Shown here: piece after piece, positions 1 through 64,000 of the stretch | Layout: every line of letters starts with the position of its first letter | Numbering within the stretch: position 1 is the first letter of the stretch | Source: Thiohalomonas denitrificans | GTDB taxonomy: Bacteria; Pseudomonadota; Gammaproteobacteria; Thiohalomonadales; Thiohalomonadaceae | Length of the DNA stretch: 64,000 nt | Direction: 5' to 3' | Assembly: GCF_016841685.1 (NCBI RefSeq) | Contig: NZ_JAENYR010000002.1 | Location: 1 to 64,000, forward strand | Notes under the pieces: model-generated | The model's input: only the letters and a program-made list of their open reading frames with translations | Databases searched by the model: none | Told to the model about the DNA's origin: nothing | Translations under genes and position numbers: made by a program

Positions 1-21
1 ACGAACGTTCAGCCGTCATTG

Positions 22-205
22 CGAGGAGCCACAGCGACGCGGCAATCTGGGGTTTTGGGAGCAGGAGATTACTTCGTCGCTTAGGCTCCTCGTAATGACA
101 GCGAGGGCAAGTTCATCAGGAGGAGCCACAGCGACGCGGCAATCTAGAGGTTAGGAGCAGAGATTACTTCGTCGCCCGGGGCTCCTCGTAATGACAGCGA
201 GGGAA
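22..205. repeat. Two direct copies of a palindromic repeat
   Basis: Two copies of an 86-88 bp unit lie at about 22-107 and 118-205. Each starts gaggagccacagcgacgcgg and ends near gctcctcgtaatgacagcga, so each unit is itself an imperfect inverted repeat. This looks like a dispersed extragenic palindromic family. No gene is visible in 1-730. Confidence 0.75.
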
Positions 206-400
206 GTTCTTCAGAAGCCGTACCCGTACCCTCTGCTGCGCAGGCCCGAATCGATGCAGAACGGGTAACCACGGTGTACACGGGGCCACGGGGTAAAACA
301 GTTTGCCGGGGGTTTTTCCCCGTGCGCTCCGTGTTTTCCGTGGTTCGAAATGAATGAATCGTAAAGTTCTTCAGGAAGCAGAAAACGACCGGGTAGACCC

Positions 401-450
401 CATGGATTGCATCGCAAGACAAAACTACATGTCTGGCGCTGCAATCCATG
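401..450. repeat. 11-bp inverted repeat, non-coding
   Basis: The arms catggattgca (401-411) and tgcaatccatg (440-450) are perfect complements, and a smaller AGACA/TGTCT pair lies inside. It could be an RNA hairpin or a repeat fragment. Function unknown. Confidence 0.5.
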
Positions 451-470
451 AAGTCTCGGGGATTGGTCAA

Positions 471-506
471 TTATTGCGCCAAAAAAAGATCCTTTTGGCA
501 CAATAA
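471..506. repeat. 14-bp imperfect inverted repeat upstream of the AraC-type regulator
   Basis: The arms ttattgcgccaaaa (471-484) and ttttggcacaataa (493-506) pair with one mismatch around an 8-base loop. It lies about 225 bp before the regulator gene and could be a terminator for unseen upstream transcription or a protein-binding site. No promoter motif was assigned to the rest of 507-730. Confidence 0.45.
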
Positions 507-730
507 GTTGCGATGCAATCCTTATCAGGAGGCGCGCCCCCGCGGCGATTTTTCAATCACACATCTGACCTGGCTAGAGCGGAAAGGTTCTAGCCCGAAG
601 CCGGTGCCTTGAGTGGACTCTGTTTTCAGCTATACATAACAACAGTTGAATCCAACACAGTACATCCCGTTAGCAGGAATGGCCGCCAGCACTCTTTGTT
701 CATCAGCATCCAGGATACAGGGACGGACGT

Positions 731-1531
731 ATGGAACAGCCGAGAGTACTCCTTGTCGATTTGCGTCAGTATGCGTTACGCCCTTCGCTGCACTGCTTGC
801 TGGAAGAGTTCTGTCGACTGCGAACCGTTGTATGGACGGCGGACATCGAAGCAGAGGTGGAGGAGCACACCCCCTGTGGAATCTTCTTTGAATTCGACTT
901 CCCCGACCTTCCTCGCCTTGCGCTGTTGCAGAGAATACGGCGGATGATTCCGAATATTCCCTTGATTATGTGCACCGAGGAGCATTCGGAGGCGCTGGCG
1001 GTCTGGGCACTGCGTTCGCGGGTATGGGATTACCTCGTCAACCCGGTCGACCCCGAGCAGATCGACCAGACCATCCAGTCGCTGGAACGCCTGGCCAGGG
1101 GCAAGCCGGAAGGTGAGAGACGGATCCCGATCCTGCCGGCCATCAGTGTGCCGGTGGAGGCCCGCTTTCGTCCGGAATCCAAACCGCCCGTGGCGATGGA
1201 GCGGGTGGCCGATTTCATCGAGCGTCATCTGTCGCGGCCCATCAGCCAGAAAGAGGCGGCGAGGCTCTGCGACCTGAACCCCTCACAGTTCAGCCGCAGT
1301 TTCAAGAAGGCCTTCGGGATGACCTTCCAGGCCTATCTGATGGAGCGACGGCTGGAAAAGGCGCGGCGCCTCCTGCACAACCGAAGCGCCTCGGTCACCG
1401 ACGTCTGCTGGGCGATAGGGCTGCGGGATACCTCCTATTTCGGCCGTCTCTTCAAGCGCCAGTTCGGGACCTCTCCCTCGGAGTTCCAGCGCGCCTGGCG
1501 GGTGGAGCGCTCCGGGCGGGTGAACCCGTGA
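731..1531 (+). CDS. AraC-family transcriptional regulator with receiver-like N-terminal domain
   Basis: A 266-residue protein. Residues 1 to about 120 have the alternating strand/helix pattern of a response-regulator receiver (RVLLVDLRQ at the start, FEFDFPDL at the phosphoacceptor strand, DYLVNPVDPEQ near the end). The usual lysine before the last proline is asparagine and the early acidic pair is incomplete, so phosphorylation is doubtful. Residues about 155-260 are a double helix-turn-helix AraC domain. It lies 140 bp upstream of the flp pilin gene on the same strand, which suggests it controls the Tad pilus locus; that is inference. The start at 731 keeps the full receiver fold. Confidence 0.85.
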   Translation: MEQPRVLLVDLRQYALRPSLHCLLEEFCRLRTVVWTADIEAEVEEHTPCGIFFEFDFPDLPRLALLQRIRRMIPNIPLIMCTEEHSEALAVWALRSRVWDYLVNPVDPEQIDQTIQSLERLARGKPEGERRIPILPAISVPVEARFRPESKPPVAMERVADFIERHLSRPISQKEAARLCDLNPSQFSRSFKKAFGMTFQAYLMERRLEKARRLLHNRSASVTDVCWAIGLRDTSYFGRLFKRQFGTSPSEFQRAWRVERSGRVNP

Positions 1532-1669
1532 GAACCCTCACGCAAGAGAGTTGCACCTTCGCGCAACAGGCTCCTAATGGATCCTTGTTCCTGATCCTAT
1601 ACCTGTATCGAGGCCGTCGGATGCGGCCTATCACTTGAAGTGAATTTAACAAGGAAAAGGAGCAACACC

Positions 1670-1852
1670 ATGAAAGGTATCTTCGAGAAGGTAAAGGGAT
1701 TCATCGATGACGAGAGCGGGCTGACCATGGTCGAGTACGCGGTGGCTGGAAGCCTTGTCACGTTGGGAGCCGTTGCTGCATTTACGGCCCTTGGTACAAC
1801 CATCGCTGCCAGTATCGATTACATGGCTAGTCATATGGCGACGGCTGGATAG
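1670..1852 (+). CDS. flp: Flp-type major pilin prepilin
   Basis: A 60-residue type IVb prepilin and the structural subunit of the Tad pilus. The leader ends in DDESG and is followed by LTMVEY, which matches the G|xxxxEY processing site of Flp pilins. A hydrophobic helix (AVAGSLVTLGAVAAF) follows. The start at 1670 is preferred over an in-frame start 30 bp upstream because AAGGAAAAGGAG sits just before it and the leader length is normal. The prepilin peptidase gene follows. A strong hairpin after the stop probably lets this gene be transcribed more than the genes behind it. Confidence 0.93.
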   Translation: MKGIFEKVKGFIDDESGLTMVEYAVAGSLVTLGAVAAFTALGTTIAASIDYMASHMATAG

Positions 1853-1867
1853 GCACAATTAGTAGTG

Positions 1868-1889
1868 GCGGGGGCTCTGCCCCCGCTTT
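1868..1889 (+). terminator. Hairpin between pilin and assembly genes (probable attenuator)
   Basis: An 8-bp perfect GC stem (gcggggc-type arms, 1868-1875 and 1879-1886) with a 3-base loop is followed by TTTC. Only three T residues follow, so it is probably a partial terminator that raises pilin mRNA relative to downstream genes. Confidence 0.6.
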
Positions 1890-1920
1890 CCCCAAGACCC
1901 ACAAAGCGACAACGGATTCC

Positions 1921-2394
1921 ATGTTAATCGGTGAAATCATTGCTCTCTCGGGGCTGCTCGGTCTGGCGGTGATCGAGGATGTGAAGCACCACCGGATTTC
2001 CAACCGGCTGTGCGTGACGATCCTGCTGACTGGGCTGCTGTTCGGACTCTGGGGCGGTGCATCGGTGGCGCTGACAGAGCGACTGGGCGGGGTGGTGATC
2101 GGCTTCGCGGCACTGCTGCCCTTCTATGCGCTGTCGGCGATGGGCGCCGGGGACGTGAAGCTGATGGCGGCGGTCGGCAGCTATCTCGGCATGGCGGCCC
2201 TCCCGGCCGTGCTGTTGACCCTCATCTTTGGCGGAATACTGGCTCTTGCCATCTATCTCATTGAGCGCTATGTGCCGGTCCCCGGGGCATTGGCGAATGC
2301 CCTGATTGTGAGGGAGTCGGGACGATTGCGCTTCCCCTACGCACTGGCGATTGCCGCCGGTAGCGCGGGTGCACTCTGGATAGAGGTGATGTGA
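1921..2394 (+). CDS. cpaA: Prepilin peptidase, CpaA/TadV type
   Basis: A 157-residue polytopic membrane aspartyl protease. It carries the two aspartates of the type IV prepilin peptidase family: EDVKHHRIS near residue 20 and GAGDVK near residue 77. It lacks the N-terminal methylase domain of PilD, as expected for the short TadV form that processes Flp pilins and TadE/F pseudopilins. It lies between the pilin and the AAA ATPase gene; its stop overlaps the next start by one base, so the two are probably translationally coupled. Confidence 0.92.
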   Translation: MLIGEIIALSGLLGLAVIEDVKHHRISNRLCVTILLTGLLFGLWGGASVALTERLGGVVIGFAALLPFYALSAMGAGDVKLMAAVGSYLGMAALPAVLLTLIFGGILALAIYLIERYVPVPGALANALIVRESGRLRFPYALAIAAGSAGALWIEVM

Positions 2395-3716
2395 TGTCGT
2401 TTTCCACCCAAGCCATTGAACCCTTCGAAGAGAATGGGTTGGCAACCGCTGCGAAGCGGCCCCGTTCACTGCAGGAGACCGGCCTCAAAGAGGAGCTGCT
2501 CCTTTCACTGCTCTTGAAACAGATCCTGAAAATGGGGCCCACCGATCTGGCGGATCTGGTTCGGGAGATAGCGCTGCCGGGGGGTGTGCTCGAGCCGCTG
2601 ATCCAGTACCTGCGGCGCGAGGCCCAGCTGGAGGTGCGCAGCAGCATCGACGGCGGGGTGCGCTACGGACTCACCGAGCGGGGCCGAACGGCGGCGCTCG
2701 ATGCCATGATGCGCGACGGCTACGCCGGCCCCGCCCCGGTTCCTCTCGAGGCCTATCTCGGTATCGTCGGATCGCAGTCGAGCTCGCGTCAACAGATTAC
2801 GGCGGAGCAGCTGCGCAGCAAGTTTTCCGATGTGGTGATCGAACCGCACATCCTGGATCGCCTCGGTCCCGCTCTGCACTCGGGGCGCTCCATGATGGTT
2901 TACGGTTCACCGGGTTCCGGGAAAAGCTTCATCTCCCGGTGCCTCGGACGGGTCCTCGACGATCCCGTGCTGGTCCCCTATGCGGTGCAGGCCGGAGGGA
3001 TCACCGTGCGTGTCTTCGACCCCGAGTACCACCGCCCCCGGCTCGAGGCGAACGCCGGCGGAGCACGCATTGATTCGGGGTACGATCCCCGCTACCGGCT
3101 CTGCGACCGTCCGGTGGTATCGGCTGGCGGTGAGCTGACCCTGGAGATGCTGGAGCTGCACTACGATTCGGCTTCGCGTGAATATCGGGCACCGCTGCAG
3201 ATGCGGGCCAACAATGGCCTGCTGATTATCGATGACCTGGGCCGACAGCGGGTTCCCCCGGAGGCGATTCTCAATCGCTGGATCGTTCCCATGGAGGAGG
3301 GGTGCGACTACCTGCACAGCCACGGGGGCGCCCAGTTCGTGGTGCCATTCGACGTGATACTGCTGTTTTCAACCAACTACCCACCGGCCGAACTGGCCGA
3401 CGAGGCCTTTCTGCGGCGCATCGGTTACAAGGTCCGCTTCGGGGAGCTCAGTGAGCGGGCCTACGCCGCGATTTGGCAGCAAGTCTGCGAAGCCGAAGGT
3501 CTCGAATTTGTACCCGAGGTGGCGCGATACACCATCGAGCATCTTCATCGTCTGCGTGATGTGCCGCTCCTCGCCTGCCATCCGCGCGATCTGATCGGAC
3601 TGGTGGTCGATCGCTGCCGCTATGAAGGAAGAAAACCCGAGCTCTCCCCGGAAGGGGTCGAGGCCGCCTGGGGCGACTACTTTGTTACTGCTGAATCGAA
3701 AGGGATGACATCATGA
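2394..3716 (+). CDS. AAA-type ATPase of the Tad locus
   Basis: About 440 residues. Residues about 30-105 look like a winged-helix domain (PTDLADLVREI, YGLTERGRTAAL). Residues about 145-420 are an AAA ATPase with Walker A GSPGSGKS near 171-178, Walker B LLIIDDLG near 277-284, and a sensor-1 FSTN. It is not one of the classical Tad/Cpa proteins, but it is embedded between cpaA and cpaB with overlapping ends, so a role in pilus assembly or its control is likely. The ATG at 2394 is used; a GTG lies one codon upstream. The molecular substrate is unknown. Confidence 0.85.
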   Translation: MSFSTQAIEPFEENGLATAAKRPRSLQETGLKEELLLSLLLKQILKMGPTDLADLVREIALPGGVLEPLIQYLRREAQLEVRSSIDGGVRYGLTERGRTAALDAMMRDGYAGPAPVPLEAYLGIVGSQSSSRQQITAEQLRSKFSDVVIEPHILDRLGPALHSGRSMMVYGSPGSGKSFISRCLGRVLDDPVLVPYAVQAGGITVRVFDPEYHRPRLEANAGGARIDSGYDPRYRLCDRPVVSAGGELTLEMLELHYDSASREYRAPLQMRANNGLLIIDDLGRQRVPPEAILNRWIVPMEEGCDYLHSHGGAQFVVPFDVILLFSTNYPPAELADEAFLRRIGYKVRFGELSERAYAAIWQQVCEAEGLEFVPEVARYTIEHLHRLRDVPLLACHPRDLIGLVVDRCRYEGRKPELSPEGVEAAWGDYFVTAESKGMTS

Positions 3717-4489
3717 TTAACCGCAGGACTTTCATCATTCTTCTGGTGGCACTGGGCCTCGGAGTCATGGCGGCGTTGACGGCCAACCAGTGGGTTCAGT
3801 CACGTCTTTCCGGTGGTGATCAACAGGATGAAAACGCCACTACCGTCGCTTCCCTGGAGATTCCGTTCGGCAAACGCATCGAGGAGTCCGACATACGTCT
3901 CGTATCGATTCCCGAGGAGGCGGTCCCTTCCGGTTCGTTTGCAAGACGGGAGGATGTAGTCGGACGGATTGCCTCCCAGACCATCTATCCCGGAGAGGTC
4001 ATTCACCAGGGCAAGGCGGTGGAACACCTGCAGGGCAGTTCCCTGGCCGCCGTGATCAAACCGGACCATCGTGCGGTGACGGTCCGGGTCAATGATGTCA
4101 TCGGCGTGGCGGGATTTCTGCTGCCGGGTAACCGGGTCGATGTGATTGCCTCCCGCAAGAATCGTAATCGCGAGGCCTCTTCGAAGATCCTGCTCAGGAA
4201 CAAAAAGGTACTGGCAGTGGATCAGACGGCCTCTCCGGAGAGAAACGAACCGGTGATCGTGCGCGCGGTCACGCTGGAGCTGACACCGGACGAGGCTGAA
4301 AAGCTGGTTGAGGCGACGGAGGAGGGTAGTCTGCAGATGGCTTTGAGAAACCCGAACGATCGGAAAATCAAGGTTGCGGATAAGCCGGAGCCCAAGCCTG
4401 AACCAAAACGTGCGGCCCGAACCCGCAGTTGGAGCTACATCACCATCATACGTGGAGTGGATAGTGAGAACCTCCGTGTACAGATGTAA
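3713..4489 (+). CDS. cpaB: Flp pilus assembly protein CpaB/RcpC
   Basis: 258 residues. An N-terminal membrane anchor (about 7-24) is followed by a SAF domain (about 45-110), which is the family hallmark, and a C-terminal RcpC-like domain. The tail is rich in Lys, Pro and Glu (KPEPKPEPK) before a short conserved end. CpaB/RcpC acts in the periplasm with the outer-membrane secretin. The ATG overlaps the end of the AAA ATPase gene by four bases. The secretin gene follows 25 bp later. Confidence 0.92.
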   Translation: MINRRTFIILLVALGLGVMAALTANQWVQSRLSGGDQQDENATTVASLEIPFGKRIEESDIRLVSIPEEAVPSGSFARREDVVGRIASQTIYPGEVIHQGKAVEHLQGSSLAAVIKPDHRAVTVRVNDVIGVAGFLLPGNRVDVIASRKNRNREASSKILLRNKKVLAVDQTASPERNEPVIVRAVTLELTPDEAEKLVEATEEGSLQMALRNPNDRKIKVADKPEPKPEPKRAARTRSWSYITIIRGVDSENLRVQM

Positions 4490-4514
4490 AACGATAAAAA
4501 GGGGAGTTTTGCGA

Positions 4515-6029
4515 ATGGATTGGGGCAACACAAAAAGGAGTCGATGGATGGTGGGGTTGGTCGGCGCCCTGGCGTTGACGGCTGGCGCCCAGGAGCGCCA
4601 GCATACGGCGCATAACATCGAGGTGCCTTTGAACAAATCACGGGTGGTGACACTCGACTTTGCCCCCAAAAAGGTCTCCGTGGGTAACGAGGCGATCGCG
4701 GATATTCGCATGATGCAGTCGCGCCAGCTCTACGTGCTGGGGAAGCAGCTTGGCAGCACCAATCTGATTCTCTGGAACGGGCGTAACGAGGTGGCCGGCA
4801 GCATTGACGTTCAGGTCACCCATGACCTGGAATTGCTGAAGAGAAAACTGTATGAACTGCTTCCGGGCGAACGTATCGGTGTCCATGCCTCCAAGGAGGC
4901 CATCGTGATGACCGGAGAGGTCTCCAGCGCGCCGAAAATGGATATGGCGCTGCAACTGGCGCGCAGCACGATCCGCCGGGACGGCAATGCGGAAGAGGAC
5001 GTCCGGGCGCGGGTGCTCAACATGATGCAGGTAGGCGGAGCCAAACAGGTGCTGCTCGAGGTAAAGGTGGCCGAGGTGGCCCGCACCTTCATGAAGCGAA
5101 TGGAGTCCAATTTTTCCGCCATAACTGCCGACGGTAACCTGAGCATCGGCACCATCACCGGGGCGGGCGAGATTCTGCAGTTCCCCATCGAGGGTGCCGG
5201 CGCGGAGATCCCCTCTTCGACCCTGTTGGCGCCGGGTTCCCTGACGACGAATGACCTGGCCGATCCTCGCGTGATTCCCACGGGCGGGAACTCCCTCGTG
5301 GCGAGTTTCCTGGATGGTACGACGCTGAGCACCATCGTGATCGACGCGGCCAAGGAGGAGGGTTTGGCCAAGGTATTGGCGGAACCTACCCTCACCACAT
5401 CAACCGGAAAGATTGCGCGCTTCCATGCCGGCGGGGAATTCCCCCTGCCTGTCCCCGGAGAAGAAGACAGCGTCACCATCGAATACAAGAAATTCGGGGT
5501 GAATCTCGGCTTTCTTCCCGTGGTACTCGATTCGGGCCAGATCAGCCTGGATGTAGATATCGAAGTGAGTGAGCTGTCCAACCAGAACGCCGTGGCGCTG
5601 GAGGTCCCCGGTGTCTCCACCAGCTTCTTCATCCCCTCGCTCACAATGCGGCAGGCCTCATCAACGGTCGAGCTGGCTGGTGGACAGACCATCGGTATTG
5701 CCGGCCTTATCAACGAGAACCTGAGCGAACGGGTCAACAAGTTCCCCGGTCTGGGTGACATCCCGGTGCTCGGGGCCCTGTTTCGCAGCCAGGAGTTCAT
5801 AAAGGGACAGACGGAATTGGTGATCTTTGTTACCCCGCGTTTCGCCCATCCCATCGATCCGGAAATGGTGCGCCTGCCCACGGATTCCTTTGTGGAACCG
5901 GGCGATGCCGAGTTTTACCTGCTGGGCCGGCTCCAGGGCAGCCGGAAAGACGAAAAAGGTCCGGAGGGTGGAGCTTTGGTGGGGTCCTCGAAAGGGGGTA
6001 TCGAAGGGCGTTTCGGTCACGAACTATGA
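4515..6029 (+). CDS. cpaC: Tad pilus outer-membrane secretin CpaC/RcpA
   Basis: About 504 residues. A Lys/Arg-rich start and a hydrophobic segment ending TAGAQ form a signal peptide. The region to about 110 is the pilus/STN-like domain (VSVGNEAIADIRMM, TNLILW). A BON-like stretch follows, then the secretin domain (about 215-460) with the conserved end KFPGLGDIPVLGALFR and VIFVTPR. It forms the outer-membrane channel for the Flp fibre. The start at 4515 has GGGGAG about 10 bp upstream; an in-frame ATG at 4548 with AAGGAG is an alternative that shortens the signal peptide. The open frame extends further upstream into cpaB, which is unlikely to be used. Confidence 0.93.
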   Translation: MDWGNTKRSRWMVGLVGALALTAGAQERQHTAHNIEVPLNKSRVVTLDFAPKKVSVGNEAIADIRMMQSRQLYVLGKQLGSTNLILWNGRNEVAGSIDVQVTHDLELLKRKLYELLPGERIGVHASKEAIVMTGEVSSAPKMDMALQLARSTIRRDGNAEEDVRARVLNMMQVGGAKQVLLEVKVAEVARTFMKRMESNFSAITADGNLSIGTITGAGEILQFPIEGAGAEIPSSTLLAPGSLTTNDLADPRVIPTGGNSLVASFLDGTTLSTIVIDAAKEEGLAKVLAEPTLTTSTGKIARFHAGGEFPLPVPGEEDSVTIEYKKFGVNLGFLPVVLDSGQISLDVDIEVSELSNQNAVALEVPGVSTSFFIPSLTMRQASSTVELAGGQTIGIAGLINENLSERVNKFPGLGDIPVLGALFRSQEFIKGQTELVIFVTPRFAHPIDPEMVRLPTDSFVEPGDAEFYLLGRLQGSRKDEKGPEGGALVGSSKGGIEGRFGHEL

Positions 6030-6040
6030 AGGAGCAAGTG

Positions 6041-6286
6041 ATGCACTGGAAGCTAATCGGGATAGCGGTCACGAGTCTGTTGGTGGCCGGCTGCGCCGGT
6101 CCCGATCCGCTGAAGGATGACTTCGGCGAATCGGTTCGGCACATGATCCGGGTTCAGACCGACAACCCGGCGTACCAGACCGGCTCCGCTCTCGATGGCG
6201 AGCGGGCGGAGCGTACCCTGCGGGATTACCGCGGTGCCGAAACCGGAACGCCGGGCGGCAGCCCTGCCATCTCAAGCGGGATGTAG
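6041..6286 (+). CDS. Small lipoprotein of the Tad locus
   Basis: 81 residues. A short hydrophobic leader ends in the lipobox LLVAGC, so Cys near residue 18 is the predicted lipidation site. The mature part is short, charged and Gly/Ser-rich at its end. It lies where rcpB or a pilotin-like gene is found in other Tad loci, and may help the secretin to insert; that is inference. The start at 6041 is chosen because AAGGAG sits 6 bp before it; an in-frame ATG at 6026 has no such signal. Confidence 0.72.
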   Translation: MHWKLIGIAVTSLLVAGCAGPDPLKDDFGESVRHMIRVQTDNPAYQTGSALDGERAERTLRDYRGAETGTPGGSPAISSGM

Positions 6287-6289
6287 CCA

Positions 6290-7453
6290 ATGCCAATGCG
6301 CTCAAAACAGCGGGGCATCGTTCTTCCCGTGATGGCCATCAGCATTCTGGTGCTTTTGGGGATAGCCGGCCTGGTGGTCGATCTGGGTCAGGCGTATGCC
6401 CGCAAGAGTGAAATGCAGAATGCACTGGATGCGGCCGCGTTGAGCGGGGCTAAAGTGCTTAGCGACACCGGGTCTGCGGATCAGGCGCGAAACGCGGCTG
6501 TCGCGACTTACGATCGCAACATGCCGGCCCTGTTCCTCAAGGGAGACAGCCTCCCGCTGGTGGAACTGTCGGATACCTACGACCCCTTCGTGCCGGGCGG
6601 CACAGAGCCCCGGTACATTCGGGTGCGGGTCGGCGAAGTGCGGTTTGCCACCTGGTTCGCTCATGTCCTTCCCGGAGTGGGTGAAACGCTTACGGTCGGT
6701 GGTAGTGCCCTGGCGGGACCGAGTCCACCCCTTTCCAGGGTCTGCGGTCTCGTGCCGGTAATGGTCTGCGGCGATCCGGATGAAGAATACTTCGGATATA
6801 CCGCCGGTGCCGAGGAGGAAGTCCTGAAGTCGGGGGCAAGCAGTGATGGTTCCGAGGTGGGGCCTGGTAACTTTCAGTTACTCGCTCTCGGTTGCGGTAC
6901 CGGCGCAGATTGTGTTCGGCAGGGCTTGGCCGGAGGGTATGAGTCCTGTGCCAGTGAAGGCGATACGGTGACCACGGAACCCGGCAACTCCGTCGGTCCG
7001 GTGTACCAGGGATTAAACACGCGGTTCGGGATGTACAACGGCCCCATTGGAGCGGAAGACGCGAAGCCCGATACCGTGACGTACAGCGATTACAACCCGG
7101 GTTCGGGGGAGAATTTCTTCTGGCACACGGACTACCAGGAGCGTCAGGCCAACGAGAGTCAACACGACTATTCGGAGCCCGAAGGGGTGCCGAACCGACG
7201 CATGCTGGCCGTGCCTATCGGCGACTGCTCGACCACCACTAACGGACGCGGGGAGGTTTCGGTGCTCGGCGTGGGTTGCTTTTTTCTCACCCGCCCTGCG
7301 GGCCAGCATGGGCAGCAGGAGATCTATGGACAGTTCGTCGATGAGTGTCCAGCCGGTGGGAATGCCGCGGAAGAGCCGGTAACCGATCCCACCTCCGGAA
7401 GCACCCTGCACAAGATCGTTCTCTACAAGGATCCGGACAGTGGTGATTCGTAG
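6290..7453 (+). CDS. TadG-like pilus assembly protein with Tad domain
   Basis: 387 residues. It opens with a short basic stretch and a hydrophobic helix of pseudopilin type (RGIVLPVMAISILVLLG), followed by DLGQAYARKSEMQNALDAAA, the signature of the putative Flp pilus-assembly (TadG) domain. The rest is a large extracytoplasmic region with several cysteines (for example CGLVPVMVCG). TadG is needed for Tad secretion or pilus biogenesis. It starts 3 bp after the lipoprotein and overlaps the next gene by 14 bp. Confidence 0.85.
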   Translation: MPMRSKQRGIVLPVMAISILVLLGIAGLVVDLGQAYARKSEMQNALDAAALSGAKVLSDTGSADQARNAAVATYDRNMPALFLKGDSLPLVELSDTYDPFVPGGTEPRYIRVRVGEVRFATWFAHVLPGVGETLTVGGSALAGPSPPLSRVCGLVPVMVCGDPDEEYFGYTAGAEEEVLKSGASSDGSEVGPGNFQLLALGCGTGADCVRQGLAGGYESCASEGDTVTTEPGNSVGPVYQGLNTRFGMYNGPIGAEDAKPDTVTYSDYNPGSGENFFWHTDYQERQANESQHDYSEPEGVPNRRMLAVPIGDCSTTTNGRGEVSVLGVGCFFLTRPAGQHGQQEIYGQFVDECPAGGNAAEEPVTDPTSGSTLHKIVLYKDPDSGDS

Positions 7454-7889
7454 CCAATCACAGCAGGGCATCGCACTGGTGGAGTTCGTGATCGTGCTGC
7501 CGCTGCTTCTTATTCTGTTAATGGCGACGGCCGAGTTCGGGCGCATGTTTTACCACTACAACACGCTCACCAAAACGGTCCGTGACGGGGGCCGATATCT
7601 GGCTGAGCAGGCGACGCCCGATACTACCGGTCTGATCAATATCAGCGACGAGGTGGCGGACACTGCGCGCAATCTCGTGGTCTACGGGCAACCGGGAGCC
7701 GGACAGCCACTTCTGGAGGGCCTGGCTACAGCCGATGTCTCGGTGGTGCAGGTCGATACAGCCCACGTGCAGGTATCCGCGGCTTACCAATATCGGCCGA
7801 TTTTCGAAATGCTGCCGATGTTCGGCTTTGGCAGCGATATCGGGACGGGTCGTACGTTTCAGGCTTCCGTCACCATGAGGGCGCTGTAA
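7440..7889 (+). CDS. TadE-like minor pseudopilin
   Basis: 149 residues. The N-terminus (GIALVEFVIVLPLLLILLMATAEFG) matches TadE-family pseudopilins: a short leader, a Glu at about +5 after Gly, and a long hydrophobic helix. The rest is a periplasmic domain. It starts with GTG inside the end of the tadG-like gene. It is one of two TadE-like genes here and is expected to be processed by the prepilin peptidase upstream. Confidence 0.88.
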   Translation: MVIRSQSQQGIALVEFVIVLPLLLILLMATAEFGRMFYHYNTLTKTVRDGGRYLAEQATPDTTGLINISDEVADTARNLVVYGQPGAGQPLLEGLATADVSVVQVDTAHVQVSAAYQYRPIFEMLPMFGFGSDIGTGRTFQASVTMRAL

Positions 7890-8368
7890 TGTGGCAGAAG
7901 GGGATGCGGCAGAAGGGGATCAGTACGGTGGAGTTTGCACTGATCGGGCTACTCTTTTTTACGCTGCTGTTCGGCATTATCGAAGCGGGTCGGGCTTTCT
8001 TTGCCTGGAACACCATCGAGGAGGCCACCCGTCGGGCGGCCCGCATTGCTGCCGTCTGTCCCTTCGACCATTCGAGCGTGAGGCGGGCGGCGATCTTTGA
8101 GGCCGCGGATGGCGGAACAGAGAGTCGCGTGCTGCAGGGAATGAATACGGGCCACGTCACCGTCGAGTACCTGGACGATACCGGGGCAGCCACCCTGTCG
8201 TACCTGGACGCGGCATTTGTCCGGGTAGCGATCACAGGTTACTCCTACCAGCTGTTCTTTCCCTTTAGCACGTTCACACTGCCCGATTCGAGTACCACGG
8301 TTCCAGTGGAAAGCCTGGGCTATATGCCGGAGCTCAATCTGCGGGCCTGTTTTGGGACTTTCGGTTAG
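7889..8368 (+). CDS. Second TadE/TadF-like pseudopilin
   Basis: 159 residues with the leader and helix QKGISTVEFALIGLLFFTLL followed by FGIIEAGRAFF, typical of the TadE family. It overlaps the previous TadE-like gene by one base. Tandem TadE-like genes are usual in Tad loci, where the pair are called TadE and TadF. Which of the two is TadF cannot be told from sequence alone. Confidence 0.88.
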   Translation: MWQKGMRQKGISTVEFALIGLLFFTLLFGIIEAGRAFFAWNTIEEATRRAARIAAVCPFDHSSVRRAAIFEAADGGTESRVLQGMNTGHVTVEYLDDTGAATLSYLDAAFVRVAITGYSYQLFFPFSTFTLPDSSTTVPVESLGYMPELNLRACFGTFG

Positions 8369-8398
8369 ATGGAAACTTATCGAAAGGAGTCGATTTAG

Positions 8399-9598
8399 AT
8401 GTTGGGCGAATTACAAGTACTGTTGGCGGGACGCGCCAGGGACGAACTGGACTCCATCGAGAAACGCATTGAACCGGGTTTCGGATGGAGGGTCACGACC
8501 CGTTTGATTACCAATGGGCACGTGGACCCGCTTTACGGGATTCGAGAGTTGCCGCCGGTACTCATTTTTGTCCTTTCCAGCAACTGGGCAGAAGAGCTCA
8601 GGGTGCTGGCCGATCGTCCGATCGGAACCCGGGTGCCAACGGTCATCGTCGGTCCCAGGGAGAATACACAGGCCATGCGCATGGCGATGCACGGGGGCGC
8701 TCGGGACTACTTTACTTTTCCAGTGCCGGCAGATGACCTGAACCGCGTGCTGCGTCAGATTGCCAGTGACCAGCTCGTCAATGTTCGGAACGACGGTACG
8801 GCGGAATCGGGTCCGCAGCTTGCGGTGGTCGTCGGAGCCAAAGGTGGAGCCGGCAGCAGCGTTGTGGCTGCGAACCTCGCGCTTGCCCTGGTCGTGGACC
8901 GGATGAGTGTGTCGCTGCTGGACCTGGATCTCCAGACCGGTTCCCTGCCGACGCTGCTGGACCTGAACCCGACCGGAGGCGGTCTCGAAGAGGCCATCCG
9001 CAGGGCCCCGGAGATTGATGAGGTGGCGATAGAAGGCTACATGCTGCGACATCACAGTGGTTTGCGGCTCCTGTCTCCAACCGAGCGCGCCCCACTCGGG
9101 TATTCACCGGACCCGGAACGCCTGGAACGTATTTTGGGCCTTCTCAAGCGAGGCTATGAGCGGGTGATCGTCGATATTCCTCGTCAGCTCGATTTCTCGT
9201 CGGCGGTTGCGCTGGGCGCCGCCGATCGGGTCTTTTTGATTCTGCAACAGGATGTTGCCCACTTGCGGGAGGCCAAGCACTTCATCGAATCGGCGGCGGG
9301 ATATGCCGGGCTTGACCCGAAGCGGATCGTGGCGGTGGTGAATCGCTGGCAGAAGCGGGGAACGGTATCGGTGGAGGATGTCGAAAAAGCGCTCGGAGGT
9401 ATCCAGGTGGTGCGGCTTCCCAATGATTACGAGCGGATCTCCGATAGCGTCAACAGCGGAATTCCAGTAGTGGAAGCCGCGCCCAAGACCGCCTTCGGGC
9501 AGGCGATGAAGAAGATGAGCCGATTACTTGAACTCGAGTCGACGAAGAAGCCGAAGAGTCGTCTGGGATTTTCGTTGCTGGGATGGAATCGGGGGTAA
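8399..9598 (+). CDS. cpaE: CpaE/TadZ-like localisation ATPase
   Basis: 399 residues. The N-terminal half (to about 120) is a receiver-like domain without an obvious phosphorylation site. The C-terminal half is a ParA/MinD-type fold. Its P-loop reads GAKGGAGSS where ParA proteins have KGGxGKT, so the catalytic lysine is replaced, as in atypical TadZ/CpaE proteins. TadZ/CpaE places the pilus machine at the pole. AAAGGAG precedes the ATG at 8399. It starts the cytoplasmic block cpaE-cpaF-tadB-tadC. Confidence 0.9.
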   Translation: MLGELQVLLAGRARDELDSIEKRIEPGFGWRVTTRLITNGHVDPLYGIRELPPVLIFVLSSNWAEELRVLADRPIGTRVPTVIVGPRENTQAMRMAMHGGARDYFTFPVPADDLNRVLRQIASDQLVNVRNDGTAESGPQLAVVVGAKGGAGSSVVAANLALALVVDRMSVSLLDLDLQTGSLPTLLDLNPTGGGLEEAIRRAPEIDEVAIEGYMLRHHSGLRLLSPTERAPLGYSPDPERLERILGLLKRGYERVIVDIPRQLDFSSAVALGAADRVFLILQQDVAHLREAKHFIESAAGYAGLDPKRIVAVVNRWQKRGTVSVEDVEKALGGIQVVRLPNDYERISDSVNSGIPVVEAAPKTAFGQAMKKMSRLLELESTKKPKSRLGFSLLGWNRG

Positions 9599-9601
9599 GA
9601 A

Positions 9602-10972
9602 ATGATGCGACATCAAGTCAATAGGGATATGGCCTCCGAAGTGGGGACTACACAAGCCTCGTGGGAGAGTGCGGACTCACGAGGAACGGAGGAGAAGTGG
9701 AAGCGGCATATCAATGAGAAATTGTTGACGGTACTGGATCTGTCGCTGCTTTCGGGGCTCGGCGAAGCGGAAGCACGACGACAGATTCGCGAGGTGAGCC
9801 GTGAGGTGATCGAGGCCGAGGCCATTCCCCTCAGTGTGACGGCGCGCCAACGCATCGTGCGCCAGATCGAGGATGAGATACTCGGCCTGGGTCCCCTTGA
9901 ACCGATCCTCGCCGATCCCACCGTATCGGACATTCTCGTCAATGGCGCCCACAGCATCTACGTCGAGCGATACGGAAAGCTGGAGCAGACCGATGCACGC
10001 TTTCATGACGATGCGCATCTGATGAATATCATCGACCGCATCGTCTCCCGCGTGGGGCGCCGTATCGATGAGTCATCGCCCATGGTCGATGCGCGCCTGA
10101 CTGACGGCTCACGCGTTAACGTCGTCATCCCGCCGCTGGCCATCGATGGTCCGACCCTCTCGATTCGCCGCTTCCCCGCTGAACGCCTGGATGCGGGCAT
10201 GCTGGTGGAGTTGGGTGCGATGTCGACGACCATTCGGCAGCTCTTCGACGGCGTGGTGCGCGGCAGATTGAACGTACTGATCTCGGGTGGCACGGGTTCC
10301 GGCAAGACGACGCTGCTGAATGTGATGTCGGGCTCCATACCCTCCGACGAGCGGATCGTCACCATAGAGGACTCGGCGGAACTGCAGCTACAGCAGCCGC
10401 ATGTGGTCCGACTCGAGACCCGTCCGCCCAATATCGAGGGGAGGGGTGAAGTTGCTCAGCGCGACCTGGTCCGTAATGCCCTGCGTATGCGCCCGGACCG
10501 CATTGTCGTCGGCGAGGTCCGTGGTTCCGAGGCACTGGACATGCTGCAGGCAATGAATACCGGTCACGACGGCTCCATGACGACCATTCATGCCAATACT
10601 CCGCGTGATGCGCTGACGCGTATCGAATCGATGGTGGCGATGGCAGGGGTCAATATCCCACCCCGCGCGTTGCGCGCCCAAATTGCGTCGGCGGTGGATT
10701 TCGTGATCCAGCTGGAGCGGCAACAGGACGGTGGACGGCGTGTGGTCGGTGTCCAGGAGATCACCGGCATGGAGGGTGAGATTATCACCATGTCCGAAAT
10801 TTTTTCTTTCCGTCGCCGCGGTTTGGATGAGGAGGGCCGGGTGAAGGGCGAATTCGTAGCCAGCGGCGTGGTTCCCCAGTTCCATGAACGCCTGGTTCAG
10901 CACGGCATCGACATGGGGCTCGACCTATACGAACCAGAGGAGGGCTTCGGGCATGGAATGGGGCTCAACTGA
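9602..10972 (+). CDS. cpaF: Tad secretion ATPase CpaF/TadA
   Basis: 456 residues, the hexameric type II/IV secretion ATPase that powers Flp pilus extension. It shows Walker [10 protein letters not shown] (about 231-239), the Asp box [12 protein letters not shown], Walker B-type [14 protein letters not shown] and the His box [11 protein letters not shown]. The N-terminal region contains [20 protein letters not shown], the CpaF signature. It lies 3 bp after cpaE and overlaps tadB by 20 bp. Confidence 0.96.
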
Positions 10973-11927
10973 AACGCTGATCTTTATCGGGTTGGTCTTT
11001 GCGGCTGTGGTGCTGCTGACTTTCAGTTTCGTCGTGCCGGTCTTCGGTGAAAGCCGGGCGGTGCGCAAACGCCTGCAGAGGAGGCTGGGTGAATTGGCGG
11101 CCAGCGACCCTGGGCCGGCACGCGGTGCGCGTCGCCGCGAAAAGCCGAAGGGTGCTGTGGAGCAGGCCATGGAGGGGCTGCCGGGAATGCCGGCGCTGGC
11201 AGCGACGGCGGAACAGGCCGGTTACACGAAGTCCGCTCATCAGCTGGTGCTCCGAACCCTCGGGGTCGCAGTGGGCGCGGCACTGGTCGTGGGGCTCTTT
11301 ACGCACCAACCCGGGTGGGCTGCCCTGGCGGGCATCGGGGTCGCTCTTCTTGCTTACGCCAAACTGCATGCCGACCGTGCCAGGCGCATCGCCAAGTTTG
11401 AAGAGCAACTCCAGGACGGAGTGGGCGTCATGGTACGGGCCCTGCGAGCCGGACACCCATTTACCGAGGCGCTGCGGCTGGTCGCCGATGATCTCGAACC
11501 CCCGATCGGTCGCGAGTTCGCCATCGTCTTCGCCGATATCAATTATGGCGGAGATGTACGCCGTGCGCTGCTCGGACTGCTGTCTCGAGTCCCGAGCGTC
11601 ACGGTGATGGCGCTGGTGACAGCGGTACTGGTGCAGAGGGAGACCGGAGGCAATCTGGCCGAGATCCTGGAAAAGATCGGAGAGGTGACTCGCGCCCGAT
11701 TCCGATTCCAGCGGCGGGTGAAGACGCTTTCGGCCGAGGCGCGTCTCTCGGCCTGGGTACTGGCGCTGGTGCCTTTGGGTCTTTTCGCGGCCATTTCGGT
11801 GACGACGCCCGATTATCTGCCGCGGCTGATCAACGACCCGTTGGGACAAAAGCTGGTGATGGGCGCCGTTGTCTTGGGGACTATTGGCATTTTCTGGATT
11901 CGCAAACTGCTACGCATCCAGGTCTGA
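10953..11927 (+). CDS. tadB: Tad inner-membrane platform protein TadB
   Basis: 324 residues with a type II secretion F (T2SSF) domain at about 150-280 and hydrophobic helices at both ends. It forms the inner-membrane platform with TadC. The start at 10953 (MEWGSTE) follows an AGAGGAGG stretch; the frame is open further upstream inside cpaF, but that would give an atypical N-terminus. Confidence 0.92.
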
Positions 11928-11940
11928 CAGGAGTGGGGAC

Positions 11941-12897
11941 ATGGATTATCTTGTGGCACTTTTAAGCCGGTTTTCGGGATCACCCGAAGCGGTATCGGTT
12001 GTCTTCAGCATGGTCATGGGCGTAGCGGCCTTTTCCTTTGGGGTGGCGGGGCTTTTGCTGGTCAATGGGCTGAACAGCCCGACGCGCCAGCGGCTGCAGC
12101 GCCTGACGGAGGACTCCTCGACCCGTCGAAAGGGGTTCGCCGCCCGTTTCATGGAGCGTCTGACGCCCTACTACGACCGAATCATTCCGAAAGACCATCG
12201 CGAGCAGGCCCATGTGAGGCGTCAGCTGATCCGGGCCGGCGTGCGCCGGCCCAATGCTCTCGGCTCCTTTTATGCACTGAAGATCATGCTTTCCGTAGGG
12301 CTTCCACTGCTGGTGTTTGTTGTTGCCGCCTGGATCCCGGGGTTGTCGATGCAGCAAGTGGTGTTTGGGGCAGCAATAGGAGCGGGAGTGGGCCTGTTTG
12401 GTCCCAATTATCTCCTTCAGAAAAAGGTGGCCGCTCGCCAGCGCCGTCTCATGGAGGGACTGCCGGACGCCCTTGACCTGCTGGTGGTCTGTGCGGAGGC
12501 AGGGCTTGGGCTCAAGGGGGCCATACAGCGGGTCGCGGACGATCTGGGGGTCAGTCATCCGGAATTGGCCGGGGAGCTGGCGTTGGTCAACGTCGAGGTC
12601 CGTGCCGGTCTCTCCCATACGGATGCTTTGAGGAATCTTGCCGAACGGACCGGACTGGAAGAGCTGCGCGGCCTGGTTACTCTGCTGGTGCAGAGCATGC
12701 GCTTTGGCACCAGCATTGCCGATGCCCTGCGCATCTATGCGACGGAGTTCCGCGATCGACGGATGCAGAAAGCGGAAGAGGCAGCCGCCAAGATCGGTAC
12801 CAAAATGATCTTTCCGCTGGTGCTGTGTCTTTTTCCGTCCTTCTTTCTGGTAGCGATCGGCCCGGCCATACTCGGCGTGCTGGCAGCATTTCGTTGA
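11941..12897 (+). CDS. tadC: Tad inner-membrane platform protein TadC
   Basis: 318 residues with a T2SSF domain (DALDLLVVCAEAGLGLKGAI; GTKMIFPLVLCLFPSFFLV) and three or four membrane helices. It partners TadB. The ATG at 11941 is preceded by ACAGGAG; the open frame upstream lies inside tadB and is not likely used. It ends the main Tad block. Confidence 0.93.
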   Translation: MDYLVALLSRFSGSPEAVSVVFSMVMGVAAFSFGVAGLLLVNGLNSPTRQRLQRLTEDSSTRRKGFAARFMERLTPYYDRIIPKDHREQAHVRRQLIRAGVRRPNALGSFYALKIMLSVGLPLLVFVVAAWIPGLSMQQVVFGAAIGAGVGLFGPNYLLQKKVAARQRRLMEGLPDALDLLVVCAEAGLGLKGAIQRVADDLGVSHPELAGELALVNVEVRAGLSHTDALRNLAERTGLEELRGLVTLLVQSMRFGTSIADALRIYATEFRDRRMQKAEEAAAKIGTKMIFPLVLCLFPSFFLVAIGPAILGVLAAFR

Positions 12898-12968
12898 GGA
12901 ACCTCGGGCAAACCCTGAGGGGGATATGCTTATCAGGGCGTTGGCTTTTTAATTCTTTCGCACTGAGG

Positions 12969-13015
12969 CTCTCCCGGAGCGACAGAGGGCTTTTGCGACA
13001 CCTCCTCCGGGAGAG
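12969..13015 (+). terminator. Hairpin after tadC
   Basis: Perfect 11-bp arms ctctcccggag (12969-12979) and ctccgggagag (13005-13015) lie 70 bp after the tadC stop. There is no T run, so it may be a repeat or an RNA-stabilising hairpin and not a factor-independent terminator. The remainder of 12898-13382 holds only repeats. Confidence 0.4.
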
Positions 13016-13247
13016 GGGACCCAAAAATGGTCTCGACTAGCCGTCGGGAATCATCGTTTGAATCCCGGCCCCTCCCGGAAAAAAAGAGGAAGTTAAGTGA
13101 ATGAGGAGTAGGGCGGAAGGCGCGCCTCGATGTTCAATAAAGGTTCGTTCGGTCCGCTCCGTAATTCGCCGTTTGCCGCTGGGGACGCAGACGTCGGCTT
13201 TTTCAGGATTCGCGAAGCGATTTGAGGATAAAGGTAACTGCTCAACC

Positions 13248-13323
13248 CGTCATTCCCGCGGAGGCGGGAATCCAGAGAGCAGCGGCATGGCTCAAAATGG
13301 ATCCCCGCCTGCGCGGGGATGAC
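13248..13323. repeat. Palindromic extragenic repeat
   Basis: The sequence cgtcattcccgcggaggcgg at the left is mirrored by ccccgcctgcgcggggatga at the right, with aatccagagagc in between. This is a widespread proteobacterial extragenic repeat type. It lies between tadC and the TPR lipoprotein gene. Confidence 0.7.
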
Positions 13324-13382
13324 GAATCTCCTGCGCCGCGCATGATCAACCGGGCTAGCAGTTACGGATAAAGGAGCAAAGA

Positions 13383-14312
13383 ATGAAAGTAGCTGACGCG
13401 ATTCGAATGATGGGGGCTTTGGCCATCGCGGCCGTGATGGCCGGTTGTGCATCAACTCCGAAACAGTCCACCAGTGGATCTTTCGACCATCTCTACGATG
13501 GCAAGGAGAAAGTGGCGTATGCCACGGAAATGCCTGTCCAGAACGTCACGGAGGCGATAACCAGGGGCGACAAGGCTATGGGACGGGGCGACAGGGATCT
13601 GGCGCTCTACCGTTATGTGCAGGCCCTTGAGTTCGACCCTCGAGCCGTTCCGGTCTATGAACGTATCGGTGCGATACATCTGGAGCGGAAGCGCCTCGCC
13701 CTCGCCGCAAGGGCCTTCAGAAGCGGTCTTCAATTCGACAATGAACACCCGGGCCTTAATGAGGGGCTCGGGCTCACCCTGTTACGCGCGAGGCGCTATG
13801 ACGAGAGCAGAGAGACACTGGAACTCGCCGTGCAGATCGATATTCGTCGTTGGCGGGCCCATAACGCGCTAGGGATTCTGGCCGATCTACGTGGCGACTA
13901 TGTCACGGCCCGGAAGTCCTATGAGACCGCACTGCTCCTGGTGCCCAAATCCGCACGGGTCCACAACAACCTGGGCTATTCACTTTACCTCTCACAAGAT
14001 TATGACCAGGCGATCGCCCGCTTGAGAACCGCTGTCAACCGGGATCCCGAATACGGGCGGGCGTGGCGCAATCTGGGGTTGGTTCTGGCCAGGACCGGAC
14101 ATTACGAAGAGGCCGTGGCTGCATTTCGGCGTGTAACGGACAAGCCGGGTGCGTACAACAATGTCGGTTATCTTTCACTCCATAACAACGACCTCGATTC
14201 GGCACAAAAATATCTCGACCGTGCCATCCACCTTTCGCCGCAGTACTACGAAAGGGCGCATGAAAACCTGGAGGTGGTTAGGAACCGGCCCCACCGGGCC
14301 GGGGCCAACTGA
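13383..14312 (+). CDS. tadD: TadD-like TPR lipoprotein
   Basis: 309 residues. The signal peptide ends in the lipobox VMAGC, so Cys near residue 22 is lipidated. About six tetratricopeptide-like repeats follow (for example ALYRYVQALEFDPRAVPVYERIG and KSARVHNNLGYSLYLS spans). TadD-type lipoproteins help the secretin assemble. It is separated from tadC by about 485 bp of repeats, so it may have its own promoter. The position after tadC supports the assignment. Confidence 0.83.
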   Translation: MKVADAIRMMGALAIAAVMAGCASTPKQSTSGSFDHLYDGKEKVAYATEMPVQNVTEAITRGDKAMGRGDRDLALYRYVQALEFDPRAVPVYERIGAIHLERKRLALAARAFRSGLQFDNEHPGLNEGLGLTLLRARRYDESRETLELAVQIDIRRWRAHNALGILADLRGDYVTARKSYETALLLVPKSARVHNNLGYSLYLSQDYDQAIARLRTAVNRDPEYGRAWRNLGLVLARTGHYEEAVAAFRRVTDKPGAYNNVGYLSLHNNDLDSAQKYLDRAIHLSPQYYERAHENLEVVRNRPHRAGAN

Positions 14313-14456
14313 GATTCCGGCCAGGCTGTTGATGGCCATCGCTTGCTTCCATCAAGAAACCTAGTAAAATAGTCAACAACTGAAAGGATTTTCAGACACA
14401 AGATCAGCGAACGATTAATGCTGGGGCTAGTGGTTCATGCGTAATGCACAAACGAT

Positions 14457-14546
14457 GGTCGGTGGGGCTCCGGAGGATGCCGGGGCGAAACCCGACCCAC
14501 GGTGCAAACGGGGCCGCGCTCGCTATTCGTATAGCACCAAACAGCC
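14457..14546 (+). other. Possible structured leader of the hemerythrin-like gene
   Basis: Two nested pairings are visible upstream of the gene: GGTCGG (14457-14462) with CCGACC (14492-14497), and GGTGC near 14501 with GCACC near 14534. The stretch is GC-rich and lies about 30 bp before the ribosome-binding site. It does not match a riboswitch consensus I recognise. Confidence 0.3.
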
Positions 14547-14572
14547 TGCAACCTTAGACTAGGAGCCGTCTG

Positions 14573-14986
14573 ATGAAACGATCCGAGCCCCTGATCGCTC
14601 TGTCACGAGAGCACCACGGAGCACTTTCGCTTGCCCTTCGCGCCCGTCGCGTCGCCCATGGGGGTGAATCGGCGTCCGTGAAGAGCGTGGCTGACCTGGT
14701 GCGTCAGAAGTTTGAAACTGAACTCAAACCCCATTTCGATCAGGAAGAAAACTGGTTATTGCCAGTACTGGCCCGGGCCGGCGAAAAATTTCTGGTGCAA
14801 CGTACCCTCGCCGAGCATGCGGAACTGACCGACCTGGCCGACCGGTTGGCTTCACCCCGGCCCAGGGTTCTCCTCGCCTTTGCCGATGCACTCTCCCGTC
14901 ACGTACGTTTCGAGGAAAGGGAGCTATTCCCGGCGATAGAGCGTCTGCCGAATCATGCCGGAAAAGTGGCCGAAAAGATCTTCTGA
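14573..14986 (+). CDS. Hemerythrin-like HHE domain protein
   Basis: 137 residues forming a single four-helix HHE cation-binding domain. Candidate metal ligands are EHH near residues 13-15, KPHFDQEE near 51-58, EHAEL near 75 and RHVRFEEREL near 107-116. Such proteins bind a di-iron centre and are linked to oxygen, nitric oxide or iron sensing. GGAGCC lies before the ATG. It stands alone after the Tad locus, so its partner is unknown. Confidence 0.85.
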   Translation: MKRSEPLIALSREHHGALSLALRARRVAHGGESASVKSVADLVRQKFETELKPHFDQEENWLLPVLARAGEKFLVQRTLAEHAELTDLADRLASPRPRVLLAFADALSRHVRFEERELFPAIERLPNHAGKVAEKIF

Positions 14987-15063
14987 GCTTGGAGAACCCC
15001 TCACAGATCGGGTGTAGTGGGAAGGCACTTCGCCCATCCCGCAACTTACAACTCACAAGCACC

Positions 15064-15417
15064 ATCCGTAGGACGGATAAGCGTCAGCGCATCCGCCAAT
15101 AATCAGCCTGGGATAAGGTGGATGCGCTCCGCTTATCCACCCTACAGGGATCACAAGCACCATCTGTAGGGCGGATAAGCATCAGCGCATCCGCCAATAA
15201 TCCCGCCTGGGATAAGGCGGATGCGCTCCGTTTATCCACCCTACAGGACTACAACTCACAAGCACCATCCGTAGGGCGGATAAGCGCCAGCGCATCCGCC
15301 AACAACAAGCCTGGGATAAGGTGGATGCGCTCCGCTTATCCACCCTACAGGGATCACAAGCACCATCTGTAGGGCGGATAAGCGTCAGCGCATCCGTCAA
15401 CAACAGCCCGGGATAAG
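15064..15417. repeat. Array of about 83-bp palindromic repeats, left of the IS
   Basis: Copies at about 15064-15147, 15164-15247, 15270-15351 and a truncated one at 15369-15417. Each reads gtagggcggataagcgtcag at the left and ends in cgcttatccaccctacagg, so the two ends are complementary. The linkers (gatcacaagcaccat or actacaactcacaagcacc) are also conserved. The array resumes on the other side of the insertion sequence. Confidence 0.88.
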
Positions 15418-16730
15418 AGGGTGTACAAATAACTGTGTAACTGGTTATCTGCGACTAACGAAGAAGGAGAAGAATCAGTGACCAGTACCCAGAAGAAGAC
15501 CGATGCCCTGCTTGACGAGCTCCTGAAAGGCTGCCGCACCCCGGAAGACATTCTGGGCGAGCATGGCTTGTTGAAGCGACTGACCAAGCGGATGGTCGAA
15601 AGGACCCTTGAGGCGGAGATGAGCGACCACCTCGGGTATGAGCCCCATGCCCCGGAGGGACGGGGCACCGGCAACAGCCGAAATGGCAAGACCAAGAAGA
15701 CCGTCCAGAGCGATGCAGGGCAGTTCGAAATCGAGGTGCCGCGGGACCGGGAGGGGAGCTTTGAGCCGCAGCTGGTCAGAAAACGGCAGCGCCGGCTCGA
15801 TGGCTTCGATGACAAGGTCCTGGCGCTGTATGCACGAGGATTGTCGACACGGGATATCAAGGCGCAACTGGAAGAGCTGTACGGGGTCGATGTTTCGCCG
15901 ACCTTGATCTCAAACGTGACCGATGCGGTTCACGATGAGGTCCGGGCTTGGCAAAGCCGGCCACTGGCGGCGGTTTATCCGATCCTGTATTTCGACGTTT
16001 TGTACGTGAAATCGCGCGAGGATGGGCCGGTGAAGAACAAGGCGGTGTACCTGGCGCTGGGGATCAATTTGGAGGGCGAAAAGGAGCTGCTTGGGCTGTG
16101 GATGAACGAGACCGAAGGAGCGAAGTTCTGGTTGTCGGTATTCAACGATCTGAAGAACCGGGGCGTTGAGGACTGCTTCATCGCGTGCGTAGACGGCCTG
16201 AAGGGGCTACCCGAAGCGATCGAGGCGGTGTTCCCCAAGACCCAGGTCCAGCTATGCATCGTGCACAAGGTCCGCGGCTCACTGAAGTATGTCCCGTGGA
16301 AGGAGCGCAAGGCAGTCGCTGCCGACCTTCGGGCGGTTTACGGTGCCGCGACCCTGCTTGAAGCCGAGCAAGCCCTGGAGCGCTTCTCAGAGCGCTGGGA
16401 CGACAAGTATCCGGCGATCACCCCGAGCTGGCGCGCCGACTGGCAGCGCCTGATGGTGTTCTTCGACTACCCACGGGAGATCCGTAAAGTAATCTACACC
16501 ACGAACGCCATCGAATCGCTGAATTATTCGATGAGGAAGGTGCTGAAGAACCGCGGCGCGTTCCCGAACGATGAGTCGATCATGAAGCTCATGTTCATGG
16601 GCCTGAAGAACGTGGCCAGGAAATGGACCCGTCCCATTCGGGACTGGAAAGCGGCACTCAATCAGTTCGTCATTCTGTACGGCGACCGAGTGCCTAACTG
16701 AATTCAGTTACACAGATTACTTGACACCCT
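15418..16730 (+). mobile_element. IS256-family insertion sequence
   Basis: A 1313-bp element carrying one transposase gene. The terminal inverted repeats are about 26 bp: the left end begins agggtgtacaaataactgtg, the right end (reverse complement) begins agggtgtcaagtaatctgtg. It sits in the middle of one copy of the palindromic repeat array. No target-site duplication is seen; instead the 11 bases gtggatgcgct found in other copies are missing at the junction. Confidence 0.88.
15478..16701 (+). CDS. IS256-family (Mutator-like) transposase
   Basis: 407 residues, full length for the family, starting with GTG after AAGAAGGAGAAG. It has the family pattern SDHLGYE near residue 45, GNSRNGKTKKT near 63, the DDE catalytic region with ILYFDVLYVK (first Asp) and ACVDGLKG (second Asp), and the C-terminal TTNAIESLNYSMRKV segment that carries the catalytic Glu. 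No frameshift is seen, so the element may still be active. Confidence 0.95.
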   Translation: MTSTQKKTDALLDELLKGCRTPEDILGEHGLLKRLTKRMVERTLEAEMSDHLGYEPHAPEGRGTGNSRNGKTKKTVQSDAGQFEIEVPRDREGSFEPQLVRKRQRRLDGFDDKVLALYARGLSTRDIKAQLEELYGVDVSPTLISNVTDAVHDEVRAWQSRPLAAVYPILYFDVLYVKSREDGPVKNKAVYLALGINLEGEKELLGLWMNETEGAKFWLSVFNDLKNRGVEDCFIACVDGLKGLPEAIEAVFPKTQVQLCIVHKVRGSLKYVPWKERKAVAADLRAVYGAATLLEAEQALERFSERWDDKYPAITPSWRADWQRLMVFFDYPREIRKVIYTTNAIESLNYSMRKVLKNRGAFPNDESIMKLMFMGLKNVARKWTRPIRDWKAALNQFVILYGDRVPN

Positions 16731-16949
16731 CCGCTTATCCACCCTACAGGACTACAACTCACAAGCACCATCCGTAGGACGGATAAGCGTCAGCGCATCC
16801 GCCAATAATCCCGCCTGGGTAAGGTGGATGCGCTCCGCTTATCCACCCTACAGGGATCACAGGCACCATCCGTAGGGCGAATAAGCGTCAGCGCATCCGC
16901 GTTCTTCCCCGTCGTTTGGTGGATGCGCTCCGCTTATCCACCCTACAGG
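16731..16949. repeat. Array of palindromic repeats, right of the IS
   Basis: It begins with the 20-bp end of the interrupted copy (ccgcttatccaccctacagg) and continues with copies at about 16771-16853 and 16870-16949. The last copy has a different centre (gttcttccccgtcgtttgg), which suggests that only the arms are kept. Confidence 0.85.
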
Positions 16950-16972
16950 AGTGTATGCCCAGCGGTATTACA

Positions 16973-17758
16973 CTATTTCCCGGATGGACCTTCGATGGGA
17001 ACAGTAACACTGATCATGCCTATCACGTCGCCGCCTTCCAGCCCGTCTTTCTCGTAACCGAGGACGTCCAACTCGCCCTTGGGTTTGCCGTGGCAAGCCA
17101 GGCATGGCTCCATCAGTTCGACCGGTTCGAAGTACCGGTAGACCGGCTGTTTGCCCATCATCGTCTCTTCGCCGTAGGGCTTACCATCATGGTCAGGTTG
17201 GATGAAGCGCGTGAGCACCGCCTTGTCCATGCTGTCGGGGGCATTGCTGGGATGCCGGTAGTTGCGGGCCGGTTGGCGGGTGACGATGCCGGTCCGGGAG
17301 TTGAACATCAGACCGGCCTCGCGGGCCCACTTGGCCGGCAGGAAGTGTTTCCAACCGGTTCCCTTCACATTGAGCCTGTCCTGATTGTTGTCGATGCTGA
17401 GTTTGCCCGCCCAGATGAGCTTGTCGAGAATACGCTGCTGTGCCGGGGTGATGTCCATGAGCTGTGGTTCCAGCGCGGCGAGCCACTGTTCGACGAAGTA
17501 ATCGCCCGTGAATCCCTTGTCGCCCAGCTCGGGATCGGTGAGTTTCTTCATATGGCTGAAGATCACCAGGCGGCCGACGGCGAGTGCCTGAGAGATCATC
17601 TCTGCCGTGGCACGGCCCTGCTCTTGCGGCACCTTCTCCAAAAACAGGTATTCCGGATGCCCCCCTTGGTTCGGCACACCGATCTCCTCGGCGATGGACA
17701 GGCAGGAGAAAAAGAGCAGGCCGACGCCGGCCGCTGTCGGTAATACCAACTTTTTCAT
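16973..17758 (-). CDS. Exported c-type heme protein with DUF3365 (Tll0287-like) domain
   Basis: 261 residues. A signal peptide (about 1-23, ending LSIAEE) is followed by a DUF3365 domain that covers most of the protein. Near the C-terminus is CLACHGKP, a CxxCH heme c attachment motif, followed by the conserved LEGGDVIGMISVTVP end. Family members bind heme in a PAS-like fold and may be redox or gas sensors. GGAGGGG lies before the ATG. It is transcribed away from the cytochrome operon, with more than 700 bp between them. Function is not established. Confidence 0.85.
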   Translation of the reverse strand: MKKLVLPTAAGVGLLFFSCLSIAEEIGVPNQGGHPEYLFLEKVPQEQGRATAEMISQALAVGRLVIFSHMKKLTDPELGDKGFTGDYFVEQWLAALEPQLMDITPAQQRILDKLIWAGKLSIDNNQDRLNVKGTGWKHFLPAKWAREAGLMFNSRTGIVTRQPARNYRHPSNAPDSMDKAVLTRFIQPDHDGKPYGEETMMGKQPVYRYFEPVELMEPCLACHGKPKGELDVLGYEKDGLEGGDVIGMISVTVPIEGPSGK

Positions 17759-18053
17759 GTGAATCCCCTCCGGTATTTATTAGTGTTATGGTCCGGTAAA
17801 AGTATTACAGGCGGCGGGTAGGAGTGTTGTTTCAAGTTGTAACCGGATGTTTCCGGTCCGACCAGATCGTGGTCGGTTTATAATAATTCTTAGAATCTTT
17901 CGCGGTTCTTGTTATTAGAATTCGTTGTGGGTCTCTGGACCAGAGAGCTCGTCATCATTAGAATGGCGGGAATAGTAAGTAGCTCGCATGGAAAATGCGT
18001 TCCCGCTTGTTGCCAGACTGGAGGGGGCAGTATTTACCAAAGGAGAGCTACGC

Positions 18054-18401
18054 ATGGCCTGGTATTTCCCGTGCCTGACCCAACGCGAACTCCCGCCGGC
18101 CGCCGGCCTCGGGGAGTTCGGGTTGGGTTTGTTGCGCCCGTTCGTATTGCCGGAAGGCGACGCGACGGCTACCCGAACCCATGGTGTCGAGGCGTTTGGC
18201 CACACCATCGGCAGCTTCTGTTCGCCCCTACATAATACTCGTTCAACGACCTTCAGCCATATCGGCAGAAACGGGTTATCAAGAGGGCGGACCATTCCCG
18301 TTCGAACTCCCGTTGCGCCAAATCCTGTGCGCGATTACCGCAGTCGTGCGTCCGGTACTACCGATCGCATCAAAAACATCGCTTGTCGTGTGATTTCTTG
18401 A
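18054..18401 (+). CDS. Doubtful small ORF in the gap before the cytochrome operon
   Basis: 115 codons starting MAWYFPCLTQ. The only support is a good ribosome-binding site (AAAGGAG, 8 bp before the ATG). The composition is odd (many Arg, Thr, Pro; no clear domain) and an inverted repeat (cgaactcc with ggagttcg, about 18089-18119) lies inside it. The surrounding gap 17759-18496 also contains a hairpin ccgacca/tggtcgg near 17857-17877 followed by an AT-rich stretch. I do not recognise a product. Confidence 0.2.
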   Translation: MAWYFPCLTQRELPPAAGLGEFGLGLLRPFVLPEGDATATRTHGVEAFGHTIGSFCSPLHNTRSTTFSHIGRNGLSRGRTIPVRTPVAPNPVRDYRSRASGTTDRIKNIACRVIS

Positions 18402-18496
18402 GGACTCCCGGGATCTGCACCATCTAATAAGTCCGAATCAAAAATACGAAGGCGCGCGAATTTCGCGCCACCAAAGGAAAATAGGAGAAGAATACG

Positions 18497-20476
18497 ATGC
18501 CCAGACGCATCGCACCGGTGGCCATGACCTGCCTCTGGGCGGCCGCCCTCATGCTTTTTATCGCACCTTTCGCCCATGCCGAAAATCCGGATCCGGCGGT
18601 CGAAGGGGTCCTGCAATACTTCGACCCCGAGACCCGCGAGCGCATCATCCCTGATGAGCGTTGCCTGACCTGTCACGGGGATGAGAATCAAAAGACGGAT
18701 GTCCGAGATGATGGCAGTCCGGTCGATATCTACGTGGAGCATGGACGGATAGAGGCGAGTGTTCACGGCGAGCACAGCTGCACCGATTGCCATACGACGA
18801 TCGATCGGGTCCCGCACCGGGAGGCTCCTCAGGTAGTCGTCGGTTGTGTCGAGTGCCATAAGGAGACATGGTCCGAGCATAAGGACGATCCCGAATATGA
18901 GCGCCTTGAGGTAGTCAATAAGGAGATCGAGAACTTCATGGGCTCGGTCCATGCCAGCCCGAGCAAGCTCGACGAGTCCCGGACCAATGCCACCTGTTAC
19001 GACTGCCACGATGCTCACAACATCGGCGAGCTTGGCAGCCAGCAGCGCGCCGAACAGCGGCTGAAGAATCCGGAGATTTGCGGAAGCTGCCACGAAGACG
19101 AGCTGGCCGAGTACCGCGATTCCGACCACGGTCGTGCGGTTCTGGAGGAGGGCGACAGCGACTCCGCGGTCTGCTCCGACTGCCACACCACGCACGCCAT
19201 CACGGAACCCGAAGGGGACGCCGCCAAACTGGCAATCACGAAGAATTGCGGCGACTGTCACCAGGATGCGCAGCGGACCTACTTCGCCTCCTATCACGGT
19301 CAGGTGCACCGCCTTGGCTACACCAACACGGCCAAGTGTCACGACTGCCACGGTGGTCATGGGGTGAAGGGCGAGGATGACCCGACCTCAGAGATCCACG
19401 CCGACAACCGGCTGGAGAACTGCCAAACCTGCCACGAGGGCGCGACCGAGAGCTTCGTCGCCTTCCTGCCGCACGGCGATGCGGACGACCGGGAGAACTA
19501 TCCGGGCCTGTGGGTCGCCAAGCGCTTCATGCAGGCGCTCATCATCGGCGTCATCGCCTTTTTCTGGCTGCACGTTCTGCTGTGGCTGTTCCGCGAGGTG
19601 GTGGAGCGCTTCCAGGGTCGGGGCTTCATCGAGGATCTCGACAACCCCGAAAAGGTCTACTTCCGCCGTTTCTCGGCGACATGGCGCTGGATTCACGGGC
19701 TGTTCGCCATTTCCACGATGGCCCTGATCCTCACCGGCACGACCCTGCTGTTCTCCCATACGGACTGGGCGAAGGCAGTGGTGACGTTCCTCGGCGGTCC
19801 GCAGGTGGAGGGCATCATCCACCGTACCGCCGCCATCATCTGGCTGGCGATCTTTGTGGTTCACCTGACCATCGCTCTGATCAACATTCAGCGCAAGCGC
19901 AAACTCGGAACCTTCGAGTGGTTCGGCGGCACCTCGATGCTGCCCAGCTGGAAGGACCTCGAGGATCTGCGCGACATGTTCAAGTGGTTCTTCGGTCGCG
20001 GCCCCCGTCCCAAGTTCTGTCACTGGACCTACTGGCAGAAGTTCGATTATTGGGCGCCCTTCTGGGGTACGGCCGTGATCGGCACGACGGGCCTGGTGCT
20101 GTTTGCGCCGGAGAAGACCGCACTGCTCCTGCCGGGATCGGTGTTCAACTTCGCCACGCTGATCCACGCCGAGGAGGCCCTGCTGGCCGCCATCTTCCTC
20201 AACTCGGTGCACTTCTTTAACGTGCACTTCCGGCCCGAGCGCTTCCCGATGAGCACCACCATCTTCACCGGTGCGATCCCCATCGAGGAGTTCAAGCACG
20301 ACCACCGACTCGAATACGAGCGGCTCGTCGAGCGCGGGGAGTTGGAGAAGCATCTAGTCAAGCGCCCCTCGCGCCGCGCCGAACTGGCTTCGTCGTTTAT
20401 CACCAGCGTCCTGATCATGGCCGGTCTGGCCCTGCTGACCCTGGTGTTGATCGGCGTCATGACCACGCCGAACTGA
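18497..20476 (+). CDS. Nine-heme cytochrome c fused to a membrane cytochrome b domain
   Basis: 659 residues. A signal peptide (about 1-28, ending AHA) is followed by nine CxxCH motifs at about 56, 95, 117, 167, 195, 226, 251, 281 and 309 in a periplasmic domain. From about 345 there are four or five membrane helices with histidines (FFWLHVLLW, WRWIHGLF, IIHRTAAIIW, VVHLTIAL, SVHFFNVH), like the di-heme cytochrome b subunits of formate dehydrogenase and thiosulfate reductase. Such a protein can pass electrons between periplasmic carriers and the quinone pool. It is 17 bp upstream of fccA, so a role in sulfide oxidation is inferred. TAGGAGAAG precedes the ATG. Confidence 0.88.
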   Translation: MPRRIAPVAMTCLWAAALMLFIAPFAHAENPDPAVEGVLQYFDPETRERIIPDERCLTCHGDENQKTDVRDDGSPVDIYVEHGRIEASVHGEHSCTDCHTTIDRVPHREAPQVVVGCVECHKETWSEHKDDPEYERLEVVNKEIENFMGSVHASPSKLDESRTNATCYDCHDAHNIGELGSQQRAEQRLKNPEICGSCHEDELAEYRDSDHGRAVLEEGDSDSAVCSDCHTTHAITEPEGDAAKLAITKNCGDCHQDAQRTYFASYHGQVHRLGYTNTAKCHDCHGGHGVKGEDDPTSEIHADNRLENCQTCHEGATESFVAFLPHGDADDRENYPGLWVAKRFMQALIIGVIAFFWLHVLLWLFREVVERFQGRGFIEDLDNPEKVYFRRFSATWRWIHGLFAISTMALILTGTTLLFSHTDWAKAVVTFLGGPQVEGIIHRTAAIIWLAIFVVHLTIALINIQRKRKLGTFEWFGGTSMLPSWKDLEDLRDMFKWFFGRGPRPKFCHWTYWQKFDYWAPFWGTAVIGTTGLVLFAPEKTALLLPGSVFNFATLIHAEEALLAAIFLNSVHFFNVHFRPERFPMSTTIFTGAIPIEEFKHDHRLEYERLVERGELEKHLVKRPSRRAELASSFITSVLIMAGLALLTLVLIGVMTTPN

Positions 20477-20493
20477 CAATAGGAGAAGACACC

Positions 20494-21105
20494 ATGACAA
20501 AGAATATTCGGTATCTCCTTCTGGGCGTGCTGGTGCTGCTCCCGGGGGCCGCCATCGCGGCGGGCCCCTCGGCCCAGGCACTGGCTTTCACCTGTGCCGG
20601 CTGCCACGGCACCGACGGATCCAGTGTGGGGCCCTCGAGCCCATCCATAGCGGGGATGGATCCCGACGTCTTCATAGACGCCATGAACGGCTACCGGGCG
20701 GACCAGCGCAACTCCACGATCATGAACCGCATCGCCCGGGGCTACAGCGATGACCAGATCGAGGGCATGGCCTGGTTCTTCGCCCGGCAGCGGCTGGATC
20801 TGAAATCGCAGCCCCACGATGCGGCCCTGGCCACAAAGGGTGCCAAGTTGCATGAGAAGCATTGCGAGAAGTGTCATGAGGAGGGCGGCCGCCCTGGTGA
20901 CGCCGGGACCCTGGCGGGCCAGTGGATGCCCTATCTGGAGTACACCATGGCCGACTTCCTGACGGGCAAGCGCGACTGGCCGCGCAAGATGGAGCGCAAG
21001 GTCGATGCGGCAACCGCGGAGCAGGGAGAGCAGGCCATCCCTGCTCTTATCCACTACTACGGCAGCCAGCACCGACCCGACGATCGAGGAAACCAACATG
21101 ACTGA
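20494..21105 (+). CDS. fccA: Flavocytochrome c sulfide dehydrogenase, diheme cytochrome c subunit
   Basis: 203 residues. A signal peptide (to about 23) precedes two class I cytochrome c domains, each with a heme motif: CAGCH near residue 34 and CEKCH near residue 124. Size and two-heme layout match FccA of Allochromatium. It accepts electrons from the flavin subunit FccB. TAGGAGAAG precedes the ATG, and the stop overlaps the fccB start by 8 bp. Confidence 0.9.
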   Translation: MTKNIRYLLLGVLVLLPGAAIAAGPSAQALAFTCAGCHGTDGSSVGPSSPSIAGMDPDVFIDAMNGYRADQRNSTIMNRIARGYSDDQIEGMAWFFARQRLDLKSQPHDAALATKGAKLHEKHCEKCHEEGGRPGDAGTLAGQWMPYLEYTMADFLTGKRDWPRKMERKVDAATAEQGEQAIPALIHYYGSQHRPDDRGNQHD

Positions 21106-22393
21106 TATCCATCGCAGAGCATTCATCCGAACGGCCGGCGGCGTCGCCTTGCTCGGTACGACCCTGGGCTTCCCGTACCTGGCCATGGGTGCCACCCGCC
21201 GGGTGGTCATCGTCGGCGGGGGAGTGGGCGGGGCCACCGCCGCCAAGTATCTGCGCAAGCTCGACCCGGGCATCTCGGTGACGCTCATCGAAGCCAAGCC
21301 GAACTACACCTCCTGTTTCATGAGCAATGAGGTACTGAGTGGCGACCGCACACTGGATTCCATCACCTTCAGCTACGATGGTCTGCGCAGCTATGGCGTG
21401 GAGGTCGTCATCGATCGCGTGGTGGGCATCGACCCGGTGAGCAAGGTGGTGCGGACCGCGGGGGGCAAAGACTTCGGCTACGACGCCTGCGTGGTCTCTC
21501 CGGGCATTGGTTTCAAGTGGGATGCCATCAATGGCTACGACGAGACGGTTGCCGAGGAGATCCCCCACGCCTGGTATGCCGGTCCCCAAACGCGGACCCT
21601 GCGTCGCCAGCTGGAGGCCATGCCCGATGGGGGCAAGGTGCTCATCGCGGCACCGCCGAATCCCTTCAAGTGTCCGCCCGGACCCTACGAGCGCGCCTCC
21701 CAGATCGCCATGTACTGCAAGCACCACAAGCCGCGCGCCAAGATCATGATTCTTGATCCCAAGGACGCCTTCTCCAAGCAGGGGCTGTACATCGAGGGCT
21801 GGACCAAGCTTTACGGTTACGGCAGCGACAACAGCATGATCGAGTGGGTAAGTGGCGCGGAAGGCGGCGCGGTCGAAGCGGTGAACCCCCAGACCCGCAC
21901 CCTGCAGACCTTCGTCGAGGACTTCCAGGGCGACGTCGTCAATATCATTCCGCCGCAAAAGGCTGGTGCCATCGCGTTTGCCGCGGACCTGGTGGAGGGC
22001 GACTGGTGTCCGGTGGACAAACGCACTTTCGAATCGAGCCGGCACAAGGATGTTTACGTCCTGGGCGACGCCTCCAGCGCCGCCAAGATGCCCAAGTCGG
22101 CCTATGCCGCAAACTCCCAGGCCAAGGTGGCCGCCGCAGCAATCGTGGCGCGCTTTAGCGGTCGGGAGCCGGATGATCCCACCTTCGTCAACACCTGCTA
22201 CAGCATCGTCGGCGAAGACTTCGGCATCTCGGTAGCTGCGGTCTACTCCCTCGATGCCGCCAACAACACCATCGAGCCGGTCCCGAACTCGGGGGGCGTC
22301 TCACCCTCCAACGCCAGTCCCGAACTGCGCAAGCGGGAAGTGAGCTACGCCCACAGCTGGTTCAAGAACGTCATAAACGACATGATGGAGTGA
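21098..22393 (+). CDS. fccB: Flavocytochrome c sulfide dehydrogenase, flavoprotein subunit
   Basis: 431 residues. A twin-arginine type leader (RRAFIRTAGG) precedes the FAD-binding segment VVIVGGGVGG. NYTSCFMSNEVL carries the predicted covalent-FAD cysteine (C73). KCPPGPYERA (C192) and GDWCPVD (C304) match the redox-active cysteine pair of FCSD. It oxidises sulfide to sulfur or polysulfide in the periplasm and passes electrons to FccA. The start at 21098 gives the twin-arginine leader; the open frame upstream lies inside fccA. Confidence 0.95.
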   Translation: MTDIHRRAFIRTAGGVALLGTTLGFPYLAMGATRRVVIVGGGVGGATAAKYLRKLDPGISVTLIEAKPNYTSCFMSNEVLSGDRTLDSITFSYDGLRSYGVEVVIDRVVGIDPVSKVVRTAGGKDFGYDACVVSPGIGFKWDAINGYDETVAEEIPHAWYAGPQTRTLRRQLEAMPDGGKVLIAAPPNPFKCPPGPYERASQIAMYCKHHKPRAKIMILDPKDAFSKQGLYIEGWTKLYGYGSDNSMIEWVSGAEGGAVEAVNPQTRTLQTFVEDFQGDVVNIIPPQKAGAIAFAADLVEGDWCPVDKRTFESSRHKDVYVLGDASSAAKMPKSAYAANSQAKVAAAAIVARFSGREPDDPTFVNTCYSIVGEDFGISVAAVYSLDAANNTIEPVPNSGGVSPSNASPELRKREVSYAHSWFKNVINDMME

Positions 22394-22705
22394 GCTGTTC
22401 GTGCAAAAAGGTGACCGCGGGCAAATGGGTGCCCGCGAAATCCTTCCGAAAGACGGAATCCAGCAGTGGGAACCTTGGGACCTAACCGACAGGTTCCCTC
22501 CGGCCCCTCTCCCGTAGGGACCCGGAGCACAACCCACAAATTTGCCAAGGAGCCAATCTGGAGAGGCGGCTCTATCCACCGCGCTATCCCCGTTGTTGTC
22601 TTAACAGCCTGTTAAGCCATCATCAGCCTTCCTTCGGAACACACTCGCCTGGGCTGTAGCCTGTATAAACATCCGTTCTTCTCCTTAGGAGCCAAGCATC
22701 CTCCC
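22394..22705. other. Gap after fccB with one hairpin
   Basis: An 8-bp perfect stem cgcgggca/tgcccgcg (22416-22437) lies just after the fccB stop and may end the operon, though no T run follows. I see no RNA gene or coding sequence in the rest. Confidence 0.35.
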
Positions 22706-23422
22706 ATGAACGCTATTGGCATTGACGGTTGTCGTCGAGGATGGTTTTTCGTCCAACTCACGGGTTCGGGAAGATACCATATCGGAATCGCCGAGCAGTT
22801 GGAGGCATTACGCGTTGCCATCACGGCTTCCGAGCTTACGCTGATCGATATTCCGATCGGGCTCAGGTCTGCGGGAGCAGAAGAGCGACGATGTGATCGA
22901 GAGGCGAGAAAGCTTCTGGGTCCGAGAGCGTCAAGCGTGTTTGTGGCGCCATGCCGGCAGGCGCTCGGGTGTGAGGACTATGCAAGCGGGAGCAGCACCA
23001 ATCGGGCGGTGACCGGACGGCGGCTGTCGAGGCAGAGCTGGGCCATCACCCCGAAGATCGCAGAGGTCGATACCTTTATACGCATGCTGTCGGAACGCCG
23101 AAAGCTCAGAGAGATGCACCCGGAACTCTGCTTCCGGGCACTGAACGATAGCCAGCCGATGGGGCACAACAAGAAAAAAGCAGCGGGCCACGCAGAACGC
23201 CTGGCAGTTCTCAGCCGATGGCTCCCTCAGGTTCCGAAAATCGTTGAACAGGCACGTGCCCGGTGGCCGAGAAAGGATCTGGCAATCGACGATATTCTTG
23301 ATGCATTGGTAGGTGCGGTAACAGCCGCACGGCCTGGCGCGCTGGAATCGTTGCCAGCGGTCCCCGAGAAGGACGACAAGGGCTTGAGCATGGAGATAGT
23401 CTATGCCCGTGGGACTGTCTGA
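22706..23422 (+). CDS. DUF429 protein (predicted RNase H-like nuclease)
   Basis: 238 residues. The start IGIDGCRRGWFF, the segment LTLIDIPIGL near residue 50, REMHPELCFRALN near 135 and AIDDILDALVGAVTA near 200 are the conserved blocks of the DUF429 family, which has an RNase H-like fold with spaced acidic residues. The biological role is not known. It is not obviously in an operon; the fragment after it is a decayed gene on the other strand. Confidence 0.85.
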   Translation: MNAIGIDGCRRGWFFVQLTGSGRYHIGIAEQLEALRVAITASELTLIDIPIGLRSAGAEERRCDREARKLLGPRASSVFVAPCRQALGCEDYASGSSTNRAVTGRRLSRQSWAITPKIAEVDTFIRMLSERRKLREMHPELCFRALNDSQPMGHNKKKAAGHAERLAVLSRWLPQVPKIVEQARARWPRKDLAIDDILDALVGAVTAARPGALESLPAVPEKDDKGLSMEIVYARGTV

Positions 23423-23529
23423 TGCCGGCCAACACCCCGATCGCCTGGAGATTGGGGGAGAGAGTGAAGGGCCGGGAAGGATGGGCAAAGTGCAGCGTGC
23501 CCATCAAATCTGCTGGATGGTGGAGCCCA

Positions 23530-23727
23530 GGGGGTGACCACATCGGCTCCCCTGTTCTGCGATTGGTTCACTGCCGTGGAAACGGGGAAACACTCCGTCT
23601 CACTGGCAGCGTAGGGGAACAGGTAGTTCTGCAGTGCTTGAGGGTCCGCCCGCGGATCAAGCCACTGTCCGTAGTGGCTTGGTGTCAGAATGACCGGCAT
23701 ACGGTTGTGAATACGGGCGGCGAATTC
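23530..23727 (-). pseudogene. C-terminal remnant of an SRAP/HMCES (YedK) family gene
   Basis: The minus frame reads EFAARIHNRMPVIL, then SHYGQWLDP, then FPVSTAVNQSQNRG. This matches the C-terminal third of SOS-response-associated peptidase (abasic-site cross-linking) proteins, including the conserved HxRMP. The N-terminal part with the catalytic Cys2 is absent and the frame continues into unrelated residues. It lies directly after the DUF429 gene. Confidence 0.65.
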
Positions 23728-23829
23728 GTTGGGGTCGGTGAGTGGTCCGGCACCGCGGACTCTCAGTGGCAGTAGTACCGTTGTTTCGCCCGGCAGGCTT
23801 GTGCTTGGCGTTTGCATGGCGCTTACACG

Positions 23830-23853
23830 AAAAAGCCGGCACTAAGCCGGCTT
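23830..23853 (-). terminator. Factor-independent terminator of tRNA-Val
   Basis: On the minus strand, aagccggc and gccggctt (8 bp) form a hairpin with a 5-base loop, followed by a run of five T. It lies about 22 bp after the tRNA 3' end. Confidence 0.85.
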
Positions 23854-23874
23854 GTCGCAACTGCTTGATTTTTC

Positions 23875-23949
23875 TGGTGGGCGGTACTGGGATCGAACCA
23901 GTGACCCCTGCCGTGTGAAGGCAGTGCTCTCCCGCTGAGCTAACCGCCC
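23875..23949 (-). tRNA. tRNA-Val(CAC)
   Basis: 75 nt including an encoded CCA. The acceptor stem GGGCGGT/ACCGCCC pairs fully. The anticodon stem CTGCC/GGCAG encloses the loop TTCACAC, so the anticodon is CAC. The T arm contains GGTTCGATCCC. A hairpin terminator follows. Confidence 0.95.
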
Positions 23950-24067
23950 GAAGAAGGGCGCAGATGATATACATCCTGCCGGCTGTGGTCAAACCATTGA
24001 AGCGGGTCTTCGCGGATGCGCACGCTTCCGATGTATACTTCCTGTTTTTGCCATCGGGACTTTGGAA

Positions 24068-24490
24068 ATGGCTGAGAAGCAGGGGGGGCGCCGTCTGGGC
24101 CAGCGAGTGGTGGGGGTAGTGGAGGATATCGGCCTCTTCATCATCCTGTTGGCCACCATCGTGGCAGCCGGGCAGGAGATCTGGCACATGGTGGTGATCG
24201 GTACGGTTCGCCTGGCCGATCTGCTGCTGATGTTCATCTATCTTGAAGTGGTGGCGATGGTCGCCAGTTACTGGAACTCCGGCCAGCTCCCGGTGCGCAT
24301 GCCGCTTTACATCGGTATGGTGGCGCTGGCGCGCTATCTTATTCTGGACATGAAGGCGATGGATGGGTGGCGAATCCTGGCGGTGGCCGGTGCCGTGCTG
24401 GTGCTCGGGCTGGCCGTGCTCGTGATTCGCTATGGACATGTGCGCTTTCCGTACGGCGTGACCGACCAGAAAGTGATTGACAAAAAGTAG
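24068..24490 (+). CDS. PsiE-family membrane protein
   Basis: About 140 residues with four hydrophobic helices (about 18-37, 48-70, 82-98, 106-125). It has the pattern of the phosphate-starvation-inducible PsiE family ([42 protein letters not shown]). Function is not known. The ATG at 24068 is preferred over a TTG two codons earlier. It ends 25 bp before gltX and could share its transcript. Confidence 0.82.
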
Positions 24491-24515
24491 CCTCAAACAA
24501 AAAACGACGGATTCT

Positions 24516-25925
24516 ATGAGTATCAAAACGCGATTCGCCCCCAGCCCTACCGGTTACCTCCATATTGGCGGCGCCCGCACGGCGCTGTTTTCCTGGCTTT
24601 ATGCGCGGCACCACGGCGGCAAGTTCGTGCTGCGCATCGAGGATACCGATCTGGAGCGCTCCACCGCCGAGTCGGTCAACGTGATCCTCGAGGGGATGAC
24701 CTGGTTGGGTCTGGAGTACGATGAGGGCCCGTTCTTTCAGACCCATCGCTTTGGACGCTATCAGGAGGTGACGCAGCAGCTTCTCGACAAGGGTCTGGCC
24801 TACCGCTGCAACTGCCCCAGGGAGCGCATCGAGGCGCTGCGCGAGGAACAGATCGCCAAGAAGCAGAAACCGCGCTACGACCGCCGCTGCCTCGGGCAGG
24901 CCATCGACCCCGACGAGCCCCACGTGGTCCGATTTCTGAATCCGACCGAGGGTAGCGTCGTGGTGAACGACATGGTGCGCGGCAAAGTCGTATTCAGTAA
25001 CGTCGAGCTGGACGACCTGATCATCCGACGCAGCGATGGTAGCCCTACCTACAATTTCGTGGTGGTGGTGGACGATATGGACATGGAAATCTCCCATGTG
25101 GTCCGCGGCGATGATCACCTCAACAACACGCCCCGCCAGATCAACATTTTGCGGGCGCTAGGGGTTGAGCCGCCGACCTATGCCCACCTGCCGATGATCC
25201 TTGGCGAGGATGGCCAGAAGCTCTCCAAGCGTCACGGCGCCGCTAGCGTCACCGACTACCGGGAGGAGGGCTATCTGCCGGAGGCGCTGATCAACTATCT
25301 GGCACGCCTCGGCTGGTCCCACGGCGACCAGGAGATCTTCGAACTGGAGGAGATGGTCCGCCTGTTCGACATCTGCGATATCAACCATTCGGCCTCGGCG
25401 CTCAATATCAGCAAGCTGCAGTGGCTGAACCAGCACTATATGAAGAGCCTCGACCCGGCCTATGTGGCGCGTCACTTGAGCTACCAGCTCGGCAAGCTGG
25501 ACATCGACCCCTCCACCGGCCCCGATCCGGTGGAGGTGGTGATTGCCTATCGTGAGCGCACCAGCACGCTGGCCGAGATGGCGGCGCAAAGCGCCTACCT
25601 CTATCGCGAGTTCGACGAATACGACCCGGCAGCGGCCAAGAAACACCTGCGCCCGGTCGCCCTGGAGCCCCTGGTCAAGATGCGGGAGGCCTTGGCGGGA
25701 TTGGAGAAGTGGACCCCCGAGGCGCTGCACGCGACCGTTGAGCAGGTAGCCGCCGCCCTGGAGCTGAAAATGGGCAAGGTGGCGCAGCCGCTGCGTGTCG
25801 CCGTGGTCGGTACCGCCGCCTCGCCCGGCATCGATGAGACATTGAAACTGGTGGGGCGCGAGGCCTCCCTGCGCCGTATCGACAAGGCGCTGGAGCTGAT
25901 CCGCGCCCGGGCCGAAGACAAGTGA
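24516..25925 (+). CDS. gltX: Glutamyl-tRNA synthetase
   Basis: 469 residues, a normal length. The class I signatures are present: [17 protein letters not shown] (HIGH motif) near residues 5-21 and KLSKRHG (KMSKS motif) near residue 238. It charges tRNA-Glu with glutamate in the cytoplasm. The start at 24516 gives the typical [13 protein letters not shown] end; 13 further upstream codons are open but unlikely. glnS follows, and tRNA-Glu genes lie 2 kb downstream. Confidence 0.96.
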
Positions 25926-25951
25926 AGCCTGCACTGAGGGAATCCACGAGT

Positions 25952-27649
<1,698 letters not shown>

Positions 27650-27694
27650 ACGGCGGTAAAGGAAGAAACTAACCTCGATTGTAGTCACCGGTGC

Positions 27695-27722
27695 TTGACA
27701 GCGAGCCGTATTTCACTACAAT
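27695..27722 (+). promoter_or_regulatory. Sigma-70 promoter of the first tRNA-Ala/Glu pair
   Basis: A perfect -35 TTGACA (27695-27700), a 16-bp spacer and a -10 TACAAT (27717-27722) lie 16 bp before the tRNA-Ala gene. Confidence 0.82.
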
Positions 27723-27738
27723 CGTCGCCTTGCTTTTC

Positions 27739-27814
27739 GGGGCTATAGCTCAGCTGGGAGAGCGCCTGCATGGCATGCAGGAGGTCGGCGGTTCGATCCC
27801 GCCTAGCTCCACCA
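27739..27814 (+). tRNA. tRNA-Ala(GGC), copy 1
   Basis: 76 nt with encoded CCA. Acceptor arms GGGGCTA/TAGCTCC pair with one G-T. The anticodon stem CCTGC/GCAGG holds the loop ATGGCAT, anticodon GGC. Identical in sequence to the copies at 28220 and 34465. Confidence 0.96.
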
Positions 27815-27871
27815 AACAGTCACCGGGCTGTCTTGTGGCAGCCCGGTTTGTTTTTGAAAGACGGTTCATCC

Positions 27872-27947
27872 GTCCCCATCGTCTAGAGGCCTAGGACACC
27901 GCCCTTTCACGGCGGCGACAGGGGTTCGACTCCCCTTGGGGACGCCA
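27872..27947 (+). tRNA. tRNA-Glu(TTC), copy 1
   Basis: 76 nt with encoded CCA. The acceptor stem GTCCCCA/TGGGGAC is perfect, and the stem CCGCC/GGCGG holds CTTTCAC, anticodon TTC. It follows tRNA-Ala by 57 bp and is probably co-transcribed with it. Confidence 0.96.
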
Positions 27948-27954
27948 ATTCAGG

Positions 27955-27988
27955 AAGCCCCGGCTCTGTATGGAGCCGGGGCTTTTTT
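27955..27988 (+). terminator. Terminator of the first tRNA pair
   Basis: A 12-bp stem aagccccggctc/gagccggggctt with a 6-base loop is followed by a T run, 7 bp after tRNA-Glu. Confidence 0.92.
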
Positions 27989-28026
27989 CGTTTACGGGGT
28001 ACCAGGACCTACATTGCTGGAAAAAC

Positions 28027-28112
28027 GTAGGATGGGGTGAGCCTGCGAACCCCATCATTGACGGGGACAGGGTCGTTTCTCGATGGGGTTCGCAAGCTCA
28101 CCCCATCCTACA
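28027..28112. repeat. Long palindromic repeat between the tRNA pairs
   Basis: The left arm gtaggatggggtgagcctgc and the right arm gcaagctcaccccatcctac are complementary, and each arm extends through gaaccccatc/gatggggttc. The centre is tgacggggacagggtcgtttct-like. It is an extragenic palindrome, not coding. Confidence 0.8.
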
Positions 28113-28177
28113 TTTTTGGTCGATAAGGCCGTCTCGGGCTCCCGGCCCGATTGTCGGCGAAAAAGCTTTGGTCGGCG

Positions 28178-28206
28178 TTGTGTTCGAGGGGGAATTTACC
28201 TATACT
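28178..28206 (+). promoter_or_regulatory. Probable promoter of the second tRNA pair
   Basis: TTGTGT (28178-28183), a 17-bp spacer and TATACT (28201-28206), 13 bp before the second tRNA-Ala. The -35 is weak. Confidence 0.6.
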
Positions 28207-28219
28207 GGCGGCCCTTTCG

Positions 28220-28295
28220 GGGGCTATAGCTCAGCTGGGAGAGCGCCTGCATGGCATGCAGGAGGTCGGCGGTTCGATCCCGCCTAGCTCCACCA
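28220..28295 (+). tRNA. tRNA-Ala(GGC), copy 2
   Basis: 76 nt, same sequence as copy 1, encoded CCA, anticodon GGC in the loop ATGGCAT. Confidence 0.96.
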
Positions 28296-28341
28296 AGTTT
28301 CACCCGGGATCATGCGGTTCCGGTTTTTGAAGATGGTTTCC

Positions 28342-28417
28342 GTCCCCATCGTCTAGAGGCCTAGGACACCGCCCTTTCACGGCGGCGACAGGGGTTCGAC
28401 TCCCCTTGGGGACGCCA
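28342..28417 (+). tRNA. tRNA-Glu(TTC), copy 2
   Basis: 76 nt, same sequence as copy 1, encoded CCA, anticodon TTC. It lies 46 bp after tRNA-Ala copy 2. Confidence 0.96.
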
Positions 28418-28422
28418 ATCCG

Positions 28423-28461
28423 AAAAGCCCCGACTCGCTTTCTGAGTCGGGGCTTTTTTTT
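28423..28461. terminator. Terminator after the second tRNA pair, probably two-way
   Basis: The stem aaaagccccgactc/gagtcggggctttt has a T run of eight on the plus strand and four T on the minus strand. It would end the tRNA transcript and could also end the convergent minus-strand aptamer RNA. Confidence 0.88.
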
Positions 28462-28613
28462 AGTTGTGTATTGCCTCCGGACGCAGGTTTGGTTTGATCG
28501 GCAAACGATGGATGTCCGGGCGTGTGGCTGGATTGAAGCAGCAGGGCGTCTGGGAGAGCGGCCGGAACACCAGGGCGCTCGGGGGCTCCGCGGAGTGGAA
28601 AACAAGAGAGGAA

Positions 28614-28708
28614 GACCTGGCAGCTCCGCCATCCTAGAATCCCGAAAGATCCCGTAGACCGGTAGCTTTGCGCCCCTGACTTTCGTCAGGTTTGCCTTTG
28701 TCAGGCCC
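28614..28708 (-). promoter_or_regulatory. c-di-GMP-I (GEMM) aptamer, third in the transcript
   Basis: On the minus strand it reads GGCCTGACAAAGGCAAACC, then a hairpin CTGACGAAAGTCAG closed by a GAAA tetraloop, then GGCGCAAAGC, a CCGGTCTA stretch, and ends in GTTGCC or GCTGCC before CAGGTC. These are the conserved elements of the GEMM class I riboswitch, and the closing stem GGCCTG/CAGGTC can form. The G that contacts the ligand in the family (in GGCAAACC) is kept. No coding gene follows on this strand. Confidence 0.85.
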
Positions 28709-28716
28709 GTTTTGTA

Positions 28717-28812
28717 GACCTGGCAACTCCGCGATCATAGAATCCCGAAAGATCCCGTAGACCGGTAGCTTTGCGCCCCTGACTTTCGTCAGGTTTGCCT
28801 TTATCAGGCCTG
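28717..28812 (-). promoter_or_regulatory. c-di-GMP-I (GEMM) aptamer, second in the transcript
   Basis: Nearly identical to the third copy: AAAGGCAAACC, GACGAAAGTC tetraloop hairpin, GGCGCAAAGC, CCGGTCTA, then AGTTGCCAGGTC. Closing stem GGCCTG/CAGGTC. It is separated from its neighbours by linkers of only 7-8 nt, so the three aptamers form one compact array. Confidence 0.86.
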
Positions 28813-28819
28813 TCCCGGG

Positions 28820-28909
28820 ACCTGGTAACTCCGCTGCCTTAGAGTCGAAGCCCCTTAGGCCGGTGGCTTTGTGCCCCTGTCTTTCGACAGGTTTGCCTTT
28901 GTCAGGTCT
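28820..28909 (-). promoter_or_regulatory. c-di-GMP-I (GEMM) aptamer, first in the transcript
   Basis: The most divergent and most canonical copy: GACCTGACAAAGGCAAACC, CTGTCGAAAGACAG, GGCACAAAGCC, ACCGGCCTAA, then a second hairpin and GCGGAGTTACCAGGTC. The closing stem GACCTG/CAGGTC is perfect. It matches the experimentally known Vibrio GEMM core (GGCAAACC, GAAA loop, GCAAAGCC, CCGGCCTAA, GCGGGGTTACC) at all these points. Confidence 0.9.
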
Positions 28910-28917
28910 CGTTTACA

Positions 28918-28945
28918 GGTTTAGTCCATCGATGCCTGATGTCAA
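28918..28945 (-). promoter_or_regulatory. Promoter of the aptamer RNA
   Basis: On the minus strand, a perfect -35 TTGACA (28945-28940), a 16-bp spacer and a -10-like TAAACC (28923-28918) lie just before the first aptamer. The expected start, near 28911, falls at the 5' edge of the closing stem. Upstream of the -35 is an A/T tract (AAAAAAATTTTTAGAAATTT) that resembles an UP element. Confidence 0.6.
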
Positions 28946-29047
28946 AAATTTCTAAAAATTTTTTTGGGCCGGTTTTCAGAATTGGCAGACGCTGAGGGAG
29001 CAGCCCCCCGCTGCGGTTAAAAAGCTGCGGCGAACTATGTTTTTTAC

Positions 29048-30187
29048 ATGGAACCGAATTCCGATCGCAATGCAGAACTGAAGGCCCAATATGGAGCTTT
29101 ATCAGGTCCTTGGGCGGCACGCCTGGCGGTGGCGCTTCTGCTTGGGATGTTATTGCTGCTTACGTACCAGGTTGTTCAGGACTTTCTGGTGCCGCTTTTA
29201 TGGGCATTTATCCTGGCGTACGTGACATGGCCTCTCAATTGCCGCTTGCGGCGGATGGTGTCACGCCCCGGATTGGCCTCCTTTCTGATGACCCTGCTGC
29301 TGGCTGTGGTCATTATCGTCCCGGTACTCCTGGTGATTGCATCCCTGCAGGAAGAGGCACGGGATATCTTTCAGTGGATCCAGGACACCCTTTCGGGGGG
29401 CGCTGGTAAGCTCCCCGCCTGGCTCCTTTCGCTCCCGCTGGTCGGAAGGCCGATTGCGGATTTGGCCGATCAGGTCGCCCAAAACCCAAAAGTCGTCGAC
29501 GAGTGGTTGGCGGCCCAGGCACCGAATATCGCCGGAGGGGCTGCGGAAGCCGCCGGTGCGGTGGGACGCAATGCCATGAAATTCGGGATGGCGCTGCTTG
29601 CGGTGTTTTTCGTTTTTCGTGATGGCGAGGCGGTGACGGCGCAGTTTCGAAAGGGACTGCTGATTCTTTTGGGTCGCCAGTCGGATGTCTACTGGGTCGC
29701 GGCGGCTGAAATGACCCGGGCCGTGGTGTATGGGCTGGTGTTAACCGCCATCGCGCAGGGGGCCTTGGCGGGGCTCGGTTATTGGGTCGTCGGAGTGGAG
29801 GCCCCGGTACTGATTGGTGTCTTGACGGCGCTGGCGGCGCTGGTGCCCTTCGGTGCGCCGGTGGTTTGGGGCGCGGTTACCCTCTACCTGCTCTTTACCG
29901 CACAGCTGTGGGCGGGTCTGGTGCTATTGGCGTGGGGCGCACTGGCGGTGAGTTCGGTCGACAATCTGGTTCGGCCACTGGTAATCAGTGTGTCTGCTCA
30001 TATCCCGTTCCTGCTGGTGCTGTTCGGGGTCCTTGGTGGACTCAGTGCTTTCGGGCTGGTGGGGCTTTTCCTGGGGCCTATAGTGCTGTCGGTCCTGCTT
30101 GCCGTCTGGCGGCAATGGTTGGAGAGGCGTGGGACGCCTCAGGAGGGGCTGGGGACTTCGTCCAGGGGGACGGCATCAAATCAGTAG
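29048..30187 (+). CDS. AI-2E-family transporter (PerM/YdiK-like permease)
   Basis: 379 residues with about eight membrane helices in the usual pattern: two pairs near the N-terminus (25-50, 60-95), a soluble segment (about 100-180), then helices to about 355. VFFVFRDGEAV near 195 and the end GLVGLFLGPIVLSVLLAVWR are typical of the family, whose members export small molecules or act in stress tolerance. There is no clear ribosome-binding site before the ATG. It is divergent from the aptamer RNA, whose promoter region it shares. Confidence 0.88.
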   Translation: MEPNSDRNAELKAQYGALSGPWAARLAVALLLGMLLLLTYQVVQDFLVPLLWAFILAYVTWPLNCRLRRMVSRPGLASFLMTLLLAVVIIVPVLLVIASLQEEARDIFQWIQDTLSGGAGKLPAWLLSLPLVGRPIADLADQVAQNPKVVDEWLAAQAPNIAGGAAEAAGAVGRNAMKFGMALLAVFFVFRDGEAVTAQFRKGLLILLGRQSDVYWVAAAEMTRAVVYGLVLTAIAQGALAGLGYWVVGVEAPVLIGVLTALAALVPFGAPVVWGAVTLYLLFTAQLWAGLVLLAWGALAVSSVDNLVRPLVISVSAHIPFLLVLFGVLGGLSAFGLVGLFLGPIVLSVLLAVWRQWLERRGTPQEGLGTSSRGTASNQ

Positions 30188-30307
30188 CCCGCTCAGAGGC
30201 GTATGCCTGTCTGCTGGTTGATCCCGCACGGGATTCTAGTATCTGTGTGCTCTAAATAGCTGTTCCGAAATCGTGTCCAACACGCTCCTTCGGTGACATA
30301 CCGAGAT

Positions 30308-30368
30308 GCATGTAGGAGCGGCGGAAGCCGCGATTCGGCGTTAGCGAATTCCGCCGCTCCTACATGTA
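30308..30368. repeat. Palindromic extragenic repeat after the permease gene
   Basis: The arms catgtaggagcggcggaa and ttccgccgctcctacatg are perfect complements around a 20-odd base centre (gccgcgattcggcgttagcg). A typical gammaproteobacterial extragenic palindrome; it may act as a two-way transcription end between the convergent permease and pflA genes. Confidence 0.82.
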
Positions 30369-30388
30369 TGCCAATTTGGAACACCTAT

Positions 30389-31129
30389 TTAGGCGGCAAC
30401 CAGCTGGGGAACATCCCCCAGGTTGCGGGCGATGATATCAACCGCTCTGTCGACCTGTTTGGTGGTTGGGGACGCGACACCGCGCAGGGGATAACGCAGG
30501 CCCATGGCGGCGTACTTGTGAACACCGAAAGTATGGTAGGGGATAACCTCTACGCGCTTCAGGCTTCTGTAGCCGGAGAAATGGCGGGCCCACGCTTCCA
30601 GATACTCGGGCTGATCCGTCCAGCCGGGGACGAGGACATAGCGCAGCCAGAGCGGCTTTCCTGAGCGCTCGCGATAGTCTGCGTTGCGCAGGGTATTGCG
30701 ATTACCGATACCGGTAATCTTTCGGTGCCATGCGTTATCAATGTGCTTGACATCGAGGATCACCAGATCGGTCAGGTCATACAGCTGATTAACCGTCCGA
30801 GACCAGACACCTCCACTGGTATCGAGGGCGAGGTGAAAGTCTCGCTCTTTGGCGGCGGTGAAAAGTGTAATCAGTTCGTCGGCCTGCAGCGTGGGCTCTC
30901 CGCCCGAGACGGTCAGGCCACCGCTGTTTCTGAAATAGGAGCGCTGTTTCTCCAGCAGCGCCAAAACCTGTTCGGTGCTGTAAGGCGTCCCCTGATCCTT
31001 CGCACGACTTCGCGTATCGGGGTTGTGACAGTAGACGCAACGAAAGGCACAGCCCTGGAGAAAAAGCACCAGACGAATGCCCGGACCATCATGGGTCCCG
31101 AACGTCTCGACAGAGTGAACCTTCAGCAT
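30389..31129 (-). CDS. pflA: Pyruvate formate-lyase activating enzyme
   Basis: 246 residues. A radical SAM enzyme with the cluster motif CAFRCVYCHNPD (CxxxCxxC) near residue 28 and GGEPTLQ near residue 80. It uses S-adenosylmethionine to place the glycyl radical on PflB. It lies after pflB on the same strand with an 86-bp gap that holds a strong hairpin. Confidence 0.95.
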   Translation of the reverse strand: MLKVHSVETFGTHDGPGIRLVLFLQGCAFRCVYCHNPDTRSRAKDQGTPYSTEQVLALLEKQRSYFRNSGGLTVSGGEPTLQADELITLFTAAKERDFHLALDTSGGVWSRTVNQLYDLTDLVILDVKHIDNAWHRKITGIGNRNTLRNADYRERSGKPLWLRYVLVPGWTDQPEYLEAWARHFSGYRSLKRVEVIPYHTFGVHKYAAMGLRYPLRGVASPTTKQVDRAVDIIARNLGDVPQLVAA

Positions 31130-31164
31130 CGTACTCCTTCCTGAAATACCTCACTTCAGTTAAC

Positions 31165-31210
31165 CCCGGTGGAGGGGAGCGGGTGGGGTGCTCCGCTCCC
31201 CTCCACCGGG
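31165..31210 (-). other. 18-bp perfect hairpin between pflB and pflA
   Basis: The arms cccggtggaggggagcgg (31165-31182) and ccgctcccctccaccggg (31193-31210) pair fully with a 10-base loop, 5 bp after the pflB stop. There is no T run, so it more likely stabilises pflB mRNA or lowers pflA expression than fully ends transcription. Confidence 0.65.
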
Positions 31211-31215
31211 AGCCG

Positions 31216-33471
31216 TTACATTGACTCGTGGAATGTCCGGGCAATCACCTCCAACTGGTGTTGTCGGCTGAGCCGGGTGAAGTTAACGGCGTAGCCGGAT
31301 ACACGGATGGTCAGCTGTGAATACTCTTCCGGGTGTTCCATCGCCCTCATCAGTACGCTGCGGTCGAGTACGTTGACATTCAGGTGGTGGGCATTGCTTG
31401 CGAAGTAGCCGTCAAGCAGCGACACCAGGTTCTGTTCCCGTTCTTCGTCCATCATGCCAAGGGACCTCGGCACAATCGAGAAGGTATTGGAAACCCCGTC
31501 CCGCGCATCGTAGTAGTCCAGCTTGGCCACGGAGTTCAGTGAGGCAATGGCTCCGGAGCTGTCACGGCCATGCATCGGGTTGGCACCCGGTGCGAACGGT
31601 TCGCCCTGTTTGCGTCCGTCGGGCGTTGCTCCGGTCTTTTTGCCATACACCACATTGGAGGTGATGGTCAGCACCGACAGCGTCGGCGTGGCATCGCGGT
31701 AGATGTGGTGCTTGCCGAGTTCCCGGTTGAAGGACTGGACCAGCTTCCGGGCAATCGTGTCGACACGGTCATCGTCGTTGCCGTAGAGCGGGAATTCTCC
31801 CTCGGTTTGGAAATCGACGGTAAACCCCTCTTTATTGCGAATCGGTGTCACCTTGGCATACCGAATGGCCGACAGCGAATCAGCGGTTACGCTCAGGCCG
31901 GCGATCCCGAAGGCCATGTTGCGTTTTACCCGGCTGTCCATGAAGGCCATCATCGACCGCTCGTAATAATACCGGTCGTGCATGAAGTGAATGACGTTCA
32001 TCGTATTCACGTACGACTCGGCGATGTACGCCATGGTCTGCTCAAAGCGGCAGCGCACCTCCTCATAGTCGAGCGGGCCTTCCGGCAGTGGCTCTATGCC
32101 GGGGACGATGGGCATTCCGCTAAGTTCGTCGCGCCCTTCATTCAGGGCCAGCAGCAGTGCCTTGGCCAGATTGCAGCGCGCGCCGAAGAATTGCATCTCC
32201 CTGCCCGTTTCCATCATCGATACGCAGCAGGCCAGGCAGTAATCGTCGCATTGGCCGGCTTCGCTCATCAGCGCGTCATTTTCGTATTGCACAGAGGAGG
32301 TGTCGATGGAGACCCGGGCGCAGAAGCGCTTGAAGTTCTCCGGCAGTTTCTCATTCCAGAGCACCGTCAGGTTGGGCTCCGGCGCGGCGCCGAGATTGTA
32401 GAGCGTATGCAGGAAGCGGAAGCTGGTCCTGGTGATCTTGTGCCGGCCGTCGCGGAATACACCGCCGATGGATTCGGTGACCCAGGTAGGGTCGCCTGCG
32501 AACAACTGGTTGTATTCGCCCATGCGCAGATGCCGGATCAGTCGCAGCTTCATGATGAACTGGTCAACCAGTTCTTGCGCCTGCTGCTCCGTGAGATTGC
32601 CGCTCCTCAGATCATCTTCGATATAGATGTCGAAGAAGCTGCTTACGTTGCCCAGGCTCATGGCGGCGCCATCCTGCTCCTTTACGGCGGCGAGGTAGGC
32701 GAAGTAAGTCCACTGGATCGCCTCACGGGCATTTCGGGCCGGCTGGCCCACATCGAAGCCGTAGGAGGCGGCCATCTCCTTGACCATCTCCAGTGCCTTG
32801 ATCTGTTCGGCTACCTCTTCACGCAGGCGGATCAGTTCGTCGGTCATGGTGCCGACCAGATGCTTGCGATCGGCGTGCTTGGCAGCGATCAACCGGTCGG
32901 CGCCATAGAGAGCAAGACGACGGTAATCGCCGATGATGCGGCCGCGCGCATAGTTATCAGGCAGCCCGGTAATGATCCCGCTTTTGCGAAGTGTTTTGTT
33001 GTCGTCGGTATAGGCATCAAAGACCCCGTCATTGTGGGTCTTGCGATAGTTGCGGCACAGATCGACAACGCTCTGATCGAGCTCGTAGCCGGCCTGCTCA
33101 CAAGCCTTCTGCACCACTCGCCAGCCGCCGAAGGGCTTGATGGAGCGTTTGAGCGGGGCGTCGGTCTGCAGACCTACAATCCGTTCCCGAGCCTTGTCGA
33201 TATAACCCGGTGCATGACTGGTGATGGTGGAAATCGTCTTCGTATCGATATCGAGGACACCACCCTTGTCCTGCTCCTGCTTGAGAAGGAAGCGACACTG
33301 CTCCCAAAGCACCTTGGTGGCTGTGGTCGGCCCGGTCAAAAAGGAGGCATCACCATCATACGGTGTGATGTTGGTGTAGATGAAATCTCGAACGTTTACC
33401 TCTTCCTGCCATAAACCCTCGGCAAAACGGGGGCGTTCGGCATTGAAAATTCTGTCAGCTTGTGCTGCCAT
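31216..33471 (-). CDS. pflB: Formate C-acetyltransferase (pyruvate formate-lyase)
   Basis: 751 residues from the ATG at 33471. CLACCVSMM carries the adjacent catalytic cysteines, and RVSGYAVNF near the C-terminus carries the glycyl-radical glycine. It converts pyruvate and CoA to acetyl-CoA and formate without oxygen. A GTG four codons upstream (33483) is also open, but AGGTGA is well placed for 33471. No clear FNR or ArcA site was seen in the 270 bp upstream. Confidence 0.95.
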
Positions 33472-33752
33472 TTCCCGGCTCACCTGTTGTCAGTGGAACA
33501 CTGATAGCGACGATGTCCTTGTACAGAGTCGGAAGCTGTTTCCGAGCCTGGTGGGACACTTTTCCGTCACTCAGTAGGACTGTTGGAATTGGTATAGGTT
33601 GCGCCGGGAAAACCGAAAAATCGCCCTTCGCCTTTTCCGATTGAAAGCGGAAGGAGATGGTGGGAGCGGAGGAGTTAAAAGTGGGCGTGGAGCCGCTCGG
33701 TTGAGTGCGGCCCCACCGTTTGAAATGGTGAACGCTCAAACCCCCTATCGCA

Positions 33753-34172
33753 TTAGCGCCGGTTGCGGACTTCCTCCAGCGACTTGCAGTCGATGCAAAG
33801 AGTGGCAACCGGACGGACGTTGAGCCGCTTGAGTCCGATCTCGAGCCCGCACGCCTCGCAGTAGCCGTATTCACCCTTGTCCAGGCGTCGGAGAGCCGCC
33901 TCGATTTCGTGCAACTGATTCCGCTGTCGATTGATTTCCTGAAGTTCCATTTCCGTTTCGGCCTCCCTGGAGGCCTGGTCGCCTTCATCGGGGAGGGCTT
34001 CGGGATGGTGTTTGGGTTCCTCCAGGGCGCGCTCGAGATGTGCGCGGACCTCGTCCCGCTGCCGGATCAACTGCTCCCTGAAGCGGGCCAGCATTTCTTC
34101 GTCCATATAGCTCTCCGCTCCGGCCTCGGTCGAGGTTTCCGTTGGGGCGGTTTTACTCACTTTCCGGTCCAT
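33753..34172 (-). CDS. dksA: DksA-family RNA polymerase-binding transcription factor
   Basis: 139 residues. A coiled coil with PDEGDQAS at its tip (the acidic D-x-A motif of DksA), then a C4 zinc finger CEACG and CIDC with GLKRLNVRPVATL between. DksA works with ppGpp to change transcription, including rRNA and amino acid genes. The start at 34172 (MDRKVSKT) gives the normal family length; the open frame upstream to 34409 is unlikely to be coding. Confidence 0.93.
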   Translation of the reverse strand: MDRKVSKTAPTETSTEAGAESYMDEEMLARFREQLIRQRDEVRAHLERALEEPKHHPEALPDEGDQASREAETEMELQEINRQRNQLHEIEAALRRLDKGEYGYCEACGLEIGLKRLNVRPVATLCIDCKSLEEVRNRR

Positions 34173-34422
34173 GCGTTTTCGCCTTTGTTTCGAGCTTGAG
34201 ACAGCAAATGTAGAAGGCCAAACGGGAATCGGCCACAGCGGGTGCACTGTTTTGTAAACGGGCTCAGGTAATCGTAGCCAGCATGGCGGAGAGTGGGGGT
34301 CAAATTTTTGCGAGTTCTTGCATAGCGCATCACCCGTGTACGGTTTCTTGCAGAGCAGACGAGGGTCGTTCGCCGCCGTTATTTCCGTTCGTCTCTCCGG
34401 GATATCCAAAGCAAATGGGGCA

Positions 34423-34452
34423 TTGCTACCCGCGCTGAAGTTATCCTATAAT
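34423..34452 (+). promoter_or_regulatory. Promoter of the third tRNA-Ala
   Basis: A -10 TATAAT (34447-34452) with a -35-like TTGCTA (34423-34428) and an 18-bp spacer, 12 bp before tRNA-Ala copy 3. Confidence 0.7.
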
Positions 34453-34464
34453 GCGCGCCCTTTC

Positions 34465-34540
34465 GGGGCTATAGCTCAGCTGGGAGAGCGCCTGCATGGC
34501 ATGCAGGAGGTCGGCGGTTCGATCCCGCCTAGCTCCACCA
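34465..34540 (+). tRNA. tRNA-Ala(GGC), copy 3
   Basis: 76 nt, same sequence as copies 1 and 2, with encoded CCA. The same upstream ctttcgg stretch is shared, so the duplication includes a few flanking bases. Confidence 0.95.
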
Positions 34541-34546
34541 AACAGT

Positions 34547-34622
34547 GTCCCCACCGTCGAGAGGTCCGGGACACCGCCCTTTCACGGCGGTGACAGGGGT
34601 TCGACTCCCCTTGAGGACGCTA
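34547..34622 (+). pseudogene. Decayed tRNA-Glu(TTC)
   Basis: Exactly 76 nt and clearly a copy of the tRNA-Glu genes at 27872 and 28342. The anticodon arm (CCGCC-CTTTCAC-GGCGG) and T arm are kept. The D arm is changed (ccgtcgagaggtccggg), the acceptor stem has an A mismatch (TGAGGAC), and the 3' end reads GCTA in place of GCCA. Probably non-functional or needing CCA repair. Confidence 0.75.
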
Positions 34623-34627
34623 ATCCG

Positions 34628-34664
34628 AAAAGCTCCGGCTCCTTTCCGGAGCCGGAGCTTTTTT
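34628..34664 (+). terminator. Terminator of the third tRNA locus
   Basis: A 12-bp stem agctccggctcc/ggagccggagct with a 5-base loop and a six-base T run. It also carries an A run on its left, so it may stop transcription from both sides, including the SNF2 gene. Confidence 0.9.
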
Positions 34665-34760
34665 GATTTTACTGCCGGAAGCGGCCCCTTTGGTGATTCG
34701 CCTCCGCTTGGTGGCGGGAGTTGAGCGACTCAACGTGGATGGGTACTCGAAAGTCGGGGG

Positions 34761-37700
34761 TTATCCGAGCGGCTCGAACAGCGCTTCAAGATCGTTTGCA
34801 TCAAGGGTTTTCGGACCGGTGGCGCTGAACAGGGACTCGACCAGTCCGCGTTTCTCTTCCTGCATCCGGACGATCTTCTCTTCCACGCTGCCTTCGGTGA
34901 TGAGTCGGTAGACGAAGACCTTGTTCTGTTGGCCGATGCGGTGCGCGCGATCGGTGGCTTGGTCCTCCACTGCGGGGTTCCACCATGGATCGTAGTGAAT
35001 GACCGTGTCGGCAGCGGTGAGATTGAGACCGGTGCCGCCGGCTTTCAGGCTGATCAGGAACAACGGGATTTCACCGCTCTGAAAGCGCTCGACCGGTGTT
35101 TGCCGATCGCGGGTTTTCCCGGTGAGTTTGACATAAGGGATCTTGCGTTTCTCCAGCTCCTCCTCGATTAACGCAAGCATGCTGGTGAATTGCGAGAAGA
35201 GCAGGACACGGCGGCCTTCCTCGAGCATTTCCGGCAGAAGTTCCATTAGCATCCGTAGCTTCGCCGACCCGGTACGGCCTGGGCGTGTACCCTTCAGCAG
35301 GCGCGGATCGCAGCAGACCTGACGCAGCTTGAGGAGGGCATCCAGCACGACGATGCGGCTGCGATCCAACCCCTGTTCGGACAGCGCCTCGCGCACCTTG
35401 CCGTGCATCGCCAGACGCACCGTTTCGTAAAGGTCCCTTTGTGTGCCTTCGAGGGCCACGGTGCGGAGGATTTCGCTCTTGGGCGGCAACTCGGGAGCCA
35501 CTTCGACCTTGGTGCGTCGCAGGAAGAAGGGGCGTATGCGCCGCTCCAGGGCGGCGCGGCGCTCGTCATCGCCCTGGCGCTCTATGGCATTGCGGAACAG
35601 ACGGCGGAACTGGCGTTCGTTACCGAGCAGTCCGGGCAACAAGAAGTCGAATACGCTCCATAGCTCACCCAGATGATTTTCCATGGGCGTGCCGGTGAGG
35701 CAGAGTCGGTGGCGGGCGGATAGCTCACGCACATGGTGACTGACCTTGGCACGGGGATTCTTGATCGCCTGCGCTTCGTCGAGGATCAACAGGTGGAACT
35801 GGTGTTCGCCGAGGGCGTCGATGTCGCGTCCAACCAGCGGGTAGGTGGTCAGTACCAGATCGGAGTCCTCGATGTCGGAAAACCGGTCCAGGCGGTCCGG
35901 GCCGTGCAGGGTCAATACCTTGAGGGTCGGGGCGAACCGGGCCGCCTCCGCGCGCCAGTTGAACATGAGACTGGTGGGGGCGACGACCAGGGCGGGACGG
36001 TCAAGCCGACCGCTCTCCTTTTCGACCATCAGGTGTGCAAGGGTCTGCACGGTCTTGCCAAGACCCATATCGTCGGCAAGGATGCCGCCCAGGCCGAATT
36101 CGCGCAGGAACTGTAGCCAGTCGAGGCCCGTCTGCTGATAGTGGCGCAGTGAAGCCTTGAAACCGATGGGCGGCGGGACTTCGGTGATGCCCGAGAAGGC
36201 GTGTAGCCGCTGGCCGAGCCGGCGTAATTCGTCGCCGCCCGACCAGTTCCAGTCGTTCCGTTCGAGCAGCGGCAGTTCGCCGGCCCGCACGGCGGGCAGC
36301 GACAGGCGACCCTCTTTGAGCCGAACCTCCGGGTCGAACAGTTCGACCAGGATGGTCAGGATGCCCTTCAGCCGTGCTATCGGCAGGTAAGCGATGCGCC
36401 GGTTGTCCAGGCGAATGGGCAGGCCTTCGTCATCAGGAAACTCCTCCAGCAGACCGGAGAGGGCGCCCGCAGGGATCTGTTCGATCCACTCCAGCAGCAT
36501 CGGCAGCAGCGAGATGCGTTCGCCATTGATCTCGATCCCGAGTTCCAGATCGAACCACTGACGGCCCGATTCTTCGATATCGCCGTACCAGGCGTCTGGC
36601 GTCACCGCCCGGTAATTGAAATCGTCGCCGATGCTGATGCGCCACCCTTCGGCCTCCAGCGCCGGCAAGTCCGCTTGTAGCGCAAGCCACGATTCCAATT
36701 CCTCAGCGCGGTGCGGTGGTACCCAGGCGCTGCTGTCATCGGGAGCGGCGCTTAACCCCTCGAATGCGAACAGCGGATGGAGTCCACGGTCGCGCAGGCG
36801 CAGCGCGGCATGCTCTTCAAATTCATGGTCCCGATCGAGACGCACGATTTCCTCACCCGAAACCACCTGTTCGGTGCCTTCGCCGGGCCACGACACCACG
36901 TGGCCGTCGTAATCAAAGCTGAGCCGCGCAGCGGGCACTCTGTGGGTGCCCTCGTAGTCCGCCACCTCGGCGCTGTAGAGGTGCAGTACGGGGATGGGTT
37001 GAGTGGGCGGCAGCCGGTGTACGGTCAGACGTTGGGGCCGCGCAAAAGGGACATCGGCGAAGCGCCGCTCCCAGTCATCCAGGACATCGTCGACCTCATC
37101 GGCAGTGATGAATGGTCGAGTTACCAGTTCGGCCAGCAGCGGTTCGGGCAGGTTGCTCGTCAGTGGGCCGGCGGTATGGTTTACCGGATCGATATACCAC
37201 GGGGGAGTGAGCGCAGGCGCCACCAGTGGTATTCCGTCTGCATTCAGTATTAGCTGCTGCCGGCCGTCCGACATCAACTCCCAGCCGGCCTCGGCCCGGC
37301 ACAGATCGCCAGGTCGCAAAACGGGATTGGCGACATGCACCCAATGGCAGCGGCCGGAAGCGATCATCCGCTCGAGGAGGGGTACCGCGCCGGGCGGGAT
37401 TGGAACCCCCTCGGGAAATTCCGAGACGTTGTGGGCGGGAATGAGATTCCGCAAAATGGCGATATCCGACTTCAACAGATAACGGGGCGGAAACGGCTCC
37501 CACACGCGGCTTGGTCGGAAAAGAGAGAGGTTGCCATATGCGCCGCTTTTGGTGAGGCGTGTTCGAAACGGTTGCATGAGCAGGGTATTGGTCGCGGGCG
37601 CGAGATGGAGCAGATACAGGAGCCGGTTGTCGACCTCCGGAGGATAGCTCTCCTCTTCGCCCGCATCAGGCAATGCGTAGCGGTCCGCGCGGGCAGGGGT

Positions 37701-37997
37701 ATTCGTAGTGGTTTGCTGGCTTGCGGCGGCGAGCAGCACCGCTGCTACGTGTTTGCAATTCCAGGCCACCGGACAGGTGCAGTTACCATTGACAAAGCCG
37801 TCCTCGATATGCACTTCTACGTTGTAGAGCTGCAGACCACTCCCGCGAACCCGTCCGGTGATGACCAGCGAGCCGTCCAGCCCTTCGGTCGCGGTCTCCA
37901 GAACCCGCCGATCGCGCACATAGTGGCGCCCCCGTTGAACATAGTTCGGATTGAAACCGGCTAGAAGGCGGTCGCTGTCGGATAGCTTAAGGGTCAT
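34761..37997 (-). CDS. SWIM-domain SNF2-family helicase
   Basis: About 1078 residues. Near residues 73-90 is a SWIM zinc finger (CTCPVAWNCKH, CxCx6CxH). A long middle region has no clear motif. From about 620 there is a SNF2 ATPase with DDMGLGKT (motif I), LILDEAQ (motif II), LTGTPMEN (motif III) and, in the C-terminal helicase half, GTGLNLTAAD and DRAHRIGQ (motif VI). These RapA/HepA-like proteins act on DNA or RNA polymerase; the target here is unknown. The ATG at 37997 is used; two upstream codons (TTG, CTG) are open. The gap 37998-38284 has only small hairpins. Confidence 0.92.
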   Translation of the reverse strand: MTLKLSDSDRLLAGFNPNYVQRGRHYVRDRRVLETATEGLDGSLVITGRVRGSGLQLYNVEVHIEDGFVNGNCTCPVAWNCKHVAAVLLAAASQQTTTNTPARADRYALPDAGEEESYPPEVDNRLLYLLHLAPATNTLLMQPFRTRLTKSGAYGNLSLFRPSRVWEPFPPRYLLKSDIAILRNLIPAHNVSEFPEGVPIPPGAVPLLERMIASGRCHWVHVANPVLRPGDLCRAEAGWELMSDGRQQLILNADGIPLVAPALTPPWYIDPVNHTAGPLTSNLPEPLLAELVTRPFITADEVDDVLDDWERRFADVPFARPQRLTVHRLPPTQPIPVLHLYSAEVADYEGTHRVPAARLSFDYDGHVVSWPGEGTEQVVSGEEIVRLDRDHEFEEHAALRLRDRGLHPLFAFEGLSAAPDDSSAWVPPHRAEELESWLALQADLPALEAEGWRISIGDDFNYRAVTPDAWYGDIEESGRQWFDLELGIEINGERISLLPMLLEWIEQIPAGALSGLLEEFPDDEGLPIRLDNRRIAYLPIARLKGILTILVELFDPEVRLKEGRLSLPAVRAGELPLLERNDWNWSGGDELRRLGQRLHAFSGITEVPPPIGFKASLRHYQQTGLDWLQFLREFGLGGILADDMGLGKTVQTLAHLMVEKESGRLDRPALVVAPTSLMFNWRAEAARFAPTLKVLTLHGPDRLDRFSDIEDSDLVLTTYPLVGRDIDALGEHQFHLLILDEAQAIKNPRAKVSHHVRELSARHRLCLTGTPMENHLGELWSVFDFLLPGLLGNERQFRRLFRNAIERQGDDERRAALERRIRPFFLRRTKVEVAPELPPKSEILRTVALEGTQRDLYETVRLAMHGKVREALSEQGLDRSRIVVLDALLKLRQVCCDPRLLKGTRPGRTGSAKLRMLMELLPEMLEEGRRVLLFSQFTSMLALIEEELEKRKIPYVKLTGKTRDRQTPVERFQSGEIPLFLISLKAGGTGLNLTAADTVIHYDPWWNPAVEDQATDRAHRIGQQNKVFVYRLITEGSVEEKIVRMQEEKRGLVESLFSATGPKTLDANDLEALFEPLG

Positions 37998-38284
37998 CAG
38001 CAAAGGAACGTGTTACCTGGATGGAATAGGACGGAGCCGAAAGAGCGGGGGAAATTACCACAGAGCCGCCGGCAGTTCATCCGCAAGGGGAGATGCAGGG
38101 CCGGGTTCACAAGAAAATGGCGGCATAGCCTCACGGCGAACCGGCTTGCTGAAGGGGTATCGCGCCGGGGGCGGACTTTCTTCGGAAGGAAGAGGGTGTA
38201 AACCTGCAGGAGGCGCGCTCCTGCAGAGATTTGGCTTCCTGAGGGGGCAACGCCGGTGACCCTCCTGTCGGGAGGGAACTCCGG

Positions 38285-38752
38285 TCAGTGCTCAACCCGT
38301 GTGATGATGGCGCTATGTGGTTCTGCCCCGGGTGGTTCTGGCCTGGGTTCGCGACTGAGTTCCGCCACGGGCCGATGGGTTGGGATCTCTGCGAAGTACT
38401 CCTCCTGGTAGGGGTATTCGCTGCCGACCTTTTTGCCTTTCACTTCGCTGGAGATGACCAGAATCTCTTCCCTAAGACGGATGTCGGAGGTCGGTACCGC
38501 AATATGCAAGACGCCCAATCCCAGAAAGCCGCCAACTTTAACGACAACATAGGGGCGGCGGCTCTGCTCGTCGACGACAATTTTTTCCACCTTGCCGAGG
38601 TCCTCATCGAACTGTGTGTAAACCTCGCGCTTGATAAGCTGCGCGGGTGTCATGGCATGCAGGTCGGGGACCGGGGCTGGTGTGGTGGGAGCAGCTGCCT
38701 GTGCGCCGCTTGCCAGGGCGGCCAATGTTCCGGCGATCAGCCAGAGCTTCAT
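38285..38752 (-). CDS. Exported PRC-barrel domain protein
   Basis: 155 residues. A signal peptide (about 1-19, ending ASGAQA) is followed by a PRC-barrel-like domain (VYTQFDEDLGKVEKIVVDEQSR-type region to about 100) and a Pro/Glu-rich tail. PRC-barrel proteins bind other proteins or RNA; exported ones are of unknown function. GGAGGTC lies before the ATG. It is about 290 bp upstream of the SNF2 gene on the same strand. Confidence 0.8.
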   Translation of the reverse strand: MKLWLIAGTLAALASGAQAAAPTTPAPVPDLHAMTPAQLIKREVYTQFDEDLGKVEKIVVDEQSRRPYVVVKVGGFLGLGVLHIAVPTSDIRLREEILVISSEVKGKKVGSEYPYQEEYFAEIPTHRPVAELSREPRPEPPGAEPHSAIITRVEH

Positions 38753-38905
38753 GGATCAGACCTCCGTGTCTTTCTTGGTTACCGGCAGTTTAGAACAGAA
38801 TGGATATTGCGTGCTCGTTCAGGAGGGGCCAAGCACCCGGAACGGGCTGCCTGAGCCTTTGCAATGGGCGGCAGCGATTCGTCGGAGGGCCACTGCCAGG
38901 CAGTC

Positions 38906-39154
38906 CTATATTCGGTTACAGGTCGTTTTCGGTTCTAAGGAGGCGGAACCGCTGGGGCCACACTCCATACCTGCCGAATTCCGGTGAAGGGCCTGGATTT
39001 GCACCCGTCTACGCCGAATGAGTAGTTTGAACAGTCGTTGGGCGACGATATCGTCGGGGAGTCCCCGTGATTCCCTGGTCGCCCGGTCGAGAAGTCGATG
39101 CAGTTCTTCCAAATCCAGTTTCAGCTGTGCTTCGGTCCAGTTCCGGTTAGTCAT
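38906..39154 (-). CDS. Small hypothetical protein
   Basis: 82 residues rich in Leu, Arg and Glu in the first 55 (EELHRLLDRATRES; RLFKLLIRRRRVQIQ), which look like amphipathic helices. A CAGGA stretch sits before the ATG at 39154. The C-terminal part is less convincing. No family is recognised. It could be a real small protein or chance. Confidence 0.4.
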   Translation of the reverse strand: MTNRNWTEAQLKLDLEELHRLLDRATRESRGLPDDIVAQRLFKLLIRRRRVQIQALHRNSAGMECGPSGSASLEPKTTCNRI

Positions 39155-39328
39155 AAGCATCCTGCCGTTGTTGTCCGTAACAGTTCCTAACGGAGAAGTA
39201 TTGTCTAATCAGAGGGATTTTTCCTCCTGATCGCCGTTAGAAATCGACGATCACTCCTAACTTGTTGTTTTTGCTCTTTCCTTTAAGGGAGAAATGAAGC
39301 TGTTTTTTCGGTTTCGATGCGGTGTGGG

Positions 39329-39567
39329 TTATCGCGCACCCGATCCGTCAACCGGTGGCAATTGGCAGGTCTGCAACGGCGATGAAGCCAGCGAAGCGGA
39401 GATTACCGACACCTCACCACCGAGCCGGACGATCATCTCGGTTGAACCCCGACCGATGAGTGGCCCGCCGCTATGCCCGAATACCCGTTCGGCAGCGGGA
39501 TTGAACTCCAGCATTGATCATCGCCATCAAGGGTGATGATGCAATCGCGGGTGGGATCGGGGGCCGG
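39329..39567 (-). pseudogene. Frameshifted PAS-domain remnant
   Basis: On the minus strand, DPTRDCIITLDGDDQ in one frame continues as MLEFNPAAERVFGHS in the next, which together match the start of a PAS domain (DxIITxDxxGxxxEFNPAAExxFGYS). One base is missing at the junction, and the frame ends soon after. It lies immediately after the diguanylate cyclase stop on the same strand. The rest of 39161-39328 shows nothing. Confidence 0.55.
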
Positions 39568-39578
39568 CCTTGTGCCGA

Positions 39579-40874
39579 TCACGAGCCGACCCGGTTCTTG
39601 CCACCTCGTTTTGCCCGGTAGAGCCCTGCGTCGGCAATGCTGATGAGATCGACGGGGGAATACTGGCGGCTGCCTTTGTTGGTGGCGACCCCCAGGCTCA
39701 TGGTGATGCGTAGTTGATGCTCCTCGCACTGGAAGAGTGTATCGGCGACGGCCTCACGGATGCTTTCGGCTACCATCCGTGCACCCTTTTCGTCAGTGTC
39801 CTCCAGCAGCAACAGAAACTCCTCGCCGCCAAACCGGTAGGCCGAATCACTGGTGCGTATGAACCGCCGCAGGATCTCGGCACTGCGCTTCAGAATACAG
39901 TCTCCGGCGACATGACCGAATTGATCGTTGACCTGCTTGAAATCATCCAGGTCCGTCAGGATCACGGAGATTGGCCGTTGGCTCAATATGGAGAGCCGAA
40001 GCTTCTGCCGGATGTTGTCTTTCATGGTCTGGCGATTGAGCAGGCCGGTCAGCGGGTCGCGGACCATGTGCCGCATCCTGTAATTGGCAATGAATACGGT
40101 CACCAGATGGGTCAGGGTCAACAGGTGTTTGCTGATGGTGGTGAACATCACCAGCACCTCGGTGTAGTGCCCCGTCTTGATGAAATAGAAGATGTTTCGT
40201 GCATCGGTAAAGATGCGCCGATTCAGATCGAACAGTTTATTCCGATCCTCCTCACGGACAATGTAGCGTGCGGCATCGTCGCTCAGGATCCATTCGATGA
40301 ACTCCGAATTGTCCATCTCCAGATCCGGCAGGATATCCTCGTCTTCCCTTTCGATGGCCCGCAACATCCGGTTCAACCAGGAGAGGTGCTTCACAAGTAG
40401 CCCCGAAAGACTCTCCCGCGACTCCTGCATATGCTCGATAAAGACTTCCAGATTGGCCTTGTCCTCTTCCAGCATACAGTCCAGATATCCCCTGGCGGTG
40501 TAGTTCTTGACCTTGTGGAAAAACTGGAACACCTGTTCGGCCGAACAGTTGGTGGTGTCGGGCATCCTGGAGACCACTGCGTAAAATTGTTCAGCCAGAA
40601 AATCGATGCCGACGGAGAAGTCGGGATAGGGAACGAAGATGCGATGATGGAGGTGCCCCAGTTCCCGGTAGCGGGTCTTCAGGTGCGCTTCGTCTTCGTA
40701 CAGGGCCGCGCGCAGGTGTTCCCTCTGGCGGACCACCAGGCTTCGGACTTCGTCGTCGTTACGGAAAAAGACCGAGAAGTGACGGTCCGACATCAGGCGT
40801 TCATAAAATGCCTCGAAAATCGACTCGAGGTGTTCATTGAAGGGTTCCAGAGAGTGCGCCAGGGTATCACTCAT
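39579..40874 (-). CDS. Globin-coupled sensor diguanylate cyclase (DosC-like)
   Basis: 431 residues. Residues about 10-155 resemble the sensor globin of E. coli DosC, with LHHRIFVP (His76 as candidate proximal heme ligand) aligning with VHARIGIP. Residues about 160-260 match the helical middle domain (FIEWIL). Residues about 265-431 are a GGDEF domain with the active GGEEF (349-353) and an inhibitory RTSD (RxxD) five residues before it, so product inhibition is expected. It would make c-di-GMP in response to oxygen or another gas. The start at 40874 follows GGGGA; upstream codons are open but not globin-like. It is divergent from the GGDEF/EAL sensor at 41095. Confidence 0.87.
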   Translation of the reverse strand: MSDTLAHSLEPFNEHLESIFEAFYERLMSDRHFSVFFRNDDEVRSLVVRQREHLRAALYEDEAHLKTRYRELGHLHHRIFVPYPDFSVGIDFLAEQFYAVVSRMPDTTNCSAEQVFQFFHKVKNYTARGYLDCMLEEDKANLEVFIEHMQESRESLSGLLVKHLSWLNRMLRAIEREDEDILPDLEMDNSEFIEWILSDDAARYIVREEDRNKLFDLNRRIFTDARNIFYFIKTGHYTEVLVMFTTISKHLLTLTHLVTVFIANYRMRHMVRDPLTGLLNRQTMKDNIRQKLRLSILSQRPISVILTDLDDFKQVNDQFGHVAGDCILKRSAEILRRFIRTSDSAYRFGGEEFLLLLEDTDEKGARMVAESIREAVADTLFQCEEHQLRITMSLGVATNKGSRQYSPVDLISIADAGLYRAKRGGKNRVGS

Positions 40875-41094
40875 CGTCGGATCCCCGAGTGTCGAAGACG
40901 AAATGCTTTCATCTTCGGAGTTTAGCAGTGCACGCTTCGGCCCCGCGTGGAGGTCGATCGGTGTGGCCGAAGCCTGACCGGCACGGATGAGTCTAAGGTT
41001 ATATGGAGTGTTCAGGGGAAGAACGAACCCGGGTTGCCAGCAGTGAGGGCACGCCCCCGGACAGGCTTTATTCGTAGGAAGGGGACAAAGCAGA

Positions 41095-44000
41095 ATGCCG
41101 AGACAGGAGCCCCAACTGCCGGATTCCACTCGTATTGAATCGGAGAGGGAGACGGATTTTCCCGGTCGTACCCCTCCGGATCTGCAACGCTTTCGTCCGC
41201 GGTTCATTCTCGCGTTCATCGGAGCCGTAATCCTGCTGGCGTTGGCGGCGTATGGGATCTGGAACCAGCAGCACACTGAAGCCCTGGATCAGACCAGGGC
41301 GGAGCTGGATGCCGTCGTCACTGACAAGTCGCAGCAGGTTGCCATCTGGCAGGAGGAGCGTGTCAGTGACATGCAACTGCTGCTTGAGCGGGAGTCCTTT
41401 CGCCGGACAGTACTGCAGTTGCTGGACGGGGAAGACATTTCGCTGCAGCAGGAGGAGAACGTGACCGAGTTCCTGCAGGCCGCCGTCGAGCAGGACCGTT
41501 ATGACGCCGTGCAGATAGTGGCTGCCGACGGGACCGTAGTGGTGGAGGCGGGAGAGGCGCGCGGGGGCCGGTTTTCAGAAGCCGTGAGCCGGACGGTGGA
41601 GAGCAGGCAGGCCTATTTCAGCAACTACAGGCGCATGGATGGGGGCGACCAGCCGGTTCGGTTCACCCTTTCTATTCCGCTCCTCAAGGGGAATGCCGTT
41701 GCCGGTGTATTGATTGCGCACATCGTGCCCTACGGACATTTTTATCCTCTCCTGACCGCCTGGCCCACTGCAAGCCCTACTGCAGAGCTGCTGCTGGTGA
41801 GCGCCGATAATGGGCAGGTGGTTTTTATCAGCCAGCTACTGGAGGCGGAGGCGCCGCTGGCCCTGCCCCGGGATACTCCGGGACTGATAGGGGCACAAGC
41901 CATTCTGGAGAAGGGATTTTTCAGCGGTGTGGACTATCGTGGTGAGCCGGTCCTCGCCGCGGCCCGTCCGGTCCGATTCAGCCCCTGGGCCCTGGTGGCC
42001 AAGATCGATCAACAGGAGGTGTTTGCACCCATAGATGAACTGGCCTTTCATCTGACGGGCGTCTTTCTTTTGATACTGCTGGGGATGACGGTCGCTGCGG
42101 CATCCTGGTGGCGAAAACAGCAGGCCGACTTCCGGGCGTTTCGCTACTGGACGGCACTGCGAGAAAGGGCGCTGGCCCGGCACTTTGATTACCTCACCAA
42201 ATACGCCAACGACATCATACTGCTCACCGACAACCGTGGCCGTATCGTGGAAGCGAACGATCGGGCCGTGGAAATTTATGGTTACGGGCGTGGGGGGTTG
42301 CTTGGCCGGAATTGGAGGGACCTGTGTCACCAGGACGTGACCCCGCTCAATCGGGCGAGTAGCGAACCTGCAACTTCCGGTGAGGCCAAGCGGTACGAGA
42401 ACATTCACTGGAGAGCTGACGGCAGTAAATTCCCGGTGGAAATCAGTGCACGCGCCATTCAGGTTGAGAATGCCATTTACCAGCAGGCAATTATTCGTGA
42501 CATCACCGAGCGCAAGGCAGCGGAGGCGCGTATCCGGCATCTGACCAACCTCTATGCCGCGCTCAGCGAGACCAACCAGGCAATCGTCCGGGAGCGGGAG
42601 CAGGAATTTCTACTGGCGGACATCTGTCGTATTGCCGTCGAGCACGGCGGGTTTCGCATCGCCTGGATCGGCATGAGGGAGGATGAGCAGCTCCGTACGG
42701 CAGCGTCTTATGGGGATGCCGCGCCCCGTAGTGATCTGGTTCTGCCGCTGGAGGTGGAGGCCAGGGGCATTCCCAGACTGATCCTGAACGCAATGCGTGA
42801 GGATGCGCTGCAATTCAGTAATGATTTTGGAACAGAGCCGGCTGCCGTGGATGGACAGTTGATGGCAGCGGGGCTGCATTCGGGGGCCGCGCTGCCCTTG
42901 CACCAGGACGGACGACCGATAGGGGTGCTCGCCGTCGGCGCCGGGGAGACCGGATTCTTCGATTCGGAGTTGCTGGAACTGCTCAACGAAATGGCGGCCG
43001 ACATCTCCTTCGCTTTCGACAACATCCAGCTCGAAGCGAACCGTCGCCAGGCCGAGGCATCGCTACGCGAGAGTGAGCACCGCTACCGCCAACTGTTTAA
43101 CAACATGAACAGCGGAGTGGCGCTCTTTCGCTATCGGCCAGAGAGCGACGAATTCATTTTCTCCGATGTCAACAAGGCGTTGGAGCGCATCGAGGGGATC
43201 GACCGGGTCAATATTATTGATCGGTCGCTGGCGGAGACGTTTCCCGGGGCCGTGGCCATCGGCATATCTGCCGCTTTGCGCCGGGTGTGGCAGAGTGGCG
43301 AGCCGATACACATTGAGCCACGGTTTTACCGGGCCGACAGCATTCAGGGCTGGCGCGAAAGCTGGGTCTATCGTCTGCCCACCAAAGAGGTGGTGGTGGT
43401 CTATGACGATGTGACCGAACAGATCGAGGCAATGCGGGCACTACGCACCAGTGAGGAGCGATTGAGACTGGCGCTGGAAGGTTCCCGGGACGGTTTTTGG
43501 GATATCGATTTCGAAAGCGGCCAGACCTACTTCAGTGACCGGTTCACCGAGCTGTTTGGCTACGCGCCCGAGGAGGTGGGCAAAGACTTGGATAGTTGGG
43601 AAAAGCTCGTCCACCCGGAAGACCTGCCGCAGGTCCGGGCTGAACTGGAGGCACACCTCAAGGGCGAGGTGCCGCAGTACCGCTCCGAGCACCGAATACG
43701 GACCAAGTCGGGCCAGGTTGTATGGGTCCTGGCCCGTGGCCTGGTGGTGCGCAGAGACTCGAGTGGCCAGCCGCTACGGATGGCCGGTACCCTCATCGAT
43801 ATCACCGAACGCAAGCAGGTCGAAGAGCGGCTGCGGTTGTGGGCGAAGGTGTTTGAGTCGAGCAGCGAGGGGATATTCATCACCGATGCCCAGCGACGGA
43901 TCGTCCTGGTGAATGACGCCTTCAGCCGGATAACCGGCTACTCGTCCGCCGAAGCGATTGGGCACGATCCCCATTTCCTCTCTTCCGGTCGCCACGACCA

Positions 44001-45507
44001 TGCGTTTTTCCAGGCCATTTGGGAAACCATCGACGAGGTGGGACATTGGCAGGGTGAAATCTATGACCGTCGCAAGGATGGTGAGGTCTATCCCGAGTGG
44101 ATGACCATTAGCGCCGTCCACGATGAGCAGGGCAAAGTGATCAACTATGTGGCTATGTTCTCCGATATCAGTGAACGAAAGGAGGCCGAGGCGCGCATCG
44201 ACTTTCTCGCCCGCCATGATCTGCTGACGGGTCTTCCCAATCGCCGCCTGCTACGGGAATGGCTGGAGCAGGGTATCGCTCACGCGAGTCAGGAGGGCTA
44301 TAGACTGGCGGTGTTGACGGTGGGCGTGGATCACTTCAAAACCATCAACGAATCCCTCGGCCACGCTGCCGGCGACCAAATTCTGCGGGAGCTTGGCGAA
44401 AAATTGCCCGGCTGCACCGCCTCTGACGATATCGTGGCCCGTGGTGGTGGAGATGAATTCATCGTGACGCTCTCCCGGATAAAGGAACCGACCGACGCCG
44501 TGAATTTCGCCAACTGCATCAGGGATACCCTCTCCACTCCCTTCCGCATCGATGCGACCGATGTGCGGATGACCACCAGTATTGGTGTCAGCGTCTACCC
44601 CGATGACGGCAACGATGTGGAAGTGCTCATCCGCAATTCGGGTGCAGCCCTCTACCACGCCAAGGCGCAGGGTCGGAATAATATGCAGTTCTTTATCCCC
44701 GAGTTGAATGTACGGGCCAAGGACCGGCTGATGTTGGAAAACAACCTGCGAACCGCGGTCGAGCGGGATGAGCTGACCCTCTATTACCAGCCGCAGGTGA
44801 ATACCATGACCCAGCAACTGGTGGGAGTGGAGGCACTACTGCGCTGGCGCCGCAAGGAAGGGATGCTGATGCCCTCCGACTTTATTTCGGTCGCTGAAGA
44901 GAGTGGCACCATGGTGGCGATCGGGGAGTGGGTTCTGCGCGAGGCATGCCGACAGCAGCGCGTTTGGGCCGATGAAAACGTGGACATTACCATGGCCATC
45001 AATGTCTCTGCCGTCCAGTTTCACCGGCCCGATTTTCCGGATCTGCTTGCCCGTATCCTGCGGGAAACCGGTGCCGACCCGGCCTGTATCGAGGTGGAGG
45101 TGACCGAAGGAATGCTGATGCGCGATGTGGAGACGACGATCCATACCCTGGAGCGGCTGAAGGCGATGGGGCTGGGGCTGGCGATCGATGATTTTGGCAC
45201 TGGTTACTCCAGTCTGAGTTATCTGCGCCGTTTCCCTATCGACCGGTTAAAGGTGGACCAGTCGTTTGTGCGAGCCATGGAGTTTAACCCGGCGGATCTT
45301 ACCATCACCGAGGCTATTATCGGTTTGGGAAAGAACCTGGGACTGCGGGTTATCGCCGAGGGGGTAGAGACCGGCTCGGAGTTTTCGCTGCTACAGGGAC
45401 TCGAGTGTGAGGATGTGCAGGGTTACTATTTCGCCAGGCCGATGCCCGCCAAGGCACTAAGTAGCTGGCATCGTGAGTTCATATCTCGGCAGGGAAAACC
45501 TCGTTAA
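41095..45507 (+). CDS. Membrane PAS-GAF-GGDEF-EAL c-di-GMP sensor
   Basis: 1470 residues. Two membrane helices (about 34-53 and 322-344) enclose a periplasmic Cache-like sensor domain. Then follow a PAS domain (about 365-480), a GAF domain (about 482-650), three PAS domains (about 655-780, 785-905, 912-1030), GGDEF (about 1033-1200) and EAL (about 1215-1465). The GGDEF motif GGGDEF is intact but lacks the RxxD inhibitory site. The EAL domain has EALLRW, EVEVTEGML, DDFGTGYSSL and the downstream IAEGVE, so it looks catalytically competent. It may make or break down c-di-GMP depending on its signals. It lies 220 bp from and divergent to the globin-coupled cyclase. Confidence 0.93.
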   Translation: MPRQEPQLPDSTRIESERETDFPGRTPPDLQRFRPRFILAFIGAVILLALAAYGIWNQQHTEALDQTRAELDAVVTDKSQQVAIWQEERVSDMQLLLERESFRRTVLQLLDGEDISLQQEENVTEFLQAAVEQDRYDAVQIVAADGTVVVEAGEARGGRFSEAVSRTVESRQAYFSNYRRMDGGDQPVRFTLSIPLLKGNAVAGVLIAHIVPYGHFYPLLTAWPTASPTAELLLVSADNGQVVFISQLLEAEAPLALPRDTPGLIGAQAILEKGFFSGVDYRGEPVLAAARPVRFSPWALVAKIDQQEVFAPIDELAFHLTGVFLLILLGMTVAAASWWRKQQADFRAFRYWTALRERALARHFDYLTKYANDIILLTDNRGRIVEANDRAVEIYGYGRGGLLGRNWRDLCHQDVTPLNRASSEPATSGEAKRYENIHWRADGSKFPVEISARAIQVENAIYQQAIIRDITERKAAEARIRHLTNLYAALSETNQAIVREREQEFLLADICRIAVEHGGFRIAWIGMREDEQLRTAASYGDAAPRSDLVLPLEVEARGIPRLILNAMREDALQFSNDFGTEPAAVDGQLMAAGLHSGAALPLHQDGRPIGVLAVGAGETGFFDSELLELLNEMAADISFAFDNIQLEANRRQAEASLRESEHRYRQLFNNMNSGVALFRYRPESDEFIFSDVNKALERIEGIDRVNIIDRSLAETFPGAVAIGISAALRRVWQSGEPIHIEPRFYRADSIQGWRESWVYRLPTKEVVVVYDDVTEQIEAMRALRTSEERLRLALEGSRDGFWDIDFESGQTYFSDRFTELFGYAPEEVGKDLDSWEKLVHPEDLPQVRAELEAHLKGEVPQYRSEHRIRTKSGQVVWVLARGLVVRRDSSGQPLRMAGTLIDITERKQVEERLRLWAKVFESSSEGIFITDAQRRIVLVNDAFSRITGYSSAEAIGHDPHFLSSGRHDHAFFQAIWETIDEVGHWQGEIYDRRKDGEVYPEWMTISAVHDEQGKVINYVAMFSDISERKEAEARIDFLARHDLLTGLPNRRLLREWLEQGIAHASQEGYRLAVLTVGVDHFKTINESLGHAAGDQILRELGEKLPGCTASDDIVARGGGDEFIVTLSRIKEPTDAVNFANCIRDTLSTPFRIDATDVRMTTSIGVSVYPDDGNDVEVLIRNSGAALYHAKAQGRNNMQFFIPELNVRAKDRLMLENNLRTAVERDELTLYYQPQVNTMTQQLVGVEALLRWRRKEGMLMPSDFISVAEESGTMVAIGEWVLREACRQQRVWADENVDITMAINVSAVQFHRPDFPDLLARILRETGADPACIEVEVTEGMLMRDVETTIHTLERLKAMGLGLAIDDFGTGYSSLSYLRRFPIDRLKVDQSFVRAMEFNPADLTITEAIIGLGKNLGLRVIAEGVETGSEFSLLQGLECEDVQGYYFARPMPAKALSSWHREFISRQGKPR

Positions 45508-45511
45508 CAGA

Positions 45512-45533
45512 AAGGGCGCCCGGAGGCGCCCTT
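45512..45533. terminator. Hairpin between convergent genes
   Basis: A 9-bp perfect stem aagggcgcc/ggcgccctt with loop cgga. T-rich tails on both strands are short. It sits between the GGDEF/EAL gene end and the dsrA end, so it can serve both. Confidence 0.75.
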
Positions 45534-45553
45534 GTGAAGACTGACGGTTGTGC

Positions 45554-46804
45554 TTAGCTCGCCTGTGCGGCTTTCCGCTCGAACCATTTGGCGGCTTCTT
45601 CGTCCCATCCATCCATGCGGATATAGGGGTTTTCGCGCGGTCGCTGGATCATGTTGGGATCAAGGTCGAGGCCGATGCCCTCGAGGAAGTTGACCAGGCC
45701 GATACGCTCGATCATCTCGCCGGTACGCTCGTGCTCCAGGGCGTTCTCCGCGAAGAAGTCGATGATTTCGCCGGCAATCCCCTCCAGCTTTTCATACTCC
45801 TCATCGCTGTCGAGTTTCATGAACGGGATGACGACGGTACCCATCAGGTCGCCGATCTTCAGCGTACGCTTGCCGCCGATCAGCACCGAAACGCCCTTGT
45901 CGTCGCCGGGAGAGAGAGACTTGGTGAGGACATTGATACAGTGCATGCAGCGCACGCAATCCTGGTTCTTGACTTCCAGCGTGTCGTCATCATTGATGGA
46001 CAAGGCCTGGGTCGGGCAGCGGGAGATGACATTGTCGACGAGCCACTTATGGCCCTTGGTTTCGACGTATTTCTTGAACTCGCCCTGATCGACCTTCATG
46101 TCGTCGCGCCAGGTACCGATAATGGCCATATCGGCCCGCTGGATGGAGTTCATGCAGTCGTTCCCGCAGCCCGAAACCTTGAACTTGAACTTGTAGGGCA
46201 GGGCGGGGCGGTGCATATCGTCCAGGAAGGCGTTGACCAGCATGCGGTGGATACGCTGTTCGTCGGCACACGAGTGCTCACAACGGGCGGAACCGACGCA
46301 GGACATACCGGTACGCACAGCGGGACCGGCTCCCCCCAGGTCGAAGCCCATCTCATTCAGCTCGTCGAACGCGGGCTGGACGTTGTCCGTGGTGCAGCCC
46401 TGGAACATGATATCGCCGGACTGGCCATGGAAGGCTATCAGGCCGGAACCGTACTGCTCCCAGATGTCACACATCTTGCGGATGGTCTGGGTGTCATAGT
46501 GCATGCCGGCAGGCGGTTGTACACGCAACGTATGGAATTCCGCAGCATCGGGGTAGAGCGGGATTCCTTTATCGTTTTTGAGCTCGGTAAAGCGTGGAAT
46601 GATTCCGCCGCCATAGCCGAGCACCCCGACGGTCCCACCTTTCCAGTAACCTTTCTTGGTTTCATAGGAGGTCTCCAGCTGTCCGAGCAGGTCGACCATC
46701 ATGTTGTTGTCGTCGGCCAGTCGCTTCAGGCTGGTTACAAAGCTGGGCCAGGGTCCGGTCTCCAGTTGATCCAGCATCGGTGTTTCGTGCATCTTCTTAG
46801 CCAT
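45554..46804 (-). CDS. dsrA: Dissimilatory sulfite reductase alpha subunit, without dsrB nearby
   Basis: 416 residues, as in Allochromatium. CVGSARC (CX5C) and CGNDC (CX3C) are the siroheme/[4Fe-4S] ligands, and a ferredoxin domain has CPTQAL and CVRCMHC. In sulfur oxidisers reverse DsrAB oxidises stored sulfur to sulfite in the cytoplasm. The start at 46804 (MAKKMHE) has GGGAG six bases upstream; the frame is open a further 33 codons. No dsrB, dsrE or dsrC follows: the next gene is convergent and a terminator lies in between. It could be a duplicate, a rearranged locus or a relic under selection. Confidence 0.92.
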   Translation of the reverse strand: MAKKMHETPMLDQLETGPWPSFVTSLKRLADDNNMMVDLLGQLETSYETKKGYWKGGTVGVLGYGGGIIPRFTELKNDKGIPLYPDAAEFHTLRVQPPAGMHYDTQTIRKMCDIWEQYGSGLIAFHGQSGDIMFQGCTTDNVQPAFDELNEMGFDLGGAGPAVRTGMSCVGSARCEHSCADEQRIHRMLVNAFLDDMHRPALPYKFKFKVSGCGNDCMNSIQRADMAIIGTWRDDMKVDQGEFKKYVETKGHKWLVDNVISRCPTQALSINDDDTLEVKNQDCVRCMHCINVLTKSLSPGDDKGVSVLIGGKRTLKIGDLMGTVVIPFMKLDSDEEYEKLEGIAGEIIDFFAENALEHERTGEMIERIGLVNFLEGIGLDLDPNMIQRPRENPYIRMDGWDEEAAKWFERKAAQAS

Positions 46805-46895
46805 ATCCATCTCCCATAACGGTAAACGTGTTTTCCCAAGCCGCCGGGGTTTCCTATCCGCGGCAGTACAGGGTAGACACATTCTTAAAATGACT

Positions 46896-46913
46896 CTAGT
46901 CAAAGTAGACTAG
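46896..46913. promoter_or_regulatory. Palindrome upstream of dsrA
   Basis: ctagtc and gactag flank six bases, 92 bp before the dsrA start. It could be an operator. Otherwise no clear promoter was found in this stretch. Confidence 0.25.
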
Positions 46914-47012
46914 ATTGCTCGGGAATTGGCGCAATAGTCCAAAAGGGATAGGAGCCGTTTTACCTGGACTCTGGATTTGCAACGGAATCGCACTGGAGGA
47001 AGAGACCATTGC

Positions 47013-47187
47013 TATAGGGCACTTCTGTTAATCCAGACGGCCCCGAGCCTGACGGGTCGGGTCCAAAATCGCCGATCCCGCATTGCGCCGCTTGACAAGG
47101 GAGCCACCCTTGCCTGCGCGGCGCGCCTTGGCCTCGGTGATTTTGGACCCGACAGAATCCGCGTCGGAGTAGTAGAAGTGCCCTATA
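47013..47187. repeat. 175-bp element with 14-bp terminal inverted repeats (MITE-like)
   Basis: The ends are tatagggcacttct (47013-47026) and agaagtgccctata (47174-47187), perfect complements. A second nested pair, cgggtccaaaatc and gattttggacccg, lies inside. No gene is encoded. The right end creates the sequence TATAAT (47184-47189) 38 bp before the hibernation factor gene. Confidence 0.6.
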
Positions 47188-47226
47188 ATTGGAAGAAACT
47201 CCGACACTCCCCATTCAGGAGGCGCC

Positions 47227-47814
47227 ATGCAATTGCCGCTGGAAATCACGTTTCGCGATATGGAACCGTCTCCGGCCATCGAGCAGCGCATAAGGCAAAA
47301 GGCATCCAAACTGGACCGCTACTTCGATCGGGTGATGAGTTGCCGGGTGATGGTGGAGGCACCCCATCGCCACAAGCACAAGGGCAAGCTGTATCACGTG
47401 CGGATCGATGTGACGGTCCCGGATGGGGAGCTGGTCGCGAGCCGCAGCCCGGACGAGCACCACCGTCATACCGATATGAATGCGGTGATTCGGGATGCCT
47501 TCGACGCCATCTACAAGCAACTGGATGCCTACGTGGGCCGGTTACGCAGTGACGTCAAGCTACATGAGCCGCCACCCCACGGTCGTGTAACGGAACTGTT
47601 TGACGACCACGGCACCATCGACGCGGCTGATGGCAGGCAGATCTATTTCCATCGCAATTCGGTCGTGGATGATGGGTTCGAGCATCTGAAGGTGGGGTCG
47701 GAGGTATGGTTTGCCGAGGAAAAGGGCGAAGAGGGACCCCAGGCCTCCACCGTGCATGTGCTCGACCACCACCACATCTACGAAGATCCCACCCACAAGC
47801 ATCCGAATCTCTAA
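47227..47814 (+). CDS. Ribosome hibernation factor (HPF) fused to a cold-shock-like domain
   Basis: 195 residues. Residues 1 to about 100 match HPF/YfiA (ITFRDMEPSPAIEQRIRQKA; RSPDEHHRHTDMNAVIRDAFD). Residues about 117-180 have a cold-shock-domain pattern: GRVTELFDDHGTI, IYFHRNSVV, VGSEVWFAEEKG. HPF-type proteins bind the ribosome A/P sites; the added nucleic-acid-binding domain may set its target. AGGAGG sits before the ATG. Confidence 0.85.
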   Translation: MQLPLEITFRDMEPSPAIEQRIRQKASKLDRYFDRVMSCRVMVEAPHRHKHKGKLYHVRIDVTVPDGELVASRSPDEHHRHTDMNAVIRDAFDAIYKQLDAYVGRLRSDVKLHEPPPHGRVTELFDDHGTIDAADGRQIYFHRNSVVDDGFEHLKVGSEVWFAEEKGEEGPQASTVHVLDHHHIYEDPTHKHPNL

Positions 47815-47826
47815 TCAAAAAGATTC

Positions 47827-48112
47827 TTAACCACGGGGTGCGCGGAGAGGGGGAAATTATTGGATACCGCAGAGGGGACAGTGGTTGAAATAGTAGTCCT
47901 CTGTGAACTCTCGGCAACTGCTCCATGCGTTGCTCTACCTCCTGCATCCATGCAGTCGTGCGACCTCTGGTGGTTAAAAGATTAACCACGGGGTACACGG
48001 GGAAAATTGAATATGACAGAGGGGATGGTGGTTGAAAATAAGTCCTGCGTGACCTCAGTGATTAAAAGTTATTTTTTGACTCACCCCGTGTGCCCCGTGG
48101 CCCCCGTGGTGA
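47827..48112. repeat. Dispersed repeat copies in the gap before fluC
   Basis: Stretches starting accacggggtgcgcgg (about 47828) and accacggggtacacgg (about 47985) are each followed by a ggaaa/cagaggggac-like sequence and gtggttgaaa; a reverse-oriented copy (cccgtgtgccccgtgg) lies near 48088-48104. They are non-coding repeats; no RNA gene or ORF is supported between 47815 and 48197. Confidence 0.55.
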
Positions 48113-48197
48113 GCATCGCCCCTCGCGCCTCCCATCTCTCGAATCTCGTATCTTCTATCGGGTAGAATGGCTGCTTTGTCGTTAGGTGGACTGGTCG

Positions 48198-48575
48198 ATG
48201 TCGCAGGCGCTCGCCATTGCCGGCGGCGGTGCTATCGGGGCACTGCTGCGGTTCTGGGTATCCGGATGGGTCTATAACGCCCTTGGGCGCGGTTTCCCGT
48301 GGGGCACGCTGGCCGTCAATGTCATCGGCTCCCTGGCCATGGGATGGTGCTTTATCTGGCTGGTGGAGCGCTCGATTCTGGCGCCGGAGTGGCGAGCCTT
48401 CCTCATGGTTGGGATCCTGGGGGCCTTCACCACCTTCTCCACCTTTTCCATCGAGACGATCCACCTGCTTGAAGGCGGCGAGCCGCTCAAGGCTTTCGGC
48501 AATGTGGCATTCAGTGCCGTACTCTGCGTCGCAGCCGCCTGGGCAGGGGTATTGGCAGGGAGACAATGGCTGTGA
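48198..48575 (+). CDS. crcB: Fluoride exporter FluC/CrcB
   Basis: 125 residues with four membrane helices. The family signatures are visible: GGGAIGALLRFW, WGTLAVNVIGS and GAFTTFSTFSIE. It forms a dual-topology dimer channel that expels fluoride. The ATG at 48198 is preferred over an in-frame GTG at 48186. It overlaps the DUF190 gene by 10 bp. I saw no fluoride riboswitch core upstream. Confidence 0.94.
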   Translation: MSQALAIAGGGAIGALLRFWVSGWVYNALGRGFPWGTLAVNVIGSLAMGWCFIWLVERSILAPEWRAFLMVGILGAFTTFSTFSIETIHLLEGGEPLKAFGNVAFSAVLCVAAAWAGVLAGRQWL

Positions 48576-48877
48576 AGGGTACCGAAGTGACCATCGCGCG
48601 GATCTATCTCACCGAGGGCAACAAGCAGGCCGAGGTTTTGCTCAAGCGGCTGCACGATTGGGAACAGGTTCGCGGCGTCACCATCTTTCGGGGCATTGCC
48701 GGATACGGCGAGTCGGGGAAAATCCACACCAGTAAATGGGTCGATCTCTCCCTGGATCTGCCAGTGGTGGTGGAGTTTTTCGACACACCCGAGAAGATGG
48801 AGGCCATCATCGACCACCTGGGCGACACCATCAAACCCGGCCACATGCTCACCTGGAGCGCCCGAATTAACGACTGA
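48566..48877 (+). CDS. DUF190 protein
   Basis: 103 residues with the DUF190 pattern: ARIYLTEGNK at the start, RGVTIFRGIAGYGESG near 37, DLPVVVEFFDTPEKM near 64 and the short end. The fold is PII-like, and members are often beside crcB, as here, with overlapping ends. It may help regulate fluoride export. Confidence 0.9.
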   Translation: MAVKGTEVTIARIYLTEGNKQAEVLLKRLHDWEQVRGVTIFRGIAGYGESGKIHTSKWVDLSLDLPVVVEFFDTPEKMEAIIDHLGDTIKPGHMLTWSARIND

Positions 48878-48882
48878 ATCAA

Positions 48883-48951
48883 TCGCAAACACGCAAAGGT
48901 CGCAAAGAAAGATATCTCTCTTGGCGCTCTTTGCGCCTTTGCGGTTCGCAA
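48883..48951. repeat. Palindromic repeat between the DUF190 gene and serS
   Basis: The half cgcaaacacgcaaaggtcgc is answered by ctttgcgcctttgcggttcgc, so it can form a long imperfect hairpin just before the serS ribosome-binding site. A common proteobacterial repeat type. Confidence 0.65.
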
Positions 48952-48965
48952 AACAAGAAAGGTAA

Positions 48966-50252
<1,287 letters not shown>

Positions 50253-50359
50253 AAGTTGTCCCTAATGCCGTGGCTAACAGCCGCCGCGGCTTAGTCAGGA
50301 ATGTCCCCTTATAAGCATTTCAGAAGCACTCCTGCTGGATGCGTGCCTACCGCTGAGCG

Positions 50360-50591
50360 AGCTGTGTCAGGCGCGTTTCACCTGGATCTCCTGGAGCGTT
50401 GTCGGGCCGATAGCGTTGTTGGGGCGTTTCCTGTCACGAGATCAAGGCAGCGATGCCCTGCTCGCGGGGGCGCATCAATCGCTGTCCTGACGAACTCTCA
50501 GCCCCCAACTGCCCAGCCGCTTCCACTGCTTGAGCCGTTTCCCTGCTACCGCCTGGATGAGCTTCAGCCTATCGACCTCGTTCCCGCTCAT
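50360..50591 (-). pseudogene. Decayed ISNCY-type transposase fragment
   Basis: On the minus strand MSGNEVDRLKLIQAVAGKRL, then WGLRVRQ, then REQGIAALIS in shifted frames match the N-terminal helix-turn-helix of ISNCY-family transposases (xxxDRLxVIQxVxxxRLTQxxAAxxLGLSxRQ...YRxxGxxGL). At least two frame changes are needed. No terminal repeats were found in 50253-50740, which has no other visible gene. Confidence 0.5.
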
Positions 50592-50740
50592 CGTAAGATC
50601 TCCCCGGTACAGCCCCACGAATTGTACGAAGGGGCCATTACTGACTTGCGCTAACACGTTTTTTCAGAGTTGTATATTCGTTCATTCGCTGTTAGGTTCA
50701 CAGAACGCTCAGGGTTTTGTGCGTCGGATCACGGAATTTC

Positions 50741-50770
50741 GAAACGGAAACGGAAACAGAAACAGAAACG
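50741..50770. repeat. Hexanucleotide tandem repeat before the giant gene
   Basis: Five consecutive six-base units (gaaacg, gaaacg, gaaaca, gaaaca, gaaacg) lie 62 bp before the start of the giant frame, in its leader or promoter region. Such tracts can gain or lose units by slippage. Confidence 0.7.
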
Positions 50771-50831
50771 GAATAGGGGAGCAAAATCTTAGGATTTTGA
50801 TGGACATCGATGCAGTCATCAGAGACCTATC

Positions 50832-53800
50832 ATGGAGAGTGAAGGCGCGCGTTGCGCCTATAGGAAGATGGCTGGGGCGAAACGGAACGTGCGCTCCGCG
50901 GCAGTCGCGCTCGTCTGTACTTTGCTGGCCGGTAAAGCGGTTGCCGGCAGTCCCACGTTTGATATCCATACCCAGTCTCCGCTGAGCGAAGGCTCCGACT
51001 CTGCCGGTTATTTATTATCCGTTAGCGATTGCACCTCTATTCTGGGGGTGACAGCGGGCGGAAACGTCATGACGCCTGCCGAAAGCATCCGTGACGCCAG
51101 CCATCCCAATGCCTGCTCGTTCCCTTTTACTGCCGATGGCAATGCCGTTTTCCAGCCGAGCGTCGATGTGGCGTTTCTTGACGGGAACTCGCAAACCTAC
51201 AGCGAAACTTTGAGTTACGAATCCCACTCTCCTGATGTCTCTATCGCCGAAATCGGTGTCGCGGCCGATGATGGTGGACAGTTTGCAACGTTGACTTTGA
51301 CGGCGTCCGACGACACCGATATCTCATACGTCTCCGTGGAGTTGACGGGCCTGAGAGCCTCGGATCTCAGGCGCTTCGGGGGCGTTGTCGAGAAGGCAGC
51401 AAATAGTGCGTTCGTAGAAACCAACGGTTTCGTTCGGAAGCGCCCAATCACTGACGATCAGACCGACTTCCATTTCCTTGCGCCTTTTCAGGAGACTCTC
51501 TCGGGTGAGGAGATGGCCCGGAATGCCCTGCTTTTGATAGAAGCCACGGTTGTCGATGCCTCCGGCAATCAAGCAAGCCTGTCCGAGGTCAGATACCTCG
51601 GGGAGTCGGTTTCGGAGTCGGTCAACGGATTGTATGTGGCCCCCGAATCCCTCGTTTTCTCCGATGCACTTCAATTCGCGCGGCTGCTGCCCTCCCTGGA
51701 TTACGAATTTCGGGGGTTGACCCCGGCACCCGGTGCCGGTACTGGGGTTACCTATACCTCCTCGGAGCCATCGGTCGTTGCTGTCACGTCCGATGGTTTG
51801 GTCTACCCCCTGAAGGAGACCGCTGCCGACGTAGTGGCAATCGAGGTCGCTTACCCGGGACAACCCCCCGTTCCGGTTCCGGTTACGGTCGATTATTCAC
51901 GAAACTTGACCGGACTCCGCTACCAAGGACAGGAGAGTGGCCCATTCAATCTGTCACGCTTGAATGCGACATTGCCCTTGCCCGAGTTGAGCGCCGTTTT
52001 CGACGACGGCAGCACGGCGCCGCTGAACGACTCCCTGGAACTGGCCTATGAACTGCCATCGGCGTCGGAAGGCATCATCAATGTTTCCGCCCAAGGGCAG
52101 CTAAGGGCGTCTGCCATCATCCCTCAGGAGGCGCCGGTAGTCCTTCGAGCCAGCCTGAAACGCGACCCGGGGATATACGTCGATATTCCCGTCACAGCGA
52201 CTGACGCCCCACCGGAGATTGACATCGATGTACCTTCGCAAGCATCGGTCGGCACGGAACTGAATCTGACGCCCCAAGCCACCGATGACGTGGCCATACA
52301 GATGGTTGAGTTTTGGCTGGAGGGAAATCTCCTGGGACGTAGTGCACACTCGCCCTATCAACTTTCATTCCCCCTGTCACAGGAAATGGAGGGGCGAAGC
52401 TTCCAGTTCTCCGCCATCGCCGTGGACAGTGCGGGTCAGAAGAGCGCTCCCGCCCTTGCAACGGTAAAGGTCGTCGCCCAAAGAGAACTGGACACGCCCG
52501 AGTTCAGCTTCGAGCTCCCCGAGGACGGGAAAAGCATCGTCGAGGAGAGTCCTCTGGTCGCGGCGGTTTCGTCACGCCTGGGCAGTATCAGCGAGCCGTT
52601 GAACGACAGTGGGATAGAGTATGTGGAGTTCTTCATGGAGGGGGAAAAGCTGGGAGAAGCTTACTATCCTCGCCTGTCGAAGCGCCCCAATCCATCGGAC
52701 CCCAAGGACGAAATCCTTTTCGAAGTTTGGCAGTCGCAGCTCTCCACTCCGTCCATTAGCACGACGCAGACGACCCGCGCTCTCTCGGCCATTGTTCACG
52801 GTAGCAACGGGTCGAGCACCAAGGCTCCTGCCAAGCTCATCAAGATCATCGGTAATGCGAAACCGACGGTTCGTATCACCTCTCCCCTGGCTGGCTCAAG
52901 CGTCACTATCGGTCAGACGCTTCGGGTTACCGTCGACTTGGCGGATGACACATTGGCGGCAGGTACGGCTGTTCGGCTTTTGATGGATGGTCAGGCGGTT
53001 GGTACGAGGGAATACACGAAAAAAACCGAGGCCGGCGAAGGGGACCACGGTTACGGCGTAACCACCGAAACCTTTGAAATCGAAATCCGGGAAGACTGGG
53101 AGGGGCGTTCGCTCGAATTCCTGGCCGAAGCGGTTGACTATCATCAGGCCGTGAGCCAGTCGGAACCGCTTGCCGTCCCGGTCAAAATCGATCAGCCGCC
53201 GACCGTCGCCCTGGCCCATCCGGTGGACGGAGCCAGTCTCGTTGCCGGGCTGCCTGCCGAGTTGCGTGCCAGCGCATCGGACGACTTGGCGATCGAGCAT
53301 TTGGATTTCTACGTCAACGACAATCTCGTCGGCAGTGACTACAGGGCGCCGTTTTCCGAGATTTACGAGACACCCGAGGAGGTATCGGGTGAGGTGCCTC
53401 TCTCGATCCACGCCGTCGCCCATGACTCGTCCGGCCAGATGGCGACCAGCAACCGTGTCAAGGTGACGCTTGGCCAGGATGCTGAACCACCGGTGGTCAA
53501 CTTCGCCTCACCGGAAATCGACGAAACCGACGCGGGTGACGACATCGCCTCTATCGTGGAGGGTAGCGCCTTCGTGCTCAAGGTGACGGGCTACGACAAC
53601 ATAGGGGTCGGCTCGGTTGAACTTTACGGGGTCAAAAAGCTGGACGGGGCGGGGTTCCTGCTTACTGGTGATGCCAATGACCGGCTGACGGGCCAGGATT
53701 TCGCGCCTCAGTCGATTCCTGGTGTTCTGCACGCCTTTTCGGCGCTCAGGATGGTTCGCGCACCTCCTTTCAAGTATCTGGAGGGCGTTAAATTCGATCG

Positions 53801-56800
53801 GTATCCCGTCCGGGTGGTGGCCACCGATAAGGCGGGCAATGAAACCGAAGGCCGCATGGTGGTCGGGGTCTATGCTGATCAGCCGCCTTCGGTAGAAGGC
53901 GTGATCCTTGACCAGACGGACTACTTCAACCAGCAGTCCGGATACCTCACGGTCATAGCGCGTGACGATAAGTTCATAGAAGCCCTTACCGTCAGCATCA
54001 CCGATGCCAATGGCAATGTTCTTGGCTCCCAGACCAAGGATCCCGACACCGGTCTCGTGCCGGGACCGGAAGTCAACGAACGAGTCGACTTTGACTTGGC
54101 CTCATTTGCGCTCGATAACCGGAACCAGAGCCTTCAGGTCGAGGTAACGGCGGTGGATAGCCGGGGGCTCTCCTCCGACCCCGTAGTCGCTCCGCTGAGT
54201 ATTCGCGCCGACGACGCCCCACCCGCTTTTGCCATTACGGACCCATCCCAGGCTGCGCCGCTGTTTGCCGGCGATACGGTCTACTTCTCTTACCGGGCAG
54301 CGGATGAAACCCGCGTCGAGAGCCTTCAGGTCCGGATCGACGGTCAGACCGTACACTCGGGTTCTCCGGCGGCGTCCGACCAAGCGTCGAGCGTGACTGG
54401 CAGATTCCCGTACGCTATTCCGGAGGGAAAAAGCGGCGAACTGGTGCTCGAACTGAGCGCGCAAGACATCTACGGCAATGCGAATACGCCCACCAACTGG
54501 CGGTTCGAACTCGTCGTCGATGAGCCGCCCAAGCTTTCGGTTCGGAAGCCGGCACCCGGTTCAAGGCTCGTGGAGGGCGAAAGCTTCACCATTACCACTC
54601 TGGTTACCGACGACCGGCGGGTCGAAGAGGTGCTCTATTTCTATACCGACACGGATGGCGAGCACCCGCTGAAGCGCTTCAAGCGCCGGGAGATCGAGAA
54701 CAGCACCGAGGGTGCTTACTTGAGCGCATCGATTCGAGTCCCGACACTGGAGTCGGAGAACACCCGGGTCTATGCCCGGGCACGGGACAGCAGAGACCAG
54801 ACCACGACGATCGACCTGCAATTGGAGATCGAGGACGACCTCGAGCCCCCCACGGTCGTTCTTGAAGAGCCGTTGGAGGCTGTCAGTGTGCTGCCCGAAC
54901 AGAGCTTCACCGTGCGGGGTACGGCGGCCGACAACCAGTATGTCGATGGCTTGAAGCCCCGACTCGAGGCAGCAGACGGAATGAACCTCCCGATAGAGTG
55001 GGAGGTGTTTTCCAGAAAGGATCGGGTAGAGTCGACACAGGTCGCAAACCCCGGCACATTCGGGGCAGTCCTGGTCGGTGAGCGCTTCTATTCGGATTTC
55101 GAGGGGAGGCTCAGGATCCCGGAGGCGTTTTCGAACTACGCCGGCCAAACCCTGAAGCTGTTTGTCAGGGCGTACGACCGCGGGGTGAATGAGGCGGAGA
55201 CCGACCCCGTCGGGGTCGAAATTCTCAATGATGATGTCCAGCCTGTCGCAACCTTCCTGAGCCCCGAAACGCCGCTTTACGAAAGCCAGGCGGCTGCGGT
55301 CGCTGTCAGAGTTTCCGATAACGTCGCCGTCCAATCCTACGATCTTCGCTTGATTGCTTCCGACGGGAGTGTCGATCTGATCTCGTCGGCGGACAACCTG
55401 TTGTCGAAAGAGATTCTCCTACCGGCTGACAAGAACGACCCCGCCTATGATCTGCATTTGCAGCAGTTCCCGCCGGGTGAGGAGAGCGGGCACTTCTCAC
55501 TCTCCATCAGGGTGACGGATTCCTCCGGTAACGAATCGACGCAGACCGAGCGCTATACGGTCCTTGCGGACGCGCCGCCGACTGTACGGCTTGCTGCCGA
55601 AGCGCCGGCCGATGGTGCACTGAGTGGGCAGGCGGTCTCTGGTACTTTCGTCGTGGAAGATGACTTCGTCGGCGGCGGGGCCCTGAAGGTGGCGCACCTG
55701 CCGCTCTTTACTTCACTTTCCGGTCTCGGCGAATCCCGGGGCGTCCTCGGAATGAGCGAACCCACTTCAAGGGATGGGAATCGTCCGTTCTATCGGATCG
55801 ACTATCCCGAGGCGGCAGGCTGGGAAGGCATTCTCTCTGTCAACGGAAGGGACTTTCTGAGGTTTGAAGGCGATACCCTCGAAGCACGGGCTCCGCTCGA
55901 CTACCCCACGGAGAAGATCAAATCGCTCACACTCAGCGGACCGGACCTGGGTGCGGTGGAATACGAGGTCACCACCTATTCAGATGCCGTCTGTACCGGA
56001 ATGCGGGCCGCCGAGAGCGTGGGCACCCAGGGACAGCTCGATTTGACGCCCTATATTGGCGCCGATACGACCCGTCTGGAGGTCCGGCCTGTTTTGATGG
56101 ACGGTAACGGCGGCCCGCTGCCCGGATCCCTCCGCTCGATCATCCTCTCTATCGAAGAGATCAGGGGCGTTCGCAGCTATTCCGCGGACGGCGTGAGCAA
56201 ACGCGTCCGGCCGGAGTTCCGAATTGCCGTAATGGTCGATGATCAGGGGGCAGGCGGAGGAAGTGCATTTATCGAGACGGGTACCTTCCATCTGCAGGCA
56301 GGTGAGTACGGTGAATACGGGTATTCGGTACCGCTTCCGCCCACCGCTGCGATCCGGCATTTCGCGGTGCTGGGCCATGCCACCGACCGGCTTTCGGGGC
56401 AGCGGGATTCGATTCTCCTTCAGCCGCTGTCGACCCACCTGGTTAATGCCGATGTCACCCGGCCGGGGCTGGAGTTGATATCACCGAAGCAGGGAACTGT
56501 TGTCGTCCCCGGCCAACAGATCGACCTCAAGCTCAGTCACGAGGATGACTCGGGGCTGTTGAAGTCGATTCAACTGCTCGAAAACCGTGCGGACTCGGTA
56601 CGCAGCTTGGCGTCGCGGTTCGGCAACAGTGAATCCTTCTTCCCGTACCAAATTCCCAAAGACCACGGCGTCACTGAACTTGAACTCACGGTGCTGGCGG
56701 AGGACTGGGGCGGAAATGTCTCGGAAAACTCGTTCACCTATCCGGTCCATGCCAATGAGGCCCCGATGCTGGAGATGGCCGGATTCCATTCGTACCGTGT

Positions 56801-59800
56801 GAACGGGCAGTTCACAAAGACGATTACCGATCCCAAGCGCCTCAATTATGGCGAGTTCTGGGTGCGTAGAGGGGAGCCGTTCCGTCTCGATACCGACCTC
56901 AGCGACGACGCAGGGCTGACCCATTTCGTTATCAACCGGCTGGCGCCCGATGGCTCGGTTTCTGAGGAAGTCTATTCGGAACACTATTCGCACCAATGCC
57001 CCGAAGAGCCGATGGTTCGGGACGGGGTGACCACCGACGTCACCTTCGACCAAGCCGAACCGACCGAGTATGAACTGTTCGTCGTCGACAACGTCGGCAA
57101 CGAATCACGGCGCACCTTCCTCGTTCACCCGCTGGGCAACATGGTCCCGGAAATCCGTTTCATCTCCCCGGCTGAAAACCAGGAGATCGCGGCCGGAACC
57201 TTTGCGGTGAGGGCCCGGGTGCTGGCGGTCGACGACCGCTTTTTGAGTACGCCCCAGTCGATTCGAATCACCGCCAATGGGATCCCCCTGCAGGTGCTCT
57301 CGGTCGAGGAACTCGACACGGTTGATGCCCAAGTGCGGCAGGGATTCTCGTCGATTCACGACAGCATCGAAGAGAAATACGATGCGGACAAGGCCGCGCT
57401 GTATGCGTCTTCGGACAGTCCCTATGCCAGCCAGATAGACTATCTGCTGGAGATCCCGGAGGGGTTGGTGCGTTTCGATGAAACCTTGAAACTCGCCGCT
57501 ACAGTGGCCGACTCCGACGGGGCCGTCGGGACGGCCGAGCGAAAGGTCCATGTCGTCGCCGACACGATTAAGCCGGAACCGGTGGTCACCGCCCCAAAGG
57601 CAGGTTTTGGGGGCATTGAGGGTGCGGACTTTACCCTCAAGTTCCGTGGGTACGACAACGTCAAGGTCCACGCGCTCGAACTGCATACGGCCTACGGGGT
57701 ATTGCTGGAGAGTGGTGAGTACCGGAAAGGGGAGTATTCGCCGGTAAGGACGGTGGACGGGATCCCCGCAAAGGATTTCGAACCGGTATCGACGGTTAAC
57801 ATCGACTCCCCGGAGTACTCGCAGATCCTGCACGCACCACTGCTGGGGGAGATCGCATCTTCTCTGGGAGAGACTCCGCTTTCCGATGTCCGCCGGGCCG
57901 ACCTTTGGGTCAAGGTGGTCGCGATTGACGCCGCCAATCGGCAGTCGCGTGAAATCAGCTACCCGATAAGGCCCGACGAACGGCCCACACTGGACATCCT
58001 GGAACCTCTACCCGGGGCGCATGTCGTCGAAAACACCGATTTGTACGTTAACGCCCATGCTTTCGACGATGTGGGCGTTGGGTATGTGAAGTTGACCGCT
58101 GAGTACGGCAACGGGAATCCTCCCTATGAACTGCGCCTGAGGCAGGGGCCATACAACTATATGGTCCCCGTTCCCTCCTTCGATTCGTCGGTTCCGGAGA
58201 ACAATCTCATTAGAATCCATCTCGAGGCGGTGGACACCTACGGGGTAGCCCAGGGCGATATGGACAAGCACCGGGCCGAGGAGACCATCGAGGTCACCAT
58301 AACCCGGGACGAGCCTCCGACGGTCGCCTTCGGTCTTCCCAAACCGGGGGCCGAGGTTATCGAAGGGACGCCGATGCTCGTCCAGATCAATGCGGTTGAC
58401 GATGTGGGCATCGACCGGGTTGTCTTGATGGTCAAGGGGCTGAATGGCGGTGAAAAGATGTTCACCGATACGGCATTCCCCTATGAGTTCTATGTGCCGG
58501 TGCCCTACGGCCAAGCCGGCAAAAGCCTTGTCTTGAGCGCAGCGACGACCGAGGAGCGAGCCGACTCGCCCCGCACCGTAGAGGCCGCGAACGACATCAC
58601 CGTCCAAGTCCTGAAAGATGACGAGGCGCCGGTCATTATGCTGGTCAGGCCCAGCGGCACGGCAACCGTGGCCGAAAACCGGTCATTCGCCTACCGCGCC
58701 GACATTACGGACAACGTAAAGGTCGGGCTCGTCAGCATTGAAATGCTGGCCGACCTGAACGGGGATGGCGACTTCGACGACTCGGAGATCGTGTCGAGAC
58801 GCTCGCTGCTCGAGGGCCCCTACTCGGGCACACAACACGTCAAGACCATCGATGAGTACCTCAATGCTCAAGACGGGGAGGCTGTTCCCGACCAGTTGGC
58901 GTTGTATTTGCGGGTCATCGCCCGCGATGGAATTGGCAACGAATCGCGTACCGGAACAGCTATCAGCCTGATCCGCAACCAGCCGCCGGAGGTTACCGGG
59001 ATACGTCTGCTCGACAGCCGGGGCTTCTATATCGGTGAACCGGACAAGGTCACAGAGGGCCGCGAAATCGTTCTGAATGTCACCGCCCGGGATCCGGAAG
59101 TAGGGGTCGACCGGGTCCAGCTCGAGTACGCGATTGGTGAGCCGGACGGTGACTTCGCTTTCAGGCCGCTGGGCGAGGATGCCGCTGCTCCGTTCCAGTT
59201 CCATATGACCGTTCCCGCCGGGCGGGTGGGCGAAGCCCTGCGGTTCCGGGCGACAGCTTTCGATATCGACGGCTACCAGTCCCCTGTGACGGACCTGCCA
59301 CTGCCGCTGCTGATCAAGGCCGATGAACCGCCCGAAGCGCGAATCATCTCGCCGTCCAGCGATAACGCGGTGGTAATCGACGGCGAGGACATCGAGGTCT
59401 TCGTGGAAGCCTTTGACGATCTCGGAGTTGAAGGGATCGACCATGTGGTCTTCTACGTGAACGGTCGCCCTGTCAGAACCGTTTACGACAGCTATGGCAG
59501 CGAAACCGATAGCTTCGCCCAGGACCACGTCTACCGAACCAGCATCGGCGCACCCGCGGGAGTGAGCGGGTTTACACTGCAGGCGGTCGCCTACGACAAG
59601 CTCGGGCAATCGGGTGAAACGCAGGTGGTGAGTGTCGGGACCATCGCCGACACGGTGGTGCCGAAGGTCAGCGTTCTTCGGCCGCTCGATCGGGACATCG
59701 TCACGGGGGCCGAGACCCTCAGGGCCCTGGTGTCTATCGAAGATATCGGCGGTGACATCGAAAATGTTCAGATGTACTGGCGCCGTGAGTATCAGGGGGA

Positions 59801-62800
59801 TGCCGGCCAGTGGATAGTCCTTGACGAGTATCCCCTTGAACTGTATCGGAACGACCAGCACAGCAGCGGAGACACCACCCCGGTAAGTGACCCGGACAAT
59901 CACAAATATATCTACTGGGCGGATTTCTCGGACGGGACAGTCCTCCGGCGGAGCGATGAGCGAAACGAAAGGCTCCGGGTGACCACGAAGGTCGTGACAC
60001 CGGCACATACCGTGACGGAAGAGACGATCTACGAGGTAGGCCTGCCCTTCAGTCAGCGCCGATATATCGCTCCCGGGGAGGACAATCCCGAGTATGGGAA
60101 AGGTGTTTATTACTCAGCGGTTGACCAGTACCAGTCGCCCGACCGGAGGGGCGCGATGGTGGCGGCATGGTCGACCGCCGATCCGATGCGGATCGAGGCC
60201 GGGCTGGGTAATATCACTGCGGCAGAAGATGCCGGGCTCGCTCCGGGGCCCCGTACCGGCCTCTTCATCATGGATGCGGTCGATGAGTCCCAGGGCAACG
60301 GTGAAGGCGACTTCTTTGTCTACTCCGACCTTCTCAATGGCGCCTCCGAAATTTTCAAGGGCACCATCGGGGAGATCCACGCAGATTCGAACCTGGTGTT
60401 TGCATCCAAGTCCGGCGTCACGGGGCAGACCGAGTGCGGGACCCGGGGCAACCCGTTCGGCGACGCCTGCCGTTTTGTCGGCGCCCTCTCCAATGAAATC
60501 AAAAAGGATTGGCTCAATGGACCCGACGGCGCCGAGGGGAGTGGTGCCCTTTATCTGGACAACAGTAGCGCGGAGCTCCTGATCTTCAACAACCAGAACG
60601 GCGATCAGCAGTTCGGGCTTCCCTATCAGTTGACTGGCCGGGTCGACCTTCCCTATCCGGACGCCTATGGCATAGCGAGAGAGGATGATTTGGCACTGGT
60701 CGCCAATGGCTACGGCGGTGTGCAGATCATGGACATCAGCAATCTCAGAGCGCCGTACCACGTCGGGTATATCAAGCCCAGCGGCTTCGCCCGTGACGTC
60801 AAGGTATCGGGGCGGTATGCCTTCATCGCCGCCTCTCACCAGGGGGTTGTGGTGGCCGATCTCGCGGATCCGGCCCTACCCATCGTCGGCCAAGTGGATA
60901 CCCTGGGTGTCGCCAACCGCCTGTTCCTGGAGGGCGATCGCCTGTTCGTCACCGATATGGCGGGCGGAGGGGGTACCTCACAGCTGAACATTGTCGACAT
61001 CAGCGACCCGTTCCAGCCATCCGTGCGGCAGGTCGTGGAACTCACGCCCGAGCGCCCCGACCTGGTGACAGACGGCGTCTATGACGTTCATGTCGCCGGT
61101 AATTCCGCCTATGTGACCGTCCACTACTCCGACCAGACCGACCGTCCGGACCAATCGGTTGTGGAAATCATCGACCTGGCGAAGCTTGACGAGCAAAACC
61201 TCGACATCACCGTTCCCGCCGTGACTCACCGGGATGCATCGACAACGGATTTCGCGGCACGGGGTATCACCATCGCCCGGGGTGCGGTTCAGGTGGCAGC
61301 CGGCCGCAAAGGTATCGACCGGTTGGAGATGCCGACGCTTACGGTTCTTGCCCATACTCCTGTCAGCGATGAAGCGAACGTGGATGTCGAGCTTCCCGAA
61401 GTTACGCTGCAATTGTCGGCCCCCCTCCCTGCAGATACACCACTGGCGGACTATGTGGAGGTGCTGCAGGGAGACGCTTTGGTGGGGACGCCTGTCTCCA
61501 ACCAGTTCGATGTACACTTTGCCAAACGCGACGACGGGTTGAATCAGCGCGTGATCGTGATCGAGCGCAAACTCGACCAATTCCTCGAACCGAACCGCCG
61601 CTATTATGTACGGCTCAAGGAGGGGATCGCCCCCGTCTCCGGTAATCCGCTGGCGAGTGATTATCTCTTCAAGTTCACTACCGTACCGGATGCAGAGGCC
61701 CGCCATCCGGATATCACATCCATCTGCACCGTAGCCGTTGAGGACGGCTTGCCTTGCGTAAGCTCGGGTGACGTTCGGGGCGGAACCGAAATCGTCGTTC
61801 GCGGTACCGGTTTCGGAGAAGAACCCGCTCTATCGGTTGGCGGCCAACCCCTGGCGATCGACAAGGCCGGGTACGATGAGGCGACAGGGATCTACAAGCT
61901 TTTCGCCAAAACGGTTCCCAACTACGCCGGACCGGCAGCCGTCACCGTGACGACGCGGTTCGGTTTGCAAGACACTGTACTGGGTGGCTTTACCTATCTC
62001 GATCAGCTGGAGGTCTCCTTTATCCATCCGGCGGTGGTGAGTGTTAGTCAGGCAGGAGCCAACGACCAGGTCTCCATCGTGGGTTGGGGATTCCATGCGG
62101 GCGTGGAGATCAAGGCTTACAAGAGCGGCCAATCCGACTCCGCCGTTATCGACCGCGTCGGAGATGGGCGGCTGAGTCTCTACAGCGCGGAAAAGATGTC
62201 CTGGCTGGTTCCCGATTTCCGCGAAAACGATCAGAGCGGCTATCGCGGATTCGTGGATATCGAGATATCCGACAATCTCGGGCGGCGATTCCTGCTCAAA
62301 AATGCACTCTTCTATGGGAAGCTCGATGTTTCCCGAACCCTGGAGACCGAACCGATCCTGTCGAAGTCGGATATCCAGGCGCGGTTTGTGGCAGCGTACG
62401 TGCCCGACGCGGCCAAGCTGCCTCCCGGGCGCATTGTCGACATCTCCTCCGATGAGTCGCTCAACCTGCTCTATGTCCTGGGGGCGGGTATCCGTGGTGA
62501 AGGCGTTCCCCAACCGGGAGATGTCTACTCGAAGGAGGTGGTCGATTCATTCTACGCGCCCGGCTGGATCAGTCTCGTCAAGTACGACCCGGCCAACCTC
62601 GCCGAAGCGGCACCGCGGCACGGGCTTGGCTACTACAACCTTCCGCAGGACATGCAGCCCACCTCGATGGCGCTGGGGGCCTCCCACCTCTATGTCACGG
62701 CCAAGGGTATGCTCTTCCCGCATGTCGATACGCCGCATGAGGATCAGGCCCTGCTGCTGGTCTATGATCGCGAAACCCGGAATCCGGACGACTACACCGA

Positions 62801-64000
62801 GCAGCCCCCCGGAAAGGACCGGGACATCCTCTATAAACTGCCCCTGCCGCTCGACGGCACCCCCCAGCAAATCCGTATTCGCGATCGGCTGGCTGTTGTG
62901 GCGACCAAAAAGGAGGTCGCCATCGTAAGCCTCTCCGATCCGTTAAGGCCCAGCCTGCTTTCCAAGATATCGAGTGCGGCCGTCAACGGACGCACCATCC
63001 CACTTGATGTGCGGGATATCGAGACCATCGGCGATCAGCTGCACATCGTATCCAGTAGCAGGCGGTTCATATTCGATCTGGCCAAACCCTCGCTGCCTCA
63101 ATTGGCAACCCACGATAGCCCGGGGCAAACCGGTGTATCGAGGGGGCGGCAGCGCTTCGGAACGGGTGATGCGTACACGGTATTCGATGCCGAACGTCCG
63201 GAATATATTCGCCAAATCGCTGATTACGACGGCAACGGCTTCAAGGTTCCGGGAGTCAGCCGGGGGGTACGGTCACTTGCTACGCTGGGCGTCAACCTGA
63301 CGCGAAAGACGGATCGCGAATGCGGCGAAGGCTTCGGGAAAAACAGCCATTACCTCGCCATATACGACGGCAGCCATTCGGCGGTTGGCCTGCTGGATGC
63401 CATGGCGGTCTATCCGCAATGCGAGCGTAGCGCGCGCGGAGCCGACGTGCCCCTGCCGGCCTGGAGTGATCCACTGCTGTTTACCGGCGATGGGATTGCG
63501 CTGTTTGGCCACTGGGAGGGCCGGGGTACAGGTATATCGACGCTCAAATTCGTCGACAGCCTGACGCTCGATGTGGTCGATACCGAACCGAAGACGGGTG
63601 AAATCGGTGTGCGGACCGATACGCCGATTGAAGTCCGTTTCACCAAGAGCTTGTCCGCCCGTAACGACCTGAGCAGTTATATATCGCTATATCGCGTCGC
63701 CGACGATGGGCTCGAAGAGGAAGCCTTTGCCATTGATACCGGCGTCAATGGGCGCTTGCTCAAAATCCGGCCGGAAGCAGCCCTGCACCCGCACCAAACC
63801 TATCGGGTGCAGCTCAGGGAGGAAGCAGGAAGCCGCAGGACCCGGGGCCTCGTCGACTATAGCTTTACCTTCACGACCGGCTCCGGAACTTCGCCAAGGC
63901 TCGAAATCCTCGATGTCTCGCCGGTATCGCTGCCCCTCGAAGGGGGGACCCTGGATATCATCGTAAACCGCGACGCCGGGGCCGCGTCCGTGACGGTTGC
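50832..64000 (+). CDS. Giant secreted Ig-like, LVIVD-like and TIG repeat protein, partial
   Basis: At least 4389 codons with no stop; the frame runs off the window. A signal peptide is likely (VRSAAVALVCTLLAGKAVA, residues about 21-39). From about residue 459 to 3020 there are roughly 21 Ig-like units of about 110 residues, many opening with EPPTV-like or xPPxV. One unit holds an EF-hand-like loop (DLNGDGDFDDSE, 58752-58787). Residues about 3257-3390 carry LVIVD-type propeller repeats, 3512-3617 an SbsA-type Ig domain ending FKFTT, 3623-3830 two TIG-like domains, 3833-4237 another propeller-like region, and 4247-4352 a second SbsA-type domain ending YSFTFTT. Probably a cell-surface adhesin or matrix protein; no anchor is seen in this part. 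The start is 50832; the ATG at 50868 is an alternative that gives a shorter signal peptide. Confidence 0.9.
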   Translation, partial: MESEGARCAYRKMAGAKRNVRSAAVALVCTLLAGKAVAGSPTFDIHTQSPLSEGSDSAGYLLSVSDCTSILGVTAGGNVMTPAESIRDASHPNACSFPFTADGNAVFQPSVDVAFLDGNSQTYSETLSYESHSPDVSIAEIGVAADDGGQFATLTLTASDDTDISYVSVELTGLRASDLRRFGGVVEKAANSAFVETNGFVRKRPITDDQTDFHFLAPFQETLSGEEMARNALLLIEATVVDASGNQASLSEVRYLGESVSESVNGLYVAPESLVFSDALQFARLLPSLDYEFRGLTPAPGAGTGVTYTSSEPSVVAVTSDGLVYPLKETAADVVAIEVAYPGQPPVPVPVTVDYSRNLTGLRYQGQESGPFNLSRLNATLPLPELSAVFDDGSTAPLNDSLELAYELPSASEGIINVSAQGQLRASAIIPQEAPVVLRASLKRDPGIYVDIPVTATDAPPEIDIDVPSQASVGTELNLTPQATDDVAIQMVEFWLEGNLLGRSAHSPYQLSFPLSQEMEGRSFQFSAIAVDSAGQKSAPALATVKVVAQRELDTPEFSFELPEDGKSIVEESPLVAAVSSRLGSISEPLNDSGIEYVEFFMEGEKLGEAYYPRLSKRPNPSDPKDEILFEVWQSQLSTPSISTTQTTRALSAIVHGSNGSSTKAPAKLIKIIGNAKPTVRITSPLAGSSVTIGQTLRVTVDLADDTLAAGTAVRLLMDGQAVGTREYTKKTEAGEGDHGYGVTTETFEIEIREDWEGRSLEFLAEAVDYHQAVSQSEPLAVPVKIDQPPTVALAHPVDGASLVAGLPAELRASASDDLAIEHLDFYVNDNLVGSDYRAPFSEIYETPEEVSGEVPLSIHAVAHDSSGQMATSNRVKVTLGQDAEPPVVNFASPEIDETDAGDDIASIVEGSAFVLKVTGYDNIGVGSVELYGVKKLDGAGFLLTGDANDRLTGQDFAPQSIPGVLHAFSALRMVRAPPFKYLEGVKFDRYPVRVVATDKAGNETEGRMVVGVYADQPPSVEGVILDQTDYFNQQSGYLTVIARDDKFIEALTVSITDANGNVLGSQTKDPDTGLVPGPEVNERVDFDLASFALDNRNQSLQVEVTAVDSRGLSSDPVVAPLSIRADDAPPAFAITDPSQAAPLFAGDTVYFSYRAADETRVESLQVRIDGQTVHSGSPAASDQASSVTGRFPYAIPEGKSGELVLELSAQDIYGNANTPTNWRFELVVDEPPKLSVRKPAPGSRLVEGESFTITTLVTDDRRVEEVLYFYTDTDGEHPLKRFKRREIENSTEGAYLSASIRVPTLESENTRVYARARDSRDQTTTIDLQLEIEDDLEPPTVVLEEPLEAVSVLPEQSFTVRGTAADNQYVDGLKPRLEAADGMNLPIEWEVFSRKDRVESTQVANPGTFGAVLVGERFYSDFEGRLRIPEAFSNYAGQTLKLFVRAYDRGVNEAETDPVGVEILNDDVQPVATFLSPETPLYESQAAAVAVRVSDNVAVQSYDLRLIASDGSVDLISSADNLLSKEILLPADKNDPAYDLHLQQFPPGEESGHFSLSIRVTDSSGNESTQTERYTVLADAPPTVRLAAEAPADGALSGQAVSGTFVVEDDFVGGGALKVAHLPLFTSLSGLGESRGVLGMSEPTSRDGNRPFYRIDYPEAAGWEGILSVNGRDFLRFEGDTLEARAPLDYPTEKIKSLTLSGPDLGAVEYEVTTYSDAVCTGMRAAESVGTQGQLDLTPYIGADTTRLEVRPVLMDGNGGPLPGSLRSIILSIEEIRGVRSYSADGVSKRVRPEFRIAVMVDDQGAGGGSAFIETGTFHLQAGEYGEYGYSVPLPPTAAIRHFAVLGHATDRLSGQRDSILLQPLSTHLVNADVTRPGLELISPKQGTVVVPGQQIDLKLSHEDDSGLLKSIQLLENRADSVRSLASRFGNSESFFPYQIPKDHGVTELELTVLAEDWGGNVSENSFTYPVHANEAPMLEMAGFHSYRVNGQFTKTITDPKRLNYGEFWVRRGEPFRLDTDLSDDAGLTHFVINRLAPDGSVSEEVYSEHYSHQCPEEPMVRDGVTTDVTFDQAEPTEYELFVVDNVGNESRRTFLVHPLGNMVPEIRFISPAENQEIAAGTFAVRARVLAVDDRFLSTPQSIRITANGIPLQVLSVEELDTVDAQVRQGFSSIHDSIEEKYDADKAALYASSDSPYASQIDYLLEIPEGLVRFDETLKLAATVADSDGAVGTAERKVHVVADTIKPEPVVTAPKAGFGGIEGADFTLKFRGYDNVKVHALELHTAYGVLLESGEYRKGEYSPVRTVDGIPAKDFEPVSTVNIDSPEYSQILHAPLLGEIASSLGETPLSDVRRADLWVKVVAIDAANRQSREISYPIRPDERPTLDILEPLPGAHVVENTDLYVNAHAFDDVGVGYVKLTAEYGNGNPPYELRLRQGPYNYMVPVPSFDSSVPENNLIRIHLEAVDTYGVAQGDMDKHRAEETIEVTITRDEPPTVAFGLPKPGAEVIEGTPMLVQINAVDDVGIDRVVLMVKGLNGGEKMFTDTAFPYEFYVPVPYGQAGKSLVLSAATTEERADSPRTVEAANDITVQVLKDDEAPVIMLVRPSGTATVAENRSFAYRADITDNVKVGLVSIEMLADLNGDGDFDDSEIVSRRSLLEGPYSGTQHVKTIDEYLNAQDGEAVPDQLALYLRVIARDGIGNESRTGTAISLIRNQPPEVTGIRLLDSRGFYIGEPDKVTEGREIVLNVTARDPEVGVDRVQLEYAIGEPDGDFAFRPLGEDAAAPFQFHMTVPAGRVGEALRFRATAFDIDGYQSPVTDLPLPLLIKADEPPEARIISPSSDNAVVIDGEDIEVFVEAFDDLGVEGIDHVVFYVNGRPVRTVYDSYGSETDSFAQDHVYRTSIGAPAGVSGFTLQAVAYDKLGQSGETQVVSVGTIADTVVPKVSVLRPLDRDIVTGAETLRALVSIEDIGGDIENVQMYWRREYQGDAGQWIVLDEYPLELYRNDQHSSGDTTPVSDPDNHKYIYWADFSDGTVLRRSDERNERLRVTTKVVTPAHTVTEETIYEVGLPFSQRRYIAPGEDNPEYGKGVYYSAVDQYQSPDRRGAMVAAWSTADPMRIEAGLGNITAAEDAGLAPGPRTGLFIMDAVDESQGNGEGDFFVYSDLLNGASEIFKGTIGEIHADSNLVFASKSGVTGQTECGTRGNPFGDACRFVGALSNEIKKDWLNGPDGAEGSGALYLDNSSAELLIFNNQNGDQQFGLPYQLTGRVDLPYPDAYGIAREDDLALVANGYGGVQIMDISNLRAPYHVGYIKPSGFARDVKVSGRYAFIAASHQGVVVADLADPALPIVGQVDTLGVANRLFLEGDRLFVTDMAGGGGTSQLNIVDISDPFQPSVRQVVELTPERPDLVTDGVYDVHVAGNSAYVTVHYSDQTDRPDQSVVEIIDLAKLDEQNLDITVPAVTHRDASTTDFAARGITIARGAVQVAAGRKGIDRLEMPTLTVLAHTPVSDEANVDVELPEVTLQLSAPLPADTPLADYVEVLQGDALVGTPVSNQFDVHFAKRDDGLNQRVIVIERKLDQFLEPNRRYYVRLKEGIAPVSGNPLASDYLFKFTTVPDAEARHPDITSICTVAVEDGLPCVSSGDVRGGTEIVVRGTGFGEEPALSVGGQPLAIDKAGYDEATGIYKLFAKTVPNYAGPAAVTVTTRFGLQDTVLGGFTYLDQLEVSFIHPAVVSVSQAGANDQVSIVGWGFHAGVEIKAYKSGQSDSAVIDRVGDGRLSLYSAEKMSWLVPDFRENDQSGYRGFVDIEISDNLGRRFLLKNALFYGKLDVSRTLETEPILSKSDIQARFVAAYVPDAAKLPPGRIVDISSDESLNLLYVLGAGIRGEGVPQPGDVYSKEVVDSFYAPGWISLVKYDPANLAEAAPRHGLGYYNLPQDMQPTSMALGASHLYVTAKGMLFPHVDTPHEDQALLLVYDRETRNPDDYTEQPPGKDRDILYKLPLPLDGTPQQIRIRDRLAVVATKKEVAIVSLSDPLRPSLLSKISSAAVNGRTIPLDVRDIETIGDQLHIVSSSRRFIFDLAKPSLPQLATHDSPGQTGVSRGRQRFGTGDAYTVFDAERPEYIRQIADYDGNGFKVPGVSRGVRSLATLGVNLTRKTDRECGEGFGKNSHYLAIYDGSHSAVGLLDAMAVYPQCERSARGADVPLPAWSDPLLFTGDGIALFGHWEGRGTGISTLKFVDSLTLDVVDTEPKTGEIGVRTDTPIEVRFTKSLSARNDLSSYISLYRVADDGLEEEAFAIDTGVNGRLLKIRPEAALHPHQTYRVQLREEAGSRRTRGLVDYSFTFTTGSGTSPRLEILDVSPVSLPLEGGTLDIIVNRDAGAASVTV

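Follow-up and report, generated by a model that had tools for sequence, protein, structure and literature searches.

A gene-less array of three tandem c-di-GMP-I aptamers in Thiohalomonas denitrificans, possibly a sponge for the second messenger

What might an RNA built from three c-di-GMP aptamers do when no gene follows it? The question is raised by a locus in the window analysed here, the first 64,000 nt of contig NZ_JAENYR010000002.1 of Thiohalomonas denitrificans (assembly GCF_016841685.1), in which a first-pass annotation had described three consecutive GEMM-I copies with closing stems on the minus strand and proposed that they form a free-standing RNA. The locus was compared with that of a sister species, the genus being represented by two genomes, that of the window (G000) and G019. 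The features discussed below are as follows, in the order in which they would be transcribed.

28940-28945, minus strand: TTGACA, candidate -35 box; a perfect hexamer with an A/T-rich tract before it, conserved in G019
28918-28923, minus strand: TAAACC, best candidate -10 box; weak, matching at 3 of 6 positions, TAAATA in G019
28819-28908, minus strand: aptamer copy 1 with its P1 stem; c-di-GMP-I, RF01051 at 73.2 bits
28811-28818, minus strand: linker 1, 8 nt, between the P1 stems of copies 1 and 2
28717-28810, minus strand: aptamer copy 2 with P1; c-di-GMP-I, RF01051 at 77.8 bits
28708-28716, minus strand: linker 2, 9 nt, between the P1 stems of copies 2 and 3
28614-28707, minus strand: aptamer copy 3 with P1; c-di-GMP-I, RF01051 at 75.9 bits
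28597-28613, minus strand: U-rich tract directly 3' of copy 3, U-rich in G019 too; may be the 3' end
28462-28596, minus strand: tail without a conserved ORF and itself unconserved in the comparison with G019
28423-28459: hairpin terminating the plus-strand tRNA-Glu, perhaps acting in both directions

The region from 28908 to 28614 on the minus strand consists of three complete c-di-GMP-I (GEMM-I) aptamers arranged head to tail, each with its own P1 stem, as the first-pass annotation had recognised; only the linkers, given there as 7-8 nt, proved slightly longer. Covariance model searches with cmscan and Rfam placed the RF01051 matches at 28821-28907, 28719-28809 and 28616-28706 for copies 1 to 3, all on the minus strand and all far above the gathering cut-off of 35 bits. 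The residues which we take to form the c-di-GMP pocket, namely the G of GGC, the A of GCAAAG and the C before P1, are intact in every copy, in the window and in G019 alike. Together with the covariance model scores, this supports the earlier description of a c-di-GMP-binding RNA, the binding itself being a prediction from sequence.

The label assigned by cmscan to copies 2 and 3 is RF03167 (c-di-GMP-I-GGC; cut-off 59 bits), which gave the smaller E-values, with scores of 68.8 and 69.9 bits respectively. A change of ligand in these copies was considered and rejected: in neither is the first A of GCAAAGC replaced by G, both retain CAAAGC against CGAAGC in the RF03167 consensus, and both score higher in bits with RF01051, hence their pockets look like the ordinary c-di-GMP kind. 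The mark of c-AMP-GMP binders is a G-to-A change (PMC9481103). Copy 1 has a C-A mismatch in the pair adjoining the pocket (28895 and 28872) in both species, which is C-G in copies 2 and 3, and the copies may consequently differ in affinity.

The 301 nt array has a minimum free energy of -125.6 kcal/mol, below that of all 100 shuffled sequences (z -5.4). In this computed minimum fold the repeats pair across copies; when folded singly, in calculations that omit tertiary contacts and ligand, copy 3 adopts the expected aptamer, copy 1 comes near it and copy 2 does so partially.

Upstream of the array, and divergent from it, is an AI-2E family permease gene at 29048. On the 3' side are a 150 nt tail, the hairpin, two tRNA-Ala/tRNA-Glu pairs and two ORFs, the tRNAs and ORFs all being on the plus strand; the tRNA genes had already been noted as lying on the opposite strand. 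We read these two ORFs as tRNA synthetases, and the longer minus-strand ORFs opposite them look like their shadows; the next accepted gene on the strand of the array is tRNA-Val at 23949. The tRNA-Ala(GGC)/tRNA-Glu(TTC) pair occurs three times within 7 kb (27739-28417 and 34465-34620), the last tRNA-Glu having a much lower Rfam score than the others (44.4 against 58.8 bits).

The first-pass annotation found no plausible ORF between 28462 and 28613. ORFs do in fact overlap this interval, but none is conserved: the alignment with the G019 tail contains 29 gap columns, which break the frames. Neither a conserved ORF nor a conserved anti-P1 platform was found in the tail when the window was compared with G019, and linkers of 8-9 nt leave no room for an expression platform between the copies. 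Hence no regulated gene or 3' expression platform of the kind that characterises a cis-acting riboswitch was recognised in the two species, which share no conserved ORF, platform or tail beyond the array, and the suggestion that the RNA is free-standing, with no conserved minus-strand gene downstream in a relative, is supported.

The ends of the putative transcript are less clear. That the array has its own promoter is plausible: the TTGACA hexamer is perfect and conserved, as had been pointed out, but the best -10 candidate is poor and an automatic scan listed no minus-strand promoter. Similarly, the hairpin previously called a two-way terminator is real, but on the minus strand has just four T residues after it, and was scored by the scan on the plus strand only. 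The earlier estimate of an RNA of about 490 nt hinges on this choice of 3' end, the U-rich tract at 28613-28597 being an alternative.

The same array, sought in related genomes, is present in G019 (C5:265305-265595) at the same place, between a divergent AI-2E permease gene and opposite-strand tRNA-Glu and tRNA-Ala genes, and again without a gene of its own. As the linkers and the order of the copies are kept, the array must be older than the split between the species. Between the two genomes, the array is identical at 277 of 299 positions (92.6%), compared with 27/38 in the promoter block, 76/124 (around 61%) in the tail and 76/76 in tRNA-Glu. Identity at fourfold sites was 73% for the AI-2E gene, 85% for the pflA-like gene, 90% for pfl and 69% for the dksA-like gene, giving 645/782 (82.5%) for the four genes pooled. 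The array is more conserved than the tail (p 6e-14), the fourfold sites of the adjacent AI-2E gene (p 3e-9) and the pooled sites (p 1e-5). Its margin over the fourfold sites of pfl alone is small; we take the latter to be held by codon bias.

The substitutions themselves mostly respect the fold. Eleven pairs have changed between the species, of which eight keep or restore pairing and one is unpaired in both, whilst G019 has lost the other two, one through a deletion. An alignment of 15 aptamers drawn from four genomes shows pairing in 92.6% of its cells and changes on both sides at 15 pairs, a result equalled by none of 500 shuffles, although kinship between the sequences can inflate this test. 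Sliding the alignment by one column reduced pairing from 92.6% to below 50%, a control that is generous in that the family model supplied the structure. It is therefore well supported by these comparisons that selection has acted on the folded RNA. The conservation means that the RNA is useful; it says nothing of buffering.

Synteny between G019 and the window stops just beyond tRNA-Ala. There, G019 has a type II Wadjet operon (JetA2, JetB2 and JetC2; L135:8195-15227) beside tRNA-Ala, on the strand of the array and around 600 nt from it, past the hairpin and both tRNAs; at this point the window has the second tRNA-Ala/Glu pair and a synthetase gene. As the operon is absent from the window, it cannot account for the conservation of the array.

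The reading we favour, at a little short of even chances, is that the transcript is the end product, a dedicated non-coding RNA some 300-490 nt long that starts near 28911 and has neither an expression platform nor a gene to control. Each molecule, carrying three c-di-GMP-I aptamers, could hold up to three c-di-GMP, and would then act as a multivalent sponge or buffer, lowering or smoothing the concentration of free c-di-GMP. We infer its transcription, ligand binding, abundance and buffering role. The sensing of the messenger and the sharper response from triple copies that the first-pass annotation suggested are likewise conjecture. The 18 GGDEF matches in the genome indicate that there is a signal to be buffered. 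Two GGDEF proteins are encoded 11-17 kb from the array, at 39582-41276 on the minus strand and 41095-45504 on the plus strand; one has a weak Protoglobin match and the other is a GAF/PAS-GGDEF-EAL protein. The main caution is that a sponge would need a high copy number, yet the gene-less GEMM-I RNAs of Clostridioides difficile are present at very low levels (PMC6200980). The fuller proposal, that the array was built up to three aptamers and selected for buffering of c-di-GMP, with copy 1 possibly tuned in affinity by its mismatch, is put forward more tentatively.

Other explanations can be set against this one. If the RNA instead acted in trans, with the aptamers governing the stability or exposure of a U-rich 3' part that pairs with an mRNA or recruits Hfq or another protein, the U-rich tract found in each species 3' of copy 3, and likewise 3' of the genus's single aptamers, would be accounted for, and trans-acting riboswitches, discussed in PMC3627812, are known elsewhere. 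However, we think a ligand-controlled small RNA of this kind unlikely, as beyond the U-rich tract the poorly conserved, gap-rich tail argues against a conserved seed, none being visible, and three aptamers would be unnecessary for such a role. Control in cis of an unrecognised target, such as a same-strand gene present in some strains, a tiny peptide or antisense read-through into tRNA-Glu and tRNA-Ala, also seems improbable. The tRNA genes lie opposite, directly past the hairpin, the Wadjet operon of G019 is on the appropriate strand, and the known triple arrays do control genes (PMC4759541; L034, L063 and L124, described below). Against this, the tail lacks a conserved ORF, no 8 nt complementarity between array and tail is common to both species, the terminator and two tRNA genes intervene before an operon that the window does not have, and the array is without a piece of around 75 nt that the gene-linked single aptamers of the genus have in common on their 3' side.

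That the array is a relic, the functionless leader of a lost gene, is least credible and in our view highly improbable. The break in synteny just past tRNA-Ala is at a recombination-prone kind of site, and the gene-less copies of C. difficile have been termed possibly non-functional (PMC6200980), but a dead sequence would hardly evolve so much more slowly than the tail and the pooled fourfold sites, nor retain its pairing and all three pockets in both species; the conserved structure argues against it. Returning to the sponge or buffer, the presence of the array in two species, with changes that for the most part preserve its structure, is good evidence from comparison that c-di-GMP RNAs lacking a gene can function, and the array is a compact construct for asking whether an RNA can set the level of free c-di-GMP in the cell.

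Both gene-less GEMM-I RNAs and triple arrays are known, the triple arrays found being upstream of genes; new here are three tightly packed aptamers without an expression platform or a gene. The closest likeness is to merRNA of Bdellovibrio bacteriovorus, a massively expressed RNA proposed to be a store of c-di-GMP (PMC3627812), which is likewise a lineage-restricted non-coding RNA that has a c-di-GMP riboswitch domain and lacks a conserved downstream ORF. The resemblance is one of description: merRNA is about 445 nt long, compared with 300-490 nt here, and is described with one riboswitch and demonstrated massive expression, whereas the array has three aptamers and a predicted transcript. No deletion test of the second-messenger buffering proposed for merRNA was found.

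In C. difficile, five of 12 class I riboswitches (Cdi-1-4, -5, -6, -7 and -10) have, like the array, no downstream coding sequence; they differ in that they are not described as an array, their transcripts are very low and some are strain-specific duplications (PMC6200980). Bc3-5 of Bacillus thuringiensis also has three c-di-GMP-I aptamers in tandem, but with a terminator platform in each unit and control of the cspABCDE operon (PMC4759541). A computational survey of tandem c-di-GMP-I riboswitches listed 347 doublets and 12 triplets (PMC9481103), which similarly repeat one aptamer class but are discussed in terms of gene control, with c-di-GMP-I under multiple expression platforms.

Such tight packing is rare in the genomes surveyed. 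Only five of the 20 genomes in the order, represented in the set by one family, have any c-di-GMP-I aptamer, and the array is confined to this genus. RF01051 matches were found in 67 of 369 genomes of the class, none of which, outside the genus, has copies this close together; the nearest pairs are 222 nt apart (G073 and G292). A two-copy pattern found no other GEMM-I doublet, judged by eye, in 398 genomes of the phylum. A scan of genome contigs for three GGCAAACC motifs at the spacing of the array gave, among the matches listed, mostly unrelated repeats; the real arrays among them were L034 (three copies, a Clostridiales MAG), L063 (four copies, a Bacillota MAG) and L124 (three copies, uncultured), each preceding a gene whose product has a signal-peptide-like start.

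The other c-di-GMP-I loci of the genus at C47 (L136) and C8 (L137) in the window's genome and C1 (L139) in G019 behave, on sequence grounds, like ordinary riboswitches, with a Spondin_N-like gene 3' of the aptamer at C47 and, at C8 and C1, a gene for a small protein whose start resembles a signal peptide. The upstream flank at C47 resembles that at C1 and the downstream flank at C8 resembles that at C1, a pattern that points to an exchange or rearrangement joined at the aptamer. A second single-aptamer locus is conserved, with around 155 nt beyond it, in both species (L138, G000:C45:58294-58395; L140, G019:C5:46497-46598), and has only opposite-strand genes downstream in each; this locus may likewise encode a gene-less RNA, which in the window's genome would run antisense to the 3' end of a gene. 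A strong single c-di-GMP-I aptamer from another family of the class (L148, G157:C41:56414-56497) has a convergent DUF885 gene beyond it and no clear gene on its own strand, and is probably a gene-less RNA too. Being gene-less is thus not unique to the array, but is found at C45 and its G019 counterpart, at L148, in C. difficile and in merRNA.
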